Shown: in pieces, positions 1 to 64,000 of the stretch
Position numbering within the stretch: position 1 is the stretch's first letter
Layout: every line of letters begins with the position of its first letter
Assembly (NCBI GenBank): GCA_964058845.1
Contig: CAXKVR010000078.1
Span: forward strand, 62,001 to 126,000
Reading direction: 5' to 3'
Source: Carex sylvatica
Taxonomy: Eukaryota > Streptophyta > Magnoliopsida > Poales > Cyperaceae
DNA: 64,000 nucleotides
The notes under the pieces: model-generated
Seen by the model: only the letters and a program-made list of their open reading frames with translations
Database searches by the model: none
Told to the model about the DNA's origin: nothing
Position numbers and translations under genes: made by a program

Positions 1-1735
1 CAGTACGATTTACTCATTCTGCGTCATTTAATCGTTACGCAAAATAGCGTGAATTCCGAAGATTTATTCAATTCTACAAACAAAATTGATAGAAAGAAAG
101 AGGTCACCAGACCAAATTCTAGATAAAAACCATCCTATCAAGTTCGCACGAATTTTATTGCGAAGCTAAAACCTCACTCCACGGCAATGCGGCCAAGTCA
201 CTGAAGGAAAAGTGGTGCTCGCCTGTCACAAGTTCTCGACTCACGAGCTCTTGTTCTGCGAAGCAACGTTGGATTCCGTAAGGTTTTTTTTTATGTTTGT
301 GTTATTTTTGGCGTTTAACAAACGATTGCTTTAGAGTTTAGATGGAAGTTCATGTACGAAACAGGCATCTGCGCGTCTGGCGAAAAGAAACTTCATATAT
401 AATTACTGTCTGATTTAATTTCGAACATAAAGTTAATGTATTGCTCTGTTAAGTAATGGTAAACTTAAAAATAAAATAAAATACTGGTTGCTGTTCTTAG
501 GCTTCATTGTTTTATTCCAGGACTAATTATTCTTGTAATTTGATTCAGTGTTGTGTTTGTCATTCCTTTCATTAAATAATGTTAATTATAATATTAGGGC
601 TAAAAACTTTGAAGACTACAACTTCAAAAGCATATGGGTTTTGTTATGTCAGAGTCGATTTGGAACACGATTTGCACATACCATCTAATTTTCATTACAT
701 TGAATCATGTAGTCTTTGTTGATTTTCTTTCTAAGTGAAGCTTTTTTAAATCATTAGTTAGAAATAAAGCCAAAATTAGGAGTTAATTAGGAGTTACTTC
801 CTGTCTTTTTCAAAAAAAATAAAAAAAATAATTACGTACATCTAAGAAAACTTGCACAAAATGTAAACTTTGGTGCCACAAAGTATGGTTATGAAAATCA
901 GAATCGGAATTGGAATCGGTTATTTGACCATGAAATTAGAATCGGGTGAATCTGTCAGAATTGGCCGAATCAGATCGGAAACTCGGATTTTTTTTGCCAA
1001 AAGCACCTTTTTACTGAAATTGTATTAATTGGACTGATAACAATTAATATTTATCTAATTTAGAAATTAAATAGACTATTCCATAAAATATTAAATAAAG
1101 CTTAATAAATTCACAAAAAAACAAATAAAATGTTTAATATTAACTTTTACATTTCCATATTTTATTTTGTATGCATTAATTTATCTTCATTGAAAATATT
1201 TTATTTTATAAACAATTAATATTTTATTTTGCTTAAGTAAAAATAAAAAATAAATTAATGTTGTCAACAACTATATGCACCGTTTACCTTAGTCAAATGA
1301 AAATAATAATAAAATAAATCACTGTGTATTTAATAGCATAATCAAATTAAATAGGACAGCATTTTCAGTGAAATTAATACAAGATCATTGTAAGTCATAA
1401 ATAATACAGGTCATGAGGGCTGATTACTAATTCATAGGTAAATGCTTATTTGCTCCTATATATATATGTAACAACGTCAAACATTCTTGCTAGGAAACTC
1501 AGGAGATTTCACTACAGTATGTTTCGTGAACTCTCCATGAATTTGTTTGGTAAGACAAAGTGAAACTATGAAAAATTCAGAATATCTAGAAAAGATGCAC
1601 TTGACACTGATTATCAAATAGAGGAAATATTGAAGAGTTATTTTTATCATATTGGAAAAGTGCTCCCATCAATCAACTCCATCTATCTATGAATAAAAGT
1701 AAATGGAATGTAAATTCTTGTGAGGTACGAGTGAG
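1..1735. other. AT-rich intergenic stretch
   Basis: No gene is supported here. The stretch is AT-rich with short homopolymers and no long reading frame. A purine-rich patch around 895-990 repeats the word 'aatcgg' and may be part of a decayed transposon end. If a gene borders the window on the left, nothing conserved enough to name it is visible. Confidence 0.5.
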
Positions 1736-2035
1736 TGTTAAGATGTAAGTTATTAGGGTTTGTATATTGAGCGGTTGGGATTTTGTGTGCTATAGCCTAT
1801 GATTAGCCGCAGCCGTCTGATCAAGTGGTTAATTTGGGGATTACAAAATTGGAAACACTACTTGATATAAAAGGTTATTGCCCTAAAGCATTCTCTCTTT
1901 GTTATGTTCCTCTTGAATTCTTCAATTTATTCCACTTTCTACCATAATCCGATCTAGCTCTGGCGATGTCTATGACAAGCAACAGCGCTTCTACCGATAC
2001 TATCACCTGCATTATTTCCAGCTTGGTAAATCTCA
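1736..2035 (+). repeat. Possible Copia-type LTR / gag-start remnant
   Basis: The stretch opens with TGTTAAGATGTAAG, has a TATA-like tataaaagg near 1867, and ends in a CT-rich leader followed by an ATG near 1964 that starts a Ser/Thr-rich peptide (MSMTSNSAST). This order resembles the LTR, leader and gag start of plant Copia elements. No second LTR, primer-binding site or polymerase is visible, so this is a tentative remnant only. Confidence 0.25.
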
Positions 2036-2653
2036 TCTCTTCTGTTAAGTCCTATTATTTCTTCTTTCTTGCTTTCTTGTCCTTTGTTTGAGTTCCTTCT
2101 CCTTCAACATGCCATCGATCATTCCTCTGGACTCCTGAGAGCCATCGATCGCTGTCTACTTGTCCCTCAGCAAAACAGGCCAGGGTTAACGTTGGTTTAC
2201 AATTGTGATGGGTTTTATTTTGGAGATATTTGCATGAGAGCATGTCTAAATTCTTTATACCTATACTTGCTATTTTTGAAGGGGGAATGTGTCCATATAT
2301 GTCATTGGAAAACCAATAACCTAAAATTCTTGTTATAAATGTTGTCAACTGATACGCTTGTTATAATTGTCGATTGTAAATTCTTGTTGCTTAAACCCAA
2401 AATTTTATGTTGATTTTCATGTAAGCTGGAAAATATATTCATTAAATGCAACAAAAGAATTGCAAACATATTTTAAATTGCATTGAAATTGCGTCTCTAT
2501 AAATTAAACAATCCCAATATTTGCTACTTTTTTTAATGTTGGAATGTATCAATATATGTTATTGGAAAAATAATAGCCTTAGTATTCCTTCTCTATTCCG
2601 ATAAATGAATCCAATTTATATGCTTGTTATAATTGTTGCTTGTAATTTTATAA

Positions 2654-2725
2654 TGTTAGAAATATATTTTGAAAACACAAAATTTATTTAAATAAATTTT
2701 GTGTTTTCAAAATATATTTCTAACA
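2654..2725. repeat. 72-bp perfect palindrome with no spacer
   Basis: The first 36 bases (starting TGTTAGAAATATAT) are the exact reverse complement of the last 36 (ending ATATATTTCTAACA), so the whole stretch is self-complementary. The TGTTAG...CTAACA ends resemble Copia LTR termini, so a head-to-head LTR-end junction is one explanation. A MITE or cruciform-prone repeat is another. Confidence 0.85.
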
Positions 2726-3089
2726 ATCCCCCACAAAACTCAAAATCTAATTAAAAAATAAAAATAAATAATAAAATAAAACATATATATATAAATATTT
2801 CTGCTACCATTGTTTATACTGTGCATTGGGCAAAATATTTTGATTTCGCTTAGTGTCAATAATTTCAGTCCGAGGAGATCGGAGTGAACCAGGTCTTGAA
2901 CAACGATTTCTTTGATCGGAACTTACATTATTACACACACAGTACAGAAAACTACATCGCATGTTGTGCGTTTGAGGCCATGCACATTAACTTGATTTTT
3001 TCATGAGAATATTCTACAGGTTGCCTAAACTCAGTAGTCACGGCCTTTTATATACGATCATTCTCATATAGAAGAGTTAATCCAAACTC

Positions 3090-3172
3090 GCTCACTCAGC
3101 TTGATACACCAACAAGCCGAGTACAAGTGTGGCCTAGCTCGCTCTTTAACAGCTCGTTGCCACCCCTAGTTG
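3090..3172 (-). repeat. hAT-type terminal remnant (GAGC-rich)
   Basis: On the minus strand the stretch starts CTAGGGGTGGCAACGAGC and continues with repeated GAGC/GAGCTCG-like words. This is typical of Ac-like hAT termini in plants. The other end was not found, so this is a truncated piece next to the SINE. Confidence 0.35.
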
Positions 3173-3179
3173 GAGGTCA

Positions 3180-3298
3180 AGCCACCCAATTATTTAATAC
3201 CCTTGTTATTATAACAAAGAATTTCTCCCATCCGGATTTCGAACCCATGACCTCTCACATAGAAATCATGTGCCTTTGCCACTAGACCAAATGCTAGT
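3180..3298 (-). mobile_element. tRNA-derived SINE
   Basis: On the minus strand there is an RNA polymerase III type-2 promoter. The A box (TGGTCTAGTGGCAAAGGCAC) lies near 3,285, and about 35 bases further the B box (GGGTTCGAAATCC) lies near 3,240. Both match tRNA internal promoters and are the hallmark of plant tRNA-derived SINEs. The tail runs into an AT-rich TTG/TAATAA-type end near 3,190. The body is too diverged to be a working tRNA. Confidence 0.65.
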
Positions 3299-3879
3299 TC
3301 TCAAATTTGAAATTAATTAAATCTCCAGAAAAATAACAAGCAAATTTTAACTTGCTAATAATAAATACAAATAAAAAATTCTTTAGTACACAACCACCCT
3401 GCAAATCTGAAGGGGCATTATGTTCTCCTTCAAAGAAGTGTCTTGAGTCTACAATGATATTATATAATGTCTTTATATGAATGTACATCAAGTACTGAAG
3501 CAAGAGATCTGAGAGCCGGAGAGCACAAATATTGATTTCTTTTTCTAATGCCTCCAATAAAGCTGAGAAAATCAAATATAAAAGTAGCTGAAATTAACTA
3601 TTGTCATGTAAAATTCATTGCATAATTTCATAGCTTAATTCAGCCAAAGTCCATGAATAGTTCTATGAGTGGAAAAGAACAAAATATTGAACTTATCATA
3701 CAAGCAAAGGATAGTACGAAAGGATACACAGACGAAAAACATACAAGTTCAAATTGAACAGTATAAATAAATGAATTGGGATAAAGGAAGTTTCAATATT
3801 ATAGTAATTTTACCGAGGAAATATGCTTTATTTTCCATTGGTCTTCTCCTTGCAGTCTGGACTTGAACCTATTCAAACT

Positions 3880-4630
3880 TGAAGCAGTGAACTCTTGAAG
3901 GTTGGTCATATATTGCAATTTGCAAGTCAGGAACTGTTGTTTGCAGGGACCAGCATGTCAGATGGAGTTGGTTAAGCATGGGCATAGCACCACCCTCTAT
4001 TTTCCATTCCTCCAAAATCATTTACAAAAAGTAGTACCAATTGTTGCAAGCGAACAAAAACTCCCCTAGAGTAGATGATCATCTGTTCCCCATCGTCATC
4101 AGCTGCTCGAATGGATGAATTACCTAGATCGAGTACCCTGAGTTTTGGTAACTTCTCTAGCTGGGGCATCGGGTCTTCCTCAAAATCAATAAAATAAAGT
4201 TTTAGCTTAACGAGATTAGGTGGGAACATGATACAATCAACAACTTCTTTCCTGGGCCACCTGCCCTTGATCAACAGGCTGAATGAGTGTAAATTGTTGT
4301 GGTTTCTGAAGGCTGAGATGCAATATACATTTGCATGTCACCTCTCATATTTAAATACAAAGAACCCAGATGATTTAGGTTGCTTAACAAATTAATCAAT
4401 GTTTCATGTGCAACATAATCATGTATATCAATCCCCAACTTACGAAGATAGGAAAAGTTAGGCAGTTCTACAACCCAGTCTTGCTTAGCTCTCACCCCTT
4501 TTAAGGTCAGCAAACTTTGCAAGTCTGCTGCTGATGGTGCACTCTGGAGTCTTCCTTGAACACCACGATTACCATTGTTTGCTAACAATAAAATCTGCTT
4601 AAACATAAGTGGGCTTTTGGGCTTCAAAGC
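3880..4630 (-). pseudogene. NLR (CC-NB-LRR, RPP8/RPP13-like) LRR-end pseudogene
   Basis: Minus-strand translation gives C-terminal leucine-rich repeats of a coiled-coil NLR immune receptor. From the N-terminal side these are LQSLLTLKGV, then LRKLGIDIHD, LINLLSNLNHLGSLYLNMRG, then FPPNLVKLKLYF, LPKLRVLDLGNSS, and a last repeat containing EEWKIEGGAMPMLNQL. The frame changes twice, near 4,320-4,340 and near 4,010-4,020, and each piece continues the repeat register in the new frame. No NB-ARC (P-loop, GLPL, MHD) sequence lies upstream. It is therefore a 5'-truncated, frameshifted relic, and it was probably not cut by the MULE, which lies about 650 bp away. Confidence 0.8.
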
Positions 4631-5252
4631 CCGATATCAACTTTGATACTCCCATTTCATATCAAGTGAGAGGAAACGGGTTTGTCACTTGACCGATTCA
4701 TTTGACAGATCACACAAATTTGATTTGTCCGTACTATTTCCATTGGAACAACAAAAGAATAGAAAAAAGTGGAATTTAAAATAAACTTCTATTTCGTACT
4801 ATTTTGCTCGTGTTCAGTTGATTGTTGAACAGTAAAATAGTGAAAGAGTGGGAGAGTAATGGAAAATAAGCCATTTCCATTTCTCGAGAAAATCCAAATG
4901 CTCTATTCACTATTCGGTTGATTGTGGAACATATAATTAGCTCATAGAAAAATAGAGGAGGGAATAAATTTTGGATTGAGAAATTTAAGTACCAAACTTA
5001 TTTTGGATCAATCGATGGAAACTCTTAGTCTTGGGGACTTGTGTTATGGGTAACACTGAAGTCTATCTAACTCGGTGGGTGATAACATGTTTTAAATGTA
5101 CTCCAAGAACAATGCTACGTAGAAATTACCATATGGCCCTTCCACAGACCACACTAATTTTAGTTTTGTTTCTCCTGCGCTTCTTAAATTACCATAATTT
5201 AACAGAAAAAGTTTTGCTCTTTTGATGAGAACCAGTGGAGTTTGATTGTATT
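4631..5252. other. Intergenic stretch upstream of the nested insertions
   Basis: No gene or clear repeat was recognised. Short reading frames on both strands overlap each other and show no domain. Confidence 0.5.
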
Positions 5253-5284
5253 TCATTGAACGACACTTTTTTTTTTTTTGAGGA

Positions 5285-5293
5285 AAAAATAAT
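5285..5293. repeat. Left 9-bp target-site duplication of the MULE
   Basis: AAAAATAAT directly precedes the left TIR and is repeated exactly at 14569-14577 after the right TIR. Nine base pairs is the diagnostic duplication size of the Mutator superfamily. The sequence is A-rich, so chance alone is a weaker safeguard than usual. Confidence 0.85.
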
Positions 5294-5520
5294 CGGCCAT
5301 TTTTATTAATACCCAAAAAACAAAACTAAATTTTAAAAATAACCTTAACCAATTTTTTTTTTTAAAAATAACCCAACCGCCCGGGTCTGGGGCGGCCCAA
5401 AAAACAACCCACCCGCCTGGGCCTCGGGCGGGCCACAGAGGGACCAGACCGCCCCCACTGCGGGCGGTCCAATGGTGAGCAAACCGCCCCAGGGTCGGGC
5501 GGTCCACTATGCAGCATTTA
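5294..5520 (+). repeat. Left terminal inverted repeat of the MULE (227 bp)
   Basis: It starts CGGCCATTTTTATTAATACC and is the inverted copy of 14342-14568, with about six mismatches and no length change by hand alignment (roughly 97% identity). The inner half is GC-rich, with repeated GGGCGG/CCGCCC words that could bind transposase. An open frame across it exists only because both TIRs lack stops; it is not a gene. Confidence 0.9.
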
Positions 5521-5635
5521 AAAGCCTCTCCTGGCTCCATTATTTGTAAACGAAGTCAGAGAGAAATTTTACTGTTTGAGAGCGATTTTACTGTTTGAGA
5601 GAGGCGATTTTTAAGCGATTTTACTGTAGCAGAAG

Positions 5636-6131
5636 GTATGTTTTATTTTTATTTTTATTATAGCAATTACTGTTCTATTATATGTAACTTAACTGTCGCA
5701 ATTACTGTAGCAATTACTGTTCTATGTAATTACTGTAGCAATTACCGTAGCAATTACTGTTCTATGTAAGTACTGTAGCAATTACTGTTCTATGTAATTA
5801 CTGTAGCAATATTTTTTTTATTTTTTCTAATTAGATTACTGTACCCGTTATAATACCATATTTCTCAATGAAAACCAACTAATTTTTTTCCATTTCTTAA
5901 TTGTTTTTAATTTCATTTAGTCAGAAATAATTTGATTAATTAATTATTAATTTTCAACAATCTAAAGTTCTATACATTGATTGAGTTCTATATTTATGTT
6001 CTTCTTTTTCAATTTATTCAATTTTTTTTTAAAATGAAACTCAAAAATTGATTGAAGCGAATCTCAGATATCTATATCTATTATTGATGTACAATTACTG
6101 TAATACTTATAAAGTTATTTTTTAAATGTAG
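5636..6131 (+). other. 5'-UTR intron of the MURA gene with tandem repeats
   Basis: A GTATGT donor at 5636 follows AGAAG, and a TAG acceptor at 6130-6131 precedes the ATG by 15 bases. The start of the intron (about 5640-5830) is a degenerate tandem array of the words ATTACTGTAGCAATTACTGT and TCTATGTA. The intron is inferred from splice consensus only. Confidence 0.6.
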
Positions 6132-6146
6132 TTTGTTAAGAAAAAG

Positions 6147-9100
6147 ATGTTAGTTGCATTGTATGTGGGCGGCAAGTTACAAAAGAGTGAAGATGGCGTG
6201 CAGTACACGAAAGATGCTGCATTTGGCTTCGAGGTTAATGAAAATACCACATTTCAGGCACTTAAAGAGCTAATATACGAAAAGACTGCTGTAAACCCCA
6301 ACAGGTATGAAATAGAATTGGCTACACGGATTGACAACTCACGTGGGGTGGGGGGTAGACCTTACTTTGTGAGGTTTCCAATAACAGATGCGAATTTGTG
6401 GAGAGTTGTGTACACTCAATTTGCGACCAGTGGGGTCCAGGTAATTGACATATATTCGAAGAGGGTTCCCCGGGCCAGGGCTGGACCTTCAAGTACTACT
6501 AGGGCTGGACCTTCAGGTTATGAAAATTCAGGTTATGACAATCAGGGGTACCAGCAGCACTCCCCATATGACAGCCAGTGGTACCAGCAGCACTCCCCAT
6601 ATGACAGCCAGGGGTACCAGCATCACTCCCCATATGACAACCAGGGGTACCAGCATCACTCCCCTTATGACAACCAGGGGTACCACCAGCACTCCCCTTA
6701 TGACAACCAGGGGTACCACCAGCACTCCCCTTATGACAACCAGGTTTACCACCAGCACTCCCCTTGTGACAACCAGGGGTACCACAACTCCCCTGAAAAT
6801 ACTGAAGAGTTACCACCACCACCCAGACAGACACCTATAATCCCTAGATTTCCAACTATGCCAGAGTCAGGACCGGTACCCGTTAATCGAACTGATATTG
6901 ATATTGATGTTGATGCTATTGATGCCATACCAGAAAGGGAAATGGAAACGGGGGATGAATACCAAGGGGTTTGGGAATCTGATGACTTATCAGATGGTGA
7001 TGCAAATGTACTAGGTTTATCCAGGGCAGAAAAATTCCCGATTAGAGGTCGGGGAAATAAGCATCCGGTCACCACATTCAACGATACTACAGCTTTCGAA
7101 GAGGCAGACATTAGTTTCTTTGGTCCTCGTGTTAAATACAATCAGGAACTTGCTGCAGGGCAACTTTATACAAACATAGATGAACTTGTAAAGAAAATCA
7201 ATGAGACCCATGTACACAGCAACTGGGAATATAAAATAAATAAAAGAGAGCGAACACGGTTAGTTGTGCTATGTAAAACTCACCCGCGGTGCGAGTTCCG
7301 CCTTTATGCAACCCCTGCGGGTTCAGGGGAAGCATGGATGATTAGGAAGTGTGAACCACCTCACACATGTAAGTCTGCATCCACAAGGACAGACCATGCA
7401 CAGCTGACGGCATCACTAATTGCCGATGCAATTGAGGAGGACATTAAGTTGGATCCATCGATGAGCATCAAGGCGGTGGCTAGAACCGTCAGACACAAAT
7501 ACAAATATGTAATCCCAAAATACAACAGGCTGTGGAGAGGTCGTGAACTTGCGGTTTGCAGAATATTCGGTAGTTGGAAGGATTCATACGGCTATCTGGC
7601 ACCATTGCTCCAGGCCATGGCAAGTACAAACATCGGGACCGTATATGAACTATGGCATGGCCCTTTTTTTGATAAGGATGGAGTACTAATAGAGGGAGCT
7701 CAACAATTCAAGGGCATAGCATGGGCTTTTGGGGCTTGTATCCAAGCTGTGCCATACATCAGACCCGTTATCAGCATTGATGCATGCTTCATGTCCGGCC
7801 GTTATGAGGGGAGGCTACTGATAGCATGTGCATATGATGCTGAGAATCAGTTGTTACCTTTGGCCTTTGCAATTGTTCAGAAAGAGGATGGTGAGAACTG
7901 GGGATTCTTTATGCAGTTTTTAAGAAGACGGGTGATTGGGGAAGAAAAATTTTTCTGTGTGATATCAGACCAACACAAAGGAATAAAATATGTTTTTGAT
8001 CGTGAAGATTACGGTTGGTCAACGCGTACTGGGCAGTGTGTGCACAGGTTGTGTATGCAACACGTTGCGGAGAACCTTTCCAAGGCAACCGGAAATGACA
8101 AGTGGGTTCTAGAAACATTTAGACAAAATTGCAGAAAGAAAAAACCGAGAAGGGTGGTAGAGATGACTAGAAATTTTGCAAAGGTATATATATTTCAATT
8201 GTTTACATATATTATTTTATTTTCCGAAGACTGTTTTTTTAGTACAATTATTTACTTATATTATTTTATTTTCTTATTTTTTTAGTACATGCCAAAGGCA
8301 AATCTCTACTTAATGAAGGTGGGCAAAAATAATCCCCGAGATGTAAACGAAGATCCAGCATACGAGAAAATATATCAATCCCGTGATGGAGGTTGGCGTT
8401 GGGGAATTATGACCACCAACGGGTCGGAGTCGCTGAATGCAGTATTCAAGCAGAGTCGGATGTTGCCCGTGGCTGCAGTTGTAGAGGATACATTCTACAA
8501 GTTAAATGCCTGGTTTCAGGAACGGCGTGCTAAGGCCGCAGAATTAATAAGGATTAATCAGTCATTTTCAACAAGGGTGGAGGAAAAACTAAGACAACAC
8601 AGGGAGAAAGGTGCAACTATGACCGTAATCCCGATGGGTAATGATGGTACTGAATTCGAAGTGCAAAATCCAAATGAATATGCTCCTACCAGTCGCAAAC
8701 CAGATGGCACTATGGAGTTTGTGAAGAGGGCTTGCAAGTACGTGGTTAAATTTGGAGATGCCAGGGCGGTAACCTGTACATGCCAAGGACCCCAACTAAG
8801 TCACATACCCTGTAGTCACGTGATGGCTGTATGCCGAGTGAGGAACTACTGTGAGGATCACTATGTTGCTGACATGTATCGTACCGATTACCTTGCTTCC
8901 ACTTGGGGTGGATCTTTCCATTCTTATCCCGATCAGCATGAGTGGCCTGCATATGTCGGTGATAGAATACTTCCTTCAGAAGGATGGATAAGAAAGGGGA
9001 GGAGGAGACACAAGCGTGTTGTAATGACCATGGACGAGATGGGTGGTAGGCGACCGTCGGGAAATCGGGCTCCCCGTTCTGTTTCTGACAGGCGCACGGC

Positions 9101-9367
9101 AGGTATGTAGCATTGTACGAAATTCATTTATGATCTTATTATATTACTAACTGAATTGTGTTCCTATGTTCAGATGCCATAAACGAGCACAACGAAAGAG
9201 AAAATGCTAGAGTTATTGCTGAAGCAACTGGTAGAACAGAACATCCCCCTCCTCCGAGCCAATCATCTAGTTGCCAAGCCTCTACAAGTAATGCCGCACC
9301 TGCAGTTGGTACCAGTAGAACTAGTCGCATCATTGGTTTTTTGAGACGTGGTGGAAGGGGCAGATAA
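6147..9367 (+). CDS. mudrA-like: MURA-type Mutator transposase, intact, three exons (1,015 aa)
   Basis: Exons are 6147-8183, 8286-9102 and 9174-9367; the phases join cleanly to 1,015 aa. It is the transposase expected to bind the TIRs and cut and rejoin the element. The N-terminal ~110 residues form a compact domain, followed by an eight-unit Tyr/Gln/His-rich repeat (residues ~130-215), an acidic stretch, and a Cys/His region near 375-420 typical of the MuDR DNA-binding N-terminus. The MULE catalytic core shows D545 in ISIDACF, D608 in VISDQHKGI, the C-x2-H of CMQH, and the later Glu in TTNGSESLN. A SWIM zinc finger follows (CTC...CSH, from ~843), and the tail is basic and Pro/Ser-rich. It faces the PMD gene tail-to-tail. 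No defect is visible. Confidence 0.92.
6534..6794 (+). repeat. 33-bp coding tandem repeat in MURA (8 units)
   Basis: Eight near-identical units encode variants of YDNQGYHQHSP; the last unit is one residue short. Changes between units are mostly single substitutions (N/S, G/W/V, Q/H). All units stay in frame, which indicates either selection or very recent expansion. Confidence 0.9.
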
Positions 9368-9713
9368 ACCTGCTATTGTGTGAACTTACTTGTGTTGTGT
9401 GAACTTATTTGTTTGGTTTGAACTAAATTATGAACTTTAATTGTGTTGTTGAACTTTAATTGTAATGTTGGGCTTTTAATATGATATGTAATATTTTGAT
9501 TTGTTATGATTACGTAGTAACTAATGAGTAGAAATGACAAAATGCTACATACAAAAAGATATGCACGCAGATAAAAACGACGAAATGTAAAGTAAACAAA
9601 AGATAAAAGTCAACATGAAATATAAAATAAAACAAACCAAGACATATAACACAACAGCTGCAAACTCAAAATACTACAGTCAGACCTACATCACAATAAA
9701 AAAAACTCTGTAA
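9368..9713. other. Convergent intergenic spacer between MURA and PMD
   Basis: The spacer is about 346 bp and AT-rich, with repeated TTGTGTTGTGTGAACTT words just after the MURA stop. In a convergent element this is where both transcripts should end. No hairpin terminator is expected in a plant gene and no clear poly(A) signal was chosen. Confidence 0.5.
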
Positions 9714-12700
9714 TCATCCTCGTCGTTTCCTGCCGGAGGGAGACAACCTACGAGCCGCTATGCCTTTGCCATCCCTGTGCGGCTGCACGCGCCTCTGCGG
9801 ACTCGCATCTCCTAAATCCTCCTCCTCCATATCCTCGTCCTCCTCTCCCGTATACATGTGATGCGTACCTGTACCGGCTGTCCATGGATCAAATAGACCA
9901 GCTGACTCTGCGGGTGCCGGGCCTGTACGTAGCTCCCATGGATCTTCCTCCCAGCTTGCAGCATACGTGGCAGGAGGCGCTGTACCAAATAATGCAGAGA
10001 CAAAGCCATCTGCAGTCTGAGATGCACTCCCTCCAGCCTCGTAGTCGTGCTCCATCTCCACTCCATATCGTGGCCTGTGGGAGCCAATGTCCTCAGCATC
10101 TGTATCGAACGGGGGCAGCTCATCCACGCTAAAACTAGGCTCGGCATTCCAACGAGGTGCTCCATCCTAAATTGAAATAATGTCAGTTTTGCTACATACA
10201 AATAACTCTGCAATAAATAATATAAAACAGTAACTGACCGGGCCAAGCTCTACCGGAACTCTGTATTTATTTCTGTAAGCGTCCCATCCTTGTGTATTCA
10301 ACACCCAGTGGTGGAACGCCCAACCCGAGTCATCCTCTACATAATTGAAAGTTAAATGAGTTACAACAAATAATTCGGTGAAAATAGAACCATTGTGTGT
10401 GTCCTACTTTTAATATTAACTTGCAGTTACCTGCAGGAGGTGGTGGCATATCCTGAGCGTATATGGCCTCTGGTTGATAATCTGGATTACGCGGTGTCTT
10501 CTGTATATCCCGCCAATTGATGTTCTCCCCAGAATCGCGCAGCATGCCAACGAGGCGGCCTTCAAAACCGCCTGTCTCCACGATTGGTGCAGTGTGCTCA
10601 AGCATTTGGCATCCTATATATCGCCAAGCATCCCTCGCCATGCACACCAGGCTGTGTCCAACTCCTCTCATAGCTGTCAACATCTGCACACAACATGATT
10701 ATGACAACAGTAAGTAATTAAAATTTGCAATTTGTAATTACAGTATGTTTAAGTTGTATTTACCGCGCGAGCATTGATCGGACCCCAAGGCATGTAATTG
10801 CCAGATGAATCCATCAGTCTACGTCGAAGGTTGTCGCCATAATGGCCCGTAAGATAGACTGACGGCATGCCCCATCTCTGGTACCAGACGGCATATCTCA
10901 AATCCCCGGGACCAGCACCCACTGACGCTCCCGATGGCGGACTCCATAACTGCTGATCCGGATGTCGAGCCAAGCCGTACTCCAAGCTGAAATGCTGTCT
11001 CCAGTCGACTTTGGGCTTGGTGTGCGCCGTACTATAGGTACAATTAATTAGAAATGAGAGAAACGGTGACATTATTAAAGTGATAATAAAATTAAGTACA
11101 TAGTACTTACTTGTGAAACTTGTCGGTATCATCCTTACCCATCAGCGGGTTATCCGGAATGAAAGCATCCAAGCCAAATTGTCGAGACACCCGATCGGGA
11201 TAGTGATACTCCACTATCCAGAAACAAACGACTGGTCCCCGATAATACCATAGTCGTGTCTGCTCCAGTGTCAGCGGGCTCAGCCATCTACGCTGATACC
11301 ATGTACGATACGGAAACCAATCGACATTCGCATCTCGGAGCATCTGGAGCTGACTCCGAACATAAGAAACCCCCCTGCCTGTTTCTTCATAACTCTGATG
11401 ACTGCCCCATATGGCACCGTACGCGGGGCATCTGTCTGGGGTAGGAACTCCCCATCGAGGATGTGGCAATGGTATAACTGGCCGATTTACAGGAAGATGT
11501 GACCACGACCAATGCTGTAGCAGAAGAAGCGGTCCAAAAATCTGTTTATTCCTCACCTGAAAATTTAACTTAAAATAAAATCTTGGTGCGTCTTATTCAA
11601 TTTTCAATTACAACGTATATTAATACAGACTTACCAGACAGGCATGACACAGGCCTCTGTATAAGTGGGCGAGGACAGCTCCACCCCAGTTCCATCTCGA
11701 TTCTTTCTCCATGTTTCTCAGCAGGGAGAGGTACATAATCGGGACCGCATCACCGCTGGAATCCTCGAACATGACAGCACCACACAAATCCAGCACATAC
11801 GCCCTAGTATACCTGCAATATAAAATAATCAATATAAATAATTGAGATTGTTGATTAACTACTAAGTTACTTTAACGAGTGTAATGGTACCTCCTGACCG
11901 CCTCAATGTCAGCAGTCTCAGGAAATATCTGATTCTGAAAGAAGTGAGACCGGAGTGCCTTTAGAGAAATACAGTACCCAGAATACCGGAACTCCTCCTC
12001 CTCCTCCCCCTTCTTCTTCTTCTTCTTCTTCAATTTCTTCTGCAGATTATTTGGATCACACCCTAACAACTCCGGTATCATCCTCTGCAGGTTTGGATGG
12101 TCTGAGATGCCACCTATGGGCTCGCCATCAATGGGTAAACCCCATAATGCGCTCACATCACCAAGGGTGACTGTCATCTCCCCGACCGGGAGATGAAATG
12201 TATGGGTCTCAGGTCGCCATCTCTCCGCTAGACCATGCATCAGAGACTGATCGATCTTACTCTGCGGCATAGTGGCAAGCTGATACAACCCAAGGTTCAA
12301 GAGGCATCGCTGCATTTCTTCATGGGGAACGAACGGAATCTCAGACCTGCGGTGCCTCACCGTAAGCATGACATCATCCTGTATTTATTATCAATTTATG
12401 AGACTCAAATCGTGCCATTTTTTTAGTATTATTTATTTACATTATGTATAAAAATCACGTACCTCAAGAGATGCCAATGAGACGCGGTGCTTAACATGAT
12501 GGGTCCATAGAAGAGGACTAAATGTGTCAGGATCATGCGCACCATCTGTAAAACTAGCCTGAGAACCCGCTCCAATCGGATCCTCATATGACGACGGACC
12601 CTCTCCAATCGGATCCACCGAGGACGTGCCCGCTACACTCGGATCCACGGCATCTGGACCCACTGCAGCCGGATCCGCTGCAGGCGCAGCTCGTACTCCC

Positions 12701-12720
12701 CACCGTCTAGATCTGGGCAT
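9714..12720 (-). CDS. Plant mobile domain (PMD, MAIN-like) protein carried by the MULE, 813 aa
   Basis: There are eight exons on the minus strand: 12463-12720, 11891-12378, 11635-11812, 11111-11556, 10764-11031, 10431-10683, 10239-10336 and 9714-10166. All introns are GT-AG and all phases agree, giving 813 aa. Family signatures are LGDVSALWGLPIDGEPI, RRYTRAYVLDLCG, WNWGGAVLAHLYRGLC, the Trp-rich LLLQHWSWSHLP, and FPYRTWYQRR. PMD proteins include host MAIN/MAIL1, nuclear factors tied to genome stability and transposon silencing, and many transposon-borne copies. The N-terminus is Pro/Gly/Asp-rich; exon 2 holds a short Lys7/Glu5 tract made by AAG/GAG repeats; the C-terminus is acidic then basic. 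It lies where mudrB lies in MuDR. Its role in transposition is unknown. Confidence 0.9.
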
Positions 12721-12721
12721 A

Positions 12722-14084
12722 CTACATTTACAAAAAAAATCCATATTAATCAACCACAAATTTTAAAAATTAAAATTTATTCGAAATTTGAAACAATTTA
12801 TAAATATTTTCAACCAAATTCAAACCCTAATTGAACTGCAAATTCAATCAATTAAAACCCTAAAATAGTATGAAATTCAAACCCTGAAATTCAATAAACT
12901 TTTATATATTATGAAATTCACTTTTTAAAATAAAAATTATTGTGAAAATCGACAAACAAATAAAATTTGGAAAAAACATAAGTATGCATATTTTTTTTTT
13001 AAATATTGATAATTTACTTGCAAAAAAGAATGTAATTTTTAAAAAAAACTTCATATACTTTAAAATAATTTGTTTTACTTGAAATTAATTTATATTGATA
13101 TATACATGTGTTTCGTCAACTTCAAAATACCTTCAACATCATCAAAACTATAATATATTATAACAATAAAATTATAATATATTATAACAATAAAATTGTA
13201 ATATATTATAACATATTATATATGGAAACAAAATTATGTAATTTTTTTTTTAATATTACAATAATTTATTATTTTATTCTCAATCCCCTCTAAATATTCA
13301 ATTTTATCTATTGATGTAATCAAATAGTTAACTCTTTAATGTAGTCAAATACATAAATTATCTACCTACGATCTTTTCTCAAAAAAATAAAAAATGCATA
13401 ACTTATATACTAAATGACATATTTTATATAATCACACAATATATATTTCCATTTGATAAAATTTGACGTTTCACTAAATTTTGCATGGAAGAATTACTGT
13501 TTTCTCAAAGAAAAAAATTCATAATTTAATAGCATTTATAATTTCAAAATTTAATCCCGCAATTCCCGCAATTTAATAACATTTACATAATTTAATAGCA
13601 TTTATAATTTCAAAAAAAAAATACATAATTACCGCAATGATAATTTCAAAATTTAATACCGCAATTTCTGCAATTTAATAGCATTTATTAATAACTCCCA
13701 ATTTCCATAATTCGTGACATTATACCAATTCTAACAATTCATAATCGAATCGAATTTAACAATTACACAACTTAATTACATTTGCATAAGTTACACAATC
13801 GAATAGAATTCAACAATTACACAATTTCATCACAATCGAGTCGAACCGAATCGATTTGAATCGAATTGAACCGAATCAACCGAATCAATTCGATTTCAAT
13901 AATTACACAATTTAATCACAATCGAATCGAACCGAATTGATTTTAACTGAATCGAACCTAATCGATTTTAACCTAATCGAACCTAATCAATTTTAACCGA
14001 ATCGAACCGAATCGATTTTAACCTAATCAACTCGACTTCAACAATTACACAACTTAATCGCATTCAATCGAATCGAAAACTTAC
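12722..14084 (-). other. 5'-UTR intron of the PMD gene
   Basis: A CTCTCGG|GTAAGTTTT donor at 14084-14085 and a TGTAG acceptor at 12722-12723, one base upstream of the ATG, define a 1.36-kb intron in the leader. It is AT-rich, with a long degenerate array of AATCGAATCGAACC-like words at about 13735-14080. The splice sites are inferred from consensus only. Confidence 0.55.
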
Positions 14085-14341
14085 CCGAGAGAAATGGAGC
14101 AATTCCAACGAGGTAGACCGCGGAGAGTTGCGGATTCGTGGGCGGGGAGGTACGAGCGAGAGAGAGAGTGAGCGAGCGAGGGAGAGGAGAGGAGTGGCGC
14201 AGCAGCGGCGGAGACAAGGGCGGAGCACCGACGGCGGGGGTGGGGGCGGACTTGGCTGGGGCTGGGGTTTTTTTTTTCTTTTTCCTGGTTCTGGTGCGGA
14301 GGGGAGGCAGAGAAGGGAATGGGGAGAGGGCTGCTGGGGTG
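14085..14341 (-). promoter_or_regulatory. GC-rich leader/promoter region of the PMD gene
   Basis: This GC-rich segment between the right TIR and the leader donor contains GAGAGAG/GAGCGAG (CT-rich on the sense strand) typical of plant 5' leaders. Open frames on both strands reflect base composition rather than coding. The transcription start is probably here or in the TIR. Confidence 0.45.
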
Positions 14342-14568
14342 TAAATGCTGCATAGTGGACCGCCCGCCCCTGGGGCGGTTTGCTCACCAATGGACCGCCC
14401 GCAGTGGGGGCGGTCTGGTCCCTCTGTGGCCCGCCCGAGGCCCAGGCGGGTTGGTTGTTTTTTGGGCCGCCCCGGGCCCGGGCGGTTGGGTTGTTTTTAA
14501 AAAAAAAAATTGGTTAAGGTTATTTTTAAAATTTAGTTTTGTTTTTTGGGTATTAATAAAAATGGCCG
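14342..14568 (-). repeat. Right terminal inverted repeat of the MULE (227 bp)
   Basis: This is the inverted copy of 5294-5520, ending AAAAATGGCCG at 14568, with the 9-bp target copy directly after it at 14569-14577. See the left TIR for the alignment. Confidence 0.9.
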
Positions 14569-15099
14569 AAAAATAATTAAGGACCTGAGTTTTAATTTGA
14601 ATTTATTGAATTTGAAAAGGTTTTTTAGATTTCGAAATGAGACCTATTTATATCTATAAAACAAGATTGACAACCTGCAGGTTGAGTAATTTTTAGAAAA
14701 TTTTAAGAAAGAAAGATAAAGAAAAAAAAAAGATTTCCAAAAGCTGGTAATTTAAATCTCTTCTATAAAATTCTTCGTGAAATTCCTTGTAGAATCCTCC
14801 ACTGCTCAAACACCTCTCTTGTTAAAACATCAATCACCTTAACCTCATTTCTAATTAAATATCATTGAACGACACTTATATATTGTGGACATATTACTTC
14901 ATTACATTGAATTTTCTTAAAAAAAGAATTCACAATACATTACTGAAAAGATGATGAAAAAAGAAAAAAACAAAACTAGAGTATGATTTTGGGCTTTGTA
15001 AAGTTTTCCTTAATTAATGAAGCCTAGCTAGCATGTCGGGGCCGAATCACTCTTTCCGTCGATGCATGTATGTGAAGGCAATTCGAAGTTGATTGAGTC

Positions 15100-15711
15100 T
15101 CAACTCAAAATATCCAAAAATTCGGGGTCATTGTTAACAAATGAGAAATCTGCTTCTTCAATACCGCTCTCCTCTTGGGATTTAGAGAATGTAATGACTG
15201 ATTGAGGTTTCTTTTTTACCACTTCGGCAGGGGACCACTTTGTAACACTCACTATAAATTCAAACGTGAGGCAATCATCCTTCACATACTCTGAGGAATC
15301 TAATTTTTTATTCAAGATAAATGTCATCATTTTACCATCATCCCGCTTGTTATATACCCGCTTTGCTTCTCCGACCTTTAAATTTCTTCCACTTGGATCA
15401 ATTAGGCATACTTTAACATTTTGTTTCAACGAGGTGGTTGTATCAGTGAGAATCTTGATTTTCAATGTCACATGATACGGAGAATAATTATAAAAGTTTG
15501 GATAATAAAAGATGGCCCAGCGGTGGCCAGCCAGATCAAACACGCCACAGTCAATGCTGAATTCACGAGGACATAGCTTAACTTGTGAGTAGCGCTTGAT
15601 TTTGGCACGATAGACCGTGCTGAATGTCTCCATATCATATATCACTTCCTTTTCGAGTTCAGTTATTGAGTCCTTCATTGAGACCTCTATTGCTGACGCG
15701 GTGTTTTTCAT
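15100..15711 (-). CDS. MATH-domain protein without BTB (203 aa)
   Basis: This is a single-exon frame encoding a MATH (TRAF-like) domain over roughly residues 30-160. Family features include the strand-rich YRAKIKRYSQV, a Trp-containing AGHRWAIFYYPN, and YVKDDCLTFEFIVSV near the end of the fold. In plant BPM proteins the MATH domain recruits substrates to CUL3 E3 ligases and the BTB domain binds CUL3. Here the frame ends about 45 residues after the MATH fold with no BTB sequence, so it cannot act as a CUL3 adaptor by itself. It is related to the MATH-BTB copies at 19 and 29 kb. It could be a functional MATH-only protein or a 3'-truncated duplicate. The upstream Met is the only good start in frame. 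Confidence 0.65.
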   Translation of the reverse strand: MKNTASAIEVSMKDSITELEKEVIYDMETFSTVYRAKIKRYSQVKLCPREFSIDCGVFDLAGHRWAIFYYPNFYNYSPYHVTLKIKILTDTTTSLKQNVKVCLIDPSGRNLKVGEAKRVYNKRDDGKMMTFILNKKLDSSEYVKDDCLTFEFIVSVTKWSPAEVVKKKPQSVITFSKSQEESGIEEADFSFVNNDPEFLDILS

Positions 15712-16384
15712 CTGCCATGATAGTAGAAGTCATACTGTTAGTGTGAATTTTTTTTATTAAGAAAGAAAACAATAAGGCTTAATTTTCTACTTCTAGTTAT
15801 ATGTCATTGCATGTTTCATTTCAGCTTCTAAATAATCTAAATAAAGGCCAAAATTACAATTCCTTGAACTAAAGAAGAAAAAAAAGGGGGAAGGCTGCTT
15901 CAAGCAAAAACGATAAAATTTCAAGTCTTTGATTGTTTCTGCTTTTAATTTTGTAATGTAGAGTCCAAATTAAAATTATGACGTACGAGGTCTCTTCAAG
16001 CAAAAGGGAAGATACACAAGATTCAGAGCTTAATAATAACAAGGTGTAAAGGCAGAAGATATATAATTGCAACAGTTTCACTACTTTCGAGAAATAAAAA
16101 AATAAAAAAGAATAATAAAGGAAGCAACTTCTAGTGCAGCAAATAAGTAGCAGCATTTTGTATTGCTAGGTTGACCCATTTCAAATCCCTTGTCCGTAAG
16201 CGATTTTCATAATAAAACCAAAAAACAAATGGAAACAAATCAATTTCCCATGCTCAATTAATTAAAAGTATCATGCCGTTGTGGTGTTATTAATATCTCT
16301 AAACAAAAAAAAAATTTCTTCAAAAAATAATTTAAATCAAAATATTAATATCTCTCTAAAAAATAAAAAATAAAAAAAATCAAG
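15712..16384. other. Intergenic, upstream of the MATH gene
   Basis: AT-rich stretch. Short frames on the minus strand (about 15.87-16.16 kb) are Leu/Phe-rich and show no domain. It presumably holds the promoter of the MATH gene. Confidence 0.4.
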
Positions 16385-16560
16385 TGGACCGCCCCCTGCA
16401 GAGGCGGTCTGCTAGGGTTCTGATCTGCCCACGATGGAGGCGGTCTGGTGGGATTTTTGGGCCGCCCGTAGACCTGACGGTCGGAACAGTTTCGAAAAAA
16501 AAACAGATGACAGTGACATTTTTTTTTTTTTTTTTTTTTGGGTATTAATAAAAATGATCG
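16385..16560 (+). repeat. Diverged solo TIR related to the MULE
   Basis: It has the same order of features as the right TIR of the large MULE: GTGGACCGCCC, repeated GGCGGTCTG, TTTTTGGGCCGCCC, a T-run, and a terminal GGTATTAATAAAAATGATCG. It is clearly diverged (TGATCG in place of TGGCCG at the tip). No partner TIR was found within a few kb, so it is a solo or truncated end of an older relative. Confidence 0.7.
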
Positions 16561-17809
16561 TAAAACCTACCTCAGAAACTGTAGAGGATGAAGCACCCAT
16601 GGAAAGAATCTTGAGGTATCGAGGCAAATTAAATTATATATCAAGGCTGTGCAGTTGCAATTGTTTTGTTGTTGTTGGACCATCAAATTAATCTTTCAAT
16701 GATGCAAGAGGTTATCAATTTAAATAGACCATAATAAATCATTATTTAGAATCAATCTAATTCAATCATAAAAATAATCTTATTTATAGACAACAACAGA
16801 TATTAGTGGTTTTTAGAAAATTCTTTCCTTACCATACCCTATTACTATATATCTCAAAAGGGGCTGCTCCAGGACAAAAATTCAACTATATATTGAGGAC
16901 AAAGAGAATTATTTTTTCTAGATACTAATTTTGCCCTTTTTAAATAAATACCTTCTTTTTTTTGTTTCTATTTAAATCATGCTATAATTATAAAAGTTAA
17001 TACCCGGTTATATGTTGAAAGAAATAGCTAACCCATTCAAGATAGAATTGTTTTTTTTTTTAAATTATATGAATATATTTCACTTTATGGTACCTTTCTT
17101 GTTTCGAATTTCCATCTGGTTTTAGTGTTTATTGTTTCTCTTTTTAAACAAGAACAGAAAAAGTACTGTGTTTTTAAGTACTTCTAAATTCTTACCGCAA
17201 GAATTGTCTAAGATCTTAGACTTTGCACAAAATCAAGATCAACAAAAGTTAATCAAATTGAATCCAAATATATATATACGACTTCTTTCTCCTGAATTCA
17301 TCAATTAATTAAAACCCAAATCGTGCAGTACCTTTCTGTCGAATTAATTAATAATTAACCATAATACATGTATGGCTACATTAATGTGTTTCATTGGAGA
17401 TAAAAATTCTACCACGAAACAGAGAAAGGTAAGCTAATCTTAATTATACAAGGGATCTGACAACGATGATTGATTGAACATGGTTCGCTGTGCACGACAC
17501 CAATTGATCAACCAAAATTACAGAAACCATGCTGATTAACTATGGAGAATTGATGTTTCTGTAATGTGGCAGATCATCTTGGGAAGAATGCAAGATAGGT
17601 CTTCTAATGTTGAAATATTTTTTTGGAATGTTATTTGAACTAAGGTCGTCTCTTCCTGTCCTAAATGTGTTAATGTCAAACTATGCTTATACAGAAGGCC
17701 TATAAGATGAGTTAGACCTAGAGTTGTTGAAATAGTAAATTTTCATATATAGAGAGAGTTGGATAACATCAGAATATATATGAAAAAAGTGATGCATAAA
17801 GCGGGACAT
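16561..17809. other. AT-rich intergenic stretch
   Basis: No coding feature or repeat family was recognised over this 1.2 kb. Confidence 0.45.
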
Positions 17810-18130
17810 ATTTTTTGTTTTTTGTTATCAAAAACCCGTAAGTAGGTTACAACACACTAGCAGACAGTGAGCAATATGAGAGATTAAAACTACCCCTCCT
17901 GCCCCATTACAGCATCAGAAATTATAACCCTTTTACAAATTGAAATAGGGAAATGTATTATGGTCTATGATCCAAGCCAACCATTCATTCTCTCCTTCTT
18001 AGCTAGATCGTCAGCCAAATTATTCTGGCATCTGAGCACATGCACACACATAAAGTTTATTTTCCTGCCTCAACTTTCAAATTTTCAAAATTTCATCAAG
18101 AGGCTATGCTATCTTTTTTTGGACCAAAAA
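17810..18130 (-). mobile_element. Fragment of a retrotransposon RNase H-like 3' end
   Basis: The minus strand between about 18,060 and 17,960 encodes HVLRCQNNLADDLAKKE. This matches the pattern of the last helix of plant RNase H-like (RVT_3) domains at the end of LINE-type elements (H-V-x-R-x-x-N-x-x-A-D-x-L-A-K). Further along the minus strand, near 17,810-17,828, lies an A-rich run that could be the tail. The domain is incomplete and has stops, so this is a relic. Confidence 0.5.
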
Positions 18131-18198
18131 AAAGTATATATTGAACAAAATTTGTAATGTTTTTTTTCCGAATGAACAAAATCATTTCCGATTTCTAA

Positions 18199-18385
18199 TG
18201 CTGGTCTTATTTTTAGATGAGACAGTTAAATGAGCCGTTACCAATATACTTTTAATTTTATTAAAGAAATGAATCATATATACTCAATTCCTTTGACTAG
18301 GTCCGACCTTAGTCCCCTTTCTCCTATAAAAACTTATTATAACAAGATGTTTTCAGATAGAACAGGTAACCGGAGAAAAGTATTA
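18199..18385 (+). repeat. Dispersed repeat, copy 1 (second copy at 25,462)
   Basis: It shares most of its bases in the same orientation with 25,462-25,640, including CTTAGTCCCCTTTCTCCTAT, AAAGAAATGAATCATAT and ATGAGCCGTTA. It contains a TATA-like CTATAAAAAC. It could be a duplicated promoter or a transposon fragment; no gene follows either copy. Confidence 0.55.
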
Positions 18386-18979
18386 ATAATAATAATAGTT
18401 ATATATTGTTGGAAATATTGTTCCAAGATATATAAAAAGTTTTATTCCAATAATTTTGATCTATTGTTGCAAACTAAATTTGGATTTGTTTTTTCAAATA
18501 CATTGAGAAATCACGAATCTATTTGTAATTTCACATGTTTCGATCTTATATATTAGATGAACTTTTATGACAATTTTGAAGCAATAATCATGAATTTGAC
18601 AATAAGGTACAGCAACAAAATCTTCATATCGATCACTATTAGACATCATAATGAACGACTTTCATGGCCTTTGTATTCTTTAGTTTCAAAAAAGAAGCAT
18701 ATGAAATTAAACTTAATAATACAGTGGAAAAGTAAGCTGTACCGAAAGCAATTACAAAGAAAAAACAAGTTAATAATAATATATAATCATTTCCATGTAA
18801 CATATGCAAGTGTAAAACGAGTCTAGTTTGATTCAATAAATGGTAGCAACCTAAAATCCATAATAATATTGAATCCATGCATCCATATTGGAATATTCTT
18901 TTTATAGATTATAACTAACTAGTAGATTTACTTATTGACAGATCTTCAAAAAGGATGATAATTTTTTACAATACAAAAC

Positions 18980-20138
18980 TTAGATGTCCTTCAAAATTGA
19001 TGGACAAATCTTCAGCAAATTGTGAAATTCATCAGTTTGTGCAACAGCTTTAAAAACTTCAGGAATACTCATAAATTTGAGGCACTCTGCTTTAATTTGT
19101 GTTGACTGCAATTGTGTTGCTCGGCCAAAATTAATGTAGTTGCTGCGCTGCTCACACCGAGGTTCTTGCATAGTAAATCTTCACATACCAACCTCAACCT
19201 CTCCAATTGGTACCTATCTTTCATGTATTTATTGGTCACGTTAAAATTGACGAAAAGAAGAATAGAAGAGAAAAATTAAAAAAAAAATCTTATACATACC
19301 TATCCGCTGCTACTAGCAAATGCTGAGCCATCAACATCAAATCTTTCATTTCACCATTAGTCCCCTCAAAATCAGGTAATGAATCAGAATATATGAAGTA
19401 AAGCATAGATTTAAAAACTGGTGCTTCAATATCTTCAACTGTTATGCTGTCTGTCCATTTTTCTTTCATATAACCGTAAAACTCAGCATTGAAGACAGCC
19501 GACCTTTCTGCAAGCATGCATCGATGAGCTTTAATTCTCTCTCCATTCACTACAAATGTAATTTCCACCCGCTTTCCGCTTTTTAGTAGGTTAGCCCAAT
19601 TTTGGTTCAAATTTGACGGTGGAATAATGACGCCATAGGGGTTTGTTACTTCAAGCTTAGTTCGTTTAATTATAACAGTAACAACACACTTCACTGTCAA
19701 AGCATCATCTTTGAGATATTTTGATGCCTCCAATTTAGTTCTCTTCACAAATTGAGGACAACCTCTGATCTTATTACCTTTTGGAGGCCAAGTACAAGCT
19801 ATGGGGCATGCAATGCTAAACTTAGAGCGGCCACCATTCGGTTTAAGTATGGTGAAACTTACTTGCGCCTTCACAGTAGTAGCTTCACTTTCAAGTCGAA
19901 GGAAAATGGATATAAAATTTTTGTCATCCTTGCTGAATCCATCAGGACAGATTTTAATTATCCAGTTATATCCACTGACAGTAAAAATATCAGAGTCGAT
20001 GCATTTTCCTATGCCAATCCCTTTAATCAGGGAATATACGTAAATCTTAAACAGATGTGATCCAGTTATGGTTTCTGTTCGAATTGCTGAGGCTGTCTGG
20101 AGGTTTTGATGATTAATGACTTGATCGGATGAACCCAT
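18980..20138 (-). pseudogene. MATH-BTB (BPM-like) gene copy 1, C-terminus frameshifted
   Basis: Exon 1 is 19300-20138 and exon 2 starts at 19213, with a GT-AG intron between. The MATH domain (roughly residues 22-165) includes SGYNWIIKICPDG and YLKDDALTVKC; the BTB domain (about 185-280) includes VTFVVNGERIKAHRCMLAERS and SMLYFIYSDSLPDFEG. Such proteins link substrates to CUL3 ubiquitin ligases. In exon 2 a 5-base insertion relative to copy 2 (ACAAA, near 19,100) changes the frame, so translation would stop at 19072 instead of 18980, and the last ~30 residues (LKAECLKF onward) are lost. MATH and BTB stay intact, so a shortened ~326-aa protein is possible. Confidence 0.8.
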
Positions 20139-20199
20139 TTAGAGAAGAGAGATTGTAAGGATATTTCTTAGAGTTTTTATATTATACCAAACAATTGCA

Positions 20200-23100
20200 A
20201 AATAAGTAGCTTGATTTAAAATTGCCTTGGTAGCTATGGATAAAAAAAAATATATGTTTTTTTTTATTATTATTTTAATTTATTTTCCGAGATCTAATAA
20301 GCACAAGTTTTAGCCTTTGCTTTAATGTTTATTTCTACTTTTACATGAATGGAACTAAAAAATCATTTCGGTTGAACTTGCATATTATAGTTTCGGCAAG
20401 AGTAACAAATTATGCTAAAGATAATAATAATATATTAAATTTGCTACAACTCATAATTGAGGAGTCAAATTATAGTCTGTGATATTTTTTATCATTTTAA
20501 TTCTTATTAGTTGTGATGGTACACAATTTATTATTTTTATTATATGGACTCTATTTCTTAAAAGTAAATTCAAAGTTCTCAAAATCAGATTATTTTTGTT
20601 TTTACATGTTGTCATTCTCAATAGATTATACTCCCAAACATTGTTAACCTAATAGGATCATCCTCAGAAATCTCGAACTCGTTTATTAAGTTTTAATTAA
20701 TGAAAGAATTGAGAATTGATTGGGTTGTGCAGATAACACCTCATCTCTCACATGACAATTTCGGACTCACATTTTTAGTGAGATTTTCTTAGGTCTTTTG
20801 TTCCTTCACTCAATTAAACCAAACTTTATGATCCATCGCTATATCAAGCCAGAAAATATTTTTCTTTATGCAAACTTAATAGTAAACTCAGTGATTTTGG
20901 CATTTAATGTATTATAAAAATAATGTGATAGAAACCACAACTTTCTATCGTACCACTACATGCGGTAACATATCTTGACCACCAATTTCTTTTAGCTTGA
21001 TAATTGATACCAAAATATGATATTTACTTCTTTGATATAATAGTGCTTCATGTTCTGATAAGAAAGTGTGCACTGAATATTTTAGATGAAGTGTAGGAAT
21101 GATTGTGAGCTGAAAGATTCTGTTTTTGGCTGACAAATCTAGTGAGAATTTAATTTTAATATATATTATACTTGTTGATTATAATTAGGCAAAAAATTAT
21201 TTTGTTTCATTTTTTATTTGTGTTTAATTTTCTCTAATATCTTAAAAAAATTCAAATTTTATTTATTATTAAATAGTATTTAAACTATGTTAAAAATATT
21301 TTGTTGTTGTTTTTCTTTTATGTGTGTGACAAAATTACTATAAGATTCTTTATTTCGAGACCTTTTTTTACTTGTTTTAAAAGATGAGCCCAAAATTTAT
21401 ATTATACAATTTTGCTATTAAAATGGATCATCTTTTATACTCATGCATGGTTTCCTCTCTTTTTTTCTCTAACACCTTTTCTATCTATGAAATGACAAAA
21501 ACGTGATAAAAGCATGCATCTCAAATGATGGCGCTCCAAACAATAAAGCAAATAATATTTCTTTTAATCTGATTTAGTAATTAAGCACATTTAGGGTTAA
21601 AGTAACTCAGGTATTGCTTCGAATAGCCTAGGCCTCTTTGACCTGGTTTAGCAATGTTTCCGTCTCCGTTTTCCTCATTCAGTGCCTCATCCCTACGCAA
21701 ATCTTAAAGTCCATCCAACGCTGAAAAACACAACAAGACGTACAGCACCGCCTTAACAATAGATATCTCAAATTTTGCGTGACTTTATGGAAAATCGCAA
21801 CCGTTTAAATATGTTATGCACGAATCTCAAAACACACATAATACTGACTCCTAAATTTAGGAGCGGAGCCAAACTTTTTGACTATGGGAGTCAATTATAT
21901 AATTTTTTTATGTTGCGAATAAGGATCAATTTACCGTATCAGTAGTATTTACTCTAAATTATATAGAACATTGTATATAAATACAAAAATTTTGAAAACA
22001 AATGGAGATCAATTGACCCCTATTGACTCTTACTTTCTCCGCCTCTGTCTTATACATCATCCCCGAATAGGCACCAGACACGTCGGTCACACAAAAGTTG
22101 ATATATCTCATAGGATACGCACTCATGTGTGTGAGTATGTCTGATAAATTTGGTATTCAATTTTTTTTTTAAATACATCAAATCATCAAGTTATTGTCAT
22201 GAGTCTCGTGTAATTTTTTTTTTTTTTTTCCGTCGACAGCCCACATACATAGTAAGTGTTTGCTAATTATCATACTGCTTATAGTGTCAGCTTCCTAACA
22301 CTCAATAATATTAAATTGAAAATTATAATTAAAATTAGTTTCCAGTTTGTATTTATCTAATAATAAGTATTATTAATGATCTTTATTTAATTAGCGCATA
22401 AATCATTTAGTGTCTATAGCTAAATAAATCGCATTAATATATAATGTACAAACTAAACGAACAAATGCTAGAAGTACTATTATTGAATGATAAAAAAGAT
22501 ATCACCAAGTGCCTAAATATATCGAATTTATTACAAGTAATATACATGCTTATAGCGTGTTATCAGTGTGTCCTTATTATGAATTGTCATTGATATTAAT
22601 AATACAGTTATTAAATCAATTTAAATAGTCAATATAGGAGTTGGAGGTTGAAAACAATTGGAATGCAGGACCCCTTTGTTTATTAGGAAATTACAAACAA
22701 ATTGGAAGCTGGAAAAATATTTATATAATAAACACCCTAAACATATCAATTCGATCATTTCTTATTTGATAATGATAGAAAAAAAAAAGAAAATTTATTA
22801 ATATAATTATCCGAGTCGGCCCAGTTAATTGACACTGATGATATAAGATACAAAATCCTATTTATTCTAGAAAATTAAAAGATGACCTCTAATATATTGG
22901 AACTATTCAGATGTAAATGAAGCTGTGTAATGGATTTTGAATGATTCAAATGAAAGAAAAAAAAAAGAGTGCTCGTTTTCTTAAGAAAATGAGCAGAGAT
23001 TTGAATCCCATCGTTAGTTATCTCCGCACAAATTTCTAAGTGACTCCGTGAATCTAAATATGTTTGAATTCTTTATCCGACTCAGCTATCAGCTAACTAA

Positions 23101-24898
23101 ATACAGTGCGACTGTGGAGGGTGAGCACTCGTATTGACACCGATAACAAGGTACAATATCTTATTTATTCTGAAAAATTAAAAGATGACCTTGTGAGGTG
23201 ATCATGACCTTTGGATTAAGGCATTGCAATAATTATGCGAAAGTATTTTGTAGTCATCAAAACTTCATGTTTTATACACGTTTAGTGGACAATACAAAGG
23301 TCATGATGATTAAATGAATATATATTGTGTTGGCTTATTTATATAAATCACTCAAAACCAATGATTCTTACGTTAATTTAGAAATATATTGTTCAACAAA
23401 TAAACTCTTATGTTTATGTATTTTTAAGTTATTTAGTTACTAGCTAGCACTTTTATAATCATATATGAACTATATGATATTAAAGAATGCATGTATATAA
23501 TGATCAAGTATGATATTTGAGAAAACTAATTTGAAAATATAAATTATCATTTATTAAAAAGGATGACAAATATTAAGTTTACTTTCATTAAGCAACACTA
23601 TTACCATTTTTTTGTTTACTACAAAATTACAGACGATGATATAGAATACAAGTTTATTTGAGTTAAAGGAATAACAATTCTTTCGTAATATTTAATTTTT
23701 GTATCTATATCTGACAACATCTGTAAAGAAATTTTTTAAGAAAATAAAATAAGTTACAGACGAGTTAAAAATTAATCACAACGGTGAAATTAATTTTATT
23801 TTTATTTTTATTTTTATTTTAAAAGAACGATTGAAAGTTATTAGATTTAATTCGGATTGTAATGGTTTATTAATTAAGTTATAAATGTTGGACGTTGATT
23901 TTTAGATAGCTGTGAATTGGTGAGATGTTATTTTCCAATTTTGATATTAATGAATTATTGAAATTTTATTAATCTGATTCAGAGCGGCTCAAACTTCTTC
24001 AACTTAAATAAATGTGAGACAACATATTTTTATAACAACTAAATTGCTGACTTTACACCCAAAATTGCTGAATTGAATTGTTGCTTCTATACTTTACCTT
24101 AATTTCCAACAAAAATTACAAAGATCATTTGTCAAAAATTCAGTAACTTTTTGTAGTTTACACATTTGTAGAATACTCTCTGTTGATTAGAGATTAGGGA
24201 TTAGGGTTACGCAAGGTGCTGAGTAGGTGGAGGAGGAGGATGAGGAAGAGGAGGTGATTACAAGGAAGGGAGGAGGCGATTACGAGGAGGAAGCAGGTTC
24301 AGCCATGGAGAATGAGCCGATTACAACTAGAGAAGGAGGCGCGATTCATGGAGGAGGCGCTGAAAGGCGTGATTTTTAGCAAGGTGGCGACAAATGCACA
24401 AAACATTTGTATCAAGAGTATAATTGAAAATACATAAATACGTATACTAAAACAGAATTTTTCATTTAATTTTTATTAAATTTAATACACTAATACAATA
24501 TCTGAGAAAAAAATTAGAAATTAATCAAGTTTATAATGACATTAGTATGATTTCAAACTTTAGAGTGGCAAATTTCAAAATTAGAGGTTTTGAAGTGACA
24601 TTGGTACAATTTTTCCTATAATTTAATGCAATATTTGTGAAAATATTCAAATAATATGTCTTGACACTATAATTACTTGGTGCTAAATCATTTTAAAATT
24701 ATATCGCTTGTACATTAATAAAAAAAAAAGTAATGTTAGAAATCCGCAATTACAACTTACTAAGATATTTTTCATAAAGAAAACGTGATGCATAATAATA
24801 GCAAGCAAGACATATTTTACAAGAGGTTACAAGAGGCTAGAGTCTAGACTGTCCTTTTTTTTTTTTTTAACAAAACAAAATAAGTTATGTATTGAACG
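20200..24898. other. Large AT-rich intergenic region
   Basis: No gene is supported. Small items seen: a possible MITE at about 21,861-22,047 with GAGCGGAGCC/GGCGGAG-like inverted ends; a direct repeat of about 60 bp (22,829-22,892 and 23,134-23,197) sharing AAAATTAAAAGATGACC; and a purine-rich GGAGGAGGA patch at 24,200-24,390 with no supported gene. The rest is unassigned. Confidence 0.45.
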
Positions 24899-25110
24899 TA
24901 GGGGTGAAAACGGCGCGGATACGGAGCGAATAATGCTGATACTATATCTGCATCCGTCGAATAATGAGCGGATACGAATATGGATAGTAAATGGATATCA
25001 AAATTTAAAACCAAATATGCCTTAAACGGATACAGATACGGAACGGATAGTCCACGGATACGGATTCAAATACGGATATAAAACGAATAATGGTCGGATA
25101 ATTAAGATAT
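24899..25110 (+). repeat. hAT-type terminal remnant with CGGATACGG repeats
   Basis: It opens with TAGGGGTGAAAACGG, a typical hAT terminal sequence, followed by many CGGATACGG/GCGGATACGA words, the usual subterminal transposase-binding repeats. No matching opposite end (CCGTTTTCACCCCTA) was found, so this is a one-ended fragment. Confidence 0.5.
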
Positions 25111-25461
25111 ATGAACTTCTAATATTTAAATATTAATTAAAATAATAAATATAAATATAAATTATAATGTTCAAGAGATAAGAAATGATCTAATATATAT
25201 AAAATAAAAGAATGGTAATAAAAGTTAAAGTGGTGTAGTAGTTTGATGCTAAGTCTTGATACTAGAGGACATGGATTTGAATTCCAGCTTAAGCAAAATT
25301 TATTTTAGCGCTGATGGTTCTTCTAGCGGGTCCGCCTAAGGGAATGGGTTCACCTAGCGGGTCCGGATCTATCTCTGCAGGGTTCTAATCTGGTCCGATC
25401 ATGTTCCGGATGGTACGAAATCTTTATTTTTTAATAAAATGAACGTTACACATTTGTACAG

Positions 25462-25640
25462 CTGGTCTAATTTTTAGAGGAGACATTTCAATGAGCCGTT
25501 ATTAAGATACTTTTAATTTATTAAAGAAATGAATCATATTCAATTCCTCTGGCTTGGTCTGACCTTAGTCCCCTTTCTCCTATAAAAACTTAATATTACA
25601 TGATGTTTTGAGATAGAACAAGTAAATGGAAAAAGAAAAA
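25462..25640 (+). repeat. Dispersed repeat, copy 2 (first copy at 18,199)
   Basis: Direct copy of the repeat at 18,199-18,385, with scattered substitutions. It ends about 220 bp from the stop codon of the convergently oriented mTERF gene. Confidence 0.55.
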
Positions 25641-25856
25641 AAAAAACATGACACTTCCAAAGATAAATGAAAATCTATAAAGGTATTTTTCTTACTCCAA
25701 AAAAAATGTATATATATGCACAAATGACAACTAGTGTTAATCATCATTTTGACATATAAACAACACATGTAAACATGTACAAGAAATATATTCATTCACA
25801 GTATTTCTTTTCTCATATCAGTATGAAGGAATAAACAGTGGCTCTATAACTAAAAA

Positions 25857-26882
25857 TCAAAATCTAACCCAGCACCTAGTGCATTGAGCCATGCAATCTC
25901 CTTTACAATCGACATTATACCCGAGAACTTTAGGGTTTCGCAAAAGAAGGCTTCGTAGTATTTTTCCCGAAATGCCCCAATCTTTTTCTAGCAATCCCAC
26001 ATTTAGTTTTATTTCTTCATCAAATCTACATCCCAGAACTTCGGGAAATTTCTTTAATAATTTGTGTAGGTCTTCATCAGAAAGGCCCAAACTTTTTAAA
26101 TAATCCAAAATTTGAGTTATGGTTTGAACATTTGGGGATACTTTCTCTCTCTCTTCACTCCAATAAGGTGAATTCACCCAACCGAATGCTTTTTTCAGCA
26201 TTTTATCAGATTCTTCGGTTGAAAAATTAAAAGTGCAGAGAACCTGTTTGGATTCTTCCCATGATTTTGTTTCATCTTCTAAAACCGCAATTTCAGCTTG
26301 ACTGGTTGAATGTATCTGCCATCTGTGCGGTTTACAACTCAATTTTGGAAATTTTAGTTTTTGAGAGTTTCGCTGGAGACACGGTTTCGCTTGATTTGTC
26401 AGAACAGATGGATGCAAATTTGGTCTTGAGATGGAAACATCTTGCTGAAGTAACAAACAAAATATAATTAACAAACATTTAAATATAGAGTGAGGCTATG
26501 GTGCTATGCATAGCGCATATTGGTCCATACTATGGATCAATATCTCTATTTTCAAAATCTAAACAATCAATCTAAACTGTTCAACATGATCTCCATATGA
26601 AAATGTACATATAGATCAAATTTTACATTTTGTTTTAATTTTTTACTATTTTTTTAGATATGTAAAAAATCACTTGATCTAAAGATTCTCGACCATTCAA
26701 AAATTCTAACAAATGTAAAATTTAGTCAGCAAGAGGATTTTCATATGGAAATCATGTTGATCTCATACATAACCTGGGGTTTCTACTAAAAAAGGAATTA
26801 AAATTTAAATTAATTGAAGAAAATTTCTTACATATTGTAACAAGTAGAATGCAGAGGTTTTGATTGTCACCAGAGATGCCAT
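25857..26882 (-). CDS. mTERF-family protein, probably organellar (212 aa, two exons)
   Basis: Exons are 26832-26882 and 25857-26444; joining them keeps frame and gives an N-terminus MASLVTIKTSAFYLLQY rich in Ser/Thr and hydrophobic residues, like an organelle transit peptide. mTERF proteins bind nucleic acid in plastids or mitochondria and affect transcription, splicing or translation. Helical mTERF motifs run from about residue 105 (ILDYLKSLGLSDEDLHKLLK, then FPEVLGCRFDEEI, LLLRNPKVLGYNV) to a Cys-rich end (CTRCWVRF) known from plant members. At 212 aa it is short; most plant mTERFs have more repeats. The intron contains a palindromic MITE (26,493-26,775). The leader region upstream is CT-rich near 27,980. 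Confidence 0.85.
26493..26775. mobile_element. GAGTGAGGC-family palindromic MITE, in mTERF intron 1
   Basis: It begins GAGTGAGGCTATGGTGCTAT and carries the family's two inverted arms around AAATCACTTGATC. The right end has lost the terminal CATAGCCTCACTC, so it is slightly truncated. It occupies about 73% of the mTERF intron. Confidence 0.8.
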
Positions 26883-26954
26883 TGGTAGTTCTCCGGGCAC
26901 TATCAGAAGAAGTTATATTCCATTAATTTCAAAATAACAATAGAAAAACCCTTC

Positions 26955-27871
26955 TGTATTGTTAAATTACCAGAAAAGAAATGCTACAAGCCGACAGCCT
27001 ATAGGGTAAGGATATTAACAGCACTGGTTAGCTTCATGTAGTGCACAAGTCATATGATTTTGCATTTGAACTCTCATCGTTCGTGCGCTGCATGAAGACA
27101 AACTAGCGCTGTTAATACAGGGTGTATATTGACTTCAAATTTAAACAATAGCAAAACCCTTCCTAATTGTTAAATTACCAGAAAAGAAACGCTACAAGAT
27201 AAAAGCTACAGACTACAGGGTAAGGATATTAACAGCGCTGGTTTGACTTCATGCAGTACACAAGTCATAAGCTTTCCATTTTAAGTTTTTAACTCTATTG
27301 TACGTGCGCTGCATAAAGCCAAACTCCCGATACCTTGGCGCATAAAGCCAAACTCCTGATACCTTTTCAGATTGTCGTACCTTTTACAATTCAGCAAAGG
27401 TAATCCAAATTAACCAAGGGCAATTAAGCAAAAGGAAAGAAGACTGACTTGTCGTTGTCATAGTAGCTATAATTCGGATTTTAAAAGGGCATATGTGCAA
27501 AATATGATTTCGCACTCCAACAAGCATAGTTTGATTAAGCAAAAGGTAAGGATATTAACAGCGCTGGTTTGGCTTCATGGAGTACACAAGTCATAAGCCT
27601 TTTCATTTTCTCTATTGTAGGTGCGCTGCATAAAGGCCAAACTATCGCTGTTAATACAGGGTGTATATTGACTTAAAGGAACAAGGCATAAGCCTTTTCA
27701 GATTCTCTTTCCTTTTGCAATTAAGCAAAAGGTTAATCCAAATTAACCAAGGGCAATTAAGAAAAAGGAAAGAAGACTGACTCGTCGTTGTCATAGTAGC
27801 AATAATTCGGATTTTACAAGGGCATATGTGCAAAATATGATTTCGCACTCCAACAAGCGTAGTTTGATTAA
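26955..27871. repeat. Tandem duplications containing three imperfect hairpins
   Basis: A unit of about 326 bp is repeated in tandem (about 27,214-27,539 and 27,540-27,870), and an older related half-unit lies at 26,955-27,130. Each contains a stem-loop whose 5' arm reads ATTAACAGCGCTGGTTTGGC and whose 3' arm reads GTGCGCTGCATAAAGGCCAA (27,013-27,116, 27,240-27,324, 27,553-27,657). It lies just upstream of the mTERF start, so it may be in that gene's promoter. Confidence 0.75.
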
Positions 27872-28074
27872 CAAGAGACTTGTAAAGCAAGCAGGGAGAA
27901 AAGAGAGAAGAAGCTCACCCATAGTTTTTCTCTCTGCTACGGAAACCGGAGCTCAATTAGCTCCTTCGCTTGCGAGTTGCCGCTCTCTCTCTCTCTGTCT
28001 CTCTTTGGAAATGAAATGAAATGAAAGAGGAGAAAAGAGAACCAGAGGGAAAAGATGCGAGGATCAAGATACAA

Positions 28075-28200
28075 AAGTAACTCAATATTGAGTTTGGATC
28101 TAGGTCGTCCGATCAGACCATTCCGCCCTTTAATATTCATGCCAGAGAAAATTGAAGGCCCAGATCAAAAATCAATATTTGAGGTACTTTAGATGATACG
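28075..28200. repeat. GGTAACAGAAT-family MITE fragment
   Basis: It contains the family words TTTAATATTCATG, GTCCGATC and ATTTGAGGTACTTTAGATGA in the same order as the copies at 32.5, 61.4 and 61.7 kb. It is incomplete. Confidence 0.5.
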
Positions 28201-29418
28201 AATCGAAATATGCGACCGGGAATAACCGGTTTTCTTCGTTTTATTTATTAACTTGCGGTCGTGATCTTGCCACGGAGTCAGCCTTCGTTTGTTTATTCAT
28301 TTATTGGGGTAATTGAGATATCTTTTCAGATTAATTAATCACGGCTTGACAATTGACATGGCCGATTTTAACCCTTTTTTTTGTACTTAGCATAAATTGA
28401 GAAAAAAAAAAAAAAACACACACACATAGAAAGGTGAGAAAATCCTTTAGAATGAATCCTAATTAATAGCGAGGGACTTATTTCCATGCGTGTGGGATGA
28501 AATATTTTTATGGACATTCAATAAAATATAATATTTGATTTGTTTGGAGAGTGGTGGATCATGCAAAATTATTTTGAAGAATGGATAGAAGACATTTCAT
28601 GAGCAGACACGAGGAATTTCCATGTGCAATTAGTTTCATGAGAGTACCCTTGAAAATTGTTTACGAATTCGAAAAAAAAAAACAATTTTATATATGAAAA
28701 TAGACCCATCACATGCATGAAAATGCCTATACTCCTCTTGAAAAAAACGAAAATTGTACTAATATATTTGATACTTTTAATAATGTTATATAAACTGAAA
28801 TAGGAAAATCATATATATAGATGTGCTGTCAATTATTAAATAGAACCAGTATTTAATTTAAATAAGTTTGAAATATGATTGGTCATCTATTATAAAACCA
28901 CTAAAAAATTCAATTAATTAAGATTAAACTTTGTTAGCGCTATTAAAGAAATAAAAAGTACATCAACAATTTGAACTTTCTAGTTTGAACACTATTTTTA
29001 CAAGTATTAAATGGATGCAAGTAACATCCGAATTGCATTTACAAAATCGTATAAATGAATTTCATAAAGAAAATTGGTTATACTTGACATAATTTAACTA
29101 AGGATATGATCCTTTTTTCAGAAAGAGCAATTTAAAACTGGAAGGACAAAAGCTAATTTCAATCAAACAAAAAGATTTCTCTATTTTTAGGTAGCTAAAT
29201 TTTCCCTGTTAAAATAAAAGACTCCGACACCTTTCTAAATTAATTGTTCCTTTTTATCCAATCAAAAATAGAGTTCAAATTACTCAGAATAGAATAAAAA
29301 ATAGGGTTTAAATTCCTGGTAAAATGATTCTAGTGTAGATCATAGAAAAATTACAATCTCTCCTCTTCTCTTCTCTAAACTAACATATACGATATCTGGG
29401 GAAGATAGATATATCCAA
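28201..29418. other. AT-rich intergenic stretch upstream of MATH-BTB copy 2
   Basis: No gene or repeat family was recognised. The last ~100 bp before the ATG at 29419 resembles the region upstream of copy 1. Confidence 0.45.
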
Positions 29419-30574
29419 ATGGGTTCATCCGATCAAGCTATTAGTCATCAAAACCTTCAGACAACCTCAGCAATTCGAACATAAACCATAACTGGATCAC
29501 ATCTGTTTAAGATTTATGGATATTCACTGATGAAAGGAATTGGCATAGGAACAACCTTCTATTCTGATATTTTTACTGTCGGTGGATATAACTGGATAAT
29601 TGAAATATATCCCGATGGATACACCAAGGATGGTCAAGATTTTATATCCATTTTCCTTCAACTTGGAAGTGAAGGCACCAATGTGAAGGCGCAAATAAGT
29701 TTCACCATACTTGAACCGAATGGTGACCGCTCTAAGTTTAGCATTGCATCCAAAGTAACTTCCACTTGGTCTTCAAAAGGTGAGAGAAGGGGTTATTGTC
29801 AGTTTGCAAAGAGAACTGAATTTGAGGTATCAGAATATCTTAAAGATGATGCTTTCACAGTGAAGTGTGTTGTTACTGTGATTAAAGGATATAAGCTTGA
29901 AGCAACCAACTCCTATGGCGTCATTGTTCCACCGTCGAATTTGAACCAAAGTTGGATTAACCTACTGGAGAGCGGAAAGGGGGCGGATGTTACATTTGTA
30001 GTGAATGGAGAGAGAATTAAAGCTCATCGATGTGTGCTTGCAGAAAGATCGGCTGTCTTCAATGCCGAGCTTTTCGGTTGTATGAAAGAGAAATGGACAG
30101 ACACCATAACAGTTGAAGATATTGAAGCACCAGTTTTTAAATCTATGCTTTATTTCATATATTCTGATTCACTACCTGATTTTGAGGGGAATAGTGATGA
30201 TGAATGTGAAAAGAAAGATATGATATTGATGGCTCAGCATTTGCTAGTAGCAGCAGATAGGTATGTATAAGATTTTTTTTTATCTTTCCCTTTTATTTTT
30301 ATTTTTTTACCAATTTTAATGTGACCAATAAATACATGAAAGATAGGTACCAGTTGGAGAGGTTGAGGTTGATATGTGAAGATTTACGTGCAAGAATCTC
30401 TGTGTGAACAATGCAGCGACTATAATAATCTTGGCCGAGCAACACAATCGCAGTCAACTTAAAGCAGAGTGTCTCAAATTTATGAGTATTCCTGAAGTTT
30501 TTAAAGCTGTGGCACAAACTGATGAATTTCAGAATTTGCTAAGAATTCATCCATCAATTTTAAAGGACATCTAA
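29419..30574 (+). pseudogene. MATH-BTB (BPM-like) gene copy 2, nonsense and frameshift
   Basis: It is the inverted duplicate of copy 1. Exon 1 is 29419-30260 and exon 2 starts at 30347, with the same GT-AG intron position. Codon 22 is TAA (29482-29484) where copy 1 has GAA, so the original start gives a 21-residue peptide. The frame reopens at Met 29530 and covers most of the MATH fold (GGYNWIIEIYPDG) and a full BTB domain (VTFVVNGERIKAHRCVLAERS). Early in exon 2 one base is missing relative to copy 1 (near 30,390), giving a stop at 30405-30407. The downstream homologous sequence to 30574 is kept. The two copies therefore carry different lesions. Confidence 0.85.
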
Positions 30575-30745
30575 GTTTTGTATTCTGACAAATTATCATC
30601 CTTTCTGAAGATTTGTGAATCAATATTATTTTTTTGTCATGTTAATTATGGCTTTTAGGTTGCTACTATTTATTGAGTCAAGAGTAGCTGTTTTCGCACT
30701 TGCATATGTTACATGAACATCCTATGTGGAAATGATTATATATTA

Positions 30746-31033
30746 TGAGTGAGGCTATGGTATTATGCATAGCAATATATAGCGCATAATGATATGAGTT
30801 ATGGACTCAAATTTCCAGTTAACGATTGATATGAATATGTACTTGTAAACAAAATTTTATATTTTTAAAAAGAAATTACTATTTTTTTATATGGGTAGAA
30901 AATTACTTGATATGAAATTCAGGACCATCCAAAAGAGTGATTTTAAATTGTTTTTTAGAATTTTAAATATAAAGGTATTAATATGTAGTCTACAGACTAA
31001 TCAGCGCTATACATAGTACCATAGCCTCACTCA
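30746..31033. mobile_element. GAGTGAGGC-family MITE with an empty site in the paralogous segment
   Basis: Its ends are TGAGTGAGGCTATGG and CCATAGCCTCACTCA, and ATATATTA flanks it on both sides (8 bp exact, 9 bp with one mismatch). The 3' flank of MATH-BTB copy 1 (minus strand near 18,780) has the same flanking sequence without the insert, so it arrived after the duplication. Confidence 0.85.
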
Positions 31034-31639
31034 TATATTAAAATTAACTTGTTTTTTTCACTGTGTAATTGCTTTCGGTACAGCTTACTTTTCCACTGTA
31101 TTATTAAGCTTCATATCCTTGTTTTTTTTCTAGACTAAAGAATACTTGGATGTCTGGCTCATGTCAGAGAGAACTAAAATTTCTAAGTATATGGTGAATG
31201 TAAATTGTGTCTTCACATTACTAATAATACTTTTAAGCCTGAAGAAATAGCCTATAAAAAAATAAAAAATAAAAAAATTGTCTTCCCTGCAGTATCAGTT
31301 GGGATATTATTTAGTTATACACCAAACCCCCGTTTCAGATAATATCAGAAAATTGTCTTCCTTCCTGTACCAGTTGGGATAATATTATTAAGGTCATCTA
31401 TTTTTGATAGTTAAGTGATCAATTTGAATGTAAATTGGACTAGATAGTCCAATGTAAATAATTTTTCTTATTACTATATCTGCTTGTGGTACTTCATCAC
31501 CAACCTTCAAAAAAAAAATATTATTAAGGTCAAACAGATTGTTCGTTCACTCATTAGAAGAGAGCCGGAGGATCTTTTGGCATCTCAATTGATTTACTTT
31601 CTTATATCAAATGCTGCAGTGGCATAGACAATATATATA

Positions 31640-31975
31640 TAGAGCACTTTGATACTACTAATTCATTTTTGTGATTTCAAAATTCAAATAGTCAATCTAA
31701 AATACTTGACATGCTCTCTATATTAAAATGTGCTTGGAGACCAAATTTTACATTGGAATTATTTAATCCTTTTTTTTAGGATTTTTTCATATTTTTTTTA
31801 ACCATATTAAAGCAGCCATTTCAAAAATCCTAAAAAAATAATAAACAATTTTAGAAAAAATGAAAAATTTGGTATCCAAGCACATTTTAATATAGAGAAC
31901 ATATTGAACACTTCATATTAACCATTTAAATATTGAAATTGCAAAAATGAATTGGTAATACAAAGTGCTATCCCA
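31640..31975. mobile_element. Diverged palindromic MITE (AGCACTTTG ends)
   Basis: It opens AGAGCACTTTGATACTA and closes with TAATACAAAGTGCTATC. The arms share GTGCTTGGAGACCAAATTTT and its inverse. It resembles the GAGTGAGGC family in overall plan and inner words but has different tips. Confidence 0.65.
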
Positions 31976-32311
31976 GTACTTGTATCTTTGCCCCTCTCTC
32001 TCTATATAAAAAAAAAAGATCAACGCCATGGCACCATGGTAGATGCTTGTATAGATATCTGAATTGGCAATCTATCATAGACCTCACATCAACATCAAAT
32101 AATAAAAATGAAAAATGGGTACCAACAAATGATAAAAAAGAGAAAGGTCACAAAATTTCATTCGAGTATAAGATCATAGAGACACCACCACAACACACTA
32201 CATGAGAAATAATATACAACTACCAGAGTAAAATTAAATGCTTTATTTATATAATCCATTTTGAACGGTGGTGGAGATAAAAAAGGGTTAAAAAGGAGGA
32301 AGAAGAAAATT

Positions 32312-35300
32312 TCAAGTGCCACCATGGCGGTAAAGAAGGACAGAGCGGTATACAGCAGCAAGGTGTAGAAAAACAACAACCAATATCAGAGCATCATCCA
32401 AGAATCCAGCAATGCCAAATATTCCTGATCAAAGTTATTAAAATATTATTCTATCAGAAAGAAAAATTGCAACAATAGTTTGAACCACTAACAGGTGGGG
32501 TCCAGATAAACCCAATCTGGCATGGCCCGAGATGGAATGCACAGAGCCCTTTAATATTCATGCAAGGCAGATCGAACGGTCCAGATCCAAACTCAAAATT
32601 TGAGTTACTTCAGGGGATCTGAATTCCTAACAGGTGGCCAGGTCTGGGTCTGGTAAAAATTTCTTCATCATTTGGCAACTAATTGTTCTGAGCTTGCTTT
32701 TAAATTATTGCTGGCTCAACCTGATTAAAATTCAGCCTTACAAAAAAAAAATAATAATAACCTCAAATAATCAACTATCTGAGAACAATATATGCATGGC
32801 AGTAACGAGTTTAGATCCTCTTTGAAAGGGTAAATTTTACGGTGTTCAATAACTGTAACTGAGATTCACAAACTAGTTGCTCAACTATCGCTTTGTACCC
32901 CCTCCAAGTTCTAAACCATCATTTTGGCCAAATCAATACAACATATCCCTTCTGTAAACTAAGGTAACAGTACAAATTTTCTTTATTTCAATCTCAAGAC
33001 AAACCGCCGTGAAAATGGGAAGAAATGAAATTAATATATTGCAATTTCTATGTCTATTAACACAATTTCTTAAAGAGGGCAATAAAACATTCCCTATGAA
33101 ACATCATTAAATGCTGAATACAAAGTGTTGAAAAGAAAAACTAATCAACAAAGAATTACCTTCTGGTATGATATCCACTGGACTCAGAACATAAATCGCA
33201 CTCAGTGCCATCTGCAAAATTTGAGCTATATTATTCTTCACAAATTATACCAAATTAATTTTTTTTTCCTGATATTGACCATATACAGAATGCAAACAAA
33301 ATCCATTTTATCATACTTTAATTTCTAGATTTTTTTTCCCTTTTTTTTTTTAAGAGAACTTACGGCTAAAATCATGCGAGCACGGAAAATAAAGGGAAGG
33401 CTCCTCTGGGGATCCATCATTTCTCTAAACAGCCTCCTTATGAAAAATGGCAAATCTTGCAACCTCTGCCGGAAAAAAATATACAAAATTCAAGCATTTA
33501 AATGCATAATACCCTTTCTTAACAAAAAGAAAGCAGTACGGAATTTCACAACATGAAAACTAATACAAGCTCAATATGATAAGAATACACACTTGACCTA
33601 ATTTTCCTATTAGTGCAAGAATAGAGCAATTGGGATTAGTAACTGAGAAAAGAAAGAAAATCGTAATTTTGAGCTATTTTGCTATTCCATGTTTCACCCA
33701 GAATAGCATAACAGCACCATTCTTGAGATTTTCCGAATACCAATTGGTTGTTCAGAACAGTGCTATTCTTGGTTATCCAAACATACCTATTCATTTATTT
33801 TCTGAAATTTATAAATTTCAATTTTTTTTTTCTTTTTCTAATTTATAAGTTCACATGATTTGTTTTTGAAAACTTGGTGCATCTCAATTGTTTAAACCTT
33901 CACTTATCAGGAACAAATTCAACATAAGCTTCCATTATTAAAACTACTATCTAAAAAGATAAGTATAAAAATAGATTGAGGTTATCTGGCTATGGTACTA
34001 TGCATAGCACCCATTGGTCTGTACTTTGGATTTATATCTTCATTTTTAATGTCCAAACAGTCAACCTGACCATACTTGCAGATTAATTTTTACAATTTTT
34101 TGAACCTTTTTTACTATTTTTTTTAGATAGGTAAAATCTTTAAATCAAGTGATTTTCTAGTTCACTACTTTTGAATGGTTTAGAATCTTTAGATCAAGAT
34201 GTTTTCTACCTATCTTAAACAATAGTAAAAAATTTAAAAAAAATGTAAAACCTATCAAGTATATTTTCATATGGTAATCACGTTGAACGGTTCATATCAA
34301 CTATTTAAAATTTGTAAACGGATATATTGATTCAAAGTACAAACCAATGTGAGCTATGCATAGTACCATAGCCTCATTCTAAAAAATATCTATGTTTCAC
34401 TGAACCAAGGTCTGTAGAATTCATTTCACCCATTGTTTGTTGACTCAGATTATTTTTAGAGTGAGACCATGGAACTATGCATAGCACATATTGGTCCATA
34501 CTATGGATTAATATCTCCATTTTTAAGGTCCAAAAATCGATCTGAACCATTTAACATGATTTTCATATGAAAATATACTTGCAGACTACATTTTATATTT
34601 TTTTGATAGGTTAAAAATCACTACATTCGAATGGTCCAGAACCTTTAGATCAAGAGATTTTGTACCTATTTAAAAAATATATATATTAAAAATTCTAAAA
34701 AATGTAAAATTTGGCATCCAAGCACAGTTTCATATGGAGATCATGTTGAGCGGTACAGATCGGCTGTTTGGACTTTGAAAATAGAGATATGCATCCATAG
34801 TACGCACCAAAGTGTGCTATGCATAGTATCATAAGCTCACTCTTTTTAACTATGTCACGAACAGCTAAAGAACTGTCACAGGAAAAGTAACAAGAGAGAA
34901 AAGAGGGGTGTGGGACCTGCATGAGGGAGCGTGGGCCCCCACCAAAGAGGCCGTTGTACTTCTCGACATTTGTCAGCACCTGATTGGCTCGTGGATTCGC
35001 CAGGTGTTCTCTCGTCATCTCACCTGGAACCAGTAGTGTTATCAGACGACGGCATATCGGACACCTGCATGGCTGTAGTGCCGATCCATGATGCCATACC
35101 GTCATTATGCATTGTCCTGTAGAAATTACATAACTGCCCTTACATAACTGCCCACACTTAAACACAAAATCCATGTATATCAGAGGGGTATTTTGGGAAA
35201 TAATCAGTAATATAATGCATTTAACAGTTCCAGCTAAGGTCAATGCTTAACTATTAAGTCATCTGTTATACCAGTAAGTAACCTAATTTGGTTTTCGGGG

Positions 35301-35496
35301 AAAGGCAATTATCCACAGAAATATGCTTGATAATTTGGGGATCTCCAAGATCAGATCATAAACTCTTAAAAATTCAATTAAAAATAATACAAGATAGAAA
35401 ATTACCACAGAACCAATGGGAACAGTTGGCTTGAAAGGGTAAGGTAAAATTGTCATGACAAACAGAGCAAATGTCGTTCTCAGGCGGTCTCTCCAT
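32312..35496 (-). CDS. RING-DUF1232 membrane E3 ligase, RNF170-like (185 aa, five exons)
   Basis: Exons are 35406-35496, 34917-35116, 33364-33465, 33160-33211 and 32312-32424; all junctions are GT-AG and in phase, and an in-frame stop lies just upstream of the ATG. The N-terminus is a C3HC4 RING: ICSVC (zinc pair 1), ANCSHWFCGQC (Cys-x-His, Cys-x2-Cys), and CRCPICRR. RINGs recruit ubiquitin-loaded E2 enzymes. The C-terminal half is a DUF1232 region with the diagnostic YVLSPVDIIPEGIFGIAGFL followed by DD, flanked by two hydrophobic segments that probably span a membrane. Animal RNF170 with this order is an ER-membrane E3 that degrades IP3 receptors; plants lack that substrate, so the target here is unknown. 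Intron 2 holds two MITEs. Confidence 0.92.
32488..32637. mobile_element. GGTAACAGAAT-family MITE fragment with 11-bp flanking repeat
   Basis: CTAACAGGTGG occurs at 32488-32498 and again at 32627-32637. Between them lie family words (TTTAATATTCATG, GATCGAACGGTCC, AAATTTGAGTTACTTCAG). It lies in intron 4 of the RNF170-like gene, on the exon 5 side. Confidence 0.7.
33976..34381. mobile_element. GAGTGAGGC-family MITE in RNF170-like intron 2
   Basis: It has inner ends GGCTATGGTACTATGCATAG and CTATGCATAGTACCATAGCC, and the arms pair over most of the ~400 bp. Outer tips are degraded (ATTGAGGTTATC at left). Confidence 0.75.
34459..34842. mobile_element. GAGTGAGGC-family MITE, second in RNF170-like intron 2
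   Basis: It has ends GAGTGAGACCATGG and ATAAGCTCACTC with long inverted arms. It lies only 74 bp upstream of the donor of exon 2 (on the plus strand), close to splice signals. Confidence 0.75.
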
Positions 35497-35744
35497 CTCT
35501 TACTCTCTTGTTTCCCCACAAATTTCTCTCTCTGATCCCAGATTTCAGCGATCTGTGAAATCTAAACCATCAAACAAGAACAAATCTTTCCTTCTCTGCC
35601 GCCCCTCCTCTCTCTCTCTCTCGGTTGAGCTCGAGACCAAGCCGCTTGATAGTTTCAGTCGGTTAAAGGTTTTTACAAGGGAAGAATTTTGGTTTTGGTG
35701 CCCCCAATTCCGAGAAACTCCTTTCTCATATCACCTTTTCCACA

Positions 35745-35895
35745 TTGACCTGAGTCAAAAGAAATTTGGAGTTTAGATCTAGACCGTTCGATCTTCATTG
35801 GCGCGAATATTATAGGGTCCAAATTTGATCGAACAGTCCATATCTAACCTCAAATATGCTGTTACCTCTGAAAATATGAACTGGAAACTTTCAAG
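35745..35895. repeat. GGTAACAGAAT-family MITE fragment upstream of RNF170-like gene
   Basis: An inverted pair around GCGCGAATATTATAGGGTCC (GATCTAGACCGTTCGATC versus GATCGAACAGTCCATATC) ends in GCTGTTACCTCTG. It lies about 250 bp upstream of the ATG, in the likely promoter. Confidence 0.55.
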
Positions 35896-37532
35896 GGGAT
35901 GATCAACGGAGATTCCTGGAATTTGAGCCTGGTCTTTATTTTTTTTGCTAATATGGTCACGATTGTCGGTGACAGTTGGCGACTAAACCACGTCTATTCG
36001 TTTAAGTTAACGATTCGAGTATCTTGCAATAACTATTTTTTTTGAGTTTAACAATAATTAAGAGAGATGTTTCCTGGTACAATCGGGGAAATTTGCTTGC
36101 CGACCTTAGTTCTAATAATGTTCTTATAAAACCAAATGAACAATAATGATTTTGCTGGTTTATATAAAACTATTTCGTCTGAAAAATACAAATATTCTAT
36201 ATATTTAAAAAAGTAAACTCTACAATCTACATACATTCTAAAATAAAAATAATAAATATAATATTAAATAAATAGAGTAAAGCTAGCATGCACTATGTCC
36301 ATCAAGAAGGCCCGGTGAGCATAACTCTAAAATCTATCGAATTGATTTCAAATGACAAATTTAAACTATTGAAACTGATCTACTTCATAAGTGATGTGTA
36401 CATACAAAAAATTTAAATTTTCAAATTCATTTATTACTAAGTCAAACAGTAAAAAATAATGAAAAATTAATGCATTAAACTAATTCATAAACTTTTTTTT
36501 TTAATTGCTTAATTTTGTACTAAATGAATTTGAAAACTTCACGTTTACACATATCACTCGTGAATTAGATCGATTTCAACAATTTGAATTTCTCATTTCA
36601 AACCAATGCAATAGATGTTAAAATTATACTCACCGAAACCTTCTTACTGCTAACTTTACTCTGAATAATAAATAATAAACTATTGAAAGGAGAAATGACT
36701 GTTGCGAAGTGCTTTCCCCACATTGATGTGGTGGTTTTTGACAAAGCAATAGACGTTGAATAAATATAAAATGACAGAATAAAAATACAAACAACTCCTA
36801 TGGCAACAGTTGAATAAATATAAAATGACAGAATAAAAATACATCTCGATCGGGTTTGGTCATACACTATGTTGCATGAATACGGATACGGGTATCGTGT
36901 TGGATACGACACAGGTACGGCATAATGAGGCATTTTTCAAAAATCAAGGATACAATACGCCTATTATATATATATATATATTTTATTATATTAATTATAT
37001 TACTAATTCAAAACATGTATTATAAAAAATTCTGAATATGACAACAGATATGTATCGGACACGAGTACGATGAGTTTCTAGAAGTATCAGAATAACATAG
37101 GTCATACATGTTCTGGTATATGCCGGGTTTGGGAAATGAAACACGGAACAAAAGAAAAAAGAAACCGGAAAGAAATACAAACAGAAGGATAAAAAAAAGC
37201 TAAATGGAAAATTACTAAACTAAGAGCTGTATACAAGTACAAAAGAAAACATGAACACATAAAAATATTATTATTCTCTGTTTAAGACCGATGGGGACTA
37301 AAAAACAAGTATTTATACAGTAAAACAAAGATATAAGCTAATAACAACTATGATTTGCTATAAATTCATCTGGATTAAAAGTAGTACACTTACCTCTTTT
37401 TAACCTGAGTCAAATTATAGGTACTACTGAACAATTTTGTTTTAAGAAAAAAGGGGGAACTTTTGATCTCCCATGGCATAAGAGATAATATTCTTCTTTA
37501 CCGGCGGGATATACTGGTCTGCGTGAAAACCC
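35896..37532. other. Intergenic region with a short tandem duplication
   Basis: A segment of about 40 bp with TTGAATAAATATAAAATGAC occurs at about 36,756-36,795 and again at 36,809-36,848. Around 36,880-37,080 are degenerate GGATACG words like the subterminal repeats of hAT elements. No gene is supported. Confidence 0.45.
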
Positions 37533-38579
37533 GTCCCGAAATTTTTATTAATACTCAAAAAAAAATATCAAATTACTCTGTCTAATTTTGAGCAGAAATT
37601 CGAAAAATGTCCTGTCCGGTTATTTATTAACCGGACTGATTGATTTTGTCCGGTTAATAACTAACCGGGCAGAGCCTAACCCATTTTAATAATTTTGTCC
37701 GGTTAATAATTAACCGGACACAATGTATCCAACTTCTTCTTCTTTTTTTTACAAAACAGAAATTTTTAAAAAAAATTATTTTTATATTGAAATATTAGAA
37801 ATGTTGAATATATTTCTTTGAAAATAGAAGGAATACAATATAATTTAATTTATTAAAAAGACTGCAACAAATAACCCGGATCAACATTTTTCAGATCGAA
37901 TTTTTCGCTACTGTAAGAAAAATTAATATATTTCTTTATGTTTTATTGGAAAAAAAATAAAAATAAATATGCTTTGAATGTGAGTTATTAATTGCGGTTC
38001 AAAAGCCACTTCTAGGTAAAACATAAAATATTGTGATCCTTCTAGTACATTTAATTTTTAAAAAGTTGTATCTATTTTCAAAATTCTTTTTGAATAATAA
38101 TCATTAAATAACTTAAAGTTTATGTTTTTTTTCAAAAATAGATACGACTTTTTAGAAATTAAATGTACTAGAAGGATCACAATATTTTCTGTTTTACCTA
38201 GAAGTGGCTTTTGAACTGCAATTAATAACTCAGAATCCAAGCATTTTTATTTTTTTTCCAATAACACATAAAGAAATATATTAATTTTTCTTACAGTAGC
38301 GAAAAATTCGATCTGAAAAATGTTGATCCGGGTTATTTGTTGCAGTATTTCTAATAAATTAAATTATATTGTATTCCTTCTCTTTTCAAAGAAATATATT
38401 CAACATTTCTAATATTTCAATATAAAAAAAATTATAAAAATTTCTGTTTTGTAAAAAAAAAAAAAATTGGATACATTGTGTCCGGTTAATTATTAATCGG
38501 ACAAAATTATTGAAATGGGTTAGGCCCGATCCGATTAGTTATTAACAGGACAAAATCAATCAGTCCGGTTAATAAATAA
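37533..38579. mobile_element. Fold-back element (MULE-related) with ~450-bp arms
   Basis: Two long arms (about 37620-38086 and 38131-38579) are inverted copies with a loop of about 45 bp. Paired words include CCGGACTGATTGATTTTGTC and its inverse, and GATCCTTCTAGTACATTTAA and its inverse. The left end (37533 onward) has ATTTTTATTAATACTC, like the TIR tip of the large MULE; the right tip is missing where a further MITE begins. There is no coding capacity. Confidence 0.85.
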
Positions 38580-38582
38580 TTA

Positions 38583-38868
38583 TTTTCTACATTTTTAAAT
38601 TCCAAATTGTCGATTCAAACCGTTAGATGTGATATCTACAATAAAATTTGCTAGGAGACTAAATTTTACATTTTTTGAAATTTTTTTACTATTTATTAAA
38701 ATAGGTACAAAACTAGTCAAATTCACATCATTGAATTTTGTACCCATCTTAATAAATAGTAAAACAATTCCAAAAAATGTAAAATTTTGTCTCCAAGCAC
38801 ATTTTATTGTAGAGATCACATCTAACGGTTTGGATCAACGATTTGGACTTTAAAAATGTAGACAATAG
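38583..38868. mobile_element. Palindromic MITE abutting the fold-back element
   Basis: It runs from TTTTCTACATTTTTAAATTC to its inverse near ...AAAAATGTAGACAAT. The arms pair almost along their full length, which is why both strands have near-identical short open frames; those frames are not genes. Confidence 0.8.
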
Positions 38869-38949
38869 TTATAACTCAAAAATTATTGTAATGACTTGAT
38901 CCCTCCTCAAAAATTATTGTAACTTGATCCCTTCTCTATATTATATATA

Positions 38950-39323
38950 GAAAGTGATGCTATAGTATTATGCATATAGCGCATATTGATTCATACTACA
39001 GATAAATACTTGCATTTTTAAAGTCCAAACAGTCGCCGTTCAACATGATACATATGAAAATGTACTTGTACATTGAAATTTACATTTTTTTTAGTTTTTT
39101 AGTTTTTTTTAGATAGGTAAAAAATCACTTAATATAAAGATGATCATTAATAGTAGTGATTTTCTACCTTTATAAAAAAAATGTAAAAAAAAATGTTAAA
39201 TTTAGTTTTTATGTACATTTTTATATGGAAATCATGTTGAACAGTTCAGAGCGACCGTTTGAACTTTAAAAGCGAAGATATTAATCTATAGTACGGACCA
39301 ATCTGCGCTATGTAACCTCACTC
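38950..39323. mobile_element. GAGTGAGGC-family MITE
   Basis: Ends AAGTGATGCTATAG and CTATGTAACCTCACTC, with a core of inverted arms. CTATATTATATATAG occurs on both sides, longer than a normal target duplication, so the insertion was probably into a TA-rich repeat. Confidence 0.7.
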
Positions 39324-39740
39324 TATATTATATATAGGTTTATATTGTAATTCCCTGTAGGTTTTTGCAAGGCACAGGATAACTTTGGTTACTACTAAAT
39401 TATAAGATATTTTTTCTTAAACCCTTCTTTTATTCCTGGTTTGGTATCAGACCTTAGATAAGGAAAGAACATCATCTTCTGGTTATAGAAATAAAATTAG
39501 AAAAATGGAACTATATCTATAAGCACAAGATATATTTGATATTTTCCAGATGGGCATATGAACTTCTTCGAGTAACATTACAGAGTAGATATAAGTTTTA
39601 TTTTTTCTTATGAAATATTATGAAAAGACGAATTAAATGTATGTGCAAAAATACTCCAAAGGATACAGAAGATAAAAACATAATGTTTAACAAACTAGAA
39701 TATTATAAAAGACTATGGTCTCATATATTAAAACGTACAC

Positions 39741-41855
39741 CTGGCTGATATCAGCACCGACTGAGACACCTTCAGCTAAAACCCTTGCCAGATCTGACAC
39801 GTCACCAAACCCTAGATTCACACCTTGACCTGCTAGAGGGTGGACAGTATGAGCAGCATCACCCACTAGAACTACGTTTTTTACAGCATAGCTATTTGCA
39901 TGTTTCAGCCCCAGAGGAAATGCCATTATATTTGACACCACCTCCAAAACCCTAGGCGGCACCTCAAATTTCTCTTTTGTGGACATCGCTGTACCAGCAA
40001 CAGAGTCGAGTAAATTACTCAAGCTGTTCGACTCAGGGTGCGGCCCATAGCCATTATTCAATGCATGGTTCACAGAGTTTACAAATTTATCTTTGTCCAT
40101 GGATTTATGCTGTGTAGCTTGGTCTGGAGACATGATCCACACAATATTACTGTAGTTGTCACCAATTGGGAGAAGCGCAATGGGGTCCGCGGGGAGAAAC
40201 CTTTGCAATGCAAGATTGCGAATCTTATCAGTAAAATTTAATAAGCATTGAGTTTCATCGGTTAATTACTTGATATGAAATAAATCTGCAAAATTTTCAA
40301 CTAAGACCCCCAAAATTTTCTTAATATTTGCACATAAAATCCAATATCAAACTTAAGTGAATTGCTATATAACTGAAACAGGCATTAGGGTTGACCGCAA
40401 ATATGAGACATGCAAGGTTGCATTTGTAAATATTAAAAAATATTGAATTGCAAAATGGTTATGATTACGTATGCGAGAAAATATTGTTACCAACATTTAA
40501 CTAATACCATGTCTTACAGAGAATCTAACTTTCAACTCAATAAAATCTAATTCCCTTTTGTATTCTGTGAATGCCTCTTTCTATAAGCTCTTGAGTTTTA
40601 TTGATGAATCAACATTTTGCCTCTTTATTTAGTTTTTATGAAGCGTGGACAATACATTTAACCTTTGCCATGCACAGTTATTTTGTGAAGAGTGTTCAAC
40701 TGTGCAAATTATGGCACTCTGGGGGTAATTTCAGCCAGTAGTTTTTATACCATCCGCTTCTCTGACACGCGAGTTTGACCCGTCAGCCCCCACCTGAAAT
40801 TAAATATACGATGGATAGGTTAGGTGGAACTATTTTCATACACATCCCTTGGAAATTTACTAATAGTAGGTACGCTGATCCAAGATTGATTGATTTCGTT
40901 TGGGATAGCACTTTTAAGGACAACTAATATTGTTTTGCATTTAGTTTTGTTTATTTGTTCATTTATTCATCAAATTATTTGTCAACAAAGGAAGAAACAG
41001 TAAGAGAAAGCATATCGTTCAAGGAAGAAACAAACGAACATACCACCAATTTTGCATGTAGAGTTTCTCCATCAGTCAAATTTAACTTTGCAAATTTACC
41101 GTGGTTTACTTCTGACGGTAGAGTCAGTGATGCCAATCTAGTGGGGTATATCATATTCTCAAAGCCTTCCTTCTTCTAATGCAAATAAATAGAAAGCAGT
41201 AATAATAATTAAAATTAGATAAATTAAATCTCCAGTGCACTTCTTAAATAATTTTTAATTCTACAAACAAGCAAGATTGTATTTACATGGCATTAGAAGA
41301 CCTGACGAATATGGTAAATACTGTACAGTATTGTTCACCTCAAAAGCTTGAATAACCTCCGATTTAGCAAAAATTGCATAAATTCAACCTCAGATGGGGA
41401 AACAAACCTCACAGTAAAAAAGTAGAAAAAGCAATGATAGAAAAAAAAAAATTAAGGGAAAGAAATGGTTAAGACCTGTAAAGATAAAAGAAGAGAGTTG
41501 CAAAGCACTTTGTTCTCCACAACACACCTAAATCCGCATTGATATAAAAAAAAAATTGAGCACTTTCAGAAATCCAGAATTAATAGAATGCAAGAATTGA
41601 CAATTCTGGATTTATGAAAAAAGAGAAGTTTGTAAATTACCCAAGGTATTCTTTTCCCACATCTCTAGCATTATATCTAGTGAACCCCAAACCAGTATAA
41701 TCCCACACCTGAAATATCAGTGTAGTTAAAATAATAAATACAATTATGTAGGCAAATAATGTGAGGGTAATTGCGTAATTTTTACAGAAGTATTAACCTG
41801 CATTTGGTCAAAGAAAGCATGCCTCTGTGTAGAACATGCTCCCATGCACCAATCT
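39741..41855 (-). pseudogene. COQ6: COQ6 (ubiquinone flavin monooxygenase) partial pseudogene
   Basis: Six exons on the minus strand line up with the middle and C-terminal part of COQ6, the mitochondrial FAD monooxygenase of ubiquinone ring hydroxylation: 41798-41855, 41641-41708 (VWDYTGLGFTRYNA), 41476-41527 (CVVENKVL), 41044-41175 (MIYPTRLASL), 40663-40793 (VGADGSNSRVRE), 39741-40200 (VVLVGDAAHTVHPLAGQGVN, the FAD-binding GD motif). Splice sites and phases are preserved. Lesions: a missing base in the first visible exon (between LVHGSMF-like and FFDQMQ frames, i.e. GTTCTACACAGAGG), and TGA at 40731-40733 where the family has Trp (TTG-W-N). The N-terminal Rossmann exons and the last exons were not found. 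It is probably a decayed duplicate. Confidence 0.8.
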
Positions 41856-41936
41856 CTGTTCAAGAATAAAATAATGTTCTTCAAATGAATAGAGTGATTA
41901 GAGGTTACTAATACAACTTTCAAAAATGTAAAAAGT

Positions 41937-42275
41937 CCTTTTCAGATGAGTAAGGTATTAAGCCAGCGGTACCATACCAGCTGGAACTGGTACAGACTGG
42001 TACTGAAGAACAGACAGGCTTGGACCGGATTGGCTCGGATTCTGATCTGACGGTCCAGATTGAAATTTAAAAATATATTTTCAGATGAGTAAGGTATTAA
42101 GCCAGCGGTACAATACCAGCTGGAACTGGTACTTTATAAAACAGAATTAAAGTGATACTTTATAATGTTCATGTGTGACTTGACTGATCCACTGTCTAGT
42201 TTTGCTAAACCAGTCTGTACCAGTTCCAGCTGGTATGGTACCGCTGGCTTAATACCTTACTCATCTGAAAAGGAA
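41937..42275. repeat. Inverted repeat with 65-bp arms and an internal third copy
   Basis: The arm at 41,937-42,001 (CCTTTTCAGATGAGTAAGGT onward) is the inverse of 42,211-42,275, and most of it occurs a third time in direct orientation at 42,079-42,134. The shared inner motif is CCAGCTGGAACTGGTAC. It is probably a nested MITE arrangement. Confidence 0.75.
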
Positions 42276-42410
42276 TTTTTAAATTTCAATCCGGACCAGA
42301 ATCCAAGCCTGTAATGCATGGGCCGTTTTAAGATTCGTGCTAGTATATAACGAACGGACCGGTTTCGAACTCACAAATTATATGTTACCTCGGGTGATTT
42401 GAATTCATGA
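42276..42410. repeat. GGTAACAGAAT-family MITE fragment
   Basis: It contains AAGCCTGTAATGCATGGGCC and TATATGTTACCTCGGGTGAT, matching the copy at 61.64-61.82 kb. It directly adjoins the inverted repeat at 41.9-42.3 kb. Confidence 0.55.
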
Positions 42411-42613
42411 GATTCACTGTTTGACTTTTATATTTGTCCAAAGAACCATTGTTAAGTTTGTGTGTAATCTATGTACCAGCTGGCTTCTACCTGCACCTGT
42501 TACCTTTGCTGAGCGATAGACTACCGAATGAAAATCGGGTCTTGAATTGGTAGTCCAAGTAAAATAGACAAGTGGAGAATTAGAAATTGGAATGGACCTG
42601 TCATTATGAGACC

Positions 42614-42977
42614 AAGTGAGGCTATGGCACTATGTATAGTGCAAATTGGTCCGTACTACGGATCATTATTTTTATTTTCAAAATTAAAATAGTCGATCTG
42701 AAATGTTCAATATAATTTTCATATGAAAATTTCATATGTACTTGTTTTACTATTTTTTTAGATATGTTAAAATTCACTAGTTTTTAGATCAATGATTTTC
42801 GACCTATCTAAAAAAGTAGTAAAAAAATTCTAGAAAATGTAAAATATAGTCTGCAAGTACATTTTCATATGGAGATCAAGATGAACGGTTCAGATTGATT
42901 GCTTGGACTTTGAAAATGCAGATATTGATCCATGGTATGGACCAATATGCGCTATGCATAGTACCGTGGCCTCACTC
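42614..42977. mobile_element. GAGTGAGGC-family MITE
   Basis: Ends AAGTGAGGCTATGGCACTAT and ATAGTACCGTGGCCTCACTC, with long pairing arms. No convincing target duplication is visible. Confidence 0.75.
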
Positions 42978-43035
42978 ATCTGTCAATGTTTGCTAAGAGA
43001 CAGGAATATAATCTAATTACCTTCCTTTTTTTTTG

Positions 43036-43527
43036 AACCGACATTTTCTTAAACTTGACATTTCTGACTTATAATCAGGCGATTGTGGGTTCGAGTCCCA
43101 CCGGGCGTGTTCGCCTTTTCTGTTTATTTGAAGTTTGTTCTATTTCTTTTTAATTAATTCTTCACCTACTCAAATAGATGTCTAACTAAAATTTCCTTCC
43201 GCAAATTAAGCAGCCATGAGATGTTAAAAAGCTGAAGATAAATTGGAGGCGACAATTATGATGCATGGATATAACAGATCACGTATTGCAAATTTGCAAT
43301 TATAGAAAAGGAAACTGGGAGCTGGAGAAGAATCTCTGCTAGTTATACATTTAGTTTAAAATTTTGAAGAAAAGGATAATTTTTTAATGATTTTGTTCAG
43401 GAAAACCATTTTCTCAGTTGATCAAGAGACTATATATATTTTTTATATTGGAATAGTCATTTTGTTAGTTAGGATTAGTCACTCAATTATATAATCTTCA
43501 TATATCAAGTTTAAGAAAATGTCGGTT
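43036..43527. repeat. 492-bp element with 23-bp inverted ends and a tRNA-like 3' half
   Basis: 43036-43058 (AACCGACATTTTCTTAAACT plus TGA) is the exact inverse of 43505-43527. Directly inside the left end (43,061-43,108) is a segment like a tRNA 3' half: a CTGA/TCAG stem around CTTATAA, then TGGGTTCGAGTCCCA as T-arm and CCGGGCG as acceptor side. The 5' tRNA half is missing, so this is not a functional tRNA gene. Confidence 0.5.
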
Positions 43528-44836
43528 GTAAATTAATTAATATCAATGAAAATCATATATATGTATCACAGTTGTCTAAAATACTTGCAGGAGGCTATAT
43601 ATATATATATATATATATATAGTAGAAAGTCATCAGTAGTTATGTTTATGATTAAGAGGGATTTTATCCTCTATTAAAAAAATATTTTAAAAAAAATATT
43701 GCTCATATCAAATGGGGATCGATTTCATTTTTAATAGTGAAAAATATCCTCTATTAAAGCCATCACTTTCTGCTTTCTGCTTTCAATAGTAAAAAATATT
43801 CTTGAGAAAAGGTCATGGAGTAAGCTATCATGCCTTAAAAGGTAAATCCCAATTGACATATTGAACTTTTCATTTTTATTAGTTCAAAAACTAAATCAAT
43901 GATTTAAAATAATTGTTTGGTTCCCACTTGTTAAGGCAGCCCTATAAGGTATGTAAAGGAACTCATTACAATTCATGAGAAAATAGTCAAAATACTGTGA
44001 ATAAAAAACAAAGATTGGATCAAATTCCTACGAAAATAAAATTTATATATCGACGGTCAATGTGTACACAGGATTCAGGAACTTTCAAATTTCCTCTTTT
44101 ACATAACAAAAATATTTTGTCCTAAAGTTTTTAAATTGAGCTTTTAATTAACTAAAATTTTCTATTGTATACAGTAATATTTTTCCCAACTATTTTAGAT
44201 TCTCCAAACCAAATCACAAAGTAAACATGCAATATTTAAGTTGCTAAGTACAGTTAATATATATTGACTCAGATTCATTGAGGCAACGATGTATACCAAG
44301 CACGCTTAATTAATTGCGAAGTTCCGATGGGATTCAGTGCTTTAATTAGTATTGGTATGATCGCATCCAGCACTATGATTCTTTGATTGGCTGTATGAAC
44401 ATTAAATAAATAAAAATTAAAAATTAACACCCGTAATTGTATTTATGAAGATATGCATGAATTATTACGGAACAAAAATTAATTAATTTGCATGTTTTTT
44501 TCAAGATTCTCCGGATAACTTGACTTTTTCTTCTTCTGGTGTTGTCAATTCAAAAAAGCCTTTATGGTCTGGTCAGCCAAACTTGTGCTGTACGCTTGAT
44601 TGTGATTTGTGAGAGTTATTAAAGAAAGTGTGGAAACTTGTAGTGTGCATTAATTTCTACACGTAAACATTAAACTCTAGACACGGTTTTCTAATTACCA
44701 ATTCGAGGAAAGTCCAATCTACTACTTTCCTCTGATCTTTCATCCGATGCACAGTGGATCAATTATTGAATCAATTAAATATGACTATGCATATGTTTTA
44801 TAAAGAGTTGTTCATAGAAACTACTAGTAACACATT
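43528..44836. other. Intergenic region upstream of WAK-like gene 1
   Basis: It contains a (TA)n run at about 43,597-43,622. The last ~350 bp (for example CTTGATTGTGATTTGTGAGA and GTAGTGTGCATTAATTTCTA) is shared with the region upstream of WAK-like gene 2 (about 49,880-50,110), so the tandem duplication included the promoter. Confidence 0.55.
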
Positions 44837-47561
44837 ATGCAAAGAGCAATGATCTCAATCCAACTTTTTCTTCTCCTCCTGCATTTCAAAAACATTGAAT
44901 CTGCTAACACCATGATCGCTTTGCCCGGGTGCCCAGAGAGCTGTGACGGCAGTGATATTTTTATCCCTTACCCTTTCGGCATAGGCCCAAATTGCTCCCT
45001 GTCTGAAGAATTCGCTGTCGATTGTGAATACACTATTAACGGTACACGTAGTCCTACCCGTGGTTTATTTTTGATTGAGAACATAAGCCTGCCCTTAGGC
45101 CAGGCACGTACATTAGGCAGTGTAGTTTCAACGTGCGACGGCATAAAAACAACAACAAACTTGAGTAATAACGCACCATTTCGGCTCAACACTGAGAAGA
45201 ACAAATTTACAGTCATGGGGTGTAATACACTTGCCTATCTCCACCTTGACCCCAGTAGTGATTACTCAGTAGGGTGTTTTTCTTCCTGTGATAGTCAAGA
45301 TACACTGAATAAGCATGGATCCTGCTCTGGAATTGGTTGTTGCCAGACAGATATCCCCAAAGGAACGTCAATCTTTTATTATACTTTTGATGAGAGGTTC
45401 AACAACTCGAAGGTGCAGGACTTTAGTCCTTGCAGCTATGCTATGGTGGTGGAGGCGTCTGAGTACCAGTTTAGCCCCTACGACATCACCAATGAGCAGC
45501 TGGCTAACCGATTAATGCCGATCGTGCTTGACTGGGCCATAGGAAACACAACGTGTGAAAACGCACAGACCAACAAATCATCCTATGCATGCAGAAGCGA
45601 TAACAGTATTTGTTTAAACTCAAACAGTAGTTCTGGTGGCTATTTCTGCAACTGCTTGGACGGCTATGAAGGCAATCCGTACCTTGATGAAGGCTGCCAA
45701 GGTCTTTCTCTTTTTCTCTCACCCTCTAATGTTCTTGCAGTTGCTCTCTCTTTATTTATTTTTATTTTTTTACAATCTTTGCGGTGGTTGCCACATCAAC
45801 TCATTGTGGCATATATTCATCCAGATATTGACGAATGTGCCGACCAAAATCCATGCTCCAAGCAAGGAAAGTGTCACAATCTTCAAGGAACTTATCGGTG
45901 CAATTGTCCTTTCGGTTTGCGTAAAAATGATGGCGAGCAAGAATGCCATCTCAACATTGCAATAGTTATAGGTTCGTTATTTTCTTTCCAGAAGGTGTAT
46001 TTGGATGAGACAAAGAATAGTGCTAAATCTGTTTAGCAACTATATTATTAATTTCTTTTCAGAATAAATATCTTTCATCAAGTTTTGAAATGTTGTTAGA
46101 AGTATACAAATAGATAGTAATTAAGGATTAATTGCTTTTCAGGATAAATAAATAATACAGTTCATCGAAACTTAGATTTTGCCTACTTAATTAGCTTGCA
46201 TTTGCCAAAATCTGATCAAATTAAAACAGCCCGGTCCACACCAAATAGGGGTGTTAATGTCCCCCTTTTCCCCGTTTATCACGATTTGATAAGATGGGTA
46301 ATGTTAAGATTTTTTTTTTTTTTTTTAGCTTATCAGGTAATAGTAAGGGTACAGGAAAAAACAATTCTTTACCCATTATTCTATACCATAATATAATTAA
46401 AATAAAAATTATTGGGTAATGGTAAGGGTATTTACAACTTTAGAATCAACATTTACAAATTTTTGCACTGAAAATTAAAGCAAGTTTGCACTAAATATTA
46501 CAGGAGCTGGTGTTGTTATTGTCGTGTTATCATTTCTTGGATTTGGTATATATGTGCTCCTAGAAAAAAGAAATATTTCCAAAGTAAAAGAGAACTACTT
46601 TCAACTGCACGGTGGACGGATTCTGTTGGAGAAGATTAAATCTAAACAAGGATTTGGATTTACAATCTTTACAAAGCAACAAATAGAACAAATAACAAAC
46701 AATTTTGACAGTGCAAATATTATTGGCCATGGAGGCCAGGGCACTGTCTATAAAGGAACTCAAAGAGATCAAACAATTGCCATTAAAAAGTGTAAGATAA
46801 TCAATGAGAGCAAGAAGAAAGAATTCGGAAAAGAGATGTTTATTCTCTCACAAATTAACCACAAAAACATTGTAAGGATCCTAGGTTGTTGTCTAGAGGT
46901 GGAGGTTCCTATTTTAGTATACGAGTTCATTCCTAATGGTACTCTATATAGCTGTATCCATTACAAAAAGCAAGGATCACACATTTCTCTCGTGACTCGT
47001 CTAAGGATTGCACATGAATCAGCAGAAGCACTTGCCTACTTGCATACTTCAGCATCTCCTCCGATATACCACGGAGATGTGAAATCTGCAAATATTCTCT
47101 TAGACCAAAATTACATGGCAAAGGTGTCTGATTTTGGAGCCTCCATACTAGCTCCAACAGATGATGCGCAATTGGTCACGCTTGTGCAAGGAACATTGGG
47201 GTACCTTGATCCAGAATACATGCAATCTTGCAAACTGACAGACAAGAGCGATGTGTATAGCTTCGGTGTTGTTCTTCTGGAGCTTCTAACCAGCAAGCCT
47301 GTAATTGATTATGATTTACCAGAAGAAAAGAGGAGTCTTTCATCTTGTTTCCTTTCTGCTATGAAAGAGAACAAAATGCAAGAGCTTCTAGATGATGGAA
47401 TTATACATGAAGATGACATGGAACTAATCAAGGCAGTTGCTGAGCTGGCTAAGAAATGTCTAAGCATGAAAGGGGAAGAGCGACCTATGATGAAGGAAGT
47501 AGCAGAAGAACTTCATCGAATCAGAAAGTTTCAGGTGTTGAAATTAATGTTTTTGATATAA
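44837..47561 (+). CDS. Wall-associated receptor kinase-like 1 (689 aa, three exons)
   Basis: Exons are 44837-45701, 45825-45971 and 46504-47561 (GT-AG, phases agree). Residues 1-22 form a signal peptide. The GUB_WAK pectin-binding domain starts at GCPESCDGSDIFIPYPFGIG; an EGF repeat follows (YACRSDNSICL to EGCQ), and exon 2 is one calcium-binding EGF (DIDECADQNPC). Exon 3 opens with the membrane helix (VVIVVLSFLGFGIYVLL) and a kinase with GHGGQGTVYKG, AIKKCK, DFGAS and GTLGYLDPEY. WAKs sense cell-wall pectin or its fragments at the plasma membrane. The catalytic loop reads YHGDVKSANILL (about residue 527), so it is non-RD, unlike its neighbour. Intron 2 contains a TAGGGGTGTTAATG repeat. Confidence 0.9.
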
Positions 47562-47756
47562 TGTTTATTTTGAGTTAGTATTTGGAATGTGATACGGCAA
47601 AATAGTGGGCTCTTGATTAGTATGACTATTAATTGGGCTATGTTTAGGAGTGTTTAGGTGAGCTATATAACTAATATTGATGTTGTAAACGACCCATGTA
47701 ATTAAGGCCTAGTGCGAGAATTGAGTTATATATATAATGAAACAATTAACTAATAA

Positions 47757-48060
47757 ATGAGAGAGAATTTTCTAGGGTCTCCTAGCGGCCACCTTTTATT
47801 TTACCCTAAAAATGCGACCCTAAAGATAATTTGCAAATCACTATTTTTGAATAATCTGAAATTTTTAAATCAAGTGATTTTTCATCTATTTAAAAAGATA
47901 GTAAAAAAAAATATAAAATATGATCTATACAAGTACATTTTCATAAAGTAATCAGGTTTAAAAATTCAAATTAATTATTTGAACATTAAAAATTGTTTCA
48001 TAGTACAAATTAATTCGAGCTATATATACATATATAGTACCATAATCTAACTCAACTATA
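47757..48060. repeat. Degenerate GAGTGAGGC-family MITE remnant
   Basis: It retains the arm words AAATCAAGTGATTTTTCATC, AAAAATATAAAATATGATCT and GTACATTTTCATAAAGTAAT in family order. The tips are lost. Confidence 0.45.
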
Positions 48061-48434
48061 CACAAATTAATCCTCCTTTTACACACTATTATTTTTTTAT
48101 CACATCCGTGTATGATATGATGTCTATGGTTAACGTTTTTATAGTAGTGTAAAAGAAACGTTTTTTTTCATTCCAAATTGAATTGAACAAAACAGAAAAA
48201 AGAAAAAGAAAAAAAGAATACACATAGCTAGGTCATGCGTACTTGGTGTTGCGCATGATCATATATAATGCACAGCATCAAGCTGTGTTTGTGTTAAGTT
48301 TTGAATTTTTTAGAAATCAATGGTACCAAAAGAATTTTGAAATATTGAGATGGTGACTTAAAAAAAATCGGTTTATAAAATTTATGCGCATTTGACAATT
48401 GATAAAATAAACGAGTCAATTATTTAGTACAGCA

Positions 48435-49030
48435 TAGTGGTTTGCAAATATCCCACGGGGGCGGACCCGATCCGTACCCGCCCGTGCCCGGTACCCGGGT
48501 TACCCGTGCCCGAGCCCGGGTATGGGTCGGGTAAACGGGTAAACGGGTACGGTTAAAAAACGGGTAGGGTACGGTTATTTGGTTCAAAACCCGAGCAAAC
48601 CCGGTACGATTTACGCCCGACCCGACTCGACCCGACCCGTACCCGACCCCGTACCCGTTAAAAAATTCAAAAAAATTCAAAAAAATTCAGAATAATTCAG
48701 AAAAATTCAAAAAAATTCAAAAAAATTCAAAAAAAATTCAAAAAAATTCAGAAAAAATTCAAAAAAATTCAAAAAAATTCAAAAAAATTCGAAAAAATTC
48801 AAATTTTTTTGAAATTTCGAATTTGCCGCCTAAAAAAAAATGGGTACCCGACCCGGACCGCCCTACCCGTGCCGGGTACCACGGGCACGGGTATAAGTCG
48901 GGTAGGGTACGGGTTTTGAAAAATATACCCGAGTATACCCGACCCGAGATACCCGTATACCCAACTTACCCGTACCCGACCCAAACCCGTACCCGACCCC
49001 GGGTCCGCCCGGTCCGAGAGCAATCCACTA
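48435..49030. mobile_element. Non-autonomous hAT element with exact 8-bp target duplication
   Basis: Inverted tips TAGTGGTTTGC (left) and GCAATCCACTA (right, one mismatch) are flanked by GTACAGCA at 48427-48434 and 49031-49038. Eight base pairs is the hAT signature. The subterminal parts are dense GGGTACCCG/CGGGTACGGG repeats in inverted orientation, and the middle (48,660-48,810) is a tandem array of AAAAAATTC. Long reading frames across it are artefacts of the repeats. It lacks transposase. Confidence 0.92.
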
Positions 49031-49198
49031 GTACAGCACAACTTCATATTGCTAGTCTGTCCGATACGTGTCAATCCGACACGGAAATATAGTGACCAGT
49101 TAAGAGTACGTACCATGGAAGTATGAAATATGCAGCTATCAGTTTCATGGCAAGGCAAATCTTCATAATCTTATTATAATAATGTTTTTTGTGGAAAT

Positions 49199-49500
49199 AT
49201 TACTATCATGTGGGGTCAACCCACGCGGTCCCATCAAAGACTAACACTAGACTTGAAGGCTTCGGGTCCTAGCGAAGACTAACACTTAGGAGACCTCAAT
49301 TATTCCAATATGTATTTATCTTAATTCTGTCAATAATTTAACGAATCACTAACACTTAGAAGACTAACACTTAGGAGACTTTTGGACGTGAGGGTCCCAG
49401 CAAAGATAAGACTTGGAGACTTGGGGACGTGGGGGTCCCAGCGAAGACTAAGACTTGGAGACTTGGGGTTGGGGGTCAACCCGGCCACGCGAGCGGTATT
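49199..49500 (+). repeat. Degenerate tandem repeat (AGACTTGGGGACGTGGGGGT type)
   Basis: Units with GGTCCCAGCGAAGACTAA and GACTTGGAGACTTGGGG occur at 49,393-49,430 and 49,433-49,470, with older related pieces (GGTCCTAGCGAAGACTAACA and AACACTTAGGAGAC) at 49,265-49,380. GGGTCAACCC bounds the array on both sides (49,213 and 49,472). Confidence 0.55.
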
Positions 49501-50167
49501 ATGTGGTAATATAAAAAGGATTTATTCTAAATTACTTTCAAAAGTACATGCAGTTAATATTGACTCAGATTCATTGCGGCATGTCATTCACTAAGGCTAC
49601 ACAAAGCAAGCTAAAAATTTGTAATTAACAATATGCAAGAGACAACGATATGTATACAGCTAATAAATCATATTATCGCTCATAAATATTTAACGAACCA
49701 CAAATAATATTTCATAAGGATGCAAGTTATCTTTGATCTTTGATTGGCTGTATGAACATGAAATAAAAATAAAAAAAAACGTAATTGTATTTATGAAGAT
49801 ATATATGTAAGCTACTATTACGGAACAAAAAAAACTTAACTTTTCAAGATTATCCGTATAACTTGGCTTCTTCTTCTTTTTTTCCTGATGTTGTCAATTC
49901 AGCGTTAATTTATGGTTGACCAAACTGTGCTGGGTGCTTGATTGTGAGAGTTGAGAAGGAAAGGTTGTGGAAACTTGTAGTGTGCATTAATTTCTACGCG
50001 TATGGTCGGCCAAACTTGTGGAAACTTATATTGACTCAGTCGCTGTTGCTATCACCAGTTCTGACCCCTGAATTATTGAATCAATTATATATGAATGTGC
50101 TTATGTTTTATAAAGAGCCATAGAAACTACAAAAATAAGGGAATTACTCATACCACTTATCAGTATC
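49501..50167. promoter_or_regulatory. Upstream region of WAK-like gene 2
   Basis: It shares blocks with the region upstream of WAK-like gene 1, including ATTGACTCAGATTCATTG and TTATAAAGAG about 60 bp before the start codon. No individual binding site can be supported. Confidence 0.4.
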
Positions 50168-52796
50168 ATGCAGAGAGCATTGATATTAATCCAACTTTCT
50201 CTTCTCCTCCTCCTGCAATTCAAAAGCACTGAATCTGAAAACACCATCATTGCTAAGCCCGGGTGCCCAGAGACCTGTGAGGGAAGCGATATTCTTATCC
50301 CTTATCCTTTTGGCATAGGCCAAAATTGCTCCCTGTCTGAAGAATTCGTTGTCAATTGCGAAAACACTACTAACGGTAAACGTAGTCCTTACCGTGGTTT
50401 ATTTATGATTGAGAATATAGACACCATTGGCGAGGCACAAACAAGACTTGCTATAGCTTCCTCGTGCGGTAGCACACCAACACCAACAAAATTTAGTAAT
50501 ATCGCACCATTCCGGCTCAACACCAAGGATAACAAATTTGTAGTTGTTGGGTGTAATACACTTGCCTATCTCCACCTTGACAACAGTAGTGATTATTTAG
50601 CAGGGTGCTTTTCTTCCTGTGGTAGCCTAGATACACTGAATAATTATGGATATTCCTATGAATATTTCTATCAATATATCTATCGATATAACTATAGATT
50701 TCCCCACTATGAAATCTGCCATGGAATTGGTTGCTGCCAGACAGATATCCCCAAAGGAACATCTACCTTTTATGCTACTTTTGATGAGAGATTGATCAAT
50801 AACTCCAAGGTGCATGAATCTAGTCGTTGCAGCTATGCTATGGTGGTGGATGTATCGTTCAATTATCAAAACGTCTACTCCACCATTCGCAAGCTGGCTA
50901 ACAGTAGGGTGCCGGCTAACCAAACAATGCCGATCAAGCTTGACTGGGCCATAGGAAACACAACATGTGAAGACGCACAGACCAACAAATCATCATATGC
51001 ATGCAGAAGCGATCACAGTGTTTGTTTAAACTCAACCAGTAGTTCTGGTGGCTATTTCTGCAACTGTGAGGACGGTTATGAAGGAAATCCTTACTTTGAT
51101 AAAGGCTGCCAAGGTCTTTTTTCTCTCTCTCTCTGATCACTCTCTCCAGTTTTTGCAGTTGCTCTCTTTTTATTTATTTTATTTTACAATCTTTGCGGTA
51201 GTTGCCACATCACCTCATTGTGGCATATTCATGCAGATATTGACGAATGTGCCTACCAAAATCCATGCTCCAAGCCAGGAAAGTGTCACAATCTTCAAGG
51301 AACTTATCAGTGCAGTTGTCCTTCTGGATGGAGTCATAACGATGACGAGTTTGCATGCCATCTCAACATTGCAATAGTTATAGGTTCGTTAATTTCTTTT
51401 CAGGATAAACATCATTAATTTATCAAGTTTCGAATGTCGTTACAAGTATACAAATAGGGAGTAAATCTAATGAATTAATTTAGTTTGCTAAAACTAAATT
51501 TTCTTGCAAATTTCTTGCTTTATTCTCTAACATTTATATGCTTTATTAATGTACACAGGTACAGCGATCCCGCTGGGTTTTGTTGCTACCTGTAGCATGA
51601 TATACTTATGTATTGCTATAGCCAAGCGTATAAACTTGTTATTAAAAATAAAACAGGAAATGTTAAAAAAGAAGTTCTTCGATCAAAATCAGGGGTCGCT
51701 TCTCCAACAACTAATAGTTTCCAATGAAGCGGCCACACAAAATACAAGAATTCTTACAATACAAGAGCTGAAAAAAGCAACAAACGGTTTTGATAATGCA
51801 CTCATTCTTGGTCGGGGAGGTCATGGATATGTCTATAAAGGTATTTTGTCTGATCAACGTGTCGTGGCTGTAAAAAGGTCCAAAATTGATGATCAGGCCA
51901 ATGATCAGAGGTCTGTTGCTCAGCGGGCCGCTGATCGGCAGGCTGAAATCTATCAGTTCATAAATGAAGTGGTTATTCTTTCACAAGTGAGCCATAGGAA
52001 TGTTGTGAAACTCTACGGATGTTGCCTAGAGACCGAAGTCCCATTGCTCGTTTATGAGTTCATCTCGAATGGAACACTTTTTAATCATCTACATGTAGAG
52101 GAACATTGTTCCTTGACATGGAAACATCGGCTAAGAATCGCCCTTGAGGCTGCAGGAGCAATTTCCTATCTTCACTCATCTGCAGCCTCTATATCAGTTT
52201 TGCACAGAGACATAAAATCAGCAAACATTCTATTGGATGATTATTTCACAGCAAAAGTGTCAGATTTTGGGATCTCAAAATCTGTCCAAATAGATCAAAC
52301 TGGTATAGATACAATTATCCAAGGGACACTTGGGTATTTAGACCCGGAGTACCATACCACTGCCCGGTTAACACAGAAAAGTGATGTATTCAGCTTTGGT
52401 GTCATTCTAGTTGAATTGCTAACAAGAAAAAAGCCATTATTCTCTTCTAGGATGTTTGAAGGGGGTAATCTCATTGGATATTTTTGTGATGCTATGGAAG
52501 AGAACAGTCTTTTTGAGATTCTTGATCCCCAAGTTATGAATGAGGAGCACAGAACAGAACTCGAAGCCGTTGCCAAGCTTGCAGAAATGTGTCTGAGATT
52601 GAAAGGAGAGGAAAGACCAACAATGAAGGAAGTGGAGGTACAGCTCGATGTCTTATGGCGGTCCGACCATCAGCAAAAACATCCTCTGACGTCTCAAAGT
52701 TTGGAGGAGATGCAACGTAGGGCGCATTACTCCACTTTAGAAATTGAACATCCACACCCATCATCTAAATTTTTCTCGGCAAAAGAAGGCTTTTAG
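50168..52796 (+). CDS. Wall-associated receptor kinase-like 2 (776 aa, three exons)
   Basis: Exons are 50168-51113, 51237-51383 and 51559-52796; exon 2 has the same 147-nt length as in gene 1. Order: signal peptide, GUB_WAK domain (GCPETCEGSDILIPYPFGIG), WAK Cys-rich region, EGF (ending GCQG), calcium-binding EGF (DIDECAYQNPC), membrane helix (IPLGFVATCSMIYLCIAIA), kinase. The kinase is complete: GRGGHGYVYKG, VAVKRSK, LHRDIKSANILLD, DFGIS, GTLGYLDPEYH. Unlike gene 1 it is an RD kinase and has a normal C-terminal tail. A Tyr-rich insertion (GYSYEYFYQYIYRYNYRF, about 50,648-50,702) interrupts the extracellular domain. Between helix and kinase is a Lys/Gln-rich linker. Confidence 0.93.
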
Positions 52797-53229
52797 TTAT
52801 AATGGGAGTAATTATCAAATTTTAGTTGTAATGTGAGTTGCTTATTACTTGATAAATATAGTTCTTTATCGTTTCTTATATTCCTGAATAAAATTATATG
52901 TATTAGTCTTGAATACTGACGTTTTGTCTTTTTGTAATTGGTATACTTATTTACCTGATGAAATTTGAATACTGAGTTTGAGTAATTTTCAAACTTTTCT
53001 ATTCTGCAATAATGCACCAATTTCTAATTATTCATCAATTATGAATTATAAGCAATGTTTCGTGTGGTGGATATGTAATAGTTCATGCTTGGACATAAAC
53101 CCCACAAACTCTAATTTTGAGCAATGATATTATTTTTTTGAGAAAAAAATGAGGGTCTGAGTTGAGAGCAATTGTTGAATCTTTCAAAGTTCCTGTTGAG
53201 CTTCTAATGTCATGGCCTGCTGCTTAGTC
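52797..53229. other. Intergenic stretch between WAK-like 2 and the third WAK fragment
   Basis: AT-rich, with no recognised feature beyond a probable 3' UTR of WAK-like 2 in its first ~200 bp. Confidence 0.4.
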
Positions 53230-53482
53230 TGTCCAAGTTTGAGCAATGATATATATTAATCCAACCTTCAATTTCTTCTCCTCCTGCAGTTCAAAAGCAC
53301 TGAACCTGCGAAGTGCAAACAACGTCATTCCTAAGCCAGGGTGCCAAGAGAGCTATGAGTTAACAGCATTGGCACAGATATATTGTTCCCTGTCTGAAGA
53401 ATTCAATGTCAGTTGCGATTCTAACAATGACCATATTCCTTTCCATGGATTATTTGTGATTTTCGAAATGGTAAAAAAATGA
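53230..53482 (+). pseudogene. Wall-associated kinase pseudogene fragment (GUB_WAK only)
   Basis: It shows strong similarity to the start of both WAK-like genes (SCSSKALNLRSANNVIPKPG, CSLSEEFNVSCDSNN, HGLFVI), but the start region is altered, the GSDIFIPYPFGIG block is replaced by a shorter unrelated stretch, and the frame ends at 53482. No EGF, membrane or kinase sequence follows. It is a third, truncated tandem copy. Confidence 0.8.
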
Positions 53483-53929
53483 AAGCAATGTAATAATTCC
53501 TTTGTGAAAGAGAAAATTCAGTCCGATTAGATTTTTCACAAATCAAATAATCTAGTTTCTTTATGGATTTCACATGATAAATTAAATTTATCATAACTTC
53601 TGTAAGGGAGAAAGCTCATGGACATTAAAAATTGCACGAATTTGTTATTATTAAGCATATCAGATAACATAGTAATTGTTGTGTCGGTGTTTAACCATTC
53701 ACTCGGCTCAATTATCAAATTTCGTACGAACAACTTTATGATTACGCTTATCATATTCGCACGAATCTTGATACGGATCGGACGTCTCTGATCAAATGGA
53801 CCAAATTTAACGCCCCCACACCTTCCTTACCAGCTCATTAGTCGAGTTTGAGTTCGGTTCAGTGCGGTACTGGCTCGATTAATTAACGAAGTGATTTGAA
53901 TTATTTATTATATTTTGATTAATCTCCAT

Positions 53930-54130
53930 TAATATGTACCTTCGGTCGAATCCATATCCTCTGAGGTACCAGAATATTTTTGTTTGGATCAAGACCGTCC
54001 GATCGGAATCCGGGCCAATCCGGCCGATATGGAACGGACGATACTGCTTTAGTAGTCGTGCGGATTCCGATTGGATGGTCCAGATTCAAACAGAATTATT
54101 CTGTTACCTTAGGTTATACGAATTCCTTAC
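53930..54130. mobile_element. GGTAACAGAAT-family palindromic MITE
   Basis: The left arm CTCTGAGGTACCAGAATAT pairs with the right arm AATTATTCTGTTACCTTAGG; inner pairs are GACCGTCCGATCGGAATCCG and CGGATTCCGATTGGATGGTC. It adjoins a GC-rich unassigned stretch (54,140-54,470). Confidence 0.7.
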
Positions 54131-54471
54131 TGTTTCCTTAATCCACCACTCTTTTGTTCACTCCCTCATTCTCTCTCTCGCATTGCTCATCCTCCCGATC
54201 CCAAAATCAACCCGACCACCGCAGCCTGCAACTCACCAGTGGGATCCGACGCACCCGCTCTCCGCTGCCACCCGACTGCTGCTCGCATTGCGCCGACTTG
54301 TCACGCCGCGTTGCCCCAACCACGCGTCGCGCTGCGCCACCCGCTCTCTACTCTGCGTCTCACGGGGCCAGAACAGAGCCTCTAGCACGAGCCATCAGAA
54401 CCCGACGAAGAAAAAGAAAGCAAGAGAGAAAGAGAAGAAAGTAAAAGAGGGAGGAATTGGAAGGGAGAATG
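54131..54471. other. GC-rich unassigned stretch, possibly a captured leader or exon
   Basis: It is unusually GC-rich compared with its surroundings, CT-rich at its start, CGC/CCG-rich in the middle and purine-rich at its end, like a plant 5' leader plus first exon. The open frames here (Pro/Arg/Ser-rich) match no family I recognise. Confidence 0.35.
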
Positions 54472-54474
54472 AGG

Positions 54475-55428
54475 CACTACAGCATAACTCTTTTACTGTA
54501 ATCGGCATCAGTGATCGGTGCTGACGCCGGTTGCAAATAGTTGTTTTTTTCCAAAAAAAAAATTGAAAATCAACGGCGACCATGACTTTTAGCGACCGTA
54601 TTTGTGACTGGCGCTTTCGTCGGTCACTGGTCGGATGTTGACGACGATGGTACTGCTTAGTTTAGTTATTTATATCTTGTTCAGATGTTATCTTGATATT
54701 TAGATTATCTGTTTATGGTACTTGACTAGATTATCTGTTTATGTTATGCGACATTTAAATCGATATATTACTTGACATTTCGATGTTTATGTTTTATTGA
54801 TATATTATTAGTTTTCCGATATTTATGTTTATATCTTTTTTTTATGTATCGATGTCTTATATTATGTGTATATATCGATGTTTTGTATTTATGTATTGTA
54901 TATATCGATGTTTATGTTTAAATTTATTTGTATGTTTATGTTGTATGTTGGTACGTGTCGTACTAATTATTAAATTGTGTAAATTTAAATAATAATAAAA
55001 ATTCTAAAAAACTGACAAAAAACTTTCTGCTACCGTTTATTTGATCTCAAAAACTTTTTTTCTGACGTCATCAAAATTCTTTTAGCGACCGTTTTTTGAG
55101 TTTCTGAGACCGTTTTTTTTGGTCGCATAAACTATTTCCTGACGTCAGCAAAATACTATCTGTGACCCTTTTTTGAGTTTCTGCGACTGTTTATTTGGTT
55201 GCATAAACTATTCCCTGATGTCAGGAAAAACAATAGCGACAGAAAAAAAATTGGTCACAGAAAAAATATCAGCGACCGGCTGACGTCATTCAGCGACCGT
55301 TGACGTCAGTAGAAAAGTATATGCGACAATGCTTTAAGCGACCGGACTTCAGAATTATTAACTGCGACTGGCGATATAACTTTCTGAGACCGGAATTCCG
55401 ATCGCAGAAAGTGCTTTCTGCCATAGTG
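54475..55428. mobile_element. Non-autonomous CACTA element (954 bp) with 3-bp target duplication
   Basis: The left tip CACTACAGCATAAC and right tip TTCTGCCATAGTG (inverse CACTATGGCAGAA) are imperfect inverted repeats beginning with CACTA. AGG flanks both ends (54472-54474, 55429-55431), the 3-bp duplication of En/Spm elements. The ends carry many GCGACCG/CGGTCGC words, as expected for subterminal transposase sites. No transposase is present. Confidence 0.88.
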
Positions 55429-57326
55429 AGGCGAACGTTGAATAGTGGTCTGGTACATACAATTTTATTTGATGTTTATTTGCAATGTGTCCTAGATATT
55501 TTGTGAGTAGTGAACAGTAGGCAGTACTATTCTGTGGTAATGTAGTTGTTATATGTAAAAATATCAAAGTTTGATACCAGTGTTTTAGTACTAGCCTTTT
55601 ATATTTGATTTCCATTCAATATCAATGGAAATCAGTGAGGAGTAGCCTCACTTTCATAAAATATATATTTTTTTTCAATGTTGGAAAGTGGTCTCTTCAT
55701 TTGTTTACATTTAAAAATGTAATGAGATTACTGTTGCTTTAACTGACTTGTATGTGAAAATTGTGGTTAGGTTACTCTGCAAGTACCAGTCCTTTTTTTT
55801 GGCTCCAAAACCTTGTATTGCATATATATCTGCCTTCCAATATAGACCTTTGCAAATGGGAGGTGCTATTTTAAGGACAATAATTTTAATAATGAGAGCT
55901 GAAAGAATATCTTTTATACTAATACCCACTTTGTCCTTCTCTCTTAATACTATATATGGATACATAATTAATGGATAACTAATAAGGAAATTATCTCAAA
56001 TATATATCTTTCATCTTTTTTTGCTGTACATATAGAATGGAAACCAATCCTTCCTAGCTGATATATTTGCTATGTCATTTACAACATTTACATATCCGAT
56101 TCTATTGTTTGATTCATGATACAACGATATATGAATTGAAACCTAAGAGCATTTATGTTGAAAAAAAGAAAAAAGAAGTTCGAAACCAATCAAATTAAAA
56201 TTTTATTTTAATTAACAACCTCATTATAAATATTTATAAACTTTGTAATACATTATAAAATTTATAAATATTAATAATGAGGTCATTAATTAAAATGAAA
56301 TTTTAATTTGATTGGTTTCCAATATTTTTTTTTTTTTGCAACTCAAATGTCCTTAGGTTTCATTTCATATCATCTGTGATTACAATTGATTTGTTCTAAT
56401 ACATCCACCATTTTACTCTACGAGTAAATAAAAAATCAAAGTAGTATCATGATTAATGTTGTAATTTCTTGTTTATGAGTCAAACAATTCTTTTTAAAAG
56501 AGCCATGTAGGCATTATATTATATAACACCAAAGAGTCATTACAGCAGTACATATCCAGTATAAAGTTGAGGCATAAAATAGCCTTGAAACAAATACAAC
56601 CATCATTTAGAAACTAATATTTAAAACACTAGCCAAAAATGAAATGATCAAGCCAAGTGCACACATCAGCTCATACCAGAGTCCCTGAAGCGCTCCATAG
56701 TCCATACGACATCCTTATCCCAAATATTAGAACCTTCTATCCTTTGAATCCTAACTGAAAACTATGTATAGTTTCCATTTTATCTAGAGATAAACTCAAA
56801 ATAGGGTCATACATAGTCTTAATTGACGGGGTTTGCAAGAACAGGCCATGCTTTTGCCAATGAATACTATAAATTAATGATATGGCAGATATACTGATTA
56901 GGAAGGATTGGTACGTTTCCATTATATATGTAAAAAAAACAGATGAAAGATATTTGAGATAATTTCCTTATTGGTTGTTATTCATCAATTACGTATTCAT
57001 ATATAGTATTAAGAGAGAAGGGCAAAGTGGATATTAGTATAAAGAATATTTTCCCAGCTCTCATTATTGAAATTATTGCCCTTAGAATAGAACCTCCCTT
57101 TGCAAATAGGCATCTGATGAGGTTATGATATGGTATAAGCCGTCTTTTTTTCTATTGAAGTGAGGTGAAAAACCTGACAGATATCTATTGAAATCAAAGA
57201 GTTAAAAGGGATTAGATACCAAACATAGCATCTTTTCTGGTACAGGACATGTACCAGCATTCATCATTTCAAGTAATCCCTCTGAACTACTACTGATGTT
57301 TGAAATATGAATCATGATTGTTGTAG
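55429..57326. other. Intergenic region with a large inverted repeat and a small palindrome
   Basis: Segments at about 55,820-56,070 and 56,880-57,120 are diverged inverted copies (AACCAATCCTTCCTA versus TAGGAAGGATTGGT; AAGGAAATTATCTCAAATAT versus ATATTTGAGATAATTTCCTT). Between them, 56,180-56,335 is a small palindrome with arms containing AACCAATCAAATTAAAATTT. The start of the transporter gene downstream should lie here but was not identified. Confidence 0.55.
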
Positions 57327-60300
57327 GAGGACGCAGAAGTGCAGGCACCTCTTTCTGGCAGTAAGTTCTATATTTGGATTCGGCGACACACTATCAGAAA
57401 TCACTTTAACTAAAGAGATTTAAAAATTTCTACCATTTTTTTTTTCTTTTCTTTACTTATTTTCTCACTCCCTTACCCTATCTATCTAAATGTATTGCAG
57501 GTGCTCCCATTGCAGTGACAAATTCACCCAAAAAGATCAGATGGAAGTTAAAGTAAGAGTTTTTCCTTCAGATATCATGTATAGAACATTTTATTTTCTT
57601 GGCACCAAATGAATGAGTTCAATTATGGTAATATTAATTGTTTTTTTGCAAATATCGAGTATGATATTTAACTATTTTACCTATTGCTTATCTTACTGGT
57701 GTGGATAAAGTACATGACGGTATTAGACCTTAAATAGTTGGATTTAATTGTACTCTGGCCTGTGTCCCTGCTTAGTACCAGTAGAGATCAAATAATTGAT
57801 TTTGAAAAAAGATGTTTATTAATTGTTAATTTTATCATTCTTTCAGAGCATTTGTGATATGTGCTCTGACTGTTTTGACAAGTTCCCAGGCTATACTTAT
57901 ATATTGGCCGAAGCAATCAACCGCTAGTCCAAAAGATCCTACACAGGATGAGAAACATGCAGAGTACAAGTACTGTGTCACCACCTCAAATTTCTTGGTT
58001 AGTAAAATTATAATTTACTAATGTAACTTTCAGATTTGGATTTCATATCTGCATTTCCATTCAATGATTAGGAGTTCTTACCATGAATGGCACTTTCGCT
58101 TGGCGCTAGGCATTATATCTGTTGCCATACTTGAATTACTGCTATATATGTACTGATGCCTCTCTCTCTCTCTAGGTAGAGACAATGAAATGTGCCATGT
58201 CACTAGCAGTTCTTACCAGAATATGGAAAACTGAAGGTGTTTCCGAAGATAACAAGTTAAATACGACATTTGATGAAGCAAAGCTGTATCCAATTCCTGC
58301 ACTTCTCTATATGGCGAAAAATTTATTACAGGTGCTTATTTCTACCAGTGTTTATTGATGCCCGCTTTACCGGTGCAATTTTAACTGTTTCAAATTTTTT
58401 TTTAATCTGGTCTTAACCTTTCAAGTATTCTTCAATTTCAGAACTGAAAGTTTATTCTTGGATTACTAATTTTGTTTCAATTAAAAAACATCATTGGTTA
58501 TTTGATAATATGTTTTCTTGCTTGTCAGCACTACATATTTTATTATGTGGAGGCTCCTGGGTACCAGATTCTGAAGAACCTTAACATCAAAAGCACTGGC
58601 ATCTTATACCGTATAATTCTCAAGAGAAAGTAAGCAACCACATTCTGACCTGGTTTAGTTTATATCCTGATTTTCTTATTTCTGAAAAATTTTAAACTAT
58701 CCAGCATAACCTGCCTAAATTTAAAGAGAAATATTTGGAAGCCATTGTTTTGAACAGACCAGCAATAAGGCTCTGATTGACAGGGGTGTTCTTTGGGTCA
58801 GTTCGGTTAAAACCGAATTAAAATAGTCAAATCTAAATTTTATTCGGATTCAAAAATCTAACTGAACTAATCAAATTAATTTTGTCAACAGAATATCAAC
58901 CAAACCTAAAAAATGAAGTAAATTTCGGTTTGTTTGGTTGAACCAAAATAAAAGAAACTATATTTTAAAAGGTCAAAACTCAATACATACACAAATACAT
59001 TTAATAATGATAGAAATAAATATCAAGATAATTATCAGTCGAACCAAAATAAGAGAGATTAAATGAAACCAAATATATAAAAAACTGAAGAATTTCAAGT
59101 AAATATTAACTAAATATCGATTTGTTTGGTTGAACCAAAATAAGAGACATTAAACCTAACTAAATACAGAAAAACCGAAGTAATTCAAATATTCAACTGA
59201 ACCGGACCATTTAATCCAAAATTTGTTGGTTAGGAAAAACAAATAAATTGTATTCAATAAACACCCCTAATTTCTGCCTGGAGCAGCTTGAATTTAAATC
59301 ATTTTGAACCCAGGCATGACTGAACCTGATCTGATCAGACCAAAAGGTCAGGGTTGGTACCAAAATATGCTGGTAAGAACCACTTCGTTTGGCTTTGTAC
59401 CAGTAATATTCCATTTCTGGTTTCTTATTTCAGGTTAAGTAACGTCCAATGGGCTGCTTTTCTTCTTTTATTTCTCGGCAGCACTAATGCCCAACTCCTG
59501 ACTAATCCTACGTAACCACTCTCAACTCAAAAATTCACTACCGGCATCATATATTCATGTCCACTCTTTTCTGGCAAGACTGAAATTGTAAAAATAATGC
59601 CTTATATTTGTTCGGTTATGACTAAATTGCCCCTACATTGTAAGCTGACACAAGGAATTCAAGCCAATATTGACAATTTTATTGGAAATATCCCTTTTTC
59701 AGCACAAGCAAAAAATTAGTGTATTCTTTTTGCAAATATTTCTACAAATTTTAGTAGCAATGATGAGCTCTCTCAACTCAAAAAATCACCACAGGAATGA
59801 TATGTTTATGTCGACTCTTTTGTGGCAAGTCTGAAATTGTAAAAATAATGCCTTATATTTGTTCGGTTATGACTAAATTGCCCCTACCTTGTAAGCTAAC
59901 ACAAGGAATTCAAGCCAATATTGCCAAATTTTAATGGAAATATCCTTTTTTCTGCACAACCAATTGTGTATTATTTTTTCCTTTTTCAAATATTTCTAAA
60001 TGATACAATGTATCATTTTTTTTCTATGCTACATGAGCAGCTTAAATTTAATTGTTGCATCAAATGCAGTGCCAAGGAGGATATGTCAAATATATATGGT
60101 TGGGCTTATGCAATTGTGAGCTTCCTAACTATTCTTTGATTATACTTTTTGTCTACTATTACAATTATGCCCGGATAACCTAATTTCCACCTCAATTTTA
60201 AATTTATCAGATTATGGCACTCCTAAGTGGCCTTGCTGGGGTATACACTGAGGTTTGTTCTTCTACTATAATCTACTTGTCTAGCACTGCATAGGGATAG

Positions 60301-63083
60301 GGTTCAGGTTGGACTATTATTTTATATTTTAAAATAAAAAATTTAGGCAGGGATTGGCCTGACCTGCAGCAGGTCATAAATTGCCTGGGAGAATATTTTA
60401 TTTATAGAAATTATTATTAAATAGTAAAGGGAAACAGAAAGAGTGCTGACATTTTTCGATGGCATAAATGGATCCGAAAACAAGTTTCGGATGCAAAGTG
60501 TTTTTTTTCTTTTCTGAAAGAGTGGCTGGGTTTATTTTTTGAAACAGAAAGAGTGGCTGGAATTTTTTCTGAAATAGCAACAGTGGCTTAAAAAAAATAC
60601 ACTTTGGATCCAAAACAAATTTTGGCTCCAAAGTTTGGATCCCAAATACACTTTCGAACCACTTGGTTGAATTGTTGAACTGTTAAGTTTGGTTTTTAGG
60701 ATACAATTTAGATAATAGGCTTTCGTATGCATTAATATGATACTACATCTAATGGATTAATTAAGAAATTTACGCTTTTTACTTCACAAAATATCGAGTT
60801 AAATCTTGACATGACCAACTAGCAGATATAAATGTTATTTCTAGTTTCTCATTTTCACTAGCAACCAGTTTTTGGTGTTTTTCTCCAATACAGGCAGTTA
60901 TGAAGAAGCGGCTTTCGAGAAATATAAATGTGCAGAATTTCTGGCTGTATATCTTTGGCATGGCATTCAATTTCATCTGGATTTGGATTCATGATTTTGA
61001 TGACATTCTGGAGAAGTAAGTATCTTAGATATTGATATATAACTGCATTTGTTTTACGAATCACTATCTACTTTCATCGTATTTGCATAGCCTTTCTCTT
61101 AATTGTAAACAGAGGATTATTTCATGGCTATTCACTTATCACCGTTGCCATGATCATGAAGCAAGCATTCAGGTTACTTTTCTTTGTTTAAAATTTCTTG
61201 GCTTGGCTTCTGCTTGGACAGTCCGAATCTAAACTCAAAATTTGAGTTACTAGACTCAATGAACCAAGCATTCAGGTTACTTTCCTTTGTTTAAAATTTC
61301 TTGGGAGGTCAGTGAACAAAAATATCATATCACCTGAGTTAACTCAAATTTTGAGGTTAGATCCGAACCATCTGATCTGCTTTAGCACGAATATTAAAGG
61401 GGCCTGTGCATTCCATCTCGGGTCGCATTGGCTTGGCTTCTGCTTGGACAGTCCGAATCTAAACTCAAAATTCGAGTTACTTCAAAGGATCTAGACTCAG
61501 TGAACTATACCTAATGCCATTACTCGTACAGTCATACCTCAACTGATTTATCCCGAAATTCATGTGCTTCTTTCCTCATTTCTATCTTCTTCCGACTTCT
61601 CCGTTGCCCCTTCCTATCTATAAAAGGGAAGTTCACTGGCTTCGAATTCATATCACCTGAGGTAACATAATTTTTGAGTTTGAATCTGGTCCGTTCATTA
61701 TATACTAGTATGAATATTAAAGGGGCCTGTGCATTACAGGCTTGGGCCGGATTAGCCCGGATTCTTATCGGATGGTCCGGATTGAAACTAAAAAATTCTG
61801 TTACCTCAGAGGTTGCGGTCTCATAGTGATTTCATTGAAATAGTTAGTTTTAAAATCATGATATTTTTAATTTGTAGTGGGCTTGCTGTATCAGCTGTCA
61901 TTAAATATGGTGACAATATTGTCAAGGTAAAATCCCTTAAAATTATATTGTATGTAAAAGAACATAATAGCATTGCTGCTTTATTTAATTATTTTGTTTC
62001 GACATAATTATTCCACAACTTTCGAACTTGTAAAATTTTAATTAAAAGACCTTTGTTGTCTTTTCAAAGAAACCTAGCAGGAAGTTTAATATTACTAACT
62101 CCTAAATCACCCCATGTATTCTTTGAAATCAGAAAACACTTTTGCAGTTTAGTTTTGACATTTTGGAATTTTGTCTATATTGTAAACAAATGCAGGTTTA
62201 TTCTACCTCGGTTGTTATATTTCTGACAGCCTTTGTCTCTGTACATATGTTTGGGTTCACACTAACCCCGACCTTCTATGTTGGTACCATATAAGTATCT
62301 TTCTATTTTTTTTCACATTTTTATACATATAATGTTAACAAAGCTATTATAAAATTGCAAAAAAAAAAAAAAAAAAAAAAACTATTTGAGTGAGGCTATC
62401 GTACTATGCATAGCGCGGATTGGACCGTACTATGGATCAATATTTTTGTTTTCAAAATCTAAACAGTTGATATGAACCATTCAACATGATCTCCATATGA
62501 AAATATACTCGCAGAGTAAATTTTATATTTTTTATAGTTTTACTATTTATTTAGATAGTATGCATATAATGTTAACAAAGCTATTATAAAATTGCAAAAA
62601 AAAAAAAAAAAAAAAAAACTATTTGAGTGAGGCTATCGTACTATGCATAGCGCGGATTGGACCGTACTATGGATCAATATTTTTATTTTCAAAATCTAAA
62701 CAATTGATATGAACCATTCAACATGATCTCCATATGAAAATATACTCGCAGAGTAAATTTTATATTTTTGAATGGTTTAGAACTTTTAGATCAAGTGATA
62801 TTCTACCTATCTAAAATGTAGTAAAATAATTCTAAAAAATGTAAAATTTGATTTACAAGTACATTTTCATATGGTGATCATGTTGAATGATTTCGATCGA
62901 TTGTTTGGACTTTAAAAACAGAGATATTTATTCATAGTACGGACTCAAGCTGTTTGCAGTGTTCTTTTCTTGTTTTATATAAACAGAACTAATAATTATG
63001 GCAATATGCTGACATATTTCATAATACTTGCTTTCATGATTGTTTCAATAGCTATATATCTACACTACGTAGGCAAACCGTAG
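57327..63083 (+). CDS. CMP-sialic-acid-transporter-like nucleotide-sugar transporter (first exon not found)
   Basis: Twelve internal exons join in phase: 57327-57360, 57501-57552, 57847-57997, 58176-58331, 58529-58629, 59434-59511, 60070-60115, 60211-60252, 60894-61015, 61113-61172, 61878-61926, 62196 onward; about 329 residues. Family signatures: CALTVLTSSQAIL, RIWKTEGVSEDNKL, PGYQILKNLNI, TGILYRIILKRKLSNVQWA, LSGLAGVYTEAVMKKR, INVQNFWLY, FHGYSLITV, KYGDNIVKVYSTS. These are multi-helix Golgi/ER antiporters; the plant members' true substrate is uncertain because plants make little or no sialic acid. The 5' end is open: no Met exon was found. At the 3' end the frame either stops at 62292-62294 or uses the GT at 62284 and ends in a small exon 63052-63083 (AIYLHYVGKP). 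Confidence 0.85.
58783..59272. mobile_element. hAT-like non-autonomous element in transporter intron 5
   Basis: It opens CAGGGGTGTTCTTTGGG and closes ATAAACACCCCTA, inverted hAT-type tips. The inside repeats TTGGTTGAACCAAAATAA and GGTTCGGTTAAAACCG-like words. No clear 8-bp target duplication remains, so it is old. Confidence 0.6.
59519..59990 (+). repeat. Tandem duplication (~249-bp unit) in transporter intron 6
   Basis: Two copies share CTCTCAACTCAAAAA, TGAAATTGTAAAAATAATGC and GGAATTCAAGCCAATATTG in the same order (about 59,519-59,766 and 59,768-59,990), with few differences. Confidence 0.8.
61205..61500. mobile_element. GGTAACAGAAT-family MITE copies in transporter intron 10
   Basis: A complete palindrome at about 61,330-61,500 (ATCACCTGAGTTAACTCAAA versus AACTCAAAATTCGAGTTACT) is preceded by a partial repeat of its right half at 61,195-61,260 (CTTGGCTTCTGCTTGGACAG). 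This gives one full and one fragment copy in direct order. Confidence 0.7.
61636..61818. mobile_element. GGTAACAGAAT-family MITE, second full copy in intron 10
   Basis: Left CACCTGAGGTAACATAATTT and right AAAATTCTGTTACCTCAGAG are inverted; the inner part has AATATTAAAGGGGCCTGTGC, shared with the neighbouring copy. Confidence 0.75.
62325..62945. mobile_element. Tandemly duplicated GAGTGAGGC-family MITE
   Basis: A 237-bp segment with poly(A) and the left MITE arm (62,325-62,561) is repeated directly at 62,562 onward. The first MITE copy (62,388-62,551) is therefore half a unit, and the second (62,625-62,945) is nearly complete. It separates the two alternative 3' ends of the transporter gene. 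Confidence 0.8.
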
Positions 63084-63357
63084 AAATAAATCAATTATCC
63101 AGTTTGCCCATCGAATCTTGTTCTGATATCATGCTAGAAATTGAAACAAAGAATTCAAATGTTGCAACAACAACTCCTAAATGTTTGCTAGCTAGCTTGA
63201 CATCACACACAATTTACAAGAGTCTTAACTACAACCAGATATCTATAGGAACCCAGCAATCATAAAAAAAAAAATATATATATATATATATATAGTACCA
63301 CCACATTTAAACCAGAAATTTTACAAGTTACATATAAACATTAGCAACATAACCACT

Positions 63358-64000
63358 TTACACTGTTTCCTTTGGTCTCCAAATCGAAATAGCATGTAAT
63401 GTCTTTCCTCTCCAACCTAGAAGCAACCAACAACGCTCTTCTTCAATAAAGTATCTCTTATCATGAATTTCCTTGAATTTCTTCTTGCATATCTCCACTA
63501 TGCTTGGGTCCACTGGTACCTGTTCAAATCCAGCCCGCAAGTTTCTCAGGTGCCAGTGTTTGTAGGTCTCTGGTCTCTCTACCCAAGCTGGTCCCTCACA
63601 TGCTATCAGATTGATCACTTGACTAGCCAATATTTCTCTTTCTATCAAGTGCCTCACCATATTGTCCCGAGGAATAAACGTGTCTAGTATATCAAACATT
63701 GAGGCATAATGGGACATAACCTGCTTAAAGCGGGTGACAAAGAAGGGACTAAATATCCCATTTACAACTCCGTGGAGGAACAGATGTGGTTTAAGTTGCT
63801 GTATAAGGTTAAGAACTCGATTCCTTGGGCAATTCAAGGCAACGGTTTCATCCCCCAATTGCCTAAACCGATACATACTATTAACTATGAGCAATTCATC
63901 ATTCTCAATTTTGAGATCTTTGATGCTAATATCCTCCCATTTTGATGCTATACCATGGTACTCAAAAGGAACATTGAAACTTCTAGCATACTCCTTCAAT
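63358..64000 (-). CDS. GRAS transcription factor, C-terminal part (SCL9/14-like), runs off the window
   Basis: 213 residues to the right window edge, without a start. GRAS C-terminal blocks appear in order: SFNVPFEYHGIASKWEDI and DELLIVNSMYRFR (leading into PFYRE), LFLHGVVNGIFSPFFVTRF, MFDILDTFIPRDN, EREILASQVINLIACEG and WVERPETYKHWHLRNLRAGF, then SAW with WLLLGWRGKTLHAISIWRP. The ERPETYK and HGVVNG spellings point to the LISCL/SCL14 branch, nuclear co-regulators linked to stress and detoxification genes. The gene lies tail-to-tail with the transporter. The LHR and VHIID parts should lie beyond 64,000. Confidence 0.93.
   Translation of the reverse strand, partial: LKEYARSFNVPFEYHGIASKWEDISIKDLKIENDELLIVNSMYRFRQLGDETVALNCPRNRVLNLIQQLKPHLFLHGVVNGIFSPFFVTRFKQVMSHYASMFDILDTFIPRDNMVRHLIEREILASQVINLIACEGPAWVERPETYKHWHLRNLRAGFEQVPVDPSIVEICKKKFKEIHDKRYFIEEERCWLLLGWRGKTLHAISIWRPKETV

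Follow-up and report, generated by a model that had tools for sequence, protein, structure and literature searches.

A Mutator-like element of Carex sylvatica that carries a plant mobile domain gene opposite its transposase gene, and a possible anti-silencing role for that gene

The 64,000-nucleotide stretch of Carex sylvatica DNA analyzed here (the window) contains a Mutator-like element (MULE) with two convergent genes, one encoding a MURA transposase and the other a plant mobile domain (PMD) protein. The same two-gene layout recurs in MURA lineages that have diverged to about 50% identity, and the family has probably moved recently. We give even chances to the reading that the PMD protein is a partner that lifts silencing of the transposon by way of motif arrays in the element's own noncoding DNA.

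Anatomy and copies of the element

The MULE hallmark of TIRs and 8- to 11-bp target duplications (TSDs) is present in the window element (Table 1). The TIRs, originally predicted to be 227 bp long with about six mismatches, were re-measured and differ at 6 positions over 227 bp, and the perfect 9-bp duplication of that prediction was found as two identical, A/T-rich copies. Its description of the two genes as intact and convergent also holds: MURA has 3 predicted exons encoding 1,015 amino acids, and PMD, on the minus strand, has 8 predicted exons encoding 813 amino acids, in both cases with GT-AG introns and an open frame. These exon models are predictions from sequence and are backed by other copies onto which they can be lifted with open frames and in which exon indels are mostly multiples of three. 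MURA matches the Pfam families MULE (PF10551; 9.1e-12) and SWIM (1.7e-5), both over the curated cut-offs, and the sole Pfam match of the PMD gene is PF10536 (5.8e-67; 226.7 bits versus a cut-off of 34.9), with the domain at residues 87 to 480. The nearest named relatives are a Carex rostrata protein for MURA (85% identity) and a C. littledalei protein for PMD (61% identity). The proposal that PMD takes the place of mudrB stands for position only, as that of a convergent second gene. We conclude that the window element is probably an autonomous Mutator-like transposon.

Table 1. Features of the window element (positions in the window)
Feature	Position	Strand	Remarks
Whole Mutator-like element	5294-14568		Contig C78 (Carex sylvatica window); between TIR outer ends
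Left copy of 9-bp TSD	5285-5293	none	AAAAATAAT
Left TIR	5294-5520	+	227 bp
Same-strand TACTGT motifs	5570-6101	+	Dense tandem part about 5664-5810
MURA 5'-UTR intron, putative	5636-6131	+	AAG/GTATG ... TGTAG/TTTG, read from sequence
MURA exon 1	6147-8183	+	Predicted; holds polymorphic 33-bp (11-aa) repeat at 6533-6784
MURA exon 2	8286-9102	+	Predicted; SWIM zinc finger
MURA exon 3 and stop	9174-9367	+	Predicted
PMD exon 8 and stop	9714-10166	-	Predicted; basic GRKRRG at C terminus
PMD exon 7	10239-10336	-	Predicted
PMD exon 6	10431-10683	-	Predicted
PMD exon 5	10764-11031	-	Predicted
PMD exon 4	11111-11556	-	Predicted
PMD exon 3	11635-11812	-	Predicted
PMD exon 2	11891-12378	-	Predicted
PMD exon 1	12463-12720	-	Predicted; start codon at 12720
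Tandem arrays upstream of PMD	13727-14028	-	Units, e.g., GATTCGGTT in PMD direction
Right TIR	14342-14568	-	227 bp
Right copy of 9-bp TSD	14569-14577	none

Copies were searched for in a 64-Mb, 950-contig assembly, and at least 40 related TIR places were found (40 of 389 candidates were scored). Perfect 9-bp TSDs flank 10 of the 13 copies that were read at both ends (the window element, C844, C140, C48, C282, C475, C221, C137, C157, and the gene-less C231). All ten TSDs differ from one another, and those of the other copies are less simple in sequence than the window's. In C559 and C149 the two TSD copies agree at 8 of 9 positions, no TSD was seen for C943a, of which both ends were read, and only one element end was found for C943b. 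Both frames and all splice sites are kept in 6 of the 11 window-group copies examined over both genes (window, C844, C140, C559, C282, and C221); in C475 the last MURA acceptor is changed, and C48, C943a, C943b, and C149 are broken. Over the core, C844 and the window element share 99.4% identity. Further MURA-linked PMD copies with different 9-bp TSDs, the search for which had been suggested as a check, are therefore present in this genome, and recent movement of the family is well supported. The prediction that the window copy is probably still able to move can be retained as probable recent mobility, to which the varied TSDs and near-identical copies point, and the copy may be active at present.

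Linkage of the two genes and selection on them

A protein search of the genome with MURA gave 111 listed matches (111 of 452 candidates were scored), 83 of which are followed within 12 kb by a convergent PMD. Two others have a same-strand PMD, at 8.6 and 10.2 kb, that probably belongs to a neighboring element, and 26 are without PMD among the matches listed. For this count, 117 of the 143 rows of the main PMD list were taken in, the 26 left out being additional exons of genes that were already included, together with 41 of 42 and 40 of 43 rows of two further PMD lists. The convergent layout also characterizes the C473, C190, and C138 lineages, in which MURA is 47 to 50% identical to that of the window.

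One clade of the MURA tree (100/100) unites the six lineages with seven database proteins, of which four are from Carex rostrata and three are unnamed; a branch of 1.35 separates this clade from nine predicted MULE-PMD fusion transposases from Vitis, Dendrobium, Actinidia, rice, and Apium. Sequences for C93, C600, C473, C190, C138, and L001/L006 in the trees are joined tblastn pieces, in which intron residues are possible. The quartet that sets the window and C473 against C190 and C138 was recovered in both trees, with support of 99/100 for MURA and 92/83 for PMD, as is expected under co-inheritance. The quartet is a weak test, with four lineages between which PMDs of unknown context (from Carex, Triticum, and others) fall.

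When the window element is compared with C93 and C880, two sister copies at a dS of about 0.19 to 0.21, PMD omega is 0.340 and 0.295, respectively (Fisher overall, 1.9e-13 and 1.2e-16), with 0.288 and 0.266 for the PMD domain; for MURA codons 305 to 1015, omega is 0.202 and 0.205. The N-terminal tail of PMD, with an omega of 0.98, looks unconstrained. Against C600, omega is 0.44 for PMD (domain, 0.27; C-terminal tail, 0.87) and 0.215 for MURA, and against the broken C217 it is 0.43 and 0.30. Values for near-identical copies are noisy, at 0.26 to 0.63 for most pairs of the window element with its group, and reach 3.5 for the PMD of the broken C48. On balance, we conclude that PMD is under purifying selection and is kept for the sake of the element.

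Motif arrays, a predicted fold, and the role of PMD

In the segment that separates the left TIR from the MURA start (5521 to 6146), the window has 13 forward and 0 reverse copies of TACTGT, compared with a mean of 0.46 and a maximum of 3 in 500 Markov sequences. This array probably sits in a 5'-UTR intron of MURA, and the donor-like site just 5' of it is also present in C93, C600, and C473. Forward/reverse counts from the left TIR to the MURA start are 38/0 in C221, 27/1 in C93, and 9/0 in C473. In C600 the count is 6/0 (Markov maximum, 4), with one motif, read by eye, in the flank outside the TIR, and about half of the array units read TACCGT. TACTGT is absent from the pieces examined of C190 (240 bp) and C138 (1,740 bp), both of which are lineages with PMD. 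TACTGT/TACCGT motifs are most often spaced by 11 bp, about one helical turn, in C93 and C600; the commonest spacings are 11 and 19 bp in C473 and 12 and 16 bp in the window. The sequence AATTACTGT is present 3 to 34 times in each copy, with both strands and lone sites counted. On the PMD side, arrays of other, lineage-specific sequences are found in the window, C600/C236, C473, and C190, and none is found in the C138 piece examined. Genome-wide, three spaced TACTGT motifs occur at 801 places versus 37 for a reversed-pattern control. Among about 100 places listed, seven triplet groups (on C4, C8, C15, C31, C34, C38, and C45) lie on the same strand as a listed MURA, approximately 1 kb upstream of it; about 25 further groups have no adjoining listed MURA. 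Some of the latter look like an unrelated 22-bp repeat.

Predicted models of PMD relatives match the fold of VANC21, which has been solved bound to DNA as PDB entry 9lnj. The folded proteins were not the window PMD itself but its relatives, Carex rostrata P0002, which is 41% identical to the window PMD over 68% of the query, and P0167 (XP_010656952.1, a "phosphatase 7 long form homolog" that shares 68% identity with Linum "MAIN-LIKE 2"). By Foldseek alone, P0002 matches VANC21 with an E value of 1.9e-3, a TM-score of 0.49 by target length, and an rmsd of 12.2, and P0167 gives no match to it at E values up to 10. VANC21 was not listed in a sequence-profile search of PDB sequences with PMD. VANC21 is described as binding YAGTATTAY motifs that are arrayed in one orientation in the noncoding parts of its element, VANDAL21, in which tandem repeats in introns and upstream regions have been gained and lost (PMC5735166).

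We propose that MURA, as a MULE/SWIM transposase, would act on the TIRs and create the 9-bp duplications, and that PMD, a co-inherited and selected partner whose domain has a predicted VANC21 fold, would bind short motifs arrayed in the element's noncoding DNA. Its foremost target would be the MURA leader with its same-strand TACTGT array, where its binding may lift host silencing locally and allow MURA to be expressed. The shared fold does not prove a shared function, since host MAIN and MAIL1 promote silencing (PMC5418596, PMC7156037). Of the two roles that had been suggested for PMD, counter-silencing draws support from the VANC21-like predicted fold and the target-like arrays, and a role in integration gains none.

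The TACTGT arrays might instead be MURA binding sites or passive intron minisatellites that are unrelated to PMD. They adjoin MURA and track MURA and PMD lineages equally, so MURA could be the binder instead; their unit number is unstable, and similar triplets also occur away from listed MURA genes among the places listed. However, the TACTGT core persists while the units diverge between lineages, and no TACTGT array was found in the gene-less C231 (88% TIRs, perfect TSD), which has been mobile, so that the array seems dispensable for mobility in trans, as far as one copy can indicate. We regard a lack of connection between arrays and PMD as quite possible, though short of probable; this reading is compatible with several of the others. 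An array on one strand is also what any tandem repetition yields, and such repeats can expand passively.

A different proposal makes PMD an accessory factor in transposition, comparable to mudrB, that would work in integration or in the transposase complex, apart from silencing. The convergent place of PMD is that of mudrB in MuDR. PMD is also selected as MURA is, and an apparent requirement for mudrB in integration is described in PMC6446971. Since the predicted fold points instead to VANC21, an anti-silencing DNA binder, and this analysis found no link of PMD to integration, we think an accessory role unlikely.

It is similarly doubtful that PMD mimics host MAIN or MAIL1 and weakens silencing in trans by competing for PP7L or for host DNA sites. 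Anti-silencing by captured PMD has been put forward in print (PMC5418596, restated in the 2021 review PMC8616336), and mimicry keeps some probability because a MAIN-LIKE-2-type model gives the same VANC21 fold match as the transposon-type PMD. Element-borne arrays would be superfluous for a general mimic, and the window PMD groups within a clade of Poales proteins that is distinct from the one holding eudicot MAIL2, in trees that are rooted by midpoint only, in which "MAIL2" labels are partly by similarity and the host references are MAIL2-type eudicot rows, without PMD-A, PMD-B, or Arabidopsis MAIN and MAIL1. In these trees, the Hevea PMD-phosphatase protein P0214 groups with P0106, a Hevea "hypothetical protein." The search of the 64-Mb genome for host MAIN/MAIL orthologues gave best candidates only and no clear orthologue.

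That PMD is a captured passenger without a role, in the style of a Pack-MULE, is very improbable: MULEs do capture host genes (PMC13317346), but purifying selection on PMD, its convergent linkage to most of the listed MURA matches, and the recurrence of the layout in lineages with about 50%-identical MURA argue for a lasting partner.

If PMD does lift silencing through the arrays, this would explain why so many MULEs keep PMD opposite the transposase. With candidate arrays inside the element and a predicted structural match to a protein solved in complex with DNA, the function of PMD becomes a question for binding assays. More tentatively, and with somewhat less than even confidence, we suggest that PMD and VANC domains may form one superfamily of sequence-specific DNA-binding domains, with which PMD-MULEs, as with VANC, would recognize their own TACTGT arrays and lift silencing and the hosts' MAIN/MAIL proteins would enforce it, an arms race fought with a single fold.

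Comparison with known systems

In maize MuDR, mudrA and mudrB are convergent, the TIRs are near 200 bp, and the TSD is 9 bp. The window element is alike in all of these features and differs in that its second gene is PMD. PMD was reported "in antisense for most of them" for the MUDR group by Dupeyron 2019 (PMC6446971, Table 1), where the main text never expands "PMD" and the words "mobile domain" are absent from it; we take it as plant mobile domain. MUDR group 50 and MUDRAVI2 group 49 of that work share with the window element a MULE transposase with SWIM and an antisense PMD, and the window element fits both their TIR length (30 to 320 bp) and their TSD length (9 to 10 bp). Unlike the present analysis, the pertinent parts of PMC6446971 treat these groups without the copies, selection, motif arrays, or fold of such a family. 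Fusions of MULE transposase and PMD in grasses and Amborella (Ikeda 2017, PMC5418596) resemble the window element in that a MULE carries PMD and differ in being same-strand fusions; in 8 predicted fusion proteins (gene models) that were scanned, MULE/SWIM comes first in 7 and PMD comes first in the one from Apium.

According to PMC7156037 and PMC8616336, PMD is a domain whose function is unknown and which occurs in proteins that Arabidopsis needs for transposon silencing. Host MAIN, MAIL1, and MAIL2 (PMD-C) share PF10536 with the window PMD and, for the MAIN-LIKE-2-type model, the predicted fold match; unlike it, they are silencing-promoting host genes, with MAIL2-type rows in a separate clade. 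VANC21 of the Arabidopsis MULE VANDAL21 is likewise a second MULE gene, with a predicted shared fold and noncoding motif arrays, and same-strand motif arrays in noncoding DNA also occur in the window, C93, C600, and C473 lineages. It differs in its motif, in the extra gene VANB of its element, and in that the profile search found no sequence similarity to PMD. Since antisense PMD (PMC6446971) and the anti-silencing idea for captured PMD (proposed in PMC5418596) are both in print, the layout and the general idea were already known; what this analysis adds, as predictions, is the link to the VANC21 fold and the TACTGT arrays.

Variation among copies of the element

Within MURA, the transposase gene of the Mutator-like element, lies an in-frame 33-bp repeat with a Q/Y-rich unit of 11 amino acids, and its length varies from copy to copy by 33, 66 or 99 bp. 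Between the window element and L063, a match on contig C600, dS is 0.21 for MURA and 0.34 for the plant mobile domain gene PMD, as if the two halves of the element had different histories through exchange between copies.

Gene-less copy and further PMD lineage

The 2.2-kb copy on contig C231 (L034 and L032) has no genes. Its TIRs are at 88% and its 9-bp duplication is perfect; by eye, its inner part also resembles an inverted repeat. An additional, multicopy PMD lineage (L067 on contig C138, L001 to L005, L007, and L008) has a long, single open PMD frame, with MURA convergent to PMD in C138, the sole copy of this lineage examined.

Seemingly unrelated repeat and other putative genes

A second repeat, found genome-wide, has TACTGTAAAATTACAAGATGAA-like units of ~22 bp and is seemingly unrelated to the TACTGT array upstream of MURA. 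By eye, the window also holds open frames resembling MATH-BTB proteins and an adjacent pair of genes resembling wall-associated receptor kinases.

Positions of the features described
Feature	Location	Position
MURA 33-bp repeat	window	6533-6784
MATH-BTB-like open frames	window	19290-20138, 29485-30270
Wall-associated receptor kinase-like genes (two, adjacent)	window	44831-52796
Gene-less copy	C231	129974-132181
~22-bp repeat (example, G000)	C8	119687-119759
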